Assembly (NCBI GenBank): GCA_021234155.1
Contig: JAJEKV010000111.1
Coordinates: 2,612,968 to 2,676,967, forward strand
DNA: 64,000 bases
Origin: Isoetes taiwanensis
Taxonomy: Eukaryota > Streptophyta > Lycopodiopsida > Isoetales > Isoetaceae
Direction of reading: 5' to 3'
The stretch's first letter is position 1; every line of letters starts with the position of its first letter. The position numbers were made by a program, and so were the translations under genes. Under the pieces are notes generated by a model. The model was given only the letters and a program-made list of their open reading frames with translations, made no database searches and was not told where the DNA came from. Positions 1 to 64,000 of the stretch are shown here, one piece after another.

Positions 1-640
1 CACATCATACTACTTCGAAGGGTAGCCCATCCACATATTCGTAACTACAAAGAAGATAAACATATGCCATAAAACATGAGAGCTCCTAACCATGGCTCCG
101 ACTCATAAGGAGGTTGACTGACTGGTTAGGCCTCAAGATAGAGCAGACCGAGTCATAACAATGGCGAGGGCTGGCATGAGACAATGGCTAGGGTTGACCA
201 CTCCATCCGCCCCTCCTGTGCATACTTTGCAGATGGGCTAGATCAGGCTCTGGCATGACTCTAGCCTTCCGGATACGCAATCCCATGGTATCACCCATCG
301 GGACTACTCCAGGTTGCATCTCCCCGGTCCGTCGAGGCAGGAAGGGTTGCATCTCCCCTTCCCAGGGTCTAGAGGTTCCACGGGCGGATAGAGAATCGTG
401 GCATGATCACTTATACCTCACCATGACCCCCCTATGGTCAGGTGCGCATGCCCCGCATCGTGGCATAGAGATCATCCAACAGATGTCCCATCATCCCTCA
501 CCATGCCTAACTTCCTTTCTCACATGACCCTCCTGGTCATGCGCACCCTTGGTGCATGTTGGCCTAGAGAATGCCTTTGGGGCGTATCCCATCATCGCCT
601 ACACGTCCAAGATTTTGGCACATGCACCTTACTGACTAGA
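1..640. other. Flank of gypsy relic, possibly its LTR remnant; no gene
   Basis: No supported coding region. The stretch contains short direct repeats, such as two copies of GGGTTGCATCTCCCC-like sequence around 310-360 and several CATGACC/GGTCATG words. It lies just downstream (minus-strand sense) of the integrase/chromodomain end of a Ty3/gypsy relic, so it could be an eroded 3' LTR. No matching second LTR was found in the window, so this is only inference. Confidence 0.3.
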
Positions 641-1480
641 ATGCATGTGCTTTACTCAAGCTAACTAAGAGCACACTAGGCTGAGCACCTGGCAAGTCGG
701 CGTCGACCAGCTCGAAGATGACTTGGCCGTCGAACTCCTTCATAAAGTCCAGGTATTGCTTCTCTAGATCCTGCTTCAATACCGCGTCTTCCATGGGCAA
801 GTGCTTCCACTTGACCAAATATTGGAGGAATTGAGACCTTCTCGTCTTCTTGAATGCCTTGACGAGGATTAACTCGGGCACTATTTCAGCTTGTTTCCCC
901 ATCATCTCCAACAAAGTTGGAGTATCCAAAACCTCCTCTGGGTTTGGAATGTGCCTCTTCAACTGGCTCACATGGAAGACCATGTGGACTTTAAGGTGGG
1001 TACTTGTAGGTCTGGATCCTACTCGCTTCAAAATCTTGAAGGGTCCTGCCCACCTAGGAGCAAGCTTCTTACAATTGCCCTTGCTTGACCTTTACTTGAG
1101 CCAAACTTTATCTCTCAGCACAAACTCTCGAGGAGTTTTATGTCTATATGCTAGACTCTTCTGATGTGCCTTTGTTGTTTGAAGATATTCTCGTACTTCT
1201 ACCATAAATTGCTGCGTATCTGCTGTCGTTGTTGAGAAACTTCCACCTTGGGCACTAGATTATGCCACATAACTAGGGTCAAGCATTGATAACTGTAACT
1301 GATCATGGAAGAGACATCTTCGATGACTCTTGCTTCATATTATTGTATGTAATTGACCAGGTGGATGTAATCGGCCCATTTAGATTGCTTGTTCCAATCA
1401 TAGTTTCTCAACGTGTTCTCCAAAATTGTATTGGTGCGATCTATTTTCCCATTGGACTGCAAATGATAAGCAAAACTCAT
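640..1480 (-). pseudogene. Ty3/gypsy integrase C-terminal half plus chromodomain (relic)
   Basis: Minus-strand translations, with frame changes, read as the C-terminal half of a retrotransposon integrase. Near 1480-1420 there is AYHLQSNGKIDRTN, matching the usual AYHPQTDGQTERVN. It is followed by an LENTLRNY segment, a KLAPRWAGPFKI segment and VFHVSQLKRHIPNPEEVLDTP. The end contains QYLVKWKHLPMEDA, the core of a chromodomain, which in chromoviruses guides integration to marked chromatin. Stops interrupt the frame (for example near 1090 and 1170), so the copy is dead. The family assignment rests on motif order and wording and is strong; the exact clade is not determined. Confidence 0.8.
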
Positions 1481-1926
1481 CCACAAGTTGGTGCGGCTCG
1501 TGTTGAAGAAGTCTTGCTAAATGTCGCTAAAGAACTTCGGATCTCTATTGGTGATGATCGACCTGTGCATTCCCTGCAACCTAAAAAAACTCTTATGTAG
1601 ACCACACAGCTAGATCCAAAGCGGTGTCTATGGTGTGAAATGGCAAGTATGTGCCCTTTTGATAAGTTATATACCACAACCATCAAGGCTTCAAAGCTTC
1701 TTGCTGTCTTTTCAAGGCCCGCTATAAAAACCATGCTGATAACTTCCGAAGGTTCCAAGACTCCCGAGGTTTGAAGTTGTTCTGCCTTTGTCTGCTGACA
1801 CAACTGACATTCTTGATCACGATGCCGTCGAAGGTAATTGATGAAGAAATCATCCAAGGAATCTTCGAAGATGTCGTTCCTCAAATGCATACAAGTTGGT
1901 GGAGCATTCCATAGACTCAGGGGCAT
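1480..1926 (-). pseudogene. Fused reverse transcriptase and integrase fragment with internal deletion
   Basis: The N-terminal part of this minus ORF resembles the catalytic region of gypsy reverse transcriptase: MPLSLWNAPPTC corresponds to MPFGLxNAPATF, and the following DSLDDFFINYL resembles the segment leading to the YxDD box, which is no longer intact. It then jumps to QECQLCQQTKAEQLQTSG, the Cys pair of the integrase HHCC zinc-binding region. Normally several hundred residues (RT thumb, RNase H) lie between these, so an internal deletion joined them. The D-containing integrase core follows in poor condition. Non-functional. Confidence 0.75.
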
Positions 1927-1955
1927 TACTGTGAAGTCATAGTGCCCATACCATG

Positions 1956-2300
1956 TTATGAAGGAATCTTATAATTATCTTTCCCCTTCATCCTTATTTG
2001 ATGGTTGCCTGATCTTAAGTCAATTTTGTAGAAGAATCTTGCTTCTTGTGGCTGATCCATTATGTCGTTTGCTTGTTGAGCTGCCCATGGTTGATATACA
2101 TCTTTAGACTTCCATCCTGGCCGAAAGGATCCCAAGTCGATCAACTCCTACAACTGGTTCTTGAGCTCTTCTAGCTCGGAAGTGCTCATTCTATAAAGAG
2201 CTTTGCTGGTCGGCTCTGCATCTGGTGCAAGAGTGATTTCAGACTCTATGCCTCTATAGAGCAAAAGCTCTCAAATCTCATCTAGAGGTATATCATGGGA
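1956..2300 (-). pseudogene. Ty3/gypsy reverse transcriptase N-terminal fragment
   Basis: Minus-strand translation contains ARFFYKIDLRSGNHQIRMK, matching the conserved RT motif FSKIDLRSGYHQIRI. Upstream, after one in-frame stop, is YRMSTSELEELKNQL, the segment that starts the RT domain in gypsy elements. It is continuous with the following RT/integrase fragment, separated by small frame changes. Part of the same dead chromovirus. Confidence 0.8.
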
Positions 2301-5000
2301 CTTCTTGATTAACTTAGAAATTGGTCGAGGCAACTGTTCCGAAGTAGCATCTTCCTTCTTACTATTGCAGTCGGGGTTGACGACTTGTAGCTTAAGTATG
2401 TACGACCTCATTCCTCATGATGCACTTCACCAGGTACTTTAATTTAACTTTAATTATAAGGTACTTGCCCTTTGGTGCTGGGATAACATCTCTTGCTTAT
2501 GATAATCAATTATTGCCTTAGCCGGCTTTAATATTGCATGTCTATTATGAGGTCATAATTGCCAATGTACATAAGTTGGTGCCGATGCTCTACTTTGCTC
2601 CGCTTAAGGTTGATGTCGAACTTGACTCTTGTTCCGTTGGTGCTGCTAATTACTTGGCCTTGCCATAATTACCTTGGACTAGATTTAGACTTAAGCGTCT
2701 TGCTCTTAAAGATGTCCGCCATCTAGGAGGTGCAAGGTTACAAGTTAAATAACTACTTACATAAATCTATGGCCACAAGTTTAGTAAGCATGACCTTACC
2801 TTTGGGCACACATAAAAACTATGCAATTAAATAATTATTCTTGTTTTAGATCTAATCGATACTCTAGGATCTCCCCTTTCTTAATTATTGCCCTTTTGAA
2901 ATAGTCCCACCTTTGAGTTGATGCCATCTAAGAAGTTGGCCGGACTTATTAGATTGCGTCCCTTCATTTGGTCGGATTATTCCTTATGCTGCGGAAGTAC
3001 TCATCATATACATGGTCGACGGTCATCCTATTATTGAATCTTTCTTAGCGAGGTGATCAAGCTCACGAAGAGGTTCCAATATGTTGGATATCTGCCAGCA
3101 ATGTATACAATTATTGTACCATACATTTTTCTTCCCAATCCTTAAAGCTTTGCTCAATTCTTGGGTCCATCTTTCTAAAAGAAATGACAAAATCTACTCG
3201 AAATTTCGTCCCAATCCCCTCATGGATGTTATCACCCATAATTCTAAGTTATTCAACTATCTGATAGGTCCTCTAGCTTGCTTAAAGCTGGTGTAGTCGT
3301 TAGTCATTGGGGTAGCAAGGCGATGATCCATACTTTGTTGAAAAATCTGGTCTCCTTGGAGTTGTTGTATAATCATATGTCGTGGCATGACGTAAAAAAT
3401 ACTATCTATCTATCTATCTATCTATTCGTGTGCCCTGCTTTCTTTTGTCGAACTTATTCTGACTCTTGACTCTTCTCGTCCTTAATGTTGATGTTGACTA
3501 TCTTCATTAAAGTTATCCATCTTAGTGGACTTGGTGATGTAGTGGCGACACAAGGCTCGATGACGCATCCCAAAGTCTTGAAGGTAATGTTCACCACTGT
3601 GTAGAATCTTTCATGCCGGCTCATCTGCTTTGGAAGTTACGAGATTTGAGGATGATTCTTCTAACTCCTGAATTGATATTGTTGTGTTGACCTTGTTGAT
3701 TCGATTCTTCGTCCTGCTGGTCACATGCTGTTGTTATAAGGCTGATGACAATGTTGAGTGCCTTACCCCTTCTAACTGTGCAACTTCTCTTCCTGAGAGA
3801 AGTTTATTTTGCATCCATGTGCAGGGACTATAATCTTGAGTGATTAGTTAGTAATGCTGGTATTTGGTCCCCCATGATGCCTCTTCTTGATGGTATTTGA
3901 CCTCCAATCTCTAAGGTAGAAGATCGTCATGATCTTGAGATGGTGCTTGCCGAGGTTGATGTAGCTGGTCTGAAGTATCGGGGCTGATGAGGAAGAAGTT
4001 TCTTGCAATGTTGCCATATTCCTATTCCTGAGCAGCCCACCCTTGCTGGCTTGTAATACCTCCTTAGTCAACGCATGTTTGCTTGAAGTCTAAATCTGAT
4101 ACTACTATGGCCTGTATATCTGCGATAGTTGCCCTTCCTAGGAGGTATGTCCAGTCTCATCCTTTAGGACTGTTGATGTCATAAGTCGATGAAGTCGTCT
4201 ACTTGTTGGCGACGTAGCTGTGACATTAGTCATTGATGTGGTGCCCTTCCTCAAGACAATATGGCACCTGGAGAATATCCTTGATTAGGAGATGATCCTC
4301 TCCTAATGTGATCAATTTTTTTATAAGTGCCATGATGCCCATTGGCTGTTGCATAGCCCTCTTGGCAACTCTTGTATCTAATTTTGATGTCGCAGTCGTT
4401 CTTCCTATAGGCTCCCCTTTATTATTTATGTTCGGGCTTCCCTGTACACCATCTTGGCCTTTGATTTGCTGAAATTTCTTCCATAAGGTTGCCCTCTACT
4501 TTCAATTCGTTGATGTTGTCGAGTGGCTCCACTGTCGAGGCTCGAGGATCTGCAACGAAGGTTCTCCTGACCTATTTTACTGCCCAAAGGTGCACAAGGC
4601 AACAAATACTACCACAACAACAATTACTTATGTCTACTTACTCTACAAACCCTATTTTTATACCTTTATCCACTCTACCTCAAATGACCCACTTGGCATT
4701 TGGCACTTTACTAGGCATTGAGAAAGGTACTTATTTATTGTTATGGGGTGGTAGAAGGAGACTCATTCACTGGGTGTACTTGGTGTGTTAGACTAAATTA
4801 CCTAGATAGAATGAATTCCTAGATAATTATCTATGATATAAAGGCATGGCAGAAGATACTTGATGGTAGTGTACCTATAACGTGTGTTGGTGTATCATAC
4901 CAATGTGTGACAACAATTTCTAAGGCCTTGGCAACTAGCTGGGTTTCTAAGAAAAAGGTTGGATTTGCAGTGGTACAGTTTACCAGTTGGTGGGTCTAGC
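2300..5000. other. Probable eroded gag/protease part of the gypsy relic; no readable gene
   Basis: No conserved domain could be recognised on either strand. Position upstream of RT on the minus strand suggests old protease/gag sequence. A (CTAT)n microsatellite lies at about 3402-3425. The boundary of the element is not visible. Confidence 0.3.
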
Positions 5001-5740
5001 CCTCGCTATCCTGATGTGCGGCGGAGGCTGGGCCTCTGTCCCGCAACTTATTCTGTCCACTCTGATGGTTTTACCTTTTCCGTGTAACTCCAATGTCCGT
5101 TCCCCTTGTTATTTTTGTCGCGTATGCATCCCTTCACTTCTCTCTCAGTGTACCTGTCTGACTTGGCACCCATCTCTGTTCTGTTTCCTCTCTCCCGTTG
5201 TCATGGGTTCCTCCCGAGTCCACCACCTTCACCACCTTTTGTGTTCAGTGTTGGTTCCCGTCGTGTCCTAGTTTGTAGCTGTCCGTTGTTGCGTTTGCCT
5301 GATCTAGAGCCCTTCCCGTTTTCGTTCGACTCGTCCCTGTGTCGATATCCTGTGACTTTTCATCTGTTTACTTATCCTTTTTACTGTTGTGCATGCTATT
5401 ACATTTTTTCTTATTGGATAGCCCCTACTGCTGTTTACAATACCACTTCACAATTCTGGAAAATACAGTTCATTCCATATTGTATTCATATATCAATATA
5501 ATTACAATTACAATGCCATCCCCCCAGGTCCATGTGAGTCGATTCATTTCTTTCTTCCTTGCACGATCCCATACAACTAGATTTTTGTTTTGCAGAAGCA
5601 TAGTAGAAAATATGAAGATAGCAAAATTACCCTAAAACAGATTGAAAGAGCATAACACTAAAAGCAAAATAAAAGCAGAAAAACCCCGGTGTTCTCCACC
5701 AAATCCTATCCTTGTTGAGCTACCCCTGGTCATCTTCTCT
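5000..5740. other. T-rich region without recognised gene
   Basis: Only short pyrimidine-rich frames on plus, whose translations are low-complexity (Leu, Ser, Phe, Cys) and look like by-products of base composition. It lies downstream of the minus-strand Cys-rich ORF and may hold its 3' UTR. Confidence 0.3.
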
Positions 5741-6298
5741 TCACTTCGGCCTACTGATCCGTCCTTTCTTCGTCGATGTCTCCCCATCCTTCCTTATCTT
5801 CTCCGAATTTCTGGCTAGCAGAGCTCGGCAGGTGTATTCTACTAGATTCTTCTCGCAGCACTGCACGCAAACCTTGCTGAAATCTCCTATTATCAAGTCA
5901 TGCTTGTAAGTTTCAGATTTCTGTACTGATGCGTGCATCTGTAGCATATGAAAACATTTCATAACTCTCTCCTTATCCCGCCTCCTCACTGAATCGTTCC
6001 GATCGACCAGAACTCCAAGATATTCTAATAATTTCAGACTGTATCCGAGATCTTTCATTGTCTGAGCGTGGTGAATCCTGTCACAGAACAGACAGTGAAC
6101 TCGACCGCAGTTCAGGCATGAAGTAAGACCCTTTTCTAAACACAGGCAGTCCTCCTCGCAGATGCACCACAGCCCCTCCTCCTCCAGCTCGGGATTCCAT
6201 GGAACAGTAAGATTTCCTGGGTTTGCTGCGCGGCTTTTTTTCTTTACTGCCCGTTCCGGCTCTTCTGGCGCTTCTAACACTCTCTTACCCTTCTCCAT
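5741..6298 (-). CDS. Cys/His-rich hypothetical protein, about 185 aa
   Basis: This is an uninterrupted minus-strand ORF whose first ATG is at 6298; the frame stays open a little further upstream, but only from a GTG. The N-terminus is basic with an NLS-like AVKKKSR. Around residues 50-80 there is a dense metal-binding-like pattern: WCICEEDCLCLEKG followed by SCLNCGRVHCLFCDRIHH. A second cluster, CVQCCEKN...C, lies about 70 residues later, and the C-terminus is basic again. The spacing recalls RING/B-box or PHD-like zinc binding but fits no family I can name. Codon use is not low-complexity and no stops interrupt it, so it is probably a real gene or a recently active exon. Function unknown. 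Confidence 0.55.
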   Translation of the reverse strand: MEKGKRVLEAPEEPERAVKKKSRAANPGNLTVPWNPELEEEGLWCICEEDCLCLEKGLTSCLNCGRVHCLFCDRIHHAQTMKDLGYSLKLLEYLGVLVDRNDSVRRRDKERVMKCFHMLQMHASVQKSETYKHDLIIGDFSKVCVQCCEKNLVEYTCRALLARNSEKIRKDGETSTKKGRISRPK

Positions 6299-9200
6299 CT
6301 TGATACGAGCGCGTGAAATTTCTCTGTCCACTACGTTAGAACCCTAAAAAGGACAAAAGGTGCCCAACTATTTATGTAATGAATGATTTTAGGGTTTGCG
6401 TCTGCCGTTCCCGCCACTTTTTCTCGTTACGTCTCTTCCACTATTGTCCTTATCCTGTCGTGTCTGTTAGCCGCCACTCTTTATTTCGTATCCTGCGAAA
6501 TTAAGGAGACGTATTCACTGCCGATATCTTCTGCCAGAATGTACCCTGTGCCTTTTCGTAGGTCTGCAGGTAGGGTCATTAACGGCTATTTTCGTATGCC
6601 TCACCATCTATCTATCTATCTATCTTTATTTAATGTGACATTAGAGCCTTTCAACTAATTCTTTCACGCTCGCTTATCTGGCACCATGCTGATTCCGTGG
6701 CTAGGCAGCAGTCTTGCCATGTATCCATGCTTGGGGAGCGTTTCTTCAATGTTATTGATTTGGCATTTTGAATTTTTGAATCCTTCCCGCTTCTGCTCCT
6801 GCCTAGATTACTTTACTGTTAGTCTTGCATTTTTGTGTCCGTCACAGCGCTCTTCCGAGGTTCCATCATGATCGTACTCTATTCTAGCCTTGTCTACGAT
6901 TAATTTTAATATGCCATACTATTTCCGCTGTCCTATATTGCCTTGTCTTTCCGATCCGTTTGATAGCTCGAAGGCCGCAAGATTGTAAGATTATACCCTA
7001 TTTTCCGTGCTCTAATATATTCTGTGAACTGCGAACCGCGTATAACAATATATCATTTGCCGCCCTATGTTGCTATGTTATCCATAACTAATCTAAGAAT
7101 GTAATAGACATTCTTGATGTAAAATACAAAATATAAACACCGGCCCACGTTTCAACTATTCTGATCCCATTTTAATTCGCTGTAAACTGTGTTTAATCTA
7201 CATTTTATTGTTTAAATCTCTAGGAAGATAACCCCCCCGATAATGCCCATCGTGATTCGCCATTTTCCGCATCCGCTTAGAGATAAGGGAATATCAAACT
7301 TGAGTCGGAAAAAATCCGCACGTATATATAGATAACACCACGTATACAAACTCAAACCAAACAAGACAAATCCAATCTTAAGTCTAGATGTAAACATGTG
7401 TAACGCAAGACAAATAGGAAATGTGGTCTAGAAACAAACTTGGTCGATAGCTATGCCCAAAAAAATGTATGAAAGGAACATGAAATGCAATATGTAAATA
7501 AACGAATATGGATCGTCTGATAGAAGCCAGAACATCCCAAGATGAGCTACCCTTATTGTATACCCCGAGGCATGAATGACAATGAACTGGACAAAATAAT
7601 AGAGCATCGCAAATGTGAAATGTAACATGTGCAAACCCAAAAAACCTCTGGATTAGTGAGGCTGAGGACCAGGCAACACAAGATATATCTGGAGTAAATA
7701 AAGAGGCGCGATATCAAAAAATACCACAATAAGATTTGAATAACAAACTTAATGTATTGGTATAAAAATTTTAGAAACATAGGGTGTCATGTAGAAAAGC
7801 AAGATGAATTGAAAGTATAAAGGGGATCAAATGAATAGAAAGAAGGGTTCAATGTAAATCAGATTATGTCGAGTACATAATCGAAGGCAAATACAAGAAC
7901 CAATCCTTGTGAACAAAAAATGAAAATAACTATGCGAGGCACCCAACCAAAAGGCAAGACAAATCAAACTTGGAACAATGGTCCATAATAAAATTGTTAG
8001 CCAAGAAAATGGTAAAGGCTGAAAATGGCTAAGTAGCATGATGACAAACGACTATCTTAAATAACGAAAGGATATACTGTTAGTGTTAGATAGAGATAAA
8101 GGCGACTGCATATATATCAAAAACAAACCGGAAAAGCATGTCCACCTGAAACGAGTGCATTGAATAGCACTTTTGTGAAACGAAACGTGGAACGATGAGT
8201 GAGGTTCCGTGGGATGGTGCAATTCGGCTATCCTGAAGTTAAGAAAAAGATCGAGGTGGGTAATGAAGTCAAAAATAACGTTAAAGGAGAACTCTACTGA
8301 CAAAAAGGTACCAAAAGCCCAATGCGCAAGATACCAGAAGAAGGTGAACGATAGTTATAATAGCATGGGTTCGTAAATATGACAAGTGACTGGCAAGGCT
8401 AGGCAATCTAATGGCAAATGGTAACCTGGGAGGATGGTTGAATAATTGACAAGTCAAACCTATTTCTCTAGACAAGAGGTGAATGTAACCTCTAAAGTAA
8501 ATCAATACAAGGGAGAAAGGAACAAGCCAGCCGGATCAAGGGCATGGAGAAAGGCATAGGCCAGAGATTGGGATGGCAAAGGGGTTAGAGAAGGGAAGTG
8601 TAGCAACTTACAAGGGAGCGAGAGCACTCTAAAGGTGGAAAGCCACAAATAACTTAAGAGTGGATATTGAAATGAAAATGATAGTAGCAAAAGATAACAA
8701 ATGTCAGGGAGGAAACGTCATTCGTCTGGTAATTATAAGCATCAAAGACAATTGTGTTCGAACGCATAGCAAGACTTTGAAAAATTATGACTAGACATTG
8801 GTTTTGTTGTTTGGCTGTTTCAAAATTCCACAAAAACAACAATTTAAGTTAGAGATTGAAAAGGACAAAACTAGGTTAGTCCGGGGTTAAATAGGTTGTA
8901 GTTTTGCAAGAAATCCATCTTAAGATCCACGAATGCGGCCTGTGGATGATGTTATGTACCTAACCAAAACTCTAGACAAACACTTGAACAATGGTCCAGG
9001 ATAAAATTGATAGCTAAAGGAATGGAATATGGTTAAGATGGCAGAGTGACACGAATTAACCTAGAGCCACAAAGCAAGTGAGACCCAACAGGTAGATGCA
9101 TAAAAAAGCATCGGAAGACAGGTGAAGGCAAAAAAAAGAGGTAGAATGCCCCCAAAAACAACATTAAAATATGTTCCAAGGCTAAAAATAATGACAAGAA

Positions 9201-9390
9201 GAATAAAGCAGGAGGGATATAGGAAGAATGAAACCCCTCTAAGATAAAGGAACGGAATGGGAAAAAAGCTGGCCGGATCAAGGAGAAGAGGCTAGGGAGC
9301 GGAGGAGAGCAGGGAGAGAGCGGATCTATGCGCCAGTCTGTGAGAGCAAGTTAGAGGTTAACTTGGATCTGTGGCGAGAGGTGCAGACAA

Positions 9391-9466
9391 TGGGCATGCC
9401 CAACCAGAAAAAAGAAGGATAAGATCGATGATGGGCATGCACAGCCAGAAACAAAAGGACGAGATC
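9391..9466. repeat. Two-copy 40-bp tandem repeat
   Basis: The unit starts ATGGGCATGC and continues with CCAGAAA and a GGA.AAGATC segment; the second copy differs at a handful of positions. No coding meaning seen. Confidence 0.6.
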
Positions 9467-9710
9467 TACTGGAACCCAAGCCGATTCAACCAAATATGAT
9501 CTCAGGACAACAAGCGATGGGTTCGAAGCTAACTCAGAAGCGGTTAAGAATAGGCAAAAAAGAGCAAAATGGTGGACCTGCACAATCGGGATGGACAGCG
9601 AGATGGCAGGTAAATGTCTGATAAACTGGATGCCATACCTGGATCAATCCGAATGCCATGCCGTGATCATACCTAGATGTGATGAGGAGTCCATTGCTGC
9701 AGGAAGAGTC

Positions 9711-9778
9711 GAAAATAATCTGTGGATAATCTGTGAAAATAATCCGTGGATAATCTGTGGATAAACAATCTGTGGATG
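9711..9778. repeat. Short minisatellite of AATCTGTGGAT units
   Basis: The words AATCTGTGGAT, AATCTGTGAAA and AATCCGTGGAT occur five times in 68 bases. Confidence 0.7.
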
Positions 9779-10619
9779 GCTAGAAGAGTCGTTTGGGGCA
9801 GACCTGAAGCACAGAGATGTTCACAAGGAAGAGATCAAACCATCAAGTAAAAGAAAAATGTGACGTGAAAAGAGAAGAATGATAAGCTGGAATCTGGAAA
9901 ACAGATCGCTGAATCCAATCCAATCATAACCAAGTGTTACTCAAACCCGCATAATGGAAAAAGGAATTTAATCCGGCTCCTTAATGTTGTACAGTGCCAT
10001 AGCTTTCCGCAAGATTGTGCCCTACCTAACCATGCATGCTGATGCTGTAGAGGACATGAGTACATGCAAGCAGCGAGATCATCATAGATAGCATAGGAAA
10101 GACAAGAATCAGAGTAGAAAGTGCACAAATCCAGAGACAATAGCTCGATTCATAATATAGAAAGAATCACACCGCAAAAAATACAGTGTAGAGAGGCGCA
10201 CCTGCCAAAAGACGAACCACAAAAAAACTTGCCATAAAGATTGCTGGGGCGATGATGTTGAGAAGAGATCGGGTAGTGAAGCTGGACAAGAGATCCAGTG
10301 GAGGAAAAAACATTCTGGACAAGGGCATCGTGGACAGGAGAAGCAATGGCAAGGAAAGAGGAGAAGCAATGGACAAGGAAAGAGTTGCTGCTGTGAGAAG
10401 ACGCCGATAACGAGCCACAAGAAGGATGAGCACATATATAGCTGCTCATCCCATCCCAGAATAACGATCCGAGGGCTCGGATCGATGCCATTTTAGAATT
10501 ATTCTCCATGTTCTATTGATTTGGCCCCTTCTTTTTAGCCAAATTTGAATGATTTTCCTTGTTTTTGGACTTTGATACCAACATAACTGGTTATATATTT
10601 TCTTTTTGAAGGATAACAA

Positions 10620-11900
10620 ACTTTATTTACTAATCAAAATTATAACAACATAAAATGCAAAGACAGGATTATAACCCCAGTGGACAAACTGATCCAACTG
10701 ACCACAACCACCTGTCTATGCATAAGAACGAATCTGAAGGTAAGTATGCCAAATCAATACTTTCTTCTCTTGATCAAGAGAAGAACAATTATAAGCCATA
10801 ACAATTTTATTCTTTGTCCACTGAAAAAGAATCTCATCTGCAGTATCCATGCCCTTAAAGATAAATAGTCTCCTTCTCTTCCAGATCGACCATGACAGCC
10901 AGCCACACACAAGATGAAAAGCTCATTTCCGCCATTTGTACCGTGCATCAGGATAGATAGCGAGCAGAACTTGCTGGCTAGATCGAGACGTGCCAAATAG
11001 GGTTGACAACCAAGACCATATCTTTCGAAGCCGCTCACACAAGAAAGAACAATGCTCAATACTTTCAACCCTTTGCATACATAAAAGGATAGAGCTCTGA
11101 AATCCAAATATCAATTTTATGGACTAGCCTGTTGACTCTGAGGCATCTATGGATCACTTGCCACCACAAGGCCGCCACTTTGGGATGACGCAACTTATCC
11201 CATACCCATGTCCAAACACTTTTCCATTGTGGCTAAGGGACCTGAAGATGCCATCTATTAGACGGAGGCAAGATTGCAGAATGTGGAAGCAATTTATACA
11301 TAGAAGAAACAAAGCGCCCTGGCTTGATACCATGATGGAAATTCCATACAGTTACTTTAATTTATGGGCCAGAATCCTGTGGCAACAATGCAGCAATGCG
11401 AGTCCAAATTTCCATTTGTACAGCAGTAATTTTGTTCTAAATGCTTCCCATGACATGAGATGACCAGGCTCATACCAAGCTGCAATAGTGCTTATACTAG
11501 CTACTATCCATCATCGTTGTGTCTTTGGATGAATGCCACTTAGAGGCATATTCTCAGGAGTGTCCTGTAAAGGAATCCACCAGCATGAAGTAGACAGCTG
11601 AAGACACGCCTCAGGATTAATATGAAAAAGAGACCTGACAGTGTCCCAAGCAGCAAGCAATCCCTTTAGAAAGGGAAAACCATTAGGATACGAATGTATA
11701 TGATAAAGCAAAGTCCAAGAAAGGAGAGGCTTAATGGTGGCCTTATGAAATGGAAGACAATGCTGAATCGACTGCATCAGCAACCTCGGAAAATCATCCT
11801 TACCAATGAGAATCCCCCAAATAAACTTCAATATCATCACCTTACTTTAAAGGTGAAAATCCACATTTCAAGATTCAGATCATGCACCCTAATCAATAAG
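10620..11900 (-). pseudogene. LINE (non-LTR retrotransposon) ORF2 3' end, relic
   Basis: Minus-strand frames give the C-terminal region of a plant LINE polyprotein. At 11840-11700 KFIWGILIGKDD... resembles the end of the RT thumb. At 11114-10923, VESIEHCSFLCERLRKIWSWL matches the zf-RVT zinc-binding domain (ESxEHLFxxCxxAxxIWxxL) found after plant LINE RTs. At 10910-10716, WSIWKRRRLFIFKG corresponds to the following W.IWK.RN..IF segment. The pieces lie in different frames, so the copy is dead and 5'-truncated. Confidence 0.75.
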
Positions 11901-12350
11901 CACTAGTTGTAAATTAGATGCATGTGATTAGGATTAGTTGAATCCGCGATACATTTCAAGTTATAGATGTTGTATGATGATGGCTGATCATTGTTTGCAC
12001 CCTTATGTATGAGAGAAAGGGGTTAGAGACCTAAATTAGTTGGATCGGTCCAATGGTTTTGGAAGTATACTTGGTTAGAGTTGGTATTCTGGGTAATATT
12101 TTACCCAGAATCATATGGTATATGGAGGCTTGTATTTATGGACATACATGACAGGTTGGTATTTTGGTTTTAGAGAAAACTTTGGGCGGTGCAATTTTGC
12201 AGAATGTTTATTTGTTTGGTTGGCTTGTCGACGTGGCAATAGAAGTGACTATGGTGGAGATGAACTTGGGGAGAGCTCGAATATCAGTCAAGTCCATTCA
12301 ATTCAACTCTTGTGACACCACACACAGTCGACAATATAGAGTTTGATATG
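11900..12350. other. No gene recognised
   Basis: Short plus frames only, without family resemblance. Confidence 0.3.
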
Positions 12351-12423
12351 GGGGATGTAGCTCAGATGGTAGAGTGATCGCTTAGCATGCGAGAGGTATT
12401 GGGATTGATACCAAACTTCTCCA
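12351..12423 (+). tRNA. tRNA-Ala(AGC)-like sequence, degenerate (probable pseudogene)
   Basis: A 73-nt stretch follows plant tRNA-Ala closely: GGGGATGTAGCTCAGATGG at the start, an AGC anticodon within CTTAGCATGCGAG, and a discriminator A. The box A region is intact. Several stem pairs are lost: T6 faces T67 in the acceptor stem, one pair is broken at the top of the anticodon stem, and the T stem has a G/A clash with TTGGG facing CCAAA. The box B consensus is altered to GGATTGATACC. It is more likely a pseudogene or a tRNA-derived SINE head than a working tRNA. Confidence 0.6.
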
Positions 12424-15271
12424 ACTAGCTTTCTTTTCTCTACAAAATGTAAATGATTGTGCGTCAAAACATGTGCTCAGGCCAAATTTTCAAATATCTA
12501 ACATAATAACAGGGGGTTTCTTTTGTGTTTTTGTACGATATTTACTAAGGTTTTTCTATGATTTTGTTGCCGTATTCAACTAGATGTACTAAATAGTATT
12601 TCTAGAGTGCTTCATTTTTTGGCCGTTGATTTTTTATGAGAGGTAGAATTGTATGGCCGTGATTAAATTTATCTATATGTCACAGGCTGGACCACAATGC
12701 TTTTTTTATATCTACCATTCAACCATAGAACCCTTTTATTTAGGGTTTTTGTTGGCCACCGTTTCTGATGTTGTGCAGGGCGAGAAGAGAAGGCCCCCGT
12801 TCCGAAACTAGTGGCTATGGCAGATTGCTAAGGGAAACAAGAGTGATTCTAAAACTGCATCATTGACTTGCATCGTTGGTTTTTGTTTGAAACAGGCTGT
12901 TGCTAGTCACAACACGGTTTCACAGAAGGTGGGCTTATTATATAATATCAATCAAAGTTTCAACTGAAGGCTTAGTTTCTGTGTCTTAACAAATAAAATC
13001 TCATGTATGTCTAGCCAAATTTTATTGGAGCAGAGATGCACAAGGGTGTGACTACTGGTCAGAATAGAGCTCCAGTGGTTCTAGATCAAAAGGCACAGGT
13101 AGCGGACTTTCCGAGCTTGCTGTTGTCAGTGGAACTGGCGACTTTTGGGGAGTAAAAGGTTGGGCCAATCTCCCCATGTTGAATATAATTTGCCTGATTC
13201 TAGCCTCCTTATCTTCTTCAGTTGATCTAGCCTCCTGTAACCAGGATCTCAGCTCCTGACCTTGTTCATTTTGCTCAATGATTATGTTTCTTTTGTTCAA
13301 ATAACTCCAGATGCGACAAAACCTATGTTTTTATGACTATGTAGTCTCTATATGGTAATTGGTATTCCAGTTTTTGCTTCTAAAAGATGCTGTCAATTCA
13401 TAGACATAATTATGAAGCATATCTGGTCATTCGAAAAAGTTCTAATGATAATTCTGAGTCCCTTTTCAAAGGAATTCTTTTGCTCTATGCTAGTCTAACT
13501 TTGGGATTATAATGATGGTATTGTATGATGGCTGCAAAAATTTCAATCCATTATATGTCTTTTAACCGATGGAAGGTTACTTGTAACTGAATAGGTCTAT
13601 GATTGCTGAAGGTTTCTCCTAAACCGATGGTCTGAGCATTCTTTAAAGCAGCAGCTTGCAACAGGTTTCTTGAAGTCTTGGGGCATGAATTCAAATGTTC
13701 TTTTGAGTATGGTATTGATGAAAGTGTCTGATATTTAAATTGTCTATCTGCTAACAATATGGTTAGAATAGAATAGAATAGAATAGTGTTTTTAACGTCC
13801 ACGGAGACCAATAGGTCATGGGACCCATACAATGGGCTAGTACAATCATTACTACTAGGATTAAAAAACCCCTGCCTCGAAAGGTTTTCAAGGGAAAAAC
13901 CTTTGCAGTAATGATGATACTAGACAAACAGAGATAATGACTACTGAGGGCTCAGTAATTGTCTAGAACCTCAAGTATGTATAATGCCAAGTCATGCACA
14001 GATGGTGCTCTGAAAAGTTGTGGAAGCGTGGAATGGAATGCTAAGGTCAAAAAATGATTCCGATCTATCTCAAAAGCAGGGCAACTCAGAAAATAAGGAA
14101 GAAGAAAATAAGGAAGTTGACCATGGGGCATAAACCTGTGAGTGGAAGGTTCTGATAAACAGTGATATGGCACTTTGTCAAATCCTTGCAAGATGGCTTT
14201 CAAATATAGCTTGTTTCATGACTTTTCAGTAGAAAGTTGTTTATGATAACCTCTGTTACACAGATATGGTTGCAGGACTGCATACACACACTACATCTTT
14301 GCATCATGCGACCTATTGAAATGAATTGCCTTGTTCCTTTTATCAACTAATTGTGATTATTTTGCATTCAAAGGATCAGTTACAGCACTAAAAAAGTGTA
14401 CATGCTAGATACTGATAACCAGCTTATTGTGCTATTGAAACTAATGTCGAGTGAGACATCTGGTGTATACAAGAACTGCATTAAATTAATAGGGTTGGCA
14501 GGGACTATACCAATAATTATAGACAAATGAGAAGGTTCCAATCTAAAGCATAGCCGCCTAGATCATATGTGCACGGATATGGGCATATGTGTTTGTTCAT
14601 TATTAATAAATTCTATTATTACATGCTACCTCATGTATTAATATTGCTATTGGTATAATATTATATGTCTAGTTCTATGCAATGTTTTCGTTTCCATAAT
14701 TTGAGCACCTCTAGTTTGTTAGATTTGTGAGGCTATGATATACCATCCATCATTAGAGTATTAGGTAATGTCTATATCTACACCCCTACACCATCCTTAA
14801 GGCCCCGAAGGGGCCAAAAATTTTTTTAGTTAACACAAACCATTAACACACAACTAACATTATTTAACACAAACCATATTTAAATTAAAATCCCCCTTAA
14901 ACCCCCTTTGGTTTGGGTGCATATTCACACGGGGGGTTATGTAGGGCAGCGAGAGCCTCAAAAAATTTACAATACATGTACAAAATTAACACCATTAAGT
15001 ACATTCTCTCAAAACTTATAGTATTTTGTAAACCTTAATATACAATATACAAAAATTTGTACATGCATACCCCACAAACGAGGGTTGCTATGTACGGTCC
15101 AGATCTTGGAATAAAGGGAAAATATGCCTATCCGACAACATTATCAACTGATTGTGCATCAAAACATGTACTAAGGCCAAATTTTAATAATGGCTGTTCA
15201 TTCTTGGTTAAAGAAGATTGGAAGATGAACAATATTATCGAAGGCGGCTTTGAAGATGAACATCACTAAAG
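12424..15271. other. Intergenic region without recognised gene
   Basis: Frames such as 13052-13300 (minus, 82 aa, polar) have no recognisable domain. An (AATAG)n run lies near 13766-13787. A GGCCCCGAAGGGGCC palindrome lies at 14801-14815 inside a C/G-patterned stretch (14770-14960) that resembles MITE termini, but no duplication was found. The phrase GATTGTGC.TCAAAACATGT recurs at about 12454 and 15151. Confidence 0.35.
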
Positions 15272-15320
15272 GTCGCTTTGGACAAGTGGTTAAGGCGTAT
15301 GCCTATTAAGTACATGAGGG
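15272..15320 (+). pseudogene. tRNA-Ser-like 5' portion
   Basis: The sequence GTCGCTTTGGACAAGTGGTT, then AAGGCGTATGCCT, matches the 5' half of plant tRNA-Ser with its box A. The anticodon position reads ATT instead of GCT. The match fades in the variable arm, and no convincing T arm or acceptor 3' strand follows. Likely a truncated pseudogene. Confidence 0.5.
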
Positions 15321-15741
15321 ACTATACATGAGGGGCCTATCACGTGGAATGGCCGACCTCGGCCGTTTCATAGCGTCAGGTAAGATTTTAATAGGCTGCA
15401 ACAGGTCTTCAACAGAGATTTTCGCAGGAACAGGTCGATCAAGAATGCGATCCCATTTTCCATTCTTGATTAGAATGGTCGCCACATGGTAGCCATTCAT
15501 TGGAAATACACAAGAATGAACACCAACTTACCTTGACGTATAAAAAATATTTTGCAACATGACTTGGAAATGAAAGCACTATTCCCAACCCCCCATTCCA
15601 CAAACGTCAAAAAGTCACGAATATTGTGCACCACTAGAACAATCTAGATTCCGCTATTCTACACTCAACGTACGCATACGTATAGAGATCGTATACATGC
15701 TTAATAAGCATAACGAAAGACTTGGAGAAAGAAGAACGGTG

Positions 15742-17331
15742 ATGGCCTCTACCAGTGTGGCGCTAGTAACTCCGGTTTCGGTTGCCATATCCAGTAGCAA
15801 TAGGGTTTTAAGTATAGGTAAAAGCCGCCATTCGAGAGGACTTTTTATTGGGTTTGCCCAAAAACCAGCACTTCTTCGTAGCCCAGAGTTTTCTTCCTTG
15901 AACCCTTCCAAACCCCAGCTGCGCCATACTTTGCATAGACATAGGCAATTTCTTGTGTTTCTCTCTCAGGAGCAACAGCGAGCAGCACCTGAATCTGAAG
16001 CAGAGGTATCTTTATCTATTCCAGCATTCAAACATTTTGGTTGTCTCTGCTGATAATTGAAGGGTATGTTTTACTGATGAATAAGTGGTTTTCTGTTGAT
16101 GAACAAGTACGAATTGATTTGTCCAAATATTGGCTATAGTGGCCCATTTAAGCTAATCAAATCAAGTATCATTTCATGTAGTCTTATGCATATAAAATGC
16201 TGTTTCAATTCTTGAATTGATTTAGCTCTTGGAACCTAAAAGCTGAGTTCCTAGATCAGGAAGCTCTTTTACTAAGCAATTGCAAGCTCATCTATCTTGT
16301 TTAGCTCTTATGTAGTCTTTGTGTTATCCATAATAAATTTCTCATTTTCCTATTAAAGAACAAGTCTAGGTTGAAACCTTGAAACAGATTAAAAGCAACG
16401 ATTCTCTGTTTTGGTTTTAAAAATTAAAATAAAAGTTTCATAGGTTTACTTTTAGTACTAAAAAGTTCATATTATTTTCTTGATAGGAAACCAATGGGAC
16501 AGCTAAGGCTGAACCTGAGGTCGAACTATTAACAAGTGAGATGGCAGAAGATAGTGAGAATGATGATAAGTCTTTAACGCTGACAGAAGCCTTGTTGAAG
16601 AGATATAGAAGAGCTCTTTCGACAAATGATGAAGCAACCATCCTAGATGTACATGCTCAAATAACTGCAATACATGCAGAGAAGGATACACTTTCTGTAC
16701 GCACTGCTACCTTGCATGAGGAAGTTGCACTTGGAAAGGAAAGGATACTGAGGCTCAATGCTGATTTTGACAACTTTCGCAAAAGGTCGCAGAAAGAGAA
16801 ACTTGATTTAGCAAACTCTGTTCGTGGGGATGTGATTGAAACATTGTTGCCCATGGTTGATAACTTTGAGCGTGCAAAAGCAGCAATAAAAACAGAAACT
16901 GAGAAAGAGAAAAAGATAGACAGCAGTTATCAATCGATTTACAAGCAATTTGTTGAGATAATGCGTGGATTTGGGGTGTCGGTTGTTGAAACAGTAGGAA
17001 AGAAATTTGATCCTGAGGTAGGTAACTAGGTTGAACATTTCTTATAGTTAAGTGATCTGTAACTGTCAGAAGGTTTGAATAACTTTTTGATTGTTAACAG
17101 CTACATGAAGCAATAATGCGGGAGGAATCTACTCGATTTCCTGAGGGTATAGTGAGCCATGAATTTCGCCGAGGATTCAAATTAGGACACAAGCTTCTAC
17201 GCCCCGCGACGGTGAAGGTCTCTTCGGGTCCTCCAGCGTCAGTTTCTGAAGCAGATCCTGCATTAGATGAACCATCCCCTTCTCCAAGGACTGAAATCCC
17301 TATTGAAGAATCAAAATCGGATGCAGAATGA
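15742..17331 (+). CDS. CGE1: GrpE-type nucleotide exchange factor, chloroplast-targeted, 3 exons
   Basis: GrpE releases ADP from Hsp70; this copy has a plastid-type leader, so its partner is probably stromal Hsp70. Exons read 15742-16005, 16487-17017 and 17101-17331, each with GT-AG borders and phase 0 joins, giving about 341 residues. The first ~70 residues (MASTSVALVTPVSVAISSSN...) are rich in Ser, Ala and Arg and nearly free of acidic residues, like a plastid transit peptide. A long coiled-coil helix follows, then the GrpE core with RLNADFDNFRKR, ETLLPMVDNFERAK, and the beta domain HEAIMREE.. RRGFKLGHKLLRPATVKV. These match family landmarks in order. The acidic tail of about 35 residues is longer than in bacteria. 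The start ATG at 15742 is preferred over 15697 because it begins the transit-like segment. No lesions were seen. The symbol is by family analogy. Confidence 0.93.
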
Positions 17332-18235
17332 GAGTTCTTTCTTGGCTGTAAAATCAAAAGTCTGATGAAGAATGAGAGAGTTCTTTCTTGACTGTCAAGT
17401 TTAGGTCTACAGATGCAAGTGATACTGAAGATTTGGCTTTATGGTCTGGAGAGTGCTTTATGTGCATATTGTAGAATCATGTCTATAATGTGGTACTCAT
17501 CAAGGTATACGGATTTTGTGAACTCACTTCACAGGATACAAAAAACCACTAAAGTATCAGAATGCAGTTCCTTTGCTATGTCCCCACCTTTTCTCGTCAA
17601 TCTCACTTTATTCTAATGCCAACTTTTAATGCATTAGTTTATTTTGCCAGAGAATCGATAAAGCTATTGAAATATCTCTAAAGCAAGTGAAGCAGATAAA
17701 GAAAATAAGATTATCACAATTCTGTGGTCAGTGCAAGGTTGCCATGCAAAAGACACAGATCCAGTGTTCTAGCAGGGATTGCATGGAATGCAGATTTGTC
17801 CATCATAATTGCAAGTATGGAGCACTGAGTGCAGATTTGTCCATCATAATTGCAAGTATCGAGCACTGAGTGCCGTATTGTAATTGTGGGTAATTCAAAT
17901 GATAGAACACCAAGCAATGTGAAACATTGTATTTGGAAGAAACAATTTAAGCCATGTTCAACAAAGGGCGATTAGACTAGTATAAAGTTTGAGTTGCCAG
18001 ATCCAAAATATTCTACAATTTTCTAGCAATTCTGTAATTGGTGCATTGTCAAACTTGTTGGTTGGTGTTTTGCCGGGAGTGGGTGTTTAGCGTTTAGCCG
18101 TTTAGAAACCGTTCTCTCTAAACAACTTGACATTGCTGGCACGTGACATTAAACAACTTGACATTGCTGGCACGTGACATTGTGCAGCATGTAGCTTAGA
18201 ATTCTCCTTAAACTACTTGACATTGTAGCATGGAG

Positions 18236-18320
18236 AATAGAATAGAATAGAATAGAATAGAATAGAATAGAATAGAATAGAATAGAATAGAATCGAATCG
18301 AATCGAATCGAATCGAATCG
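18236..18320. repeat. Compound pentanucleotide microsatellite (AATAG)n(AATCG)n
   Basis: About eleven AATAG units are followed directly by six AATCG units. A short run of the same AATAG unit occurs near 13766. Confidence 0.95.
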
Positions 18321-18470
18321 AAAGAGCTAGAGCATAGCATAAGGGATTGTTGTTGGACCTAGAGATACATGTTAGAATACAATAACACAAGCATTTTAAC
18401 AAAGTTTGGCTGCACATTATGGACGGGTTTTACAGTGAACCTTTCACCGCTAGTGTTGCTATTCAACTAG

Positions 18471-18515
18471 TGTAGAAGATATACACATATGACAAATATG
18501 TGTATATCTTCTACA
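18471..18515. other. Perfect 20-bp-arm hairpin
   Basis: The left arm, TGTAGAAGATATACACATAT (18471-18490), is exactly complementary to 18496-18515 across a 5-nt loop (GACAA). There is no coding context. It lies 128 bp upstream of the LTR element. Confidence 0.9.
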
Positions 18516-18642
18516 TGTCTAGTATGTACAATGTACGGTAAATACATAGTGTCCACTTGTTTATAATGTAGATATATGTCCATAGATGCAACAATGTAGA
18601 TGAGTTAAACATTTGTTAAATTCTTTACAAAATTTGTGTAAT

Positions 18643-19250
18643 TGTTGTGCGTTTTTTCTTGACTATTTTTGCATGATGTGCTTAAATTGATGAAATGTGT
18701 GCATAAATGGAGAACAATATGGGTGTAATGTGGAGAAAATGTAAACAATGTGCAAATATTGTGGATGAAGCATTTATGATGTATTGAAGTTGAACTTATG
18801 GACTTGAAGGTGTATAAAAGTCATTTTCAATGGTTAAAGCATGGGGGTGAGGTGGCGCAATCCTAGGAGACATGTAAGTTATTGGAGATCTAATGGTGGA
18901 GATTGTTCAAAGATGAAGGGCTGAGATTTGTTGTGTAAGTTTAAGAGGAGGGGTACGTCTCCTCATTCTCTCTCTCTCACTCTTGCTCTTGAAGAGATTA
19001 TTTTGTTGTAGAGTGCATCTTCCATGGAAGAAATTAACAATAGAAGAGGAGGAAGAACCTCCAGATTATCTCGATTATTATTTGGTTGTGCAATTGAGGT
19101 GTCTTTGATCTCTTGTTCCATTCTTCAAATTCTTCTCTTCAATTCTCGTGTCTTGTTTTTTGAGTAGTTGCTGGTAGAGTGTGGCGCAGCCTGATGCATA
19201 TATTTTGCATTCTGCTCAGCTTGGGGTTTGGTCCATTAAGGTGGATTACA
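18643..19250 (+). repeat. 5' LTR (608 bp)
   Basis: Starts TGTTGTGCG and ends GATTACA. It contains TATAAAAG near 18811, a candidate TATA box, and a pyrimidine-rich CTCTCTCTCTCACTCTTGC stretch that would fall in the R/U5 region. Confidence 0.9.
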
Positions 19251-20782
19251 TAAGTGGGGGGCATTCCGAGAAGAAACAGCATTCTATTAGCATGATTTTT
19301 ATGATGATAATCTCAACTATATATAGCAGCATAAGGAATAAGGAGATTTGCAGACTTATTTCTTCTTCCAAATCATTATGAAGCAGACTAAGAGGTATGG
19401 TCCATCCTTCTGCTATAAATGAAGCATTTCAGAGATTTCTAGAATTCAATAAATATATGGCTTCTGTTCTTCCTTTGCCTGGCTAGTAAAGCTTGTACGG
19501 AGAGTTGTAAGCTTCAAGTTAATCCATATTCTCATAAACAGAATTATGTTGATATATCTCTGATTGTTAATTCTGAACAAAGAAACCGTCTGCTATATAT
19601 TCTGTGCCATTACCTACTCTGCTACCTGCATACAAAACAAAGCTTAATACCATTTCTTCGTCCTAAGCCTGCTAAAATTATCCATCAAATGCTTGTTTCT
19701 GATTCTACCTGAAGCTTTGCCACTCAATCTGTGCAATAGCCTTGAAAAAATAAATTTGTTGCCTTCTCTTTCACGCTTCAACCCGATTGGGCCGACTGCA
19801 TAAAAGCTTCGCAGCCATAGCCAAACAAACCCTGAGAATTAAAGGACGAAAAAGCTTGTGATCTTTCCATGCCATTCCTTGCCCTATTCTAAGTGTTAAT
19901 CCTTGCATAGAAAGAAGAAAAAAACAAGATAGAAATGTGGGACATAGCCAGAGCTTGATCTGAAGCCGCCGTTCTTTACCCTTGCTCCATCATACCCTAA
20001 CGGCCCTGCCCGCGCGCGCAGTAGAAAGAAGAAGAGGGACTATGGAAGAAAAGAAAAAAATAAATTGAAGATAAGGAAAAGTTAATTTTAACACATTTGG
20101 CAATGGTTAGTTGGATGCGTTGTTGGCTGTCAATTACTTGGTCACGAGTTCAAATCTTGAAGATGCATCTCCATGTTCTTTTTATTCAACCAAATACAGA
20201 AGACCCCAATACATCGTCATGTGCATTTATTTGAGTTTAAGTTGTATGTTCTCAAAATTTGTGAAGACATAGGTATTTTCTTTGAAGATCGAAGATCAAG
20301 AAACACTGGTCAGTATTTTGCTTTTGCAATGACAGAAGTTTAATATTTAAGTTATTCAATATTTGAAAGCATCAAAGGAAGTTGTACAAGTTTTATTTTT
20401 TATTTAAGTGATTATGGATGGCATGATGGATGTGCTGACCTAGAAAGGCAGCAGCATCCCATGACCTATGTAAAATGTGATGAAAAATTATAAGTGATGT
20501 GAAGGGGATAGAGCGCCATACTAGGCAGTAGAGCGAGGGTGCCACTGACCTGGATGGCATTTGCCACCCTATGATTGATGAAGATGAAGTGATGTTAGAA
20601 GTTTTTAGTATTTCTTTTCCTTGGAAGACTTCTATAGATGTTTTTGAAGACTTGAAGACATTTGGACATTGGATTTTTGTTAAGTTGTGATGCTATTTAG
20701 AGGACCAAGTTGAAGACATGAAGATCGAAGAAAAGATTTTGAAGAATTCATCGGGACGATGAATAATCTTGGGGGGGAATAA

Positions 20783-21389
20783 TGTTGTGCGTTTTTTCTT
20801 GACTATTTTTGCATGATGTGCTTAAATTGATGAAATGTGTGCATAAATGGAGAACAATATGGGTGTAATGTGGAGAAAATGTAAACAATGTGCAAATATT
20901 GTGGATGAAGCATTTATGATGTATTGAAGCTGAACTTATGGACTTGAAGGTGTATAAAAGTCATTTTCAATGGTTAAAGCATGGGGGTGAGGTGGCGCAA
21001 TCCTAGGAGACATGTAAGTTATTGGAGATCTAATGGTGGAGATTGTTCAAAGATGAAGGGCTGAGATTTGTTGTGTAAGTTTAAGAGGAGGGGTACGTCT
21101 CCTCATTCTCTCTCTCTCACTCTTGCTCTTGAAGATATTATTTTGTTGTAGAGTGCATCTTCCATGGAAGAAATAAATAATGAAGAGGAGGAAGAACCTC
21201 CAGATTATCTCGATTATTATTTGGTTGTGCAATTGAGGTGTCTTTGATCTCTTGTTCCATTCTTCAAATTCTTCTCTTCAATTCTCGTGTCTTGTTTTTT
21301 GAGTAGTTGCTGGTAGAGTGTGGCGCAGCCTGATGCATATATTTTGCATTCTGCTCAGCTTGGGGTTTGGTCCATTCAGGTGGATTACA
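20783..21389 (+). repeat. 3' LTR (607 bp)
   Basis: Direct copy of the 5' LTR with a handful of substitutions and small indels, preceded directly by the polypurine tract. Confidence 0.9.
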
Positions 21390-23080
21390 ATAATATTATA
21401 TTCCAAATGTAAAAAGCACCAGATGTATCATAATATAGTATTCAAGCATAACTACCTACATACAATCATGAGTATGATCTTCATAACAAGTGACCTATTA
21501 ATGGAGATGAATCAAAGACGACAACAACAATAAGAATTGTACAATTGCACATTGCATGGTATCGAATGAAAGAGAACCTTAATTGATTATTTTGTGCAAC
21601 ATGTACAAATTTAAGGATTAAGAAAATTCGTAAGAAGAATCAAGAAAGCTCATAAGAAGGAAGAATGTACCTGTGGTATATCTAAGTACTGGATGGGCTC
21701 AATTTTCTTCTAGTAAACATTTGCTATTTTGAAAACACTTTGGTACTTTGCAATTGAAAATCTTGAATGATATCATTTTTTGCTGATCAATTTACTTCTT
21801 TTTAATAGTTTGTCATCTAAAGCTTACACGTTCTTAGTTGCCATTATGATCTCTTGGATGCTTTGGTTATATTGCTTGGTGCTTATTGCCAATTTGTCAC
21901 AGTTGTTTGTAGGGATGACTAGTAAGAAGTCGTTCTTTCAAGTTATCGAGCAACATTCGCTTAACAATTGCCACCCGAGGCTTTCTTACTATTGGTTCAA
22001 AGAATGACTATAATCTAAAATCAGCAAGCAATTTGGATGCCAATATATACTAGGTCGAGGATCACTGGAGTGAAGCACATGACTGATTGATGGTTGAAAG
22101 CATGCTAGGGCATACCACTTTTGGAGCCTTATACAAAGTACTCTAGATACTCATTAGATACTCATACATCATGGAATAACTTCTTCTTTGTGACAATGAT
22201 TGATATAAAAAGCTCTTTCAGACATCCTTCTTCTACCACTTCCATACATGGGGTACTTCTAGGCACTTCTAGGTTACGTTTAGGTACTTTAATACTGATT
22301 AGGTACTTTGCATAATCCAATACCTAGACCAGCTATTTATAGACACTCTAGCTTGCTTTCACCTACATAAATGATTTTCTATTCTCAAATGTCTCCAACA
22401 ATCTTGTTACTGCTCTCTGATCTATTTTGCGGTGTTAATTGCAAAGTTCCACATATGCCTTTACTATCAATGTTCTGAAGAATCCTTTAGCAGATTGGGT
22501 TGGAAATTCGACTATATCCCTCGATGCATCAATCAACTTGAACATGCAAGAAGAACCTACAGTACCTAGTTTTAACTGGAGTTGCGTAAGCATACCCAAG
22601 CATAACAATATTTTCAAGATCCATATGAGTTTTACTTCGTTTGTGTATTGAATCCCTAGGATTAGCTAAAGTTTGAACTAGGCGGGGTGAAAACCAACCC
22701 CCTTTTACTATGAATTCTTATTTCAAAAGTTTATTTATGTTAAGTGAGTTCACTTAAAAAACTTGTCCATAATTATGGGATTCCTATTGTGTATGTCAGT
22801 AGTGATAATTTCCATCAGCCTCTCCAATGAAAACAAAACTTTAACTGACATGGCCTATTGTAGCAATAACTGTAAAATGTCCAGTGAAGCATTAAAAAAA
22901 AAACCAATTTATACAAAGTGGCACAGTTTCCTATAGACCTTTTCTTGTTTTTACCCCATCCATCTTAAGCTAAGTGTCTTAGAGATCATTCATAATCTTC
23001 TTATATTATAATATAAATGTTATACCGTATTGGATCGGATCAAGCCCTAATTTGAATGGTTGAGATCGTGTGAGTGCATT
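21390..23080. other. No gene recognised
   Basis: Only short frames without domain resemblance. A cluster of TAGGTAC/TAGATACTC words lies at 22140-22330. Confidence 0.3.
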
Positions 23081-23790
23081 TAAAGGGCAAGATTTATCGC
23101 ACGACTTCCCACCACCGTTTGGTTATGCTTTGATCTCTTAAGGGGAAAGGGAAATGGAAAAAGAAAAAGGGGGGAAAAGAAAAAAAGAGGAAAGGAGGAA
23201 CGTGAAGGACAAAAAGGCACGGAAAAAAGGGCGAAAGAGCAAGGGGAAAAGGGGAAAAAAAAGGGCATGGAAAAAAAGGGGAATAGGGAAAGGGTGAGGA
23301 AAGGGAAAATGGGAAAGGGAAAAGAAGAAGGGAGGGAAAGGGAAAGGAGGAAAGAAGATGGAAGGGAAAGGAGGAAAGGGGAAGGAAAAAGGGAAACAAA
23401 AGGGTGGAGAGAAAGGAAGGGAAAAAGGGCATGGAAAAATGAAAGGGAAACGAAAAAAGATGAAAGGGAGGGCGAAAGGGAAATTGGGAGAAAAGGGGAG
23501 GCCACGTGAAAAAGGGGGAGGGGAAGAGGGAGAGGGTGAAGAAAGGGAAAAAGAGATTTAAAAAAGAGTATGGGAAAAGGAGAAGGAAAAAAGGACATGA
23601 GAAAAAAAAGTGAAGAGGGAAGATGTGAAGACAGGGAAAAAGAGAAGTGAAAAAAAGTATGGGAAAGGGAAAATGGGAATAGGATGGGAATGGGATTGCA
23701 TTCGAAGGCCGAGATTTATCACACGACTTCCCACCAACCTGATTGGCCGTGCTCTGATCTCGTAAGGGGAGAGGAAAGAGGAAAGGGGGA
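23080..23790. repeat. Polypurine (GGGAAA-rich) tract between diverged direct repeats
   Basis: From about 23140 to 23690 the plus strand is almost entirely A and G. It is bounded by two diverged copies of a roughly 75-bp segment (core GATTTATC.CACGACTTCCCACCA) at 23088-23160 and 23710-23780, spaced 620 bp apart. The long minus frames across it (Phe/Pro/Leu/Ser only) and the plus Lys/Glu/Gly frames are artefacts of composition. The unit looks like a tandem satellite with its second copy cut short. Confidence 0.85.
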
Positions 23791-23849
23791 TGAAAGGGAA
23801 AAAGTGAAGCTACAAAATTTGTCTTAACCAGCTTCTTAACAATCTCCAC

Positions 23850-25160
23850 CTTTTGAACTCATTACAATGGCAAACTTGAGAATGAAGATATCTTTGATAG
23901 TAGCTTACAAGCGGGGCAAACATTTTGAATTCCGGATAGGTATAGGGCAGGTATGTGAAGCATCAAAATCAATGTGGGATGTAGCTCTAAAGCTAAATAC
24001 AACCAGCATAACTTTTCTCAGCATATTTTTGACAACTCAGAATACTTGTTAATTAGGTTATAAAAGGTTGGGATGAAGGCATCTTGGGCATAGATGGAAT
24101 CCCAGAATGCTGGCAAGTTTGTACATATTATCCTCAATCGCAACTAACCTCGCATACCATAAAGCTTTAAAACTGTTTGTAAAAACAACATTCTGTGATA
24201 TAGGAGGAAAGCGTACGTTGATAATACCACCTCAACTGGCATATGACAAAGAGCAGTAGGATGCAATGGAGGTAAGATGAATACAAGGGGAATGATTTTA
24301 ACTACTAGAAATGTAGAGATGTACAATTTTTATTATGCAGGTTCTTGTCTCATATATCTAAATTCCACACTCCACTTTGATGTGGAGTTCATTGGAAAGG
24401 CTCTTTATTTGAGCCTGATAATTTTGGCAGAGTTCTGATTGGATCCTCAGATGAGTTCTTACATGAATGACAACACACAATTTGGCCGCAAAGAAGTTGA
24501 AGTAGTTGTACTTTGATAATCCTCTTGGTGGGGAAAATAAAGCTATTTATTCATTTTGGAATATCAAAAGAACAGAATATGAGTTCTCAAGTTGCAGAAG
24601 TTGAATCACAATCTTCCATATATGATTCAATCAACTTATGACACTTTATGCAAAATAATGGACATGGAGTCACTGAATACAAGATCTGCTTGGTGCTGAT
24701 CATCTGCTTGGAATGCCCTCGGCAATAAAATATGAAATCTGAAAACCTTCAAACTGTTTTAGCTCACATATGGAGAAAGAGAAGGTAATTTCAGGCTTGA
24801 ACGCTTTCGACTGCATAAGTTATCAGAGCCTGGTAATTTTGATGGAGTAATGAACGTGGAATCCTCTTTACATGGACTAGCAACACATATTTCTCCCAAC
24901 AAATTTACCATTAGAAGATAAGCTATTGATCTATTTTGAACTGCTTTACAAAGTATTTCAATCACCATCCCATCAAGAGCCATCAATATGATTTTTGTGC
25001 TAGAAGTTCTCTGAAGAATGTAAAGCAAGAACTTGAATCTATGTGATAAAAGGCCTTGTAAGGGTGGAGGATAGAATGCCTTTTAAGGCTTTTAAGAGAC
25101 CTTATATGCTCTCTGAATTGCAATTTGCATATTTCTTAAAAGAAAGCATCATATTGTTGA
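23850..25160. other. No intact gene; possible eroded coding fragments
   Basis: Short frames on both strands, none recognisable. A patch near 24411 (GCCTGATAATTTTGGCAGAG) is echoed near 24827 (GCCTGGTAATTTTGATGGAG), suggesting a diverged local duplication. Confidence 0.3.
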
Positions 25161-25189
25161 TTGTGACTTACATACGACAAAAGATTCGA

Positions 25190-25461
25190 AGAGTGACATT
25201 CAAAAGGATCATATTCGCAGAGTGACATTGAAGAAGGGAATAGTAAAGTAGTATCATTGGTAGCAAAACCTCTAGCAAATCTGTAAACTCCAATACTACC
25301 AATAACTGCAATTTCGCGGCGAGAAATGAAGCGATCTGCGCCATGAAAAGAAATGGTACTACCATTGTGGGTAGTTGATGCATACGAACCTCGAACATGA
25401 GAGTTCTACGTAATTCCAGCAGCCATATTGCACGTGATCCTGGTACTTCATGCAAAGTCAC
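25190..25461 (-). pseudogene. Dirigent-like protein fragment
   Basis: In one minus frame the translation reads THNGSTISFHGADRF, then REIAVIGSIGVYRFARGFA. This matches the C-terminal half of plant dirigent proteins (NGSTLS..G.......REM.VVGGTG.FR.ARGYA), which steer coupling of lignan and other phenoxy radicals in the apoplast. The preceding segment lies in another frame, the N-terminal half and signal peptide are not visible, and the expected final residues are replaced. A gene remnant. Confidence 0.6.
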
Positions 25462-25898
25462 ACCAACACATTCGACTTCTCTCCATTTAGCAAGTATTGC
25501 AGGTTTTGTAAAGGGTTTTTTTTTTGGGTCATATTGGCCGAAATAACATTATAGCCTGAACTAAATATTATTAAAAAAACCAATACAAAATGGCCATTTG
25601 TATTATTTAGACACTCAAACTACCACACTTACGGTGTCCAAATCTTTGTCACGGTTTTGGCAACCTCAGAATCTTTGACGGGCAACACTGCTTATCCAAA
25701 GTTTTGGCGGACAATCACATCGGCAAAATCTCCAGCTCATCCTGCTTCTTGGAGATTTGGCGCCATCCAAATTCGTACAGAACAATTTCTTTGGAGCCAT
25801 TGCGTCTACACCAATTTCTAATTCGACCTCCATTTTTTCTCCGGTATGAAATAATCTTTCGCTTATTATAATTTGTTATGATTTGCAAAGAGAACTTT

Positions 25899-26304
25899 AA
25901 ATGCAATGCTATTTTTTCTTCCACGATTGTCTACATGCAACTGTAAATTATGTGTATCAGAGTCTTTCTTTCGCTTTCAATTATGTGTATCAGAGTGTTT
26001 CTTTTGCTTTCAGATGGATGCAAGCCAGCCAGAATATATTCTTTGCACACAAAACAATGACATTCAAATTCTCCATTTCTCTAAAAGCTATCCACCTTCA
26101 AATGCAATGCTATTTTTTCTTCAACGATTGTCTACATGCAACTATAAATTATGTATATCAGAGTCTTTCTTTCGCTTTCAATTATATATATCAGAGTGTT
26201 TCTTTTACTTTCAGATGGATGCAAGCCAGCCAGAATATGTTCTTTGCACACAAGACAATGACATTCAAATTCTCCATTTCTCTGAAAGCTATCCACCTTC
26301 AAAT
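25899..26304 (+). repeat. Tandem 202-bp duplication including an exon and its splice acceptor
   Basis: Unit 25899-26100 is repeated at 26101-26304 with few differences. Each unit carries TTTCAG followed by ATGGATGCAAGCCAGCC, so each holds a candidate 3' splice site and the first coding exon (MDASQPEY.LCTQ) of the Myb/SANT-like gene. Confidence 0.9.
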
Positions 26305-27240
26305 TGTCATCCAAGTTTTCCTTATCCAACAAACCAATTTGTCACCACACGCTCGCCCATGCCTTATCTGCTTCCTCGCCAAGTGACTCCGCCTACTACA
26401 GTTCCGTTCATGCAAAATCATCCACCAGCTGGTTCTTTTCCATCCATGCAATGTGCTCAGTTGCCAAATCTCAAAATGCCTCAACAATTCCTTTATCTCA
26501 AAATGCCTCAACCATTCCTTTACCGCAACCTATTCCATCAAAGAAAAGAGGGCGCCCATCAAAGACTAACAATGAAGCCACAAAGAAGAAGGAGAAGCAG
26601 ATTGATGGTAAAGTTTGTAAAGAAGATTCTACAGAAGAGGATGACCTTGCTCCTAGAATGTGGCCTGACCATCACGTTGTGGCTTTGCTTCACGCACATT
26701 GTGAGATGATTGAAAATTTTCTTGCACCATCTAAACAAGGCATAGACTTGTGGAACAAGGTACGTATTAGAGTTGCTGCAATTTGTCCTGATTTTAAAAA
26801 AGATTCCAAAGCATGCAGGAAGAAATTCCAATATGTCTTCAAGCAGTACCAGAGTGATAACACTTGGAATGTTGTCTCTGGGAATGACAAGCGAGAAAGC
26901 TGCCCTCATTTCAAGCTCTTAGACAGTTATTTTGGCCAAAGGGCCAACGTTAAAAAACATGTTCATGCAGGAGCAATAGATGTGGATGATAATTCCGAAA
27001 TACTAGATCATGATCAGTTGAAGAAGGATTTTATAGTGAAGAAAGAGACGCCTGAATTTAAAAGCGGGAAAAAGAAGATGAGAGCAATTGCTTTATCATT
27101 GATGGAAGACGTTTTAGCAATAGGGAAGGAACTCACGAAGTCTTTAAAGCGTCACGGGGTAAATGAAGATCGTAAGTTGCATATGATGCAAGAGAATGAA
27201 GTTTGTTGTCATGGAAGAAATGCAAAAGTCTTTTGCTGCA
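26217..27240 (+). CDS. Myb/SANT-like (trihelix-type) DNA-binding protein of a PIF/Harbinger locus
   Basis: PIF/Harbinger elements encode a Myb/SANT-like accessory protein that binds DNA and partners the transposase; this gene fits that role. It starts at the second copy of MDASQPEYV (ATG 26217). After a small frame change around 26470-26520, in a 27-bp tandem repeat, it continues with SKKRGRPSKTNN, an AT-hook-like basic segment. Next comes a trihelix-like domain: MWPDHHVVALLHAH, GIDLWNKVRIRVA, SKACRKKFQYVFKQY. A C-terminal segment with MRAIALSLMEDVLAIGKEL is typical of the family's dimerisation helix. It is convergent with the transposase ORF at 27606-28418. The frame change may be a lesion or a short intron. 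Confidence 0.7.
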
Positions 27241-27605
27241 TTTTTAGAGAGAATGAAATGAACGTGTTTGACATAATGTTGAATATTTTATCTAAAACTG
27301 TTAAGGTGCATTTCTGGTGCACTTTCCATTTTTCAGAAATCCTTGTTCATTGTTCAATGGCTTATAAGATATCAAGACCAACCTTTTGCTTCTATATGTT
27401 ATTTGAATTAGTATAACTTTTATGTTAATATTTGATCCTTTTATGTTGTTTTTAAGATGTACATGCAGCAAATACACAGGTTAGTACAAGAGGACAGTTT
27501 ATTGGAGTATCTTGATTAACTTCGTAGGCATACACATAGTATAAATGGGGTGTCTTTATTGATCATCATTACTTTATTTTTGGCAAAAGCTTGATTTTAT
27601 TGGTC

Positions 27606-28418
27606 CTACACAAGGCAATCTCTTGATACTATCAATTGGAGTAATATAGAGTGGAAGCCCTTCCTGTTGTAATACTCTTGTGCAGATTCATGAAAATCAA
27701 TGATTGGAATATGGCTTCCATCAATTGCTCCAATAATGTACGAAATACCATGAATAGCTTCAAAAGAGGTTGCCAGACTTCGCATCCTATTTGATGATGG
27801 CCATTTAATATATAATTCCTTGAGTTTATAATTGACACAAGCAACAAATTCAAGAACAGCTTGTTGTGCACTGGCGAATCCAACTCGATAGGAGTCTGCA
27901 ATGCCTGTCAATGTGTCACATGTAGCTAGCCTAGACAAACCCATCATAATTTTTGTTTCAATTGGTATAGCAGCTCGAAACTTTGTATCTTGCCTTATCA
28001 TCAATGGTCCCAGCTCATTGCACAAATATTGAAAGGTAGCTTTGGAGATGCGCAACCTTCTTTTAAAATATGTGTCAATATAAGTATGCAACAGCAATGC
28101 ATCCAACCCGGAGCCTTTCTGGTACATCCAAAAACGTGTTCGAGTGTTTTATCTTGCCAAAGAAGAACCAAATTCTGCAAATAGAGCCATTGCTGCTCTG
28201 AACCAAGCTAGACCTCGCATATAGAGTGCATAAGAGTCATCGTCATATGAAATATCATTGGCAACAAGACGTGTGAACTGAAGCATAAAAAAGAAAAACC
28301 TTCCTGCCATCATTACTAATTCTGTCCTATCATGCCTATCAGTTTGTTCTGTTACTTCAGAGACTTGCTGCAACTCATCCTCAAAGCCGCTAATATCTCT
28401 TGAGAGGTTTTCTTCCTC
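27606..28418 (-). pseudogene. PIF/Harbinger (HARBI1-like) DDE transposase, split and truncated
   Basis: Minus-strand reading gives ENLSRDISGFEDELQQ, a polar N-terminus, one in-frame TAA at 28151-28149, and then the family segments FKRRLRISKATFQYL, IETKIMMGLSRLAT, and the first catalytic Asp in YIIGAIDGSHIPI followed by YYNRKGFHSI. The second Asp and the Glu of the DDE triad are absent: the frame ends shortly after at LIVSRDCLV, so the C-terminal half is lost. The initiating ATG lies 15.4 kb away at 43834-43832. The MULE inserted after codon 4, and its target duplication GAGGAAGAA (minus sense) is present on both sides. It could alternatively descend from a domesticated HARBI1-like host gene. 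Confidence 0.88.
28410..28418. repeat. Left 9-bp target-site duplication of the MULE (TTCTTCCTC)
   Basis: Identical to 43823-43831. On the minus strand it encodes Glu-Glu-Glu at codons 2-4 of the Harbinger transposase. Confidence 0.85.
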
Positions 28419-28556
28419 GGGGATTTTTTTTTTTTTAGGTTTTTTTGAAACATGTTTTTTGAGCTTTTATGGAATATTCATAATATTCCATGAATCGATA
28501 GGATACAATGCTTGCCTCCAAAAGGGACAGCACCTTGCACAGAAGACTTAAACAAC

Positions 28557-28749
28557 CCAATCATAGAACAATGTTGGTATCTAGATAATAACATCTTGAA
28601 ATAATATAACAAAGAAGAATTGGAGAATTATACTTAGAAAGTAGACAGATCGATTACAGTATTAGAAAATCCGAATAGCATAGTAATTTATGTCACTGCA
28701 ATAATTGCAGAGACTATATCAATGTATAAACGACAGATGTATTTTATAT
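28557..28749. repeat. 193-bp direct repeat, left copy, flanking the LTR element
   Basis: Runs from CCAATCATAG to TATTTTATAT and matches 33838-34030 with one visible difference (GAAATAATA/GAAAAAATA). It is MULE sequence between the left terminus and the 3' end of the methyltransferase-like gene. Confidence 0.95.
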
Positions 28750-28750
28750 A

Positions 28751-30702
28751 TGTCGTCTGCCAAATCGAGGCAAAAATCTGCAAAAAGCAGATTAATAAGA
28801 ATATAGCTCGGGGAATCATGCTAGCTTAGCGAAGAAAGCTAAGCAAATATGGAAAGGGGAAGCAAGTACCGAGAGATGTGCTACGAGAAGAATTACCATG
28901 AGAAAGACATGGGAAGGAATGATATGGCAACAGGGTTGCCGTGAGAAGAGCCCCATAGAAGAAAAATACCTATGGTGGTAAAATGGAGATAACGTGGCAA
29001 AATAAAGGCCTCGAATAATGGAGAGGTCAAGTCACGAGATTGGAAGAAGAAAAGATGTCGGGAATTAAAGGGAGAAAAACCTTTGGGAAGAACCATGGAA
29101 GTGGAAATACCCATGGAAGAAAAGAGAAGATGGCCGTAGCCTTACGGGCGAAGCCAGAAAAGAAATATCAATGGTGACAAGGAATGGGCTACAACAGTGA
29201 AGGTTGAAGAAGAAACTTTAAGGAATACATACAGGTGCAAGCCGAGTTGGGGAATAAAACCCATTGAAGAATAAAAAAGGAACTAAAGGGGAAAGATGTG
29301 TTAACAAATGTTAACAAAGGGCAAGTTATAACAGAACAGTGCAATGGACGGTCGCGACCAAAAGAGCGACTCAGGAAAGGGATTTCCAGGAAAAAGATCT
29401 GGAGCAAATCGAGTAGGAGGCCTCGGCATCAGAAAAAACTCCAGAAGAAGAAGCCAGATTCATCTTGAATCGACTCGGCCAAGGCAGAATTTATCAGAGA
29501 AGTACAGAGGTCGAATTAGAGAAATAATGAAGAAGGAACTTGGGCATCAACGAAATCATGGATGAGCGGTTGCTGAAAGTGCCGGATTTGACAAAACGAT
29601 GAAGGATACTGGAAGAAAACCCAATTGTGATTAAGGTCTGCCCGGGCCCGGTTCTGGAAAAAGCGTGCATGGATCAGGCCGGATTTGACCAACATCAGGC
29701 CATGACCATGCAAAAAATTATGTCAGAAAGCCATCAGGGTTTGATGGAGAAGAAACCACAGCCATCTGTGTAGAAGTAGCATTATGAAAGTAGGTCATAC
29801 TGAAGTGAAGATCTAGGAGGCATTTGGATCGGGAGGACCAGATGCACTTAAAACTGCTTATCAGGTTTGCTGGTAGGTTGAGTAAAATGATGGTGATGCC
29901 CAAGCAGGTGATCAAAAGTAGAGGTAGAAGTAGTCGACCACCCTTTGGGGAGGCCTCCAGAAGGCATTTGCATCCTGGAGAAGATGGTGAGGCAAAGTAT
30001 CTCTTAGTACAATTGGAAAAGAGTAAGTTGTCTCCTAGTAGTACCCCTTTGCACATGTGCAGCTTGAGGCCAAGTTAACGCGCAGAAAATTGCTTCTTCA
30101 CCTCTACTGTGGTCTATCTGTATTCTCGGGTGGTGTTTCAGGTGGCATCGTCTTCATGTGTTATGGGATATTTTCTTTGGATGATCCTCTAGAATGGTGT
30201 TGTTTACTACCTCCAGACCTGGGTTTTATGAGCATGTGTTCTGACAAGGTTAGGTATCTGGCTGGAGCCTTAAATAAATGTATTTATTTACATACTATTA
30301 ATAAAAATAAAAATATTGTGCCTTCAAAAAAAAAAAAAACGATTTCAAAGACAGAGGGCCGATCTTCTGCTACAGAACGCAAAATGGAGAAGGAGAGAGA
30401 ACAAAATTAAGGAAAAAAGAAAGCTCGTAAAGAAAGCAAAATTAAGGAAAAAAGAAAGTTTAATACTTCAAAAGCCAAAGGATTGAAGAACCACAAAATC
30501 GCATCTTTTATGCGTGATGATGTGGCAATGAGGTGGCGATGATATGGCAGGGGGCTATAAATATGTAACCACAGTTGGGGTTTTTCCAACCATAACCAGA
30601 ACTATCAATATGCAATAAAGTTTGATCCTTCGTTCTCGTTTTCCTTGAGTGTTCTCTTTCACAGCGCTACACTTCTCTCGGGTCGCGAGCTAGGGCTCGA
30701 CA
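28751..30702 (+). repeat. 5' LTR, enlarged by a 564-bp poly-A insertion
   Basis: Colinear with the 3' LTR except for an insertion at 29776-30339 and the lack of the tRNA-like unit seen in the 3' LTR. GGGGGCTATAAATATG at about 30550 is a good TATA-box candidate, and AATAAAG at 30614 a candidate poly-A signal. Confidence 0.9.
29776..30339 (+). mobile_element. Poly-A-tailed retroposon inside the 5' LTR
   Basis: Absent from the sister LTR, where GTGTAGAATTCGATTTC is continuous. It ends with ATAAAAATATTGTGCCTTC and an A14 run, with AATAAA words upstream, as expected for a reverse-transcribed mRNA or LINE/SINE tail. No clear target duplication; two bases (TT) appear lost. A plus frame at about 29824-30078 has no recognisable domain. 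Confidence 0.75.
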
Positions 30703-30997
30703 TATTTGTGGTGCACTGGCCGGGAAATCAATCGTGGTGCTCGTGAAAGGAGATTTGTCCAAGAAAGCCGGCAACATTAGATAGAGAAGAGGAGCCAAGC
30801 CACGGTTAGAGAGAAAGCCGGGCCAACTCCCTCCATCGATGTATGTACGTGCAAGGAACAGAATCCAAGGAAGAGCACGAAAGAATTGTTATCAAGAAGC
30901 GCTGACAAGGCAAGAGAATAAATTAAATTAAATTGCACCATGAATAAAGTGCAAAAGAGAGATTAGAGCCATTGACAAGTTTCGAGAGAAGGGAATT

Positions 30998-32329
30998 ATG
31001 AGTGGACAAATTGATTACTTTGCTCTTATGCAAAGAGGCTTGATTGTGGATCAAGTCCATCTTCATCAAGTCGCAGCAGCAGTAGCAACCCATGGAACTA
31101 CAGCACTAGTGCATTGTTCTCAGAGATCGACAATATCCATGGAAGTTCCAACACCAGAAGTGGTCATAAAAAAGTTCAAAGATGACATACTTAGATAGTT
31201 GTCTGGGAAAGTGCTCGAGATGCAACAAACGATGTCCATCATGCAGCAAAGAAATTTTGTACATTGTTGGAGATGTTATCAGTACGGCCATATTGCAAAA
31301 TATTGTCCAATAGAGTCTGTGTACCAATCACATTGTGGGACCTGCAATACCCAAGAAGACGAGATGATTCAAAAGGAGATATTCACAAATGAGGACAATG
31401 AGGGGACAATACGATTTTGCGTGGAGTGTCAGCAACTTATTTTTCTTACAAGGCAAGAAGTAGAAGTATTGGATGAAGAGGATGACTTATTGACTTGTCG
31501 TTACCATAAAGCTACATATGCATCCTCAGAACTGCTTGAGGAAAGTTCTATTGGAGACTTGGGGCCTGAGGTGGTCGAAGAAGAAAAGACAACAGACTTT
31601 CAACACTTGGCGCCCATTCAACATGTGCTTGATCCAGCATTAATGGAGAACCAACCAATTGACCAGAAGTTAGTTGAAAAGCCACATCAAGCTAACGTTA
31701 GCAACAAGGTTGATTGCCAAGGAGAGGAGCACATATGCGAAATGGATGTGATTGAAAAAGAGAACAAATCAATACGCCTACATGAACAGATTAAGAAGGA
31801 AATAGAGGATGACGAGAAACGCGATCAAGATGCTACTCAAAAGCTAATCAAGTCGGGAGTTATGGTGGAGTTATCTCTTGAACTGGAAGCTACAAGAGAG
31901 GAGTTGCAAGGAACGGACGAAAAGGCTGTCGATTCCCAATATTTGGATATATTCAAGGAGTGGCTATGGGAATTTAAATTTAATTCCAATACGGAGAGGA
32001 AGTTATGTAAGGATGAGGTTGTTATGATGGCGCCGGAGCTGGAGGGGACATCAACAAGTCTGGACAAGGAAGTCAAGGAGAAGATGCCCCAGATTCAAAA
32101 AGTGGAATGTGAGCCAATGATGCTAATATTATTGGGAGCCAAGTTTAAAGGTTACATGGAATTGCATCAAAAGAACTTAAATTGGTTGGATAAGGAGTTG
32201 GAATGGATGGAGCGTAAGGATCTACAAGCCAAGGTGCACTTGAACGACAAGGACAAGCATGAGGCTCATGGAGGAATGATGATTTCTACATGGCCAAGAG
32301 TGGGCTGGAAGATATGGGATCCAGGGTAA
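30998..32329 (+). CDS. Gag-like zinc-knuckle protein with one in-frame TAG
   Basis: One frame runs from ATG 30998 to the stop at about 32329, interrupted by a single TAG at 31196-31198 (after 66 codons). Downstream of it lies CWRCYQYGHIAKYC, a perfect CX2CX4HX4C zinc knuckle of the kind retroelement Gag proteins use to bind RNA. Two more Cys pairs (HCGTCNT and FCVECQQ) follow, then a long acidic, coiled-coil-like region rich in Glu, Lys and Leu. No protease, RT, RNase H or integrase motif is present. The stop may be a lesion or a suppressible amber codon. Without it the product would be about 443 residues. It probably packages the element's RNA with help from a relative's Pol. Confidence 0.7.
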
Positions 32330-32381
32330 GTTTCAAAAACCTTGAGTTCCTCGGGACGAGGAACATTTTCCTCCCCAATAA

Positions 32382-33836
32382 TGTCGTCTGCCAAATCGAG
32401 GCAAAAATCTGCAAAAAGCAGAATAATAAGAATATAGCTCGGGGAATCATGCTAGCTTAGCGAAGAAAGCTAAGCAAATATGGAAAGGGGAAGCAAGTAG
32501 CCGAGAGATGTGCTACGAGAAGAATTACCCATGAGAAAGACATGGGAAGGAATGATATGGCAACAGGGTTGCCGTGAGAAGAGCCCCATAGAAGAAAAAT
32601 ACCTATGGTGGTAAAATGGAGATAACGTGGCAAAATAAAGGCCTCGAATAATGGAGAGGTCAAGTCACGAGATTGGAAGAAGAAAAGATGTCGGGAATTA
32701 AAGGGAGAAAAACCTTTGGGAAGAACCATGGAAGTGGAAATACCCATAGAAGAAAAGAGAAGATGGCCGTAGCCTTACGGGCGAAGCCAGAAAAGAAATA
32801 TCAATGGTGACAAGGAATGGGCTACAGCAATGAAGGTTGAAGAAGAAACTTTAAGAAATACATACAGGTGCAAGCCGAGTTGGGGAATAAAATCCATTGA
32901 AGAATAAAAAAGGAACTAAAGGGGAAAGATGTGTTAACAAATGTTAACAAAGGGCAAGTTATAACAGAACAGTGCAATGGACGGTCGGACCAAAAGGGTG
33001 ACTCAGGAAAGGGATTTCTTGGAAAAAGATCTGGAGCAAATCGAGTAGGAGACCTTGGCATCAGAAAAGACTCCAGAAGAAGAAGCGGGATTCATCTTGA
33101 ATCGACTCGGCTAAGGCAGAATTTATCAGAGAAGTACAGAGGTCGAATTAGAGAAATAATGAAGAAGGAACTTGGGCATCAACGGAATCATGGATGAGCG
33201 GTTGCTGAAGGTGCCGGATTTGACAAAACGATGAAGGATACTGGAAGAAAATCCAATTGTGATTAAGGTCTGCCAGGGCCCGGTTCTGGAAAAAGCATGC
33301 ATGGATCAGGCCGGATTTGACCAACATCAGGCCATGACCATGCAAGAAATTATGTCAGAAAGCCGTCAGGGTTTGATGGAGAAGAAACCACAGCCATCTG
33401 TGTAGAATTCGATTTCAAAGACAGAGGGCCGATCTTCTGCTACAGAACGCAAAACAGAGAAGGAGAGAGAACAAAATTAAGGCAAAAAGAAAGCTCGTAA
33501 AGAATAAGGAAAGTTTAATTACTTCAAAACGTGATGGTAGTAGACTTGGCAAGACCTCTGCCTTCTAATGGATAGGTGCATGATTCAATTCCATTGCAAG
33601 ACTTTTTGCCAAAGGATTGAGGAACCACAAAATTGCATCTTTTATGCGTGATGATGTGGCAGTGAGGTGGCGATGACGTGGCAGGGGGCTATAAATATGT
33701 AACCACGATTGGGGTTTTTCCAACCATAACCAGAACTATCAATATGCAATAAAGTTTGATCCTTCGTTCTCGTTTTCCTTGGGTGTTCTCTTTCACAGTG
33801 CTACACTTCTCTCGGGTCGCGAGCTAGGGCTCGACA
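32382..33836 (+). repeat. 3' LTR carrying a tRNA-like insertion
   Basis: Matches the 5' LTR with scattered substitutions and lacks the poly-A retroposon. It contains an extra unit of about 78 bp at 33530-33607. Confidence 0.9.
33530..33607 (+). other. tRNA-like unit with box B and T5 terminator, in the 3' LTR
   Basis: The sister LTR reads CTTCAAAAGCCAAAGG across this point, so the unit is an insertion here (or a deletion there). It has tRNA length, an A-box-like TGGTAGTAGACTTGG, a CTTCTAAT segment recalling the tRNA-Arg(TCT) anticodon loop, GATTCAATTCC (box B with two changes) and a terminal TTTTT. Stems pair poorly, so it is a relic. Confidence 0.5.
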
Positions 33837-33837
33837 T

Positions 33838-34030
33838 CCAATCATAGAACAATGTTGGTATCTAGATAATAACATCTTGAAAAAATATAACAAAGAAGAA
33901 TTGGAGAATTATACTTAGAAAGTAGACAGATCGATTACAGTATTAGAAAATCCGAATAGCATAGTAATTTATGTCACTGCAATAATTGCAGAGACTATAT
34001 CAATGTATAAACGACAGATGTATTTTATAT
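33838..34030. repeat. 193-bp direct repeat, right copy, flanking the LTR element
   Basis: Begins one base after the 3' LTR and ends 8 bp before the stop codon position of the minus-strand methyltransferase-like gene. Confidence 0.95.
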
Positions 34031-35012
34031 GTTCAGATCATGTATCTTCTTGTGCCTCGTCATCAATGTAAAGACATCGTTTGCGTTTCTTTACTTTTTG
34101 CTCAATACTTGACATTAAGGACAATGCTGTGGCATGTTGCTCGGCATAGACGGGCAAGAAACTGCAATATAAGACAAACACATAGTTAGTTTTTAGTATG
34201 GATAGTTAATGTAAGCAAACAATAGAAATTTTAGCTCACTAACTAATCAACCGGTTCTTCAATCACGTCTATGATTATCTCATCCTCTTCCTCCAAATCC
34301 AGCTGCATAGAAGGCGCCCCTTCTGCTAATGGTTTTTTGAATGTAGACATTCGAAGTATTCTGACCACATCACAAATATCAACATCAAAATCCATTGCAT
34401 AGCAATGCAAATCTCGGAGTGTGCAGGCCTCAACCATAGACCCTGTACCTGTCAATAAATCCACGATATAATCACCAGAATCACATAGCAGTTGGAGTAA
34501 GAACTCGTTAAAGCGGGTGCTCTTCTCTAAATTATGCCGCAGTGAATGATGTTTTGCTGATCTCATTCTGTCACCCGGCCCTAAGTAATGCCTCAAAAGT
34601 TCACTGCTATAGTCCAACTCATGTTGACTAAATACCTCCTTGGATTTAAATGTCGGATTTGTGCCAGCTCTTTTGTAGAGAGATACTCTCAGCACATTTC
34701 TTGATAGAGTACCGTATTTATCTTTATGAAAACTGAATGGTCTGTCCCCTACTAATTTGTATGATCTTCATAGTTCAAGGTTCTTTTTTCTGGCTGCCAT
34801 GTCTATCATCTTTTGAAACTCAAAACTGCTAATACACACTAACCATCCACTGTCATTCAAACAGAGTTCACCCAAACTAAAACATCCATCTACTAGTGTG
34901 TCAAGTTTGTTCCAGTATGGTGTTTCGTTTGAGTCACTTCTTGTCGGCTCATTTGTTGGCAGATCAACAAGAACCAAGTTAGCACCCCAATCTCTGACTT
35001 TTCCATTCCTGT

Positions 35013-35020
35013 AGTACATG
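35013..35020. repeat. 8-bp target duplication AGTACATG, left
   Basis: Matches 38647-38654 exactly, directly outside the transposon's inverted ends. Confidence 0.9.
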
Positions 35021-35759
35021 CCCGGGGGCTTCACCCCTTTATATAGAGCATATGGCATGTGCGTGCAAGGGGTCGACTGAAACCCCCCTGTATACGACTT
35101 TTTGCAGGCGAAACCCCCCAACCATACGTACATATGAATTTTAATTTTTGGCCCCTTATTCGTACATGTACTCCAGTCCCAACTAGCAATCCATATACCC
35201 TTTCCCATACATATACTGGACACCATAAGAAAAGTCCTAGCCCTTGTAGCACATATGGTAAGACATCATTTATGGAATATTTTTTTAGTCATTACAAGAG
35301 CTAGCTAAGCTAGTTTGTTGTATGGGTTTGGAGTTTGATTATTCAAATACAAGCCCATATTAAATGCAAGGTTAAAAGGGGGATTAACATCATAACCTAT
35401 GGCAAATAAAGACTATACAAAGTGTGTCAATCCCGGTGTCAACGCAATGTCCATTGAATGATTGATCTAAGTTGATTAGGGAGTTGAATTATCAATTGCC
35501 CTACAAAGTTTATAAGGCAAGATCAACAAGATCAAATAGCTTCACAATTCTTAGCCAATGTTGGCCAATGGTTTATAATGTTGAAATGTTGAAATGGTTC
35601 ATGATTGCATGGCTCCTAGACTTCCTAAGGTCATTATTATAGCTTCCTATGGTTCATTATTATAAGGTAGGCATCATTGCATGGTTCATATGATTACTAA
35701 ATTACATGATTGCATGGCCAGAAATTGCATAATAGCAACTTATAACTTTATTATAAGTT

Positions 35760-36212
35760 CTTATAACATCATCAGTTGAATTGATATGCACAGAAGTGAG
35801 GCTTTCAAAATTCTCATATGTGTATATTGTGGGACTACGACTTGTATGTAGTAGGCTGCTTGCCTCTGCAGTTTTACTTGCCAAAACCATCCTAGTCCGC
35901 ATAAGATTAATGTCATAAAACTGTAAAGACCCATCCTCAGATCCGGAAATGAGCTGTAAAAATATTGATTCAATCAGCAATGGCAAGAAATTAAAACACA
36001 GGAAGAGGACAAATATAGCACCATACCTTATCTGGAGCTTTGTTCAGCCAACATAGCCCAAGTACACTCTGTGGAGTGCCACGCACATAGCCTACTATCT
36101 TCTCATCTTCATGGTTAACCACAACCACCTCTCCTTGAAGTGTCCCAAAGACCATGAGACTATCATCCTTTGGGATGGTAAACCAAGAACCTTCTAAGTA
36201 AATATAGACCAC
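35760..36212 (-). pseudogene. Captured WD40-repeat gene fragment (two exons)
   Basis: Exon one ends at 36027 (GATAAG/GTATGG) and reads PKDDSLMVFGTLQGEVVVVNH, then YVRGTPQSVLGLCWLNKAPDK. Exon two starts at 35953 after TTTTACAG and reads LISGSEDGSLQFYDINLMR, then LTSVHINSTDD. The pattern (..VLGLCWL.., GS.DGSL..YDI.., LTSVH.NSTD) is that of a plant WD40-repeat protein. Only about two blades are present, with no start codon or C-terminus. A frame at 36379-36194 may be a further upstream piece. Confidence 0.65.
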
Positions 36213-37261
36213 CGGTTTTGATGATCCTTTTTTGCCGCGAAGACCGCTCTCTGGCGATATTTACGTAAGTGCCTTAATAGCATCCCCGTGGTCGCCGCAA
36301 TAGCATCAACAATAGATATCCTTGGTAGCTTGTCTTTACTAGGTTCTCGTGAAGATAGATTATGAAGATCAGCCGGCATTGGCGGTTAGCAAAGACTCGT
36401 GCCAACTATAGCCTTGGCACTATTATCTTCATCTCGAATGCCGCTTCTCGAGACAATCTCGGCCAAGTGAGTGGCTGCTTGAGTCGCAGTTGTTGGTTGC
36501 TGATTACGCATCAACATAGAACTCCTTTTAATGCTGAAGTACATAATGGTGTTCGAAAAAAGCATTGGATAATTATGAGATGTTCAGTTTAATGGTAGAA
36601 ACACAACAAACTAGACATCTCTTTCAACACGAATAAGGTTTTCAAAATGTAAGTTAACTTATGTAAAAGCTCAATATGACATGCAGAGTGTCCTTCAATT
36701 TAGTGTAGGCAAACTTGTTTGGAAGATAGAAGACAACACGTAAATAATTTTTAGACCAAGTAAACTGCAAGTTGCTCTTGGAATAGCAAAGCACTTATCT
36801 CTCCCTGGCGGAAAGACGCACCCGAGTAGGCAAAGGCCATCGTCAATCTTTGAAAATTTGTGATTGGAGATAAAATCAATGCTATCATCAATTCAAGGGA
36901 GTTCTGAAAGGCAAACAACCAAACATTTGGACAAGAAAAAGGTAAAGTTCAGAAGAAAAGCAACAATATGCCAGAGCACCTTCAAAGATTTGCAACATTT
37001 GACTGTTCTACCACTATCAAGCCACTACATTATCTAGAAGTGCATGGATACTCAAACTCCAACTTTTTCCTTTATCTCAAGATGAAAAAACAATTGTGCC
37101 AAGCAGAGTAAGGAGACTAGATGTTTCTTTTGGATAAGAGAACAAAGCAATTCTTTACTGTAAAGGAGATATTTACGCAAATTACATAAAAAAATTGGCG
37201 CATGTCCATGTACTGCTAAAACATCATTTTCCCATTCATGAAAAATCAGATAGAAGACTAC

Positions 37262-37870
37262 CTTCAGAAGGTCCCTTGTCTTAGCTTCCTTACTCATGCT
37301 AGCAACCGGTTCTACAGCTGCTGATTCTCCTGTTTTCACAATGTTCATACTAAAAAACATAAAGGCAATATCAAGTACCGTGTTGTGTCAGACATATTTT
37401 GGTGAAGAATGGTTAGTCAAGTCTCCTCCAAATGTCTAATTCTTGTGACACCTTCATCCTTGCCAAATAATCCTTCAACTTCTCAATACTCTGATGCAAC
37501 AACGCAGAACTCCAACAATCAGTTATTTGCAGATTTTTGCCTTATAAACCATTTATGATTTCCTTACCTTCATTTTTCCATTTTTATCAGGTGTAGCTGG
37601 CTCCCCATGGCCCTCAAGTTCAGCTTCACGTTGCTCTGTTGCGTAAATGCTCTGCATAAACAGTATTTAGCCAGCACAATATTAACTGCCTCAACTTGGC
37701 TAAGATCTGGATTGGTCTAGCATCCAGGTCTGGCATCCAGAAACTACTTTAAGAAAAAGGGGACCTGACTAAATACTACGATATTAAGACTTACTTTCTC
37801 TTCTTCCTCCATGATTTCTTCTTTCCACCTGTTGCGCACCTTTTATGGGTTGAATCTCGTGAAATACCTG
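37262..37870 (-). pseudogene. Captured exons of an unidentified gene
   Basis: Two minus-strand exons have clean GT-AG borders: 37651-37568 (SIYATEQREAELEGHGEPAT..) and 37349-37262 (MNIVKTGESAAVEP..KEAKTRDLLK). A Glu-rich piece with [11 protein letters not shown] lies at about 37840-37795, ending at a likely donor. Charged, low-hydrophobic sequence; family not recognised. Confidence 0.45.
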
Positions 37871-38646
37871 TTAGAAAGATGCAAAATAAACGCTTTTATG
37901 AGATTAGAATCAAAGGGACACAATGCATAGCTAATTGAGAGACTACTGATAAAAACGGGAGATGAAGGAAATACCTTTCTGAAGCAAGCAACTCTAGATA
38001 TTTTAGGGTATATCTAAGAAGAGTAATGACAAAGAAATGCAAGATCAAGCCAAGAAACAACAATGTAGGCAAAAATATGCACCAAAGCAAAAATGCAAAA
38101 AATTAATTAGAACTAAAAGCGAATCGGTTCATAAAATAAAGACCTGCCAGATCTTTGCTTCAGGCCTCAAGATCTTTAACCTGCATAACAGAACACAAAG
38201 ATAAGGTAAGATTCTGCAACAAAAGACAATCTAAAAGCCCTAGAACCAAACTTTCATTTCAAAAGATCCTTCTCCAAGCACCTCCCAAGACTCGACAAAC
38301 AGCTCCAAGATTCCAGAATTGGACCTTCTGCCTTTCTTCAAGAGCTCTTCCATAAATGAAAAGATTTGATGTGGCCGCTAACTTCATTCTTGAATCTGAA
38401 ATGTAGCTGCAACCGACAAAGATGCAAGCGCAGTAGCAGATCAAATGGCACATAAAAAAACACACCCCTACAAGGATCCATGCGGGAGCGCCATTTCCCG
38501 CCCATCACCCCTACCGTTTTGAGTACTGCTAGAACTTGGTTTTCCGTACAACCAACCCATACGTCTACGGACCCCTTGCCAATTAAAAAACCCCCTACCA
38601 GTCACGATGTTGGTCTATACGGGTTCTTAATGGTGAAGTCCCCGGG

Positions 38647-38654
38647 AGTACATG
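38647..38654. repeat. 8-bp target duplication AGTACATG, right
   Basis: Second copy. On the minus strand, the methyltransferase reading frame runs into CATGTACT at this copy and resumes in the same phase after the copy at 35013-35020. Confidence 0.9.
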
Positions 38655-40259
38655 GATGATTTCCTTACTTCATTTCCTAAATTTCTCAATGATGTGAACA
38701 CTTCATGGCCGCCTAATATTACAGCCATGGAGACCACACATATATCTGCTTGGACAACTCGAAATTCAGTATGGCATTCTTTTTGAAGTTGTACAACATC
38801 AAGCATATGCTTTCGTGGAGGTGTTTGATAATCGACAATATTGTCCTCTTTCTCATTTTCCTCATTAGTTGCATCAGATAATTTTGTCTTGTCTCTCCTG
38901 CTTCTGTTTCTTTTGTCAACATCCACTTTTTCCTCATTTGGATCCACCTTAATTTTCTGCCCTCCCCGAATCCGGTTGTAATCCGACTCTTCTTCTTGAT
39001 AAGATCCTAAAGGAAAATCAATCCACCAGGGACAATTTTCTCTTTCCCATTTATGCATTCCACCTCCCCTGTCTAGATTACTTTTTGGACTATACAGTCA
39101 GCACCTATTTGAGACACCCATATTTGTATCTGTGGATGCATTGATTCCATGCACTTAATATGAACCAAATATTTGAAATATCTGTATGCAACTCGCATGG
39201 CTGTCCTTTGCACTTCAAAAGCTTCAGAAACATTGACTGTAGATTGCATATGTCTCTCCCAATGCTTAAACATTTCAACTCGATTTCTAGCTTTAAATGT
39301 TCTGTACCAAGTCTCCACATCACAGTCCCGAGGTATTAACAACTGCAAATTATGTTGTTCAATTGCTCCCTTCATCAAGTCACATGATCTGGTCAGTAAA
39401 TGCTCTAGCCATGTTTCTTTCTTTACCCAAGAATTGAAGCTCTTGTCATTAGTTGGTATCTTCTGATAATTACCAAAACTGAGATGTGCTAGTCATTGTC
39501 TTAATCCAATTATCTCTCACACTGTTCTGCACCTTTGATTTGACCATAAACAAAAGCTTTTCCATTGTCATATTAACTCCTTTAGATTCTAAATCCTTGG
39601 TTGCGACATGGCGTAACCAAACATTCCCAAGACTAGGATTCATAATGGCTAGATATTTTTGCATTTTAGTTGTCCACTTTCGTCTCACTTCCCTTTCAGC
39701 ATTTGCCTTCAAGACATCAAATTCTGAAATGTTTTCATGATTTGATTTTATGTAATCCTCAATGTCCTTAACCATTGATGCCTGCATCAATGGATTCTTA
39801 GTAATTAATTGAATCTTAAACAGCAAGAGAAATATAACAGCAGAAACAACACTAAACTTACGTTATATAATATCTTTGCATAGGCCAATCTTGTGAGAGG
39901 ATACCAAGGCTCGTTTGACCCAATCATTTCCCTTGTCCTCTATGCTTTTAACTCACTGGGAGATAATTCCTTTATATACTTATCTAGTTTGGCAGTAGCA
40001 ACTCTATGCACAATCATTAGTGTATCTTGTAGACTTGTACGAACGACATAGCAATACTTCCTGCCACTTTGTCTATGTCAACAATCGTATCTGCAAGCCC
40101 TTCTATTGTCTCTAGTGGACCTGCACTAGATTCAAACAACATTGCCAAACTTCGATGTGTCTGACAACCTCTTGGCTTTCTTTTAGGAGTGACGAGTCTA
40201 GTAGGCTGCAAATCTGGTTGACTGTTTCTTGTTTCTACCATAACAGAGGCCACACTGCA

Positions 40260-40820
40260 AGAAATACAACATAAGATAAGAAAACACCATTCATTTGATT
40301 AGTGACAAGGGACTAACATCAATTGTCTGTGTTCTAGAATAGGACAAAATTTAAGCAACGGTGCCATCCCCTTGCAACGTTTAACATTTCAGCGATTTAA
40401 AATGTTATGAAATCTATGGCAAGGGTGCCGTCCCCTTGGAATGAAGCACATATCAGATCTTCCACTGAGACCAAAACTAAGGCAACGGTGCCATCCCCTA
40501 TTAATGTCAGCTTATTTGAACAGTATTTGAACAGTCGATGACCAATGCCAGAAGCTCCATGACCAATGTTAGAAGCTCCATGACCAATGTCAGAAGCTCC
40601 GAAAATGAACATTCAATGTGTACTGGGAGCTCCGAAAATGAACATTCAACATGTTCTACAATCAGTCAAATGTTAAGCAACGGTGTCGTCCCCTTGCATT
40701 GGCTGGCATTTCAGTGATTTGAAATGTGATAATCTAGAATCAAATGTGCTAGAATAAGACAATATATTCTAGAAGAAGATATATACGAGCTCCCAAGTGA
40801 AAAAAAATGTTCGAAGCCCA
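40260..40820. promoter_or_regulatory. Central divergent spacer of the MULE with tandem repeats
   Basis: The spacer lies between the outward-reading methyltransferase-like and transposase genes, so it should hold both promoters. A unit with CAACGGTGCCATCCCCTTG occurs in four versions (about 40357, 40422, 40482, 40678). GAAGCTCCATGACCAATG-like units repeat three times at 40553-40601, and AGCTCCGAAAATGAACATTCAA twice at 40604-40650. These could be binding sites for element-encoded or host proteins. Confidence 0.5.
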
Positions 40821-43601
40821 TGTCAGGAATGGAACAGAACATGGATCCTCATGTTTGGTCAGACCCTTCTCATAGAGTTGTTCCAAGTTTTCCAGGCTGT
40901 GTGAAATTGGCCCATTGTTGTGGCCACTTACAATGCAAGAATATGATTTGTGAATGTTTATTGGGAACAGGGAAACCAAATGAGGTGCAATGGAGAGGAA
41001 CCTTAAGGAATACACTATTTATAGGAGAACTATCTATGATCAATGGTTCACTTAATTGTATATTTTGTATTGTAAGGAAAAACCAGAATGCATAAGCCAG
41101 TGCACATGCAAAATATATTACTGCTTTCCAGATAATACATGTTTTACGAGGTTGGCCTTTCACATCGGAAGTCATGATCATCCTATCAGAGTTGCAGAGT
41201 CAAGAGAAGGTATGTATATGGCCAAGGCACTTTTGAACACTAGAGGTGCAAATACACCATCAACTATGAAAGGAGCCCAAGGAATACAACACGATCTTGC
41301 AATGGATTTTGTGAATGGTAATATAATTTCTGAAGAGGAAATCTCGGCTTTTCAAACAATGGATTCTCCGGGTGTGGATAAATTTCTTCAAAAACTAGAA
41401 CCATTGAATAATCAACGAAGGTATTGTATTAACTTTCACGATTTATATCCAATGTCTTTAACTGGCATTTATTATTAATTTTGGAATTTCAGATTGCGAA
41501 GGTGAATTCATAAAGCTAAGGCTCAGAACAAGAAAGGAGGGGATGAGTTCTCTTAAATTTTATATTTGAAACAACATAGCAGATACCAGTACTTCCATGG
41601 TTCAGTATTTCCTTACTAATTACATGATGACGAGAATGAAAGATGTTATATCTTCAAGACGTCCACCATCGGGCCTGGCTCAGGAGTGGATTTAGTAAAT
41701 AGAATGTGTCCGGGTGGGGATTTGGAACATAGTTGGGTTCATTTTGATCATGTGAAACGTATTCCCACTTGAACAACGTCGGGGAGTCATGTTTATGATC
41801 TAAAGTAAGTTGTTTCTTTTTTATTTTGATCCAAAGTAAGTTCTTTATTTTATTTTTGTAATTCCTTTTTTGTAGGATAAGGTCTCTACAAACTATTGCC
41901 TTGTGTGACATGAAAACTGAAGATTACATTGCACAAAGACTGTTTTGGGAAAAACTAAATAAGGTGATGGAGGGCAAAGGTTTTCTAACAGCTGAATTTA
42001 GGAAATTCATGGCCGATGAAGCACAGGCTAACTGGACAGTAGTACGAGATGTGTTCAATAACAGGAAATTTTAGGTGGAGAATGCTCATGTCAATTTCAT
42101 TTTGAGCAGTGCTTGCAACGTCACACAAATAAATACATTTATGAGGCCTACCGTATCCAGCATCTGGATTTATGTAGGAAATGGAGGAATGCAGAAACTA
42201 TTGAAATTGCGGAAGATATTTATCATGAAATGATTGATTAGTGGCCTGGAAAAGCCGACGAGGTGGACATAAAGTCGTTAGATTCGTGGTTGTCTTAGTG
42301 GCATTAGAGGGTAAGCAGATGGGGAAATTATATGCTTACAGGAATGGATATAGCCAGTGCCATACATGTCCCTCACACTAACATGTCTGAATCCAAGCAC
42401 GGAAGCTGGCTAGCAGCTAGGGGATACAGAAAGACTATGAATTTAAATGATGCATGCGTATTTGATATGACAGAAGCACTCTTGCAAAGCTCCAAATATG
42501 AAGCATGGTTGGAGGGTAGACACTTGGGAACAGGGCCTACTGTTTCGAATCTGTTGGGAAGATTAGAAAGAAGTATTCGCTCTGGAATAAGCCCTATGCA
42601 GGGAGTGAATATAATTAATGAACAAGCGTCCAGGAGTGGAATGCCAGAACATAATCCTGGATCCGGTGGTAATAACTGAACCATCTTGAGAAAGACATCC
42701 ACAATTACTAATTCTGAAGCAGGAAGTCACCGTCCAGATAAGGTGACCCACACTATGTCACTTTCAAGAATTGATGACTCAGCAAGAAGGACAATAAATT
42801 TTGGCAGTCCACAAATTAGAGTCATAGAAGTAGATATCCATCAGGCTAGTTGGGCCTTGAGGAGGACACTTGCTGGAAGTGAAGTGAAATGTATGGATCG
42901 TGTTTCAAAAACTGGTCGTAAATGCCAAAAACGTATTAACAAGGGGAACAAATCCACTGTTGCCCCTCCTTTTTATGAGATCAGAAGACATCGAAATGGA
43001 GAGCAGGAACAAATGATGTGGTTTTGTTCAACCAATGTGCAACATACATGGTATCCGGGTTACAGTATTGTCAGTGCTCCTAGCAGACCTGGTAGTTGGA
43101 CAGTGGCTACAGGAGTCAACGTAAAGGAAGAAGAAAGTGTTGATGAGTAGCAGATTCGAGCTGAGAGGGCTATCATCCACATCTAATCAGTATTCCACTG
43201 ACATTTCTTCTGATGCACCTTCTCCGAGTAGCTTCGTCAGAATTAGAAATGGAAGGCATGCCAATAAAAGAGCCAGATTGAGTAACGATGAAGATCTGAA
43301 TCTAGAGCGAAGTTATGACATGGAAGCAGAAGTGGTTGGAAAACAGATTATCACACGCGGAAAGCATGTAATTTTTGAGCTTAAAAGAGATACCAACATT
43401 TACAAGTTTGAGATTAGTGCAAACCCTAAATGTAGTTGTCCAGAATTCATGAAACATGATTGCAAGGGTAGATTTCTCCTCTGCAAACACATGTGTTATG
43501 TCTTCAATAGGGTGTTGGGACATAATCCAAAAGAGAACAAGGAGGTGATTCAAGCAGTATTGACGGATGCTACACTGGCAATGCTTTTAGGTGTCAATTA
43601 A
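40820..43601 (+). pseudogene. Mutator-like (MULE) transposase with C-terminal SWIM-type zinc finger, frameshifted
   Basis: Fragments appear in MULE order across several frames. HIGSHDHPIRVAESREG at about 41160-41215 matches the H.G.H.HP segment before the catalytic core. FMADEAQANWTVVRDVF at about 41997 matches the second catalytic Asp region (here Asp-Glu-Ala), followed by CSCQFHFEQCLQRH, the MULE C..H motif. NMSESKHGSW at about 42380 is the catalytic Glu region. MNLNDACVFDMTEALLQ follows. The last frame (43137-43601) has CSCPEFMKHDC then CKHMCYVFNRVLG, a SWIM-type zinc ligand set common at the C-terminus of MULE transposases. The first catalytic Asp could not be placed. Multiple frame changes and stops (41478, 42060, 42240-42310) make it non-functional. 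Confidence 0.8.
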
Positions 43602-43822
43602 ATTCTTCAAAAGTAATTGTTATTGTATATCTAGAAACGTAGCAGGCAACATCAGATTTTTGTGTAAAGTGTTCAAGATATTATATAAAAATTAAGATTC
43701 CTGTCAATTTTATTTCCTCAGTTTTCTCCATATTAGAGTAATGGATTAAGAGGAATACACGAATATTCCTTACAAAAAAACACGAAAATGTAGTTCGAAA
43801 AAACTTAAAAAAAGTCGCACTC

Positions 43823-43831
43823 TTCTTCCTC
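43823..43831. repeat. Right 9-bp target-site duplication of the MULE (TTCTTCCTC)
   Basis: Followed at 43832-43834 by CAT, the minus-strand ATG of the interrupted Harbinger transposase. Confidence 0.85.
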
Positions 43832-45000
43832 CATAGTTGAATTGCTCTTTTAATTTGAAGCAAACTTAAGCAGAATGTAAGGAATTGCCACACGTTAAAA
43901 GAAAAGAATACAAAAATAAAATTCTTTACCTGTTCCAAGAAGATCCAATTTGTAATTCATGAGAACTAGTTATGGTGCCCGGCGTTGCCGGGCCTAGTAG
44001 CAATTTGAAAGGTGGTTGTTTAAAGCTCAAAAACGTGTTGGGGCATGAAAATCTGCATTTGAAGATTGTAGGAGCAACAATGGAGTACAAAGTTTGCATT
44101 CTTGCCACCTGTATTTCATATACAACAATTTGGGCATTTCCACTACAACTATTGGCGTTGTAGGGCTTAGCAATATGTTGAGGGGTAAAGTTACAAAACG
44201 TAGATGGGCAACAATATCAATCATAAGAAGTTCTCATTGTGAAACGTTTTCCACCACCAAACTCATGTACCTAGCATGCACCTAGCAATGACACCGGCAT
44301 CTACATATGAAGCCAAACTTGTGACAACAAATCTTTAATATGCCATCGAGGTGGTCATATATTTCACATCATTTAGCTTTCAATTCGTATATTTGTAGTT
44401 GAAAAAGTATTTGCAGATCCTTTGTAGTTAGAAATGAAGTTTGCATGAATCATTAATATTATACATAGATATTAAGCATCTCATACATCATCTATGGCTC
44501 AACATCTACATATATAATTTGTTAAGAAATACAGCTAATGACTTGCAAGGAAGTTTTGGGGTTTTGGGGGTGGGGTGGCGGGGAGACCATAACCAAGTAA
44601 TGTTGTAGCTTGTTTGGCTTAGCAATGATTAAACATTTTTGCTAATGTTCTATTGAAATACAAATGGAGGATATATAGTCAGATTGCTTGGTCTAGACCA
44701 TAACCAAGTAACGTTGTAGCTTGTTTGGCTTAGCAATGATTAAACATTTTTGCGGATATATAGTCAGATTGCTTGGTCTATTTTTGTGTAAGGATTAAAT
44801 CATTGCTATTCAACAATACATTATACTAAGTCATATCAACTGCAATCTACATATACCAGGCTGTATAGGCAGTACCAACTGAAACATAAGGAAACCGACT
44901 ACTGAAGTAAAATGCAATATCATATGCAACTTTGGGTTTTCCAAATCTGGTCGAAGATATTGGCATCTTATAAATAAATAGGCTCGTTCAAGGGAAATAA
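43832..45000. other. 5' flank of the Harbinger transposase gene; tandem repeat
   Basis: 43834-43832 is the minus ATG of the split Harbinger transposase, and CAG/GTAAAG at about 43930 is a possible 5' UTR splice donor. A small GC hairpin GCCCGGC-GTT-GCCGGGC lies near 43978-43994. A 111-bp unit at 44584-44694 repeats, shortened, at 44695-44781. The Harbinger terminus itself was not found. Confidence 0.5.
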
Positions 45001-45003
45001 TCA

Positions 45004-45255
45004 GAACTCATATTTGTTAATCTGTTATAGCAATTTTCTCCTTGTCATTAGTTTACAGCAAAATGTGTGCCATCTTACATGATGGTGTCGCTTTATTTGC
45101 CGCCTTGTCTTCCTTGGCTGTGCAAGGGATTTGGTCCCTAGTTCATATATATTAATCTGTTACAATAGTTTGCTCCATGTCAGTTGTTTGCACGGAAATA
45201 CACCTTACATGATGCAGTGGCTTTATTTGCCGCCTTGCCTTCCTTGACTGTGCAT
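45004..45255. repeat. Diverged tandem duplication overlapping the UTP21 copy
   Basis: 45004-45124 and 45139-45255 share TTAATCTGTTA, CTTACATGATG and CTTTATTTGCCGCCTTG.CTTCCTTG blocks. The second unit overlaps the end of the last recognisable UTP21 exon. Confidence 0.7.
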
Positions 45256-46239
45256 GTTGGTGGAGCACTATGACTGCTTCTGAAACGTAGTAACCTGCCC
45301 TCACCATCAGATGAATCAAATATCCACATGTAAACAACATTGCATAGGTTAGTAATGTACCCAATAAACATGGCTTAATCCCACCTTAAGGGAGTTATCT
45401 TTTGCATTACTGAGGAGAACAGGCTCATTTGGAAAAAAAATGCAAAGATGTAATCTCCATATCATGTGCATCTTCTATCACTATCTTCCGGTTACGATGT
45501 TTTAAATTCCAGATGCTTATGATTCCAGATTCATCTCCTGCTGCTCAAAGTGGTTGCCCATCTGCCAAATTACATATAAAAGGAATAAAAGGCATTGGCA
45601 AATCCTACATCATTGTGCTGAAATAAAGTCTTCCTCCCCTCAAGCTATAATAGAATTGCCTTGTTATCTGAAGAGCGTAATAAGAAAGTGCAGTTACAGG
45701 CCCTCTGTTTGTGTGAGTAAAAGTTACAATCGTTTCATCATATAGAATATTATGAACACGTATTTTCCCATCCGAACAACCAACAGCAATGACATCCAAT
45801 GCAGGAGATGAAATACATGTGTGGATTGAAGTATCCCAGCCCTTAAACTCATGAAGCAACTGTTGTGATTTTATATTCCATAGTTGCAATGGTCCTTCAT
45901 CACTGCAAATAATGCAAATAAGCACCTGAGAAGTCCAGTCACTTGCATATGCCTCAAAAAGTGACTTGTTTTATGTACAGTGATAAATACTGGGATGAAG
46001 AAAAGAATAGCATATACCTTATCAAGGTAAGTGTCTGGATGAACTATGGATGTTGGTGTAAATGAATTTCGGAGCTGCATCTGAGCTAAAGGCTTCACAG
46101 CCTCCCTAGAATCTGCATCCCCCATTTGCCATATGCAAAGATGCCCTGTTGTGTCAACACTTAGGAGATGCTGGCCGAACACCAGAAGAAGTTTTACTTT
46201 ACTATTATGCGCCTTCCAGGTCGAAATCTGCAATGACAT
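45180..46239 (-). pseudogene. UTP21: UTP21/WDR36-like gene fragment (central WD40 region)
   Basis: UTP21 is a WD40 protein of the small-subunit processome that processes 18S pre-rRNA in the nucleolus. Minus-strand exons read STWKAHNSKVKLLLVFGQHL and FTPTSIVHPDTYLDK (46226-46019, donor GTATAT); EGPLQLWNIKSQQLLHEFKGW and VGCSDGKIRVHNILYDETI (45925-45655); then ISIWNLKHRKIVIEDAHD and FFPNEPVLLSNAKDNSLK (about 45580-45393); and MWIFDSSDGEGRLLRFRS then HSAPPTC (about 45335-45250). Order and wording match the family's first to second beta-propeller. The N-terminus and the whole C-terminal UTP21 domain are missing, and a TGA interrupts the third exon (DGQPL-stop-AAGDE). The introns show it is a duplicated gene piece, not a retrocopy. 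Confidence 0.8.
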
Positions 46240-46509
46240 AACAACAGTTCTTTGTTATGTGACTATACTTTAGAGGAGCAAATTCCATGGGTGATTGGTC
46301 AGTAAGAAAACTTCTAGTAACTACACGTTTCCAGTGAGTCGAGAGAACTCAAAGAAAGAAAGCAAGAATGTATTAACATCACCCTTAGGGCCTGAGACCA
46401 AACAAATACATCTGTTCTTTATCATCTGAAAGTGTTGGAGAAAATCCCTAATTTTACCCTGAGTAACTCAGCATGTTTTCCTCTCATTATCCAACAATTA
46501 GTTGATATG

Positions 46510-47400
46510 CTTCAATCAACATAAACTAATACTGGACCTGAAAAGAAATAGAGGAATAACTCTGTCACCTGATTAGATTGAGCTGGAACAACTATTGCTT
46601 TGAAAAGACATCGCCTAAAAAACATGAAACGGGCCTCATCAGAATGTAAATTGATGGACCAAGTTCTAGAAGAATGCAAAAATCGATAATGCAAAGATCT
46701 TACCAAATAATGCCCAAACCTTCTGGCCTTCTGCACTGCTTTTGGAGCAAGTTGCAAACGTCTCAGAATCATGTATACACCTGCATATACAACCTGCACT
46801 AAGATGCATATACAAATACCATATGCCCTAATATGCTCTATTCCCCCATCCACATCCATTAGATGTCAAAGATATCCCGTATCCAAATCCATTAGACATG
46901 TGAAACATGCGATACTACTCTTAAATTTTGTTATCGCCCGCCGATAATTTAATACTTTTATTCAAGCTATAGCATATCCAGATATCTAGGCCTTGTTTTT
47001 CCTCTATATCCAAGCATCACTTGGCAGCTCTCAACTCCACCAAGGGCAACTATAATCATCAACATTTCATATCTGCCAGAAATCAACTTTACATAGCAAA
47101 CAAATTTAGACCAATATAAAACCTGCAGGCTCTGGAAAAGTAGAATGCTCTACCTGCATAATCATTGCAAATCACAACACCGGATGGGTTAAAGGAAATA
47201 GATGTCACATCCTCACCAGGCTTGTTTGCAAGCAAATCAAAGCTGCCGTGCTGCATTTCGACAAAAATATGCCATTTGGGTGCAGTGAACTGCAAATTCC
47301 GGCTATTAGGGTTCTTGGACAAACCGTAGCTAGTCTATCCTCGCCGATGCAAAGAAATACTTTTGAAGAACATCTCGTTGATGCCACCGAGCTGCATGCA
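46510..47400 (-). other. Possible further exon fragments, unassigned
   Basis: A minus frame at 47322-47150 (GSFDLLANKPGEDVTSISFN) has the rhythm of a WD-type blade, and 46859-46512 is hydrophobic and basic. Neither matches UTP21 where its N-terminus would be expected. They may belong to another broken gene. Confidence 0.25.
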
Positions 47401-48021
47401 TGCTGGTTTCGTGTGGCATCCTGCAGTGCTTATGCCATTTCGATCAGATAAGAAATGAAATCCATGACCAAAATAATACCTTCAACAAACTCTACGATAT
47501 TTGGCAAATCTGAAAGTTTCTCCGGCAGTAAAATCTTAAGAAATGACTTTAAAAAAATTCCAAAAATATTTTCCACCAGATCGGAAAATCCCAAATTAAC
47601 AAGGTAGATTCGTGAGAAGAGATGCTGGAACAGAAGGAAGAAGCCGTTTATTTTGACTCCGAATAAACGTTTATGATGTAAGAGGAAGAGTCGATTATGT
47701 GGCGGATGACATGTAATGTTTGGACGGGCATAGATGTGATAACCATTCTGTGATCAAAACGACGCTTTAACTGCTGCCAAAACTTGCCACGTAATTGTTT
47801 AGTTTTGCCTATAGTGTGATTTCGACCTAAGCATATTCATTGCAAAATACTATTTGACCAGGTATATCCTCCACATATTACGAAAAAAACCAAAAAAACC
47901 AAAAAAACGACCAATGACCTCCACGACTCATGTTCTACTTCCACCTCTCACGTCAAATCAGGTACATATTCATTTTCTTATTGCCCCTTCAATAACCATC
48001 GCGGTAAATGTCAGACATGGC

Positions 48022-48149
48022 CATGTTATAGCCAGCCTTAAATGGCAAAAAATCCACAGACCACAAAAATGCAGTGCAATTTTTTTTGGCGTGGCTATAA
48101 CATGTCAAAGACACGGATATACCACGGATATGCCCGTGGCTATAACATG
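48022..48149. promoter_or_regulatory. Three copies of GGCTATAACATG upstream of argininosuccinate lyase
   Basis: The 12-mer occurs inverted at 48022-48033 and direct at 48093-48104 and 48138-48149, within a GC-patterned stretch that also has CACGGATAT twice. It lies 100-230 bp before the ATG. It could be a promoter element array or an eroded inverted-repeat element. Confidence 0.45.
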
Positions 48150-48249
48150 ACGGCATCCGATATATACGGCGCTCAAATAGCAGCAACTCTACGAAGGCAA
48201 CCCTCTGTGCTACAGCATTTTGTTGTCATTTAGGACTAAGGGCAACGGA

Positions 48250-50587
48250 ATGCATGCTTTTCAATGCTTTTCGGTTGCTGCGCCTATGAATCTGGTGCAT
48301 TCCTCAGTCCTTTACAGAGCCCAAGCAATGGCAACAGAAAAACCCACATCGCTCAAGGAAGCTAAGCTGTGGGGAGGGCGTTTTAAGGATCGGATGAGCT
48401 CAGCACTAGAAAAGTTTAGCGAGTCAGTTTCCTATGACAAGGCCCTGTATAAGGAGGATATTGCTGGTAGTCGCGCGCATGCCCAGATGCTTGCCAAACA
48501 GGTTGGACCTATTTTCTTAATGCTTTTTGGTTAATGCTGCATGCAATCAGGAGCATTCCATCTTGTTAATAGGAAGGATATTCTACATAAAAGAAATCAA
48601 AGCTCATATGTTTTTACCATACACTTGAAGCTGGGACAGACGGTTTTCTTTTTAGTGCATATTTAGACATAAACATGAGTAGGTGTGTGTGTTGCCTTTC
48701 TGAACATCGTGGCCTGATTGCTCTTTGCAGGTCACATGTCTTCCAGGCTACAATTAAGTTCTTTGAATGCAAATGTCTACAACTTACCAGGCAAGCAATA
48801 AGAATTTTTAAGCAGATTAGAGAGATTGTTTCATGATGTCTTTACCAGGGCTTTATTAACGAGGAGGAGATCATCAAGATTTTAGAGGGGCTTGATGCGG
48901 TTGAGAATCAAATTGAAGAGGGAAAGTTCATCTGGAGATCTGACAGAGAAGATGTACATATGAATATAGAAGCTGCTCTTATTGAAATGGTGGGTGAAGC
49001 TGCAAAAAAAATTCATACAGCAAGAAGTCGGAATGATCAAGTAGTCACAGATGTGCGATTGTGGTGTCGAAATGCTGTTGATCAGTTAGTGTCGAGCATA
49101 GTCAGACTTCAGGTTTGCTATCTCCCTGTGACCAAAAGAATTCAGTTAATTGTTGTTACTTATGGTTCTTGTCTAGTGTACAGGCATCACTGGTAATGTT
49201 GGCAGTCCAGAATGAAGGCCTTGTTGTTCCAGGGTATACCCATCTGCAACGTGCACAGCCTCTTCTGCTGCAACATCTATTACTTGCTTATGTGGAACAG
49301 GTAATTCTTTTTATGCATTTGGTTGGAAAGCATGAGACAAAAGTTGATCTATTCATTAAATATATGAAAAGAGGACTTTAAGAGCTTTTATAGTATAGCT
49401 TTCTCTTGCCTGCAATGCTGTTTCAGCTAGTAGGTATAGCGTTGTTCAAGAGGAAATTATGGTTGGTAAAATAGCAGAACTAAGCGAAGGATTGACTATA
49501 GTGTTGTGTTGTTTTGTAGCTGGAGCGTGATATAGGACGATTGCAAGATTGTAGGGCTCGGATGAACTACTCCCCATTAGGCTCATGTGCACTTGCTGGA
49601 ACTGGATTGTCAATTGACCGACATGCCACGGCAGAAGCTCTGGGTTTTACAGCTCCTCTTAGGAATAGGTTAGCTAATGGAACTATTCAGCATTTTGCTT
49701 CTACCTGACAGTAAATCCTGATGTTTAACATGCAGTGCAGTGTGGATGCAGTCTCTGACCGCGATTTCTTAATTGAGTTGCTATCTGCAAACTCAATAAT
49801 TGCTGTCCACCTATCACGCCTTGCAGAAGAATGGGTTCTTTGGGCCACTGAAGAATTTGGATTTCTCATACCTAGTGATGCTGTTTCAAGTGGTAGTAGC
49901 ATAATGCCTCAGAAGAAAAATCCTGATTCTATGGAACTTGTTCGCGGAAAATCAGCAAGAGTAATAGGTGATTTGACCACATTGTTGGTGCTCTGTAAAG
50001 GTCTTCCTCAAGCTTACAATCGAGATCTTCAGGTGTGTTCTTGTGCTGTTGCCATTTATGTTCTGTAGTCTCAGTGATAGAAACTTTCATGTGCAGGAGG
50101 ATAAAGAGCCTCTATTTGATAGTGTAAGAACTACCATGGCTATGCTAGAAATGAGCACCGAGTTCGCTGGAAACGTGACTTTCAATCGAGAAAGAATCGC
50201 ACAATCCTTGTCTGCTGGACACCTTGATGCCACAACAATGGCCGATTACCTGGTTTCAAAGGTTGACTTTTCTAACCATTACTTTTATATGTTCTTTTGG
50301 CTTTCTAAACAATGTTCTTATGTTGCTAGGGCATACCATTTCGCACATCTCACGAGATTGTAGGTAAAGCTGTGGCATTAGCTATTAGCAAACAAACAGA
50401 GCTGCAAAACCTTGCATTACATGAGCTAAGAAGTATCCATCCAGTATTTGAAGATGATGTCTATGGTTTTCTTGGTGTTGAAAATGCAATTAGGAAATTT
50501 CAATCCTTTGGATCGACTGGTGCAACTGCTGTAAAAGACCAAATGGACTATTGGTGCCAGAAGCTGGAGATTTTAAGCAGTACTTAG
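48250..50587 (+). CDS. ASL: Argininosuccinate lyase, 7 exons, about 498 aa
   Basis: ASL cleaves argininosuccinate to arginine and fumarate, the last step of arginine synthesis, in the plastid in plants. Exons: 48250-48501, 48849-49112, 49184-49300, 49520-49668, 49741-50032, 50097-50261, 50330-50587, all with GT-AG introns and matching phases. Landmarks in order: [84 protein letters not shown], and the fumarase/lyase superfamily signature [12 protein letters not shown] with the catalytic Ser in the flexible loop. It ends LEILSST. The ~26-residue leader ([19 protein letters not shown]..) is short for a transit peptide; the frame upstream is closed by TAG at 48178, so a longer leader would need another exon. 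No lesions seen. Confidence 0.96.
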
Positions 50588-50589
50588 TT

Positions 50590-52150
50590 GTGAAACATAC
50601 TGGAGAAACAACTTTAGGTGCAATAAGTTTGTCTAAATAAGAAACCTTGTGCAAGTTGAAGGGAAAAATGCACGTTCATTTCTCTGGCTAGTTTTTTTTT
50701 TTGCTCATATTCATATCATTCCATTTAGAAGCTGCTGCTAATGGAGGGTGAAGCAGGTGAATTTGATAATGTTGCAAGACTTACATTTTGGTTTGCTCAC
50801 TGCAAGCTGCGCATATTCATGTCATTTGAAGGGTCAAATGGAGAGATTTGGTTGGCAAGGATGAACTATTTGACTGCCACTGTCTATAAGGTTGTTTTCA
50901 GGGATGTTGCAAAAAAGGTTTTATAAGGGTATAATTTTCAACTGGTTATTTGAGGGCTTATTTTTCCGGCCTGGGGTATTTTTAGGGTAAAATTACACTA
51001 CGGGACGCCCAAGAGTTGTGGAGGCCCAAAGATTTTGGCATCACATTAGCGCCCAGACTCTGCTTGCTACATCAGAAATTGTGGGATTGCAAGAAGGAAA
51101 AGAAAAGGTCAAATTATTTCTAGATTAGGCTGCCGATTACTCCAAATCTGTTTAAATAAGGTTGAATCACTCCAAACCGCTCCTAATACCTCAGATCAGA
51201 CTGGCGCGATTCTAACTTTGCTTAAAACGCTTCAAATAACTTTGATTAGGCTCTAAAAACTCTTCAAATCCCTTCAAATCGCTGCCAATTAGCTCAAAAA
51301 GTGCTCCAAATCAGTGTTTTTTGCCATTTCGGCTTCTCAAAGGGTAAATCCGGCATTCAAATCACGCTGAACAGGTTAATTTGGGTTGCAAAGAACCCTA
51401 ATTATTTTCTTTCTGGTCAACGTGGCATTGAGTCTTCGCGGGGGTAGCCCCCGTCCAGGATTTTTGGGCATGCCCAAGATTTATCGCATCTTGGACAGCC
51501 GTAATATAATAGCAGGTGCGCCCAAGAAATAGAAATAGTGAAATGTTATTGGCTTATGGTTTTTTTGAAACTTGGCCAGGCGCGTGTGATTTCACCCTTA
51601 ACGCCCTGGTTCTCAGGTTTACAGGCTGAGATCCAATCTCAGCCGTCCATTAAAGTGCTGTTACCAGCTAGTAACAGCTCCACCGGCAGATATGTTATGC
51701 TGTTTCTCTGCTGTTTCTCATAACATCCTAGGGTAATACAGAATAACTCCAGATTTTGTCCATAACGCTTATAACATCCTAGAGTGATACCTATCTGCCC
51801 AGAAAAGCTCCAGATTTTACCTCAACGCCCCTAAAATGGATTCTTGAAGCGATCATCCGCCTGCTTTTAAGAGTTTGAAGAGTTTTAAGAGCTTTCAAGA
51901 TTAATCCCAGAGATCCGACGCCCTTGCTTCTAATATCCGACATGCTTCTATTCCCAAGACCTCTATTCTCGCTATTCTTCTATTCCCGCTTCTATGCTAT
52001 TCTCGGCTATGCTTCTATTACGCTATGCTTCTATTCCCAGGCACCTCGCCCTCGGTAGAGGTTTGAAGCGATCATCCGACATGCTTCCTCCGCCTCCCGC
52101 ACCTCGCCTCGATCCTACCTGAGCAAACCCTCCGAACTAGAGGCGTTAGG
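50590..52150. other. Downstream of argininosuccinate lyase; degenerate repeats, no gene
   Basis: Contains CTTCAAAT/CTCCAAATCGCT-type degenerate repeats (51120-51320), a two-copy unit TAACATCCTAG.GT.ATAC...CTCCAGATTTT (51720-51828), and a CTTCTATTCCC/GCTATGCTTCTATT cluster (51950-52040). A plus frame at 50741-50926 has no recognisable domain. Confidence 0.4.
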
Positions 52151-52151
52151 C

Positions 52152-52291
52152 GATAACGTCAAAGCCCTCTCGGGCGTTACGGGAGAAAAAATTTTGGGCA
52201 GTGAAAATGCCTCGGGCTCGGCCACGCCCTCGGCATTTTCACTGGCCCTCAAATTTTTTTTCCGGTAACGTCCTTGGGCCAGGACGTTATC
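52152..52291. repeat. Fold-back (imperfect palindrome), about 60-bp arms
   Basis: GATAACGTC at 52152-52160 pairs with GACGTTATC at 52283-52291. Inside, CAGTGAAAATGCC (52199-52211) pairs exactly with GGCATTTTCACTG (52232-52244). The arms between are imperfectly complementary, and the loop is about 20 nt of GC-rich sequence. Confidence 0.8.
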
Positions 52292-52299
52292 TACACCTT

Positions 52300-54128
52300 A
52301 GATTTGGGTTCGAAATTTTTTATTCCAATTTCAGGGTTGCTCATTTCTTAGGCATTTTTTTCCCCACTTTTGCGGAACGTTGTTGGCATCATTCCTCTGT
52401 GGTCTTAAATCTTAAATGGGATGTTTGTATCTTGTTTTCTAGACCATTGATCTGGGGAATATTCTCAGATCAAGGGTCCCTAATTTTTTGTATGTGCACC
52501 CCACGAAAGTGCAAAACAAACCAATGGTTGGTGCCACAGAAATGAAAAAAAAATAAATGCAAAACCCATTGAAGCCGGCTATGGGCTGCCGGAATGAATG
52601 CTCTGCTTGTGCTAGATCAAGGACCTAACAACTGAATTGCGGGAAAAGAAACCTAGCAGGCCGCGCCTGCCATCCATGGCTGTTGTTCTGCCCCCTTAAT
52701 CCCTCTAACAGAGCATTCTTCAGGGCAAATCGAGCCTGCAAATCGAAGCCTCAACTTGGCTTCAGTGGATTCTTTACCTTCACCACCACATCAGCTTCAG
52801 GGCATTCTTCGGGGCATTGCTCAGTGGCAGATCCAATGAAGCTTGAGGTAGTGGCAACTCAAAATCGGCTTGGGACCAAAAAAGAAGGAACCTGAGTAGC
52901 CCTTGTCGTTGGATTTGGTTTAGAGCAGCTCCATACCGGAGACACTGCTCCTGTCCACCAGAAGATCTGTCGACATTCTAGGCATGGGAAGATTGCCTCG
53001 ACATCGTGTCCGCCAGACCATCTCTAAAATTTCTTCATCCATTTCCTTTTTGGTACCTTTAGAGAAAACCACAAACAGAGAACCTCTTGAAATAGAAATA
53101 TGACCTTCTAACCAATTAAGCAGCTCAAACATGACCAAATATATGAATTTGGATACAATACCATACAAGAATCATAGTTCTAACCATTGCGAGAATACCC
53201 TCTTGCAATACGAAATGTATTGTGGAAACTTAATGTTCAAAGACTATATATATAACACGCTATTAATCCTGAGCAAATTCACTGCAAAAAAAAAAATATT
53301 TTCCATTATGTAAGAGAATAAGTTGTGACATATCATATTGATATATTTTGGGCAGGTACATATTGTGCTATTGATTACTAACTCTAATACATAATGACCC
53401 CGTCGGCGTAGATAACAAGAGGTAATAAACTTCTAGCTAAAATTACATTCGAGGTGCAGCTTCTTCCGACATTTACCTGCTCCTTTGTCTGCAAATCTGG
53501 TAAGTTTTGGTGTCTTATTTTCTGTTCTTGGTCAAATCTCTGCATCTTGTGACATATTTTCGAGAACTTTAAACCATAAATCCTTACCAGATCTTGGAGC
53601 TTTCAAATGTTTGTGTAAGTCCAATTTAGCTGAGCCATAGCCGAAGCCCTATTCATCTGTTCCGATGCTCTATTCATGTTTTTGAAGCCCTATTCGTATG
53701 TTCCGATGCATCAAATCATCTATTGCTGCATCTATTAATGTAATCATATGTTTCTAATCATCTATTCATTTTGCTTATTACTATTCCATGATTGCAAATC
53801 TTGCAGAGAAGGCTGCAGACGATTTAGAATGGGAAGCGATGGAGGACTAGAACTGCAGTGGCGAGGGAGGTAGGGGAAGAACACACATGCATTATGCTAA
53901 ACCATGTCCTTGTGTACCATTTGTTCATCATGGGGACACGATGAAGCGCATTGTCCTATGCGTGTCTATATGGCCAGTGTAAAGGACAGGAATAAAACAC
54001 CATTGCTTGCAACTATAAAGAGGGACTAGTAATGCATGTCACCACTAGGTAGTAGGGAAAAGCACAGGCCAAAGAGAAAATGGCGGAGCAACATGTAACA
54101 TTTGACGAATCTGCTAGAAGGAATGATA
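52300..54128. other. No supported gene
   Basis: A minus frame at 52920-53168 (82 aa, KGTKKEMDEEILEMVW) and short plus frames show no known family. The region contains repeated words such as CTATTCAT.TGTTCCGATGC (53650-53710). Confidence 0.3.
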
Positions 54129-54131
54129 TTA

Positions 54132-55003
54132 GGGCCGCTTCACACTGAGGGGTTAAACCCCGTTATGTTAAGAAAATCGAGCTAACTGGCCTTCACATTA
54201 GTGCCGTTAGGATTTGCTGTTAAATTAGGAAGGGATTAAAATTTAGCGGTCCAGTTAAGCAAACGGTGCATCTTAACTCTGCTTCATATTGGGTTTCTGT
54301 TAGGTTAAACCTAAACGGCAGCTAATTGGCCCTAAAATTTGCCGTCCTAACTTAGCCCCTGCCACAGGCCATCCCTTAAGCTCCGTTAAGAAGGATCGAA
54401 GGCGGAAGATCGCGTTTTGGGCAGCCCTAAAGCATTTCCGGTGGTCTCTGATGGAGGATTTGATGCTTGTAGATGATTTTACATTGCGCAGTAGCTCCTT
54501 CTAATAGGAAAGATCAGTTCTTTACAGTTTTGTGATTTTTTTTGGTAGCATAAGAATCGTGCCTGAAAGCTCATCCAAGATTGCAAAACCAGTATTTTCT
54601 TTCTAATATCATCCTTTTCTATACTCGATCACTTGCTATTTTGATATTACGTTCACTTGAATCTGTATTGCTCATGCTTTCGCTTCCGTTCCAGCTTGTT
54701 TGGGATAACAGCAGGATTCAGTGTGAATCAATCTTTAACGGAAACTGTTATACTAGTTTTTGATTTAATCTAACAGCGTTTCGGCAGTGTGAAGCAATCT
54801 TAAACAATTTCTATTATGCTAATCTTTAATCTAACAGAAGGATGCAATGCAGTCTAAAGCCATCTGTAACAGATTTTGTTATATTAATTTTTACTGTAAC
54901 TGCCACTGTGAAGTGAAATTTCCTGGTTATGTTACCCAAACATAAAGGAGGTGCCGTTATATTAAGAGTTTAACATAATATAACGGCGAGTGTGCAGCCA
55001 CCC
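54132..55003. mobile_element. PIF/Harbinger-like MITE, 872 bp, with TTA duplication
   Basis: The ends are GGGCCGCTTCACACT and, reversed, GGGTGGCTGCACACT (12 of 15 identical). Directly outside lie TTA (54129-54131) and TTA (55004-55006), the 3-bp target typical of PIF/Harbinger. Sub-terminal GTTATRTTAAG-type words are also inverted. The interior is non-coding and repeats GTGAAGCAATCTTAAC / AATCTAACAG motifs. Confidence 0.8.
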
Positions 55004-55049
55004 TTAGCATCTTATCTAGTCAACAACCAAACTTACATGCTCATGATCA

Positions 55050-55350
55050 TCACGTGCAGACACTTCTTAGGAGTGCCAAGATAAATTTGGATCAGTTCAC
55101 CTTATTTCAAATTGCACCATCATACAAGGATAGTATTTTCAAACTACTCGAACCAGCTGTCATGTCTACTCTAGAATCAAATACCTATATGCTCAATTAT
55201 GTGAGGTACGATGATCCAGGTGTCTTTATTTGTGCAGTCAGTATTGGTAGATGGAGGTTCAGGATTTAACATTATGCCATATGAAGTGATGTTAAAGTTA
55301 GGTCTGAAAATAGCAAGGCCAACATATCTGATCACGTGGATTCCTTTTCC
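55050..55350 (+). pseudogene. Retropepsin-like fragment of a gypsy-type retrotransposon
   Basis: Plus translations, across one frame change, contain VLVDGGSGFNIMPYEVMLKLG. This is the plant retrotransposon aspartic-protease motif (VDGGSSVNILP...LKxLG). The preceding frame (LEPAVMSTLESNTYMLNYVRYDDPG) could be the strand before the active site. No RT follows nearby. Confidence 0.6.
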
Positions 55351-55439
55351 ATTAGTATTTCTTTATCTATCCTTTACCCATTCATTTTTGTACCTCTCTT
55401 ATTTTCATTTTCCTTAGTTGCACTTTGGCCTATATCTTA

Positions 55440-57100
55440 TACCATTTTCGTACTTTGAGCTTTTTTCTTCCTAATAGCCAACAACATAGAATAGATCTGC
55501 TGCACTTCTAGAACACCCTGTGAAAGAACCATTGGATATTGTCTAGAATTTATTTGCGCTTGACTTCTAAGATAATTATTTTGGGCAAGTTGTGACTGCA
55601 GTCGAATGTCCTATTGAAGACCTTATAGAAGGGACCATTGCTAAAGATCCATCATTGTGGAAGACCCATCATGGCACACATATGTAAAAGACCATTGCCG
55701 AAGACCCATCATTGCAGAAGACCCATCATGTTGTATATCTGTTGGAAATGACATAATCTGTACAAGATTCTTATGGGCATATGCTTCGGAGAAGACTCCA
55801 ACTTGGAGTATAGCTTTGTAGAAGACATTGCACTGAAAAAAGCGAAGACATTTAAGGCATCATATTACCTACCCAGACATCTTTGTGGCTCGTAGGCAAA
55901 GCATTTGGCACATTTTACTGTTTGAGTAAGCAATCTCAAGCAATCACATACAATCACATTTCACTATTTTTGAGCAAGTCAAGTAACTGTACAACAATAT
56001 GGCAGCATTTCCTTATTTTAACCGTCCAACTGCAAAATGGACAGAAGGATTCAAATGTTTTAAGCAAGCGAGTTTTAGTCATTTGACCTTGGCCGATGCA
56101 AATTATGAGAAATGCATTTTATTACTTTTGGCAAACAAATGACGAACAGGATTATAGGAACGCCTATCAGGTTTGAGCAAACAAAATTTCAAGCTATTCT
56201 TATTGTTGTATTATGAGCAATAAATGACAGTTATTTTAGAGAATATTATTGTTGACACCGCGGACATCATTAAAACCCTAATAAATATGGCGAAATACAA
56301 CTCTGATGCATTTTGACATGGCTGGAATTGCGGAGCAGAAATAGAAGTTGCTGAAGTTGTGGAGCATCTCCAGGCACAGCATTCCGACAGTTCAGGGCAA
56401 AGGCGAGCTTTTTAGCGCCAAAGAGCAAGCAATAAAGACCAGGTTCATGGGCATTCATTGAGCATCTTTCTTTGGGGGATTAATACTGAATTAGGAGCAA
56501 TATCTAGTTGTCGAGGGAACAAAGGATTATAGACCTTGTGTTGAATGCAATTGGACATAGCTTCAATTATTATTCAGCAGATCCAAATTCCAAATTGCTT
56601 CAAGAAACTTCATATATGGTTCAGATAGAATTCATTTTGATATTTAATTGCTTCATTCCTCTGTCTTAAAGGCCGAATTCAAGTATTTCAACGAATAAAC
56701 TAGTGCATAAGACGCTATTGACTTGATTGTAACTGTTTGTGCTGCATTTTTAAATAAAAAGAGGTTTATGCTTTGTTGAAGCAATTGTATTTTGTCTTGT
56801 CTAATTCCATATTTCTTGTACTCCTTCCTTTCCTATTTACCATTCACTATTTTCTGAATTACATTTCTTTGTCCCAACCTTTTTTTTTATCCTTTTAATC
56901 TTACATTTTGATTTTCTTTGCCTATCTTATCCATCTCCCTTTGAACTTAGATCCTCTAAATATTATTATCCCATTTTATCTACATAGAATTTGGTTGAGG
57001 GAATCATTTCCACTTAGATTGCATGATGATTTCCCGCTCCAAGCTATCATCAATGTTCCTTGGGCATGAGACACCCACTCCTCCCATTCAAATGCTGTAA
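55440..57100. other. No gene; short repeats
   Basis: A roughly 40-bp unit ACCATTGC.AAGA.CCATCATTG..GAAGACCCATCATG occurs twice at about 55637-55730. Otherwise only short frames. Confidence 0.4.
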
Positions 57101-57119
57101 GGTATTGATATAATTTGTT

Positions 57120-59110
57120 TTTTCAAAGACGTCCACAAGCTAGCGGGATTACTGTATTCTTGAGAAAATATTGACTTCCTCCGTCTTTTCGTATGAACCG
57201 TACCATCCACCCTTTGCATAGGTTCACTGCAATTTTATTCTTAGATTGCCATGATGCCCGATATAATCCTAACAAAATCTGCTTCTTAAAAAATGATGTC
57301 TCATATACTTCCCGCAATTTATACCAAATTGTATAACAAATTGAATGAATTTTTCCACAATCCGTCCAGTCACAAATTGGACAGTTTGATGAGATATCGT
57401 GCCTGAACTTGCTAATCACTTTATTAATTCTGACCAGTCTGTGTAAAACTTGCCACAACAATATAGATACTTTGGGCAGTATGTGTCCATTTGTATACCT
57501 GAATCACTTGATTTTTTCCTAATTCTATACCCCATTTTGATGGGGAGATATAATGTCACTTCGCTACAATATCCTGTATGCCTCTGAAAGAAGATGCTTT
57601 TTATCAAGATCCTTACGTGTAAGCAAAAAGCACCGACTTGAGGATAGGCAAATAAAATTATATGAGCAACAAATAGATCCTAAACTCTTTTGTCCCTTGC
57701 TCTTAAGCTGAGCTCCCTTTCAAATGATTCCCAAGAGCGCTATACTCCTTGAAAGTACCAATCTCCAATGCAAGAGATCCCTCCTGCATGCCATCTATCT
57801 TGGATTCTCTTATCCACAATAAAAAATAACGGCATACTTCATCTACTGTATCCACCTGCAGCCACCATAAGGGCATGGTGACTGAAGTGCAATCCGTAAT
57901 ATCCAGGTGCCAAAGATATTTAACTGTCTCCCATACTTTCGTCAATCCTCTAAAAAAATGGCAAGGCATGCACATAAGGAGTGCTTTTATAGAAGAACGT
58001 CTAAGGTAAATCTACTTTCCAAAGGCTTACCACATGGGGAACAATGAATCAATGATTGATACACTAGCTCCAAATCCGAGGATTTTAGATCTTTCTAGAG
58101 AATTTTCCATATAAACTTATATATCAATATCATGTTATGAAGTATGAAATCAAGCATCCCGAGACCCCCATGTGACTTAGGCCTCACACATTTATTTCAA
58201 GCAACTTTAACGTATAATCCCTCCCTATTTCTTCACGAAACAAAATCTTGTACCATTCTTGACAATTCCGCGAACTTTGATTATGGAGCCAACAACACTG
58301 ATGCAACATAAATTTGTGTGCTAATTAACACTGATTTGACCACCATTATATTACCAACCATTGAGAGCTTACAGACTTTCCACCATCTCAAGTGTTTTTG
58401 CAGATTAATAAAAATCTTATCCCATATCTTAGAAGATGAGGTACACACCCCGACTGGAATAGACAACAATCTTGAAAAAGTTTCAACTAGCAACAAAGTT
58501 CATGGATAAGAAGTGACATGATCCAGGAGAGGTTCACCCAGAGGCCAAATAGCTGCGCATTGAGAAAACGACCAGGCGCTATGGAATAAGAATTCAAGAG
58601 CTGCTTTTGCATTTGAATTTTTTTTTTCTTGACACCTCTGAGAATAAGAACGTATCCTTTATTTTCAAATTAATTATCCCCCCTTCTTCCACCACTCCAA
58701 ACGTAACTGTGATAGACCTTCTGTTACCATGTAAATTGGCATTCTTGCATAATAACTCTTCTTATAGAGGAACTCTTGCCAAAATAAATCACAGATGCAC
58801 CTGACAATATTAACAACATCATGACAACATAGGTGAACTCCTATCCACAACCGAAGACCATCAACATCTTCTCCAAAAATAAGCAGCTGACACTGTCATA
58901 TGCATTTTAGAAATCAAGTTTCAGATACATGACCTTTTGATGTGTCTTTCTTGCCAATAAAGAACTTCAAATGGGGCCATATAATTATAGGTCTACTTTT
59001 GTTTGGAATAAAGCCTGATTGAACCTTGGATCTGTGGTCCATTAAAATAAGCTTTATCCTTTCCCGATATCCTTTTGTGATGATTTTGTAAAATGAAGAC
59101 AACAAAGCCT
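57120..59110 (-). pseudogene. LINE ORF2 relic (RT C-terminal half and zf-RVT)
   Basis: Read from high to low coordinates, 59105-58920 gives FYKIITKGYRERIKLILMDH then VQSGFIPNKSRPI, the plant LINE RT segment YKIIAKxLANRLK..Q.GFIPGR. 58496-58281 gives KIWDKIFINLQKHLRWWKV then LSMVGNIMVVKSVL, the RT thumb region (W....LS..GR..LIK.VL). 57461-57123 gives VLHRLVRINKVISKF and CPICDWTDCGKIHSICYTIW, the zf-RVT domain. Stops and frame changes occur throughout; the catalytic YADD region is not identifiable. Confidence 0.75.
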
Positions 59111-62100
59111 CCAGTCATTTATCGTCTTTGGCTCCCTTATAGGCTTGCCTAACCCACCCTTTCCCAGTGCTGTCAAACGGGTGCCATTGAGGATGAGTCT
59201 CACGCTTTCCAGAGTTGCCCAGCATTCAGTCAGATCCGGGCCAGATACGATCCCTTAGTACGGCCGGACTTGCCCCTACATTTGCTGATGAACACACCGT
59301 CAGTACGTGCTCTGGGGTCGTACATTCAGGAGGTACTAGATCTGCGAGCTCACCTTTGCTGATCAGGCACTAGGGGTGCGGTGCATGAGTGTATATATTT
59401 GTGTGTTTTTGCATTTTGTATATTGGAACAGTTTGTCAGCAGGCTGATTGCTGCCACGGTTTTTCCCTCAAAAACCCTTCGGGGTGGGGGTTTTTTAATC
59501 TTGGGTAGTAATCCACTTGCTGCGCTTTTGTATTGGGTCCCATAGAACGATTGGTCTTGAACGATAACAATACCTTCCTTCCTTCCTTCCTTCCTTCCTT
59601 CCTTCCTCCATACAACAATCCTTCCAATTCTAGCTTGTCCACGTGCTTGCCACATCATGTCAAAAATGACGTGGCAAAATTATTACCCTTAGCACTAGAA
59701 TTGTCCCTTGATGATGATTTTGAATGGGTCCATTTGTGTACCTTTTTTTTTAATTCCATTAGAGCTGGACTTCATTGTCGTTTAGAGTGTACATATAAGA
59801 AAAAAAATATGCAAAATATAGAAAGCTTCAATTACCAAGCACAATATAGAGTCAGACGCAAAGGGGTCAAGTTTATTCTCAAAATTTATAACATTTCTCA
59901 CATTATTTTGCTCACAAAATGTTTTAGAAAAAACAATGGTGGAATTTTCGAGAAATATTTCATAAAAGTTTGAAGTTCAGAAGTTTATAATGATCTCAGT
60001 TGGGTCCCCGCATGGGTTCAGATTTTGAAAATTCATAGTTACTCTATCTTTTGAGGAAATTAAATGCATTAAAACAGGCGAACAGTACCTAGTATCTATT
60101 TCCATTGAAAAATAATAGTATCTTGACATTTTTGTTCTACTTCGAATATCATGGATGTGAATTAGTTCCTGGATTTTTGAAAATTCTTTAGGGACCCAAC
60201 TGGATCTCTCAAAGAGTGAATTTTTTATTTGGTCATAGCTACCTCATAAGAAATGAGTAGTATTTATAGTCTACATTAGAAAACTTTATGTTATCTTGAA
60301 ATCGTGAAATCATATCATTACATTTCATGAAGCCATCAAATTGAGTGTATTTCAAGATGCGATTCTGCTAAACTTGTGAAGAATATTATTTTGCTATTGA
60401 ATATGGTAGCACTTAAGCTTACAATTCAAGTGATCATGTTTAAAATCTCACAAGCATCATGGAGAAGTAGTCGATGATATAGAAAATGCATTGAGGGACC
60501 TGTACAGATTAATGAACCAAAACAGGTGCTAGATTTTATATTTTTGTATGTTACGGGCAAGAAAATTCGAAAATTCTTAAAAATTGCCTTCGCCTTCTTC
60601 CGTCGTATCGACACGGATACCTATATGCTCTTCATTTTTCAAAGACCTTTATAACTCGAGCACCCGTGGATGAATAATGTTTCACATCAATAGCATGGAA
60701 AGTTAAGATATTCCCTTGAAATTTATTTCTCTAGTTCGATCTATTGCTTTGCATGCCATTAGCAAAGGCTCTGGCATTGCATGTTTTTGTTTAATTCCCT
60801 TCTATGGCGATGGCGGTTTCTCCTTCTCTTGCCCTTTTTTTTTATTTTCGATCTGGTTCATATTTTCTATAATTTTAACTAATGGTAGATTAAGCATTCG
60901 GACTAGATGATGACAACCTACAAGCATAGGATGATACAAGTCCTTCAATTCAGATAGAACAAGCATAGTCTCATCATCAACAACAAGAAAATGAGGTAGA
61001 TTTGCATTCCAAATATCTAATTTAACCCGTGCTTTTAGAAAGGGATTTGTAATTGGAAAATTGCAAGAGGCTTGCTATGTCCACCACAACATATATTGTT
61101 CAGGAGGCATTGTTCTTCTCGTTTTCCTCGCATTCGTGTTTTGGGTTGTTTTATATCAAATTTTCCCCAGACTTAAGTTTCATCCTAGATGTTGGTTGGA
61201 CGATAGTTTAGGTATAATCTATAATTGGTAAATAATTTAAGAGCTGCCATGATAATGGATCCATTTGGTAGGATAGCCTATTTGGTAGGACTTCCAGATG
61301 GATGTTGACCCTAAATAAACTCAAGCTTCCTGCATCTGATAAGGTAAATCTATTTTTTTTTTCAGCTGATCTTAGAAATTTATTTTGCTTTACTATGGAT
61401 GCGCTTGATAAATTTGAAGCCCCCACATACATGTGAAAGCATATATTTGAATACAAGTGCATGATATGGATTTGAAAATGATAATTACTGGACAATTCAC
61501 TAGGTCGTATATATAAAAAAGCAGTTGTCTAGAACTTGCAAGCACAACATTTGCAACAAAATTGGCACATTCGCAGAATAAATCCCCACAATAGAGGCTC
61601 TGAAAATGAGTAAAGATGGATTTCTGAAGGTTGAGGAGTTCCTGATGAAATTATATTTTTCAATGGCAGCGTGTACTTAAACGATCATGCCTTACCGTAA
61701 GCCATTGCCATAGTTGTAGACATAGATGTAGATGAGCCAGCTTTTGGTGGAGCATGTGGATTATACCCTCACTAGCCTGGTATATGGCTAAGATTGTACC
61801 TCTCTAGTCCACAACTTAGCATGTCCTCTTTTTTCTGGTGCATATATTACGCGTTCTTTGTTTTCTCTTGCTGCAACATGTGGATTAGTAGAGGTGACAA
61901 TGTAGATAGATTAGGTGATAATTAGAGTATATTATCGTATAGGCCCTTAGAATTTTGTAGCATTGGCCCCCCAAAACCCCACCCCCACAAAACACGCAGG
62001 TGTTGCTTCTAACATATGGTGCTGTGGATTTTATGTAGCTATCTTTGCAGGTTGAGCTTGTTTATTTTATGTGCCCTATACCACTTGGATTGGTATCCTG

Positions 62101-62840
62101 GCCATGCGCATGTACTTTGATACCTTCATCTTTGCGCTATACTTTGCAAGTCCATCATTGGTCCGTATCTCATGCCTCCCAATTTTTTGGACCCTACTTT
62201 CTTTGCACTCCCCGGTGTCTGCATGAGGTTACCAATCATCTCTGTTTTTTTGTTGTCTCGCATATATATCATATTTGAAATTGGATAGTCCCAAACGATT
62301 TTGAAATGCAGAAAGATCCCTTATGTCGGCCTTTACTCTCTAAGCCATATGCTTTTTTGAGATAAAATGCTTTATCTTTGCCCTCGTTTTTCTCATCTTT
62401 GTCCCTTGTCCTTTTTCAAATTCTCTAGGAAATGTGTCGCACGACCCTTGCTTACCAGTTTTGAAACTGTACTGGTTGCATGTATTCACGAGCTTGCTAC
62501 TACTTAACCGATTAATCTCCCCCCTTGGGTTAGGGTTAACAGGAAGAATCAAGTATAATTACTATAACTTACTATTGTATCAAACAATTTATAGATTTGC
62601 GCGAGCCAAACTTTATGTTTCCATATATCATAAATCTGAATTTTTACAAAAATTTACAAAATTTGCCCTTGGGCTTATACATCAATAGGGCATTCTCAGG
62701 TGGGGTAATTCTGATGGGGAAAATAGGTGCAACAATTCTAGGTGGGGCACCATGTTTGAATGCAAGTAGATTTGCTATACTTATTGCATGTGAACAAAGG
62801 TTTGATCACACCTCCATAAAGTTATAGTAATACGTTGTGA
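59110..62840. other. No supported gene; low-complexity and diverged repeats
   Basis: A (CTTC)n run lies at about 59575-59607. Stretches near 59990-60130 and 60180-60310 resemble each other loosely (..GGGTCC../..GGACCC.., CATAG.TAC, AGTAT.TAT), suggesting an old duplication. A GC-richer patch at 59210-59350 has no recognisable identity. Confidence 0.35.
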
Positions 62841-62844
62841 ACAC

Positions 62845-63320
62845 TCTGAGCTGTTGTTCTCGATTGGGATCGAGGAAGCCCCCAGACTTGCCTTTTGTAC
62901 TCTAAGCTGCCTTTCTCATCCCTCAGACCTGCCTTTTCACTCTGAGTTATCTTTCTCGACTTGCAGGTAGACAAAGGCCCTCCGACCCTCCTTTCTGGAC
63001 CTAGGGTCGAGAAAGGCCTTCAGACCTGTCTTTTTCACTTTTAGTTGTCTTTCTTAACTCGCAAGTTGAGAAAGGCTCTTAAACCCATCTTTTTCACTCT
63101 GAGCTGCCTTTCTCGACTCGTGGGTCAAGAAAGGGAATCAAACATGCCTTTTTCACTCTTAGCTGCCTTTCTCGACTCGCGGGTCGAGAAAAGACTTCAG
63201 ACCTACCTTTTTCACTTTGAGTTGCCGAGTTGAGAAAGGCAGCTCAGAGTGAAAACGGCATGTTTGATTGCCATTTTCAATCTAGGGTAAAGACCCTCGG
63301 ACCTGCCCTTTTAAAAAATG
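62845..63320. repeat. Minisatellite of roughly 60-bp units, one unit inverted
   Basis: Units carry CAGACCTGCCTTTTTCACTCTGAGCTGCCTTTCTCGACTCGCGGGTCGAGAAAGG-type sequence (divergent versions), about seven in a row. Each unit holds a short palindrome (CTCGACTCGCGGGTCGAG). The unit at about 63222-63270 is reverse-complemented relative to the others. Confidence 0.8.
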
Positions 63321-64000
63321 GCCTTCAGAGCTGGTTCTTATTTTGTTTGTCTTGTCTATAGCAACACTTGGCTAACTTGATTTTATCTTTTGCAATTTTT
63401 ATCCCGACCAGATGGTACATGCTTGGGAGCAATGGAATGATTTATTCATTGAAGAAAGAAGGTGAGAAGAGGGTGGTGACATCGGTTGAACAGACCAGGG
63501 CATGGCCGTGAAGCACCTCCTTGTACAAATTTCTATCGTCTTCAGAATGCGCCTGTGGTTTGGATTAGGTTGGAGGATGCTCCATATGTTGTTCATCTTA
63601 TATGATCTGTGTATGATGAGGGTATAACCATTGTGATAATAGGGCCACCGTGGCCTCTTCGTCCACTGTAATAGACATTGTAACGAACTCATTTATAAAT
63701 AATAATTCTTTCAAGACTAACACTTTGTTAAAATTAAGTAAACAATTTCCTTGGTCTTTGTTGTATTTTTTCTTTTCTCAACCCGTCAACCGAGAAAAAA
63801 GTGGCAAAATATCTTCATGAAGGGATCGAACCTCACACTTTGGATTGTGAAGACTATATGGGTATTCATACCATATAAATATTTTTCTCATATGTACAAA
63901 AGATGGTCATCACAGGATGCAAAATTTTCTTAGATTTGCCAAGTTCTATCGGTGCTTTATTCGGGATTATTCGAAAGTTGCCTTGACATGCCTCATGGCA
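63320..64000. other. No gene recognised
   Basis: Only short frames without resemblance to known families, up to the end of the window. Confidence 0.3.

Follow-up and report, generated by a model that had tools for sequence, protein, structure and literature searches.

A Mutator-like transposon of Isoetes taiwanensis with an accessory gene of the beta-class methyltransferase type and a probably remodelled acceptor site

A two-gene element with exact boundaries

The window analyzed here is a stretch of 64,000 nucleotides of Isoetes taiwanensis DNA, and all positions are given in its coordinates. Two divergent genes, a transposase on the plus strand and a methyltransferase-like frame on the minus strand, lie at 28419-43822, as had been proposed in a sequence-only reading of this DNA. 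The segment is flanked exactly by a 9-bp target site duplication (TSD), TTCTTCCTC (28410-28418 and 43823-43831), and the inner 100 bp of its ends form imperfect terminal inverted repeats (TIRs) with a local score of 30. When repeated 9-mers spaced 2-20 kb apart were compared over the whole window (9,474 pairs), this pair had the top end-to-end score, 30 against 19 for the runner-up, and the limits proposed in the earlier reading are thus exact. The terminus at the methyltransferase end (28419-28500) begins GGGGATTTTTTTTTTTTTAGG; that at the transposase end (43740-43822), supported by end scoring and by relatives, begins GAGTGCGACTTTTTTTAAG when read inward. The same end types, GAGTGYRA.. at the transposase end and a T-rich GGGRAA.. 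at the methyltransferase end, are seen in 11 other copies from the same genome.

The transposase pseudogene extends from 40733 to about 43601 and ends in a C-terminal SWIM-type CxC..CxH motif, recognized by eye in the window and by Pfam in one relative (L043). An intergenic region with short direct repeats (40299-40732) separates it from the accessory gene, whose 5' exons occupy 38647-40298 on the minus strand (pieces 40298-40017, 39862-39470, 39492-39073 and 39097-38647) and are homologous to the N-terminal part of longer copies. The extent first assigned to the methyltransferase-like gene, 35012-34260, was therefore too short, since both the relatives and blastn with copy L029 place 5' exons at about 40298-38647. 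The methyltransferase domain itself (34243-35020, minus strand) spans roughly 780 bases, interrupted by a single in-frame TGA (34768-34770), and contains, in order, the motif IV slot VDLPTN, the helix HNLEKSTRFNEFLL and motif I, VDLLTGTGS.

Between the domain and its 5' exons, blastn against L029 delimits an extra segment of 3.6 kb (35021-38646) that splits the accessory gene. This segment bears part of a gene with weak resemblance to WD40 (its top Pfam match, at E 0.003, falls short of the cut-off) and with an intron placed by eye, and blastn at 1e-5 found no match to it in the 20 stretches fetched from the same genome. A nested LTR retrotransposon, a later insertion, lies at about 28750-33837 (LTR copies about 28750-30703 and 32381-33837), bracketed by a 193-bp duplication (28557-28749 and 33838-34030). 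Alignment of L029 by blastn leaves colinear blocks at 43823-40784, about 40524-40049, 40048-38647, 35020-33840 and 28716-28429, and roughly 756 bp of L029 are missing from the window copy at 40048|40049. These breaks agree with the earlier view that this is a dead copy.

The transposase

The SWIM domain (PF04434) was identified in L043, at 19.7 bits against a cut-off of 19.6 and thus by a margin of 0.1; L044 reached 16.1 bits, below the cut-off, and Pfam reported the domain neither in the ORFs of L029 and L048 nor in the last piece of the window transposase, where CxC..CxH is seen by eye. PF10551 (MULE) was not listed for five window pieces or for six ORFs of four relatives, none of which included the short HFDHVKR exon. 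With that exon included, hhalign against eight PF10551 loci of the same genome gave Prob 0.1, a weak test with shallow profiles. Most copies that include the relevant stretch share the motifs HFDHVKR, MADEAQANW, CxxHFEQ and CxCPEF, and by our reading of these motifs by eye the transposase may have a DDE plus C2H layout. Thus the SWIM part of the proposed MULE/SWIM assignment stands, while PF10551 did not confirm a MULE domain. We call the element Mutator-like because of its ends, its 9-bp duplication and its SWIM finger; for the transposase there is no family assignment from a profile.

A family of relatives with both genes

Copies in the same genome were sought, as the earlier reading had proposed, with the second half of the methyltransferase domain as query against the window's own 1.66-Gb assembly. 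A large family was found: 150 matches were scored among 773 candidates, with identities from about 90% down to about 26%, many of them in long open frames. Twenty copies were fetched with the surrounding 10 kb; these were not a random sample, having been chosen from the 150 for open frames and spread of identity. With the window transposase pieces as query, a transposase was found upstream on the opposite strand in 15 of the 20, and the other five (L030, L034, L037, L046 and L047) had no such match in the roughly 8 kb that precede the domain.

Both genes are enclosed by one TSD/TIR pair in 11 of the fetched copies (nine exact TSDs and two with one mismatch; end scores 24-32), 14 of the 20 having been examined for ends in a first round and the remaining six in a second. 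No convincing pair was found for L030, L033, L034, L035, L037, L042, L043, L046 and L047 (best scores 10-15; L035, L042 and L043 had scored at best 8-17 in the first test). Single ends are visible in L034, L035 and L043, and the far end of some copies may fall beyond the fetched stretch; L046 and L047 form a separate clade without such termini. Enclosed pairs are present in groups whose identity to the window half-domain is about 92%, 70%, 34% and 28%, which makes the pairing a family trait. The earlier claim that the gene belongs to the transposon is upheld in these 11 copies. A methyltransferase-like gene lying outside the TIRs, or independent of the transposase, would have counted against that claim; this is not the rule in the family, and the five stretches with no transposase match are the exceptions.

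Recognition of the methyltransferase-like domain

Sequence comparisons with the window domain alone gave low-scoring matches of one kind. Its second half matched Pfam PF01555 (N6_N4_Mtase) at E 0.0035, below the cut-off; the domain matched a DNA methyltransferase family, PHROG 3008, at E 9.4e-5, and phage DNA methylases by tblastn, the best at 2e-4 among the 20 of 229 records listed. The window copy by itself thus offers weak but consistent support for a methyltransferase. Among nine family proteins, PF01555 was above the cut-off in five. In the PDB, matches to the window half-domain were at chance level, while a family profile matched 8urk/9c3u at 1.7e-4; NCBIfam gave no useful match. Searches of a large protein collection found nothing, either with the window domain at E 10 (356 candidates) or with an 11-row family alignment at E 0.1 (6,758 candidates), and the family is therefore documented here from its own genome alone.

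The first half of the domain, on the motif IV side, had no match in Pfam or NCBIfam and none better than E 0.24 in PHROGs. Taken separately it was unrecognised, with an hhalign Prob of only 0.05. Of 100 column permutations, 7 reached its local score and 51 its global score; among 47 shifted controls the corresponding numbers were 35 and 32. The viral protein set behind the profile work retained 46 of 80 sequences after redundancy and length filters, and 25 of 40 references were used in one comparison behind the beta-class order and fold.

A structure model of the window domain resembles M.MboIIA, CcrM and the bdelloid 4mC enzyme, its alignment rows being viral beta-class enzymes, which lend the model their fold. 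The closest structures are DNA amino-methyltransferases, the bdelloid enzyme among them, and structure alignments with bacterial beta-class enzymes show about 9-15% identity. The loop after DLPTN has a pLDDT of about 56. A single-sequence AlphaFold model was uninformative (pLDDT 36.7) and was set aside. The beta-class order, motif IV - motif X - motif I, is found together with a methyltransferase fold, with the qualification that the model's rows are viral and that the first half is unrecognised separately. Both the motif order and the AdoMet-methyltransferase fold anticipated by the sequence-only reading are thus seen, the fold in a model of compatible shape with viral rows.

The altered catalytic motif

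Where beta-class enzymes have the catalytic motif DPP[YFW], this family has [DE][LF]PTN. The replacement, which follows RDWG or RNWG, was found in 29 of 29 readable copies among 30 distinct ones, with D in 28 copies and E in one (L035); DPP[YFW] was absent from all 29. The remaining copy, L019, has no match at the motif IV slot, so that its site is not readable. In this count L010-L015, L017, L020, L021, L024 and L027, which are the same places as fetched 10-kb loci, were entered once. Seven representatives of clades that are 31-41% identical share 49 invariant columns of 320; these include the D, P, T and N of the slot, the RxG..R.WG that precedes it and the P.WN that follows. The DLPT of the window copy is therefore not a product of its decay, since [DE][LF]PTN is the rule in the family. 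From the alignment, the change in the catalytic slot is old and fixed. The pattern expected of catalytic motif IV, [DNS]PP[YFW], is not matched, and the family is therefore not filed as a catalytic member of the beta class.

Motif I is more variable than the DxPTN slot. The AdoMet pattern DxFxGxG[TS] is represented by DLFAGTGS in L042-L045 and, in most of the window clade, by DLLTGTGS; it is altered in L018, L037, L040, L046-L048 and L051. The variants are DLLTGTWS in L018 and L021/L037, DLLMCMWS in L040, ELFAGMGS in L046/L047 and DLFAGSAP in L048/L051. Because of this variation the AdoMet pocket may have been lost in some lineages; it is probably kept in most, and is less sure throughout.

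Co-divergence and selection

Across 12 elements, pairwise identities of the transposase are strongly correlated with those of the methyltransferase domain (r 0.92), a value reached by 0 of 2000 permutations in a Mantel test. Twelve of 15 elements entered the test, the other three having been left out because they shared too little transposase. One element is off the pattern: L036 has an identity to L029 of 0.69 in the transposase and 0.90 in the methyltransferase.

Nei-Gojobori estimates over the last 320 codons gave dN/dS of 0.10-0.39 for L029 against L030-L037, 0.14-0.25 for L029 against L038-L041, 0.13-0.15 for L042 against L043-L045, and 0.22 for L046/L047. Values for L044/L045 (0.42) and L039/L041 (0.67, at dS 0.03) are less clear, and those between clades were 0.24-0.51 at dS 1.6-3.0 or not computable. 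These ratios lean low because the copies were chosen for open frames; conversely, by eye on the alignment, the early codons of the compared region are read out of frame in L030 and L033, which can raise their dN. Purifying selection appears to act on the methyltransferase domain, and the pattern across clades would not be expected of a free passenger, even with the open-frame bias. The gene is thus element-borne in several divergent lineages, conserved, co-diverging with the transposase and of the methyltransferase type.

Comparison with known systems

Mutator elements of the MuDR and VANDAL types bear accessory genes (mudrB, VANB, VANC, ULP1-like). The present element resembles them in its 9-bp TSD, TIRs, SWIM-finger transposase and second element-borne gene, but here the second gene encodes a protein of the beta-class methyltransferase fold, and PF10551 was not found in the scanned pieces. 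The genes of MuDR are convergent, whereas those described here are head to head. SET domains, most of which are protein lysine methyltransferases, have proteins as their substrates and a fold of unrelated type. In the material drawn on from PMC10398659, VANC is anti-silencing. The oomycete MULE-Phytophthora_1 group, for which the accessory-domain tables of PMC6446971 give 14 members with a SET domain, is likewise a Mutator-like group with a transposon-borne methyltransferase in the broad sense, whereas the domain described here is of the DNA amino-methyltransferase fold. The passages used from those Mutator tables list no methyltransferase of the N6_N4 type, and "methyl" does not occur in the main text of that paper.

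Bdelloid N4CMT, as described in the sections of PMC8885841 used here, is a host enzyme that makes 4mC and includes a chromodomain, its gene being represented in Adineta vaga by an allelic pair; the same 2022 source stated that it had no eukaryotic homologs. Our family differs from it (PDB 8s9m/8s9n/8s9o) in being a transposon gene and in the replacement of DPP[YFW]. The Marchantia proteins MpDN4MT1a/b, compared here by description, are eukaryotic 4mC makers said to have been acquired from bacteria; they are sperm-specific host enzymes, for which the portions consulted of PMC12344493 and PMC8566409 describe no link to transposons. M.MboIIA, CcrM, M1.HpyAVI, M.BceJIV and M.RsrI share the IV-I order and the fold, but the family has DxPTN for DPP[YFW] and a long N-terminal extension. 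A related, permuted fold is found in the MT-A70 pairs METTL3/METTL14 and MTA1/MTA9, with catalytically dead partners. In a limited literature search we found no published description of this pairing of transposase and methyltransferase-like gene.

Possible functions of the accessory protein

The window element is a dead member of a Mutator-like family of DNA transposons with two genes, which stand head to head. The first encodes a SWIM-finger transposase; the second encodes an accessory protein with a C-terminal domain that probably descended from a bacterial or phage kind of beta-class amino-methyltransferase. Most lineages would have retained the AdoMet pocket (DLFAGTGS in L042-L045, DLLTGTGS in the window clade), and all of them, it appears, the remodelled acceptor site, DxPTN for DPP[YFW]. 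The protein may act on nucleic acid, most likely the element's ends or its intergenic region, and may help the element to transpose or to evade silencing, as mudrB or VANC genes do for other members of the Mutator type. Taken as a whole, this account of a methyltransferase-derived accessory protein with a changed acceptor site, drawn from sequence and model, has in our judgment slightly better than an even chance of being correct. Within it, methyl transfer with altered chemistry is slightly favoured over binding alone, because the acceptor site is so strictly conserved.

Binding alone would be the function of a catalytically dead pseudo-methyltransferase, of which METTL14 and MTA9 are examples: a scaffold for element DNA, RNA or the transposase that transfers no methyl group. 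We regard this as possible, if rather doubtful, given that the acceptor loop is under constraint, with D.PTN, P.WN and R.WG ranking among the best-conserved stretches, and that L042-L045 have the canonical form of motif I, DLFAGTGS. The sequence-only reading had supposed self-marking, in which an active DNA methyltransferase of the N6-adenine or N4-cytosine kind labels the element to guide the transposase or block silencing. Such an enzyme would agree with the fold and with the nearest structures, and there are earlier eukaryotic acquisitions of such enzymes in Adineta and Marchantia (in the parts drawn on of PMC8885841, PMC12344493 and PMC8566409). The aromatic residue and the first proline of DPP[YFW] are, however, missing in 29 of 29 readable copies. 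These are the residues that hold the flipped base, and we consider such self-marking improbable. Finally, the gene could be a piece of a host gene captured by one element in the manner of a Pack-MULE, with no function for the element. Capture or insertion does happen, as seen from the WD40-like piece in the window copy (35021-38646), but the methyltransferase-like gene holds the same place and orientation, with conserved frames, in elements down to 28-35% identity. A captured fragment would not be conserved between lineages; this conservation, together with the low dN/dS and the co-divergence with the transposase, rules against a Pack-MULE passenger, to which we give almost no credence.

A remodelled methyltransferase acting for its element thus remains our preferred reading. 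Second genes of Mutator-type elements are known, some of which oppose host silencing, and one oomycete group has a SET domain (from the accessory-domain tables of PMC6446971). A second gene of the DNA amino-methyltransferase fold, kept across lineages whose domains are 31-41% identical, would be a new class of accessory factor, and beta-class amino-methyltransferases are otherwise rare in eukaryotes. More tentatively, a whole lineage of eukaryotic cut-and-paste transposons might use its own AdoMet enzyme, with a DxPTN acceptor site, in an undescribed modification of DNA or RNA that controls transposition or silencing. Since copies with long open frames are present in the same genome, an element-written epigenetic mark would be directly testable. 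With such an altered methyltransferase gene, a transposon may have a novel means of influencing its own DNA or the silencing imposed by its host.

Additional features of the transposon and its surroundings

The nested LTR retrotransposon within the window copy of the Mutator-like transposon is bordered on both sides by a 193-bp direct duplication (28557-28749 and 33838-34030), which takes the place of a short target-site duplication at its flanks. Near the left end, a minus-strand frame at 27606-28148 weakly resembles a Harbinger-type DDE_Tnp_4 gene, a match that falls below the cut-off (Pfam E 0.063). The segment at 35021-38646, inside the transposon in the window copy, holds a gene piece with a weak WD40 likeness in which an intron seems still to be present, and had no counterpart in the 20 stretches fetched around family copies (blastn, 1e-5). 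Between the two divergent genes, 40330-40730 contains short direct repeats, such as GCAACGGTGCCATCCCCT, that are candidate binding sites.

Two fetched copies of the methyltransferase-like accessory gene, L046 and L047, form a clade of their own, with about 30% identity to the half-domain in the window. Neither a matching transposase within about 8 kb nor the family's termini in the fetched stretches were found for these copies. Their accessory gene may have another transposon partner or may have been set free.
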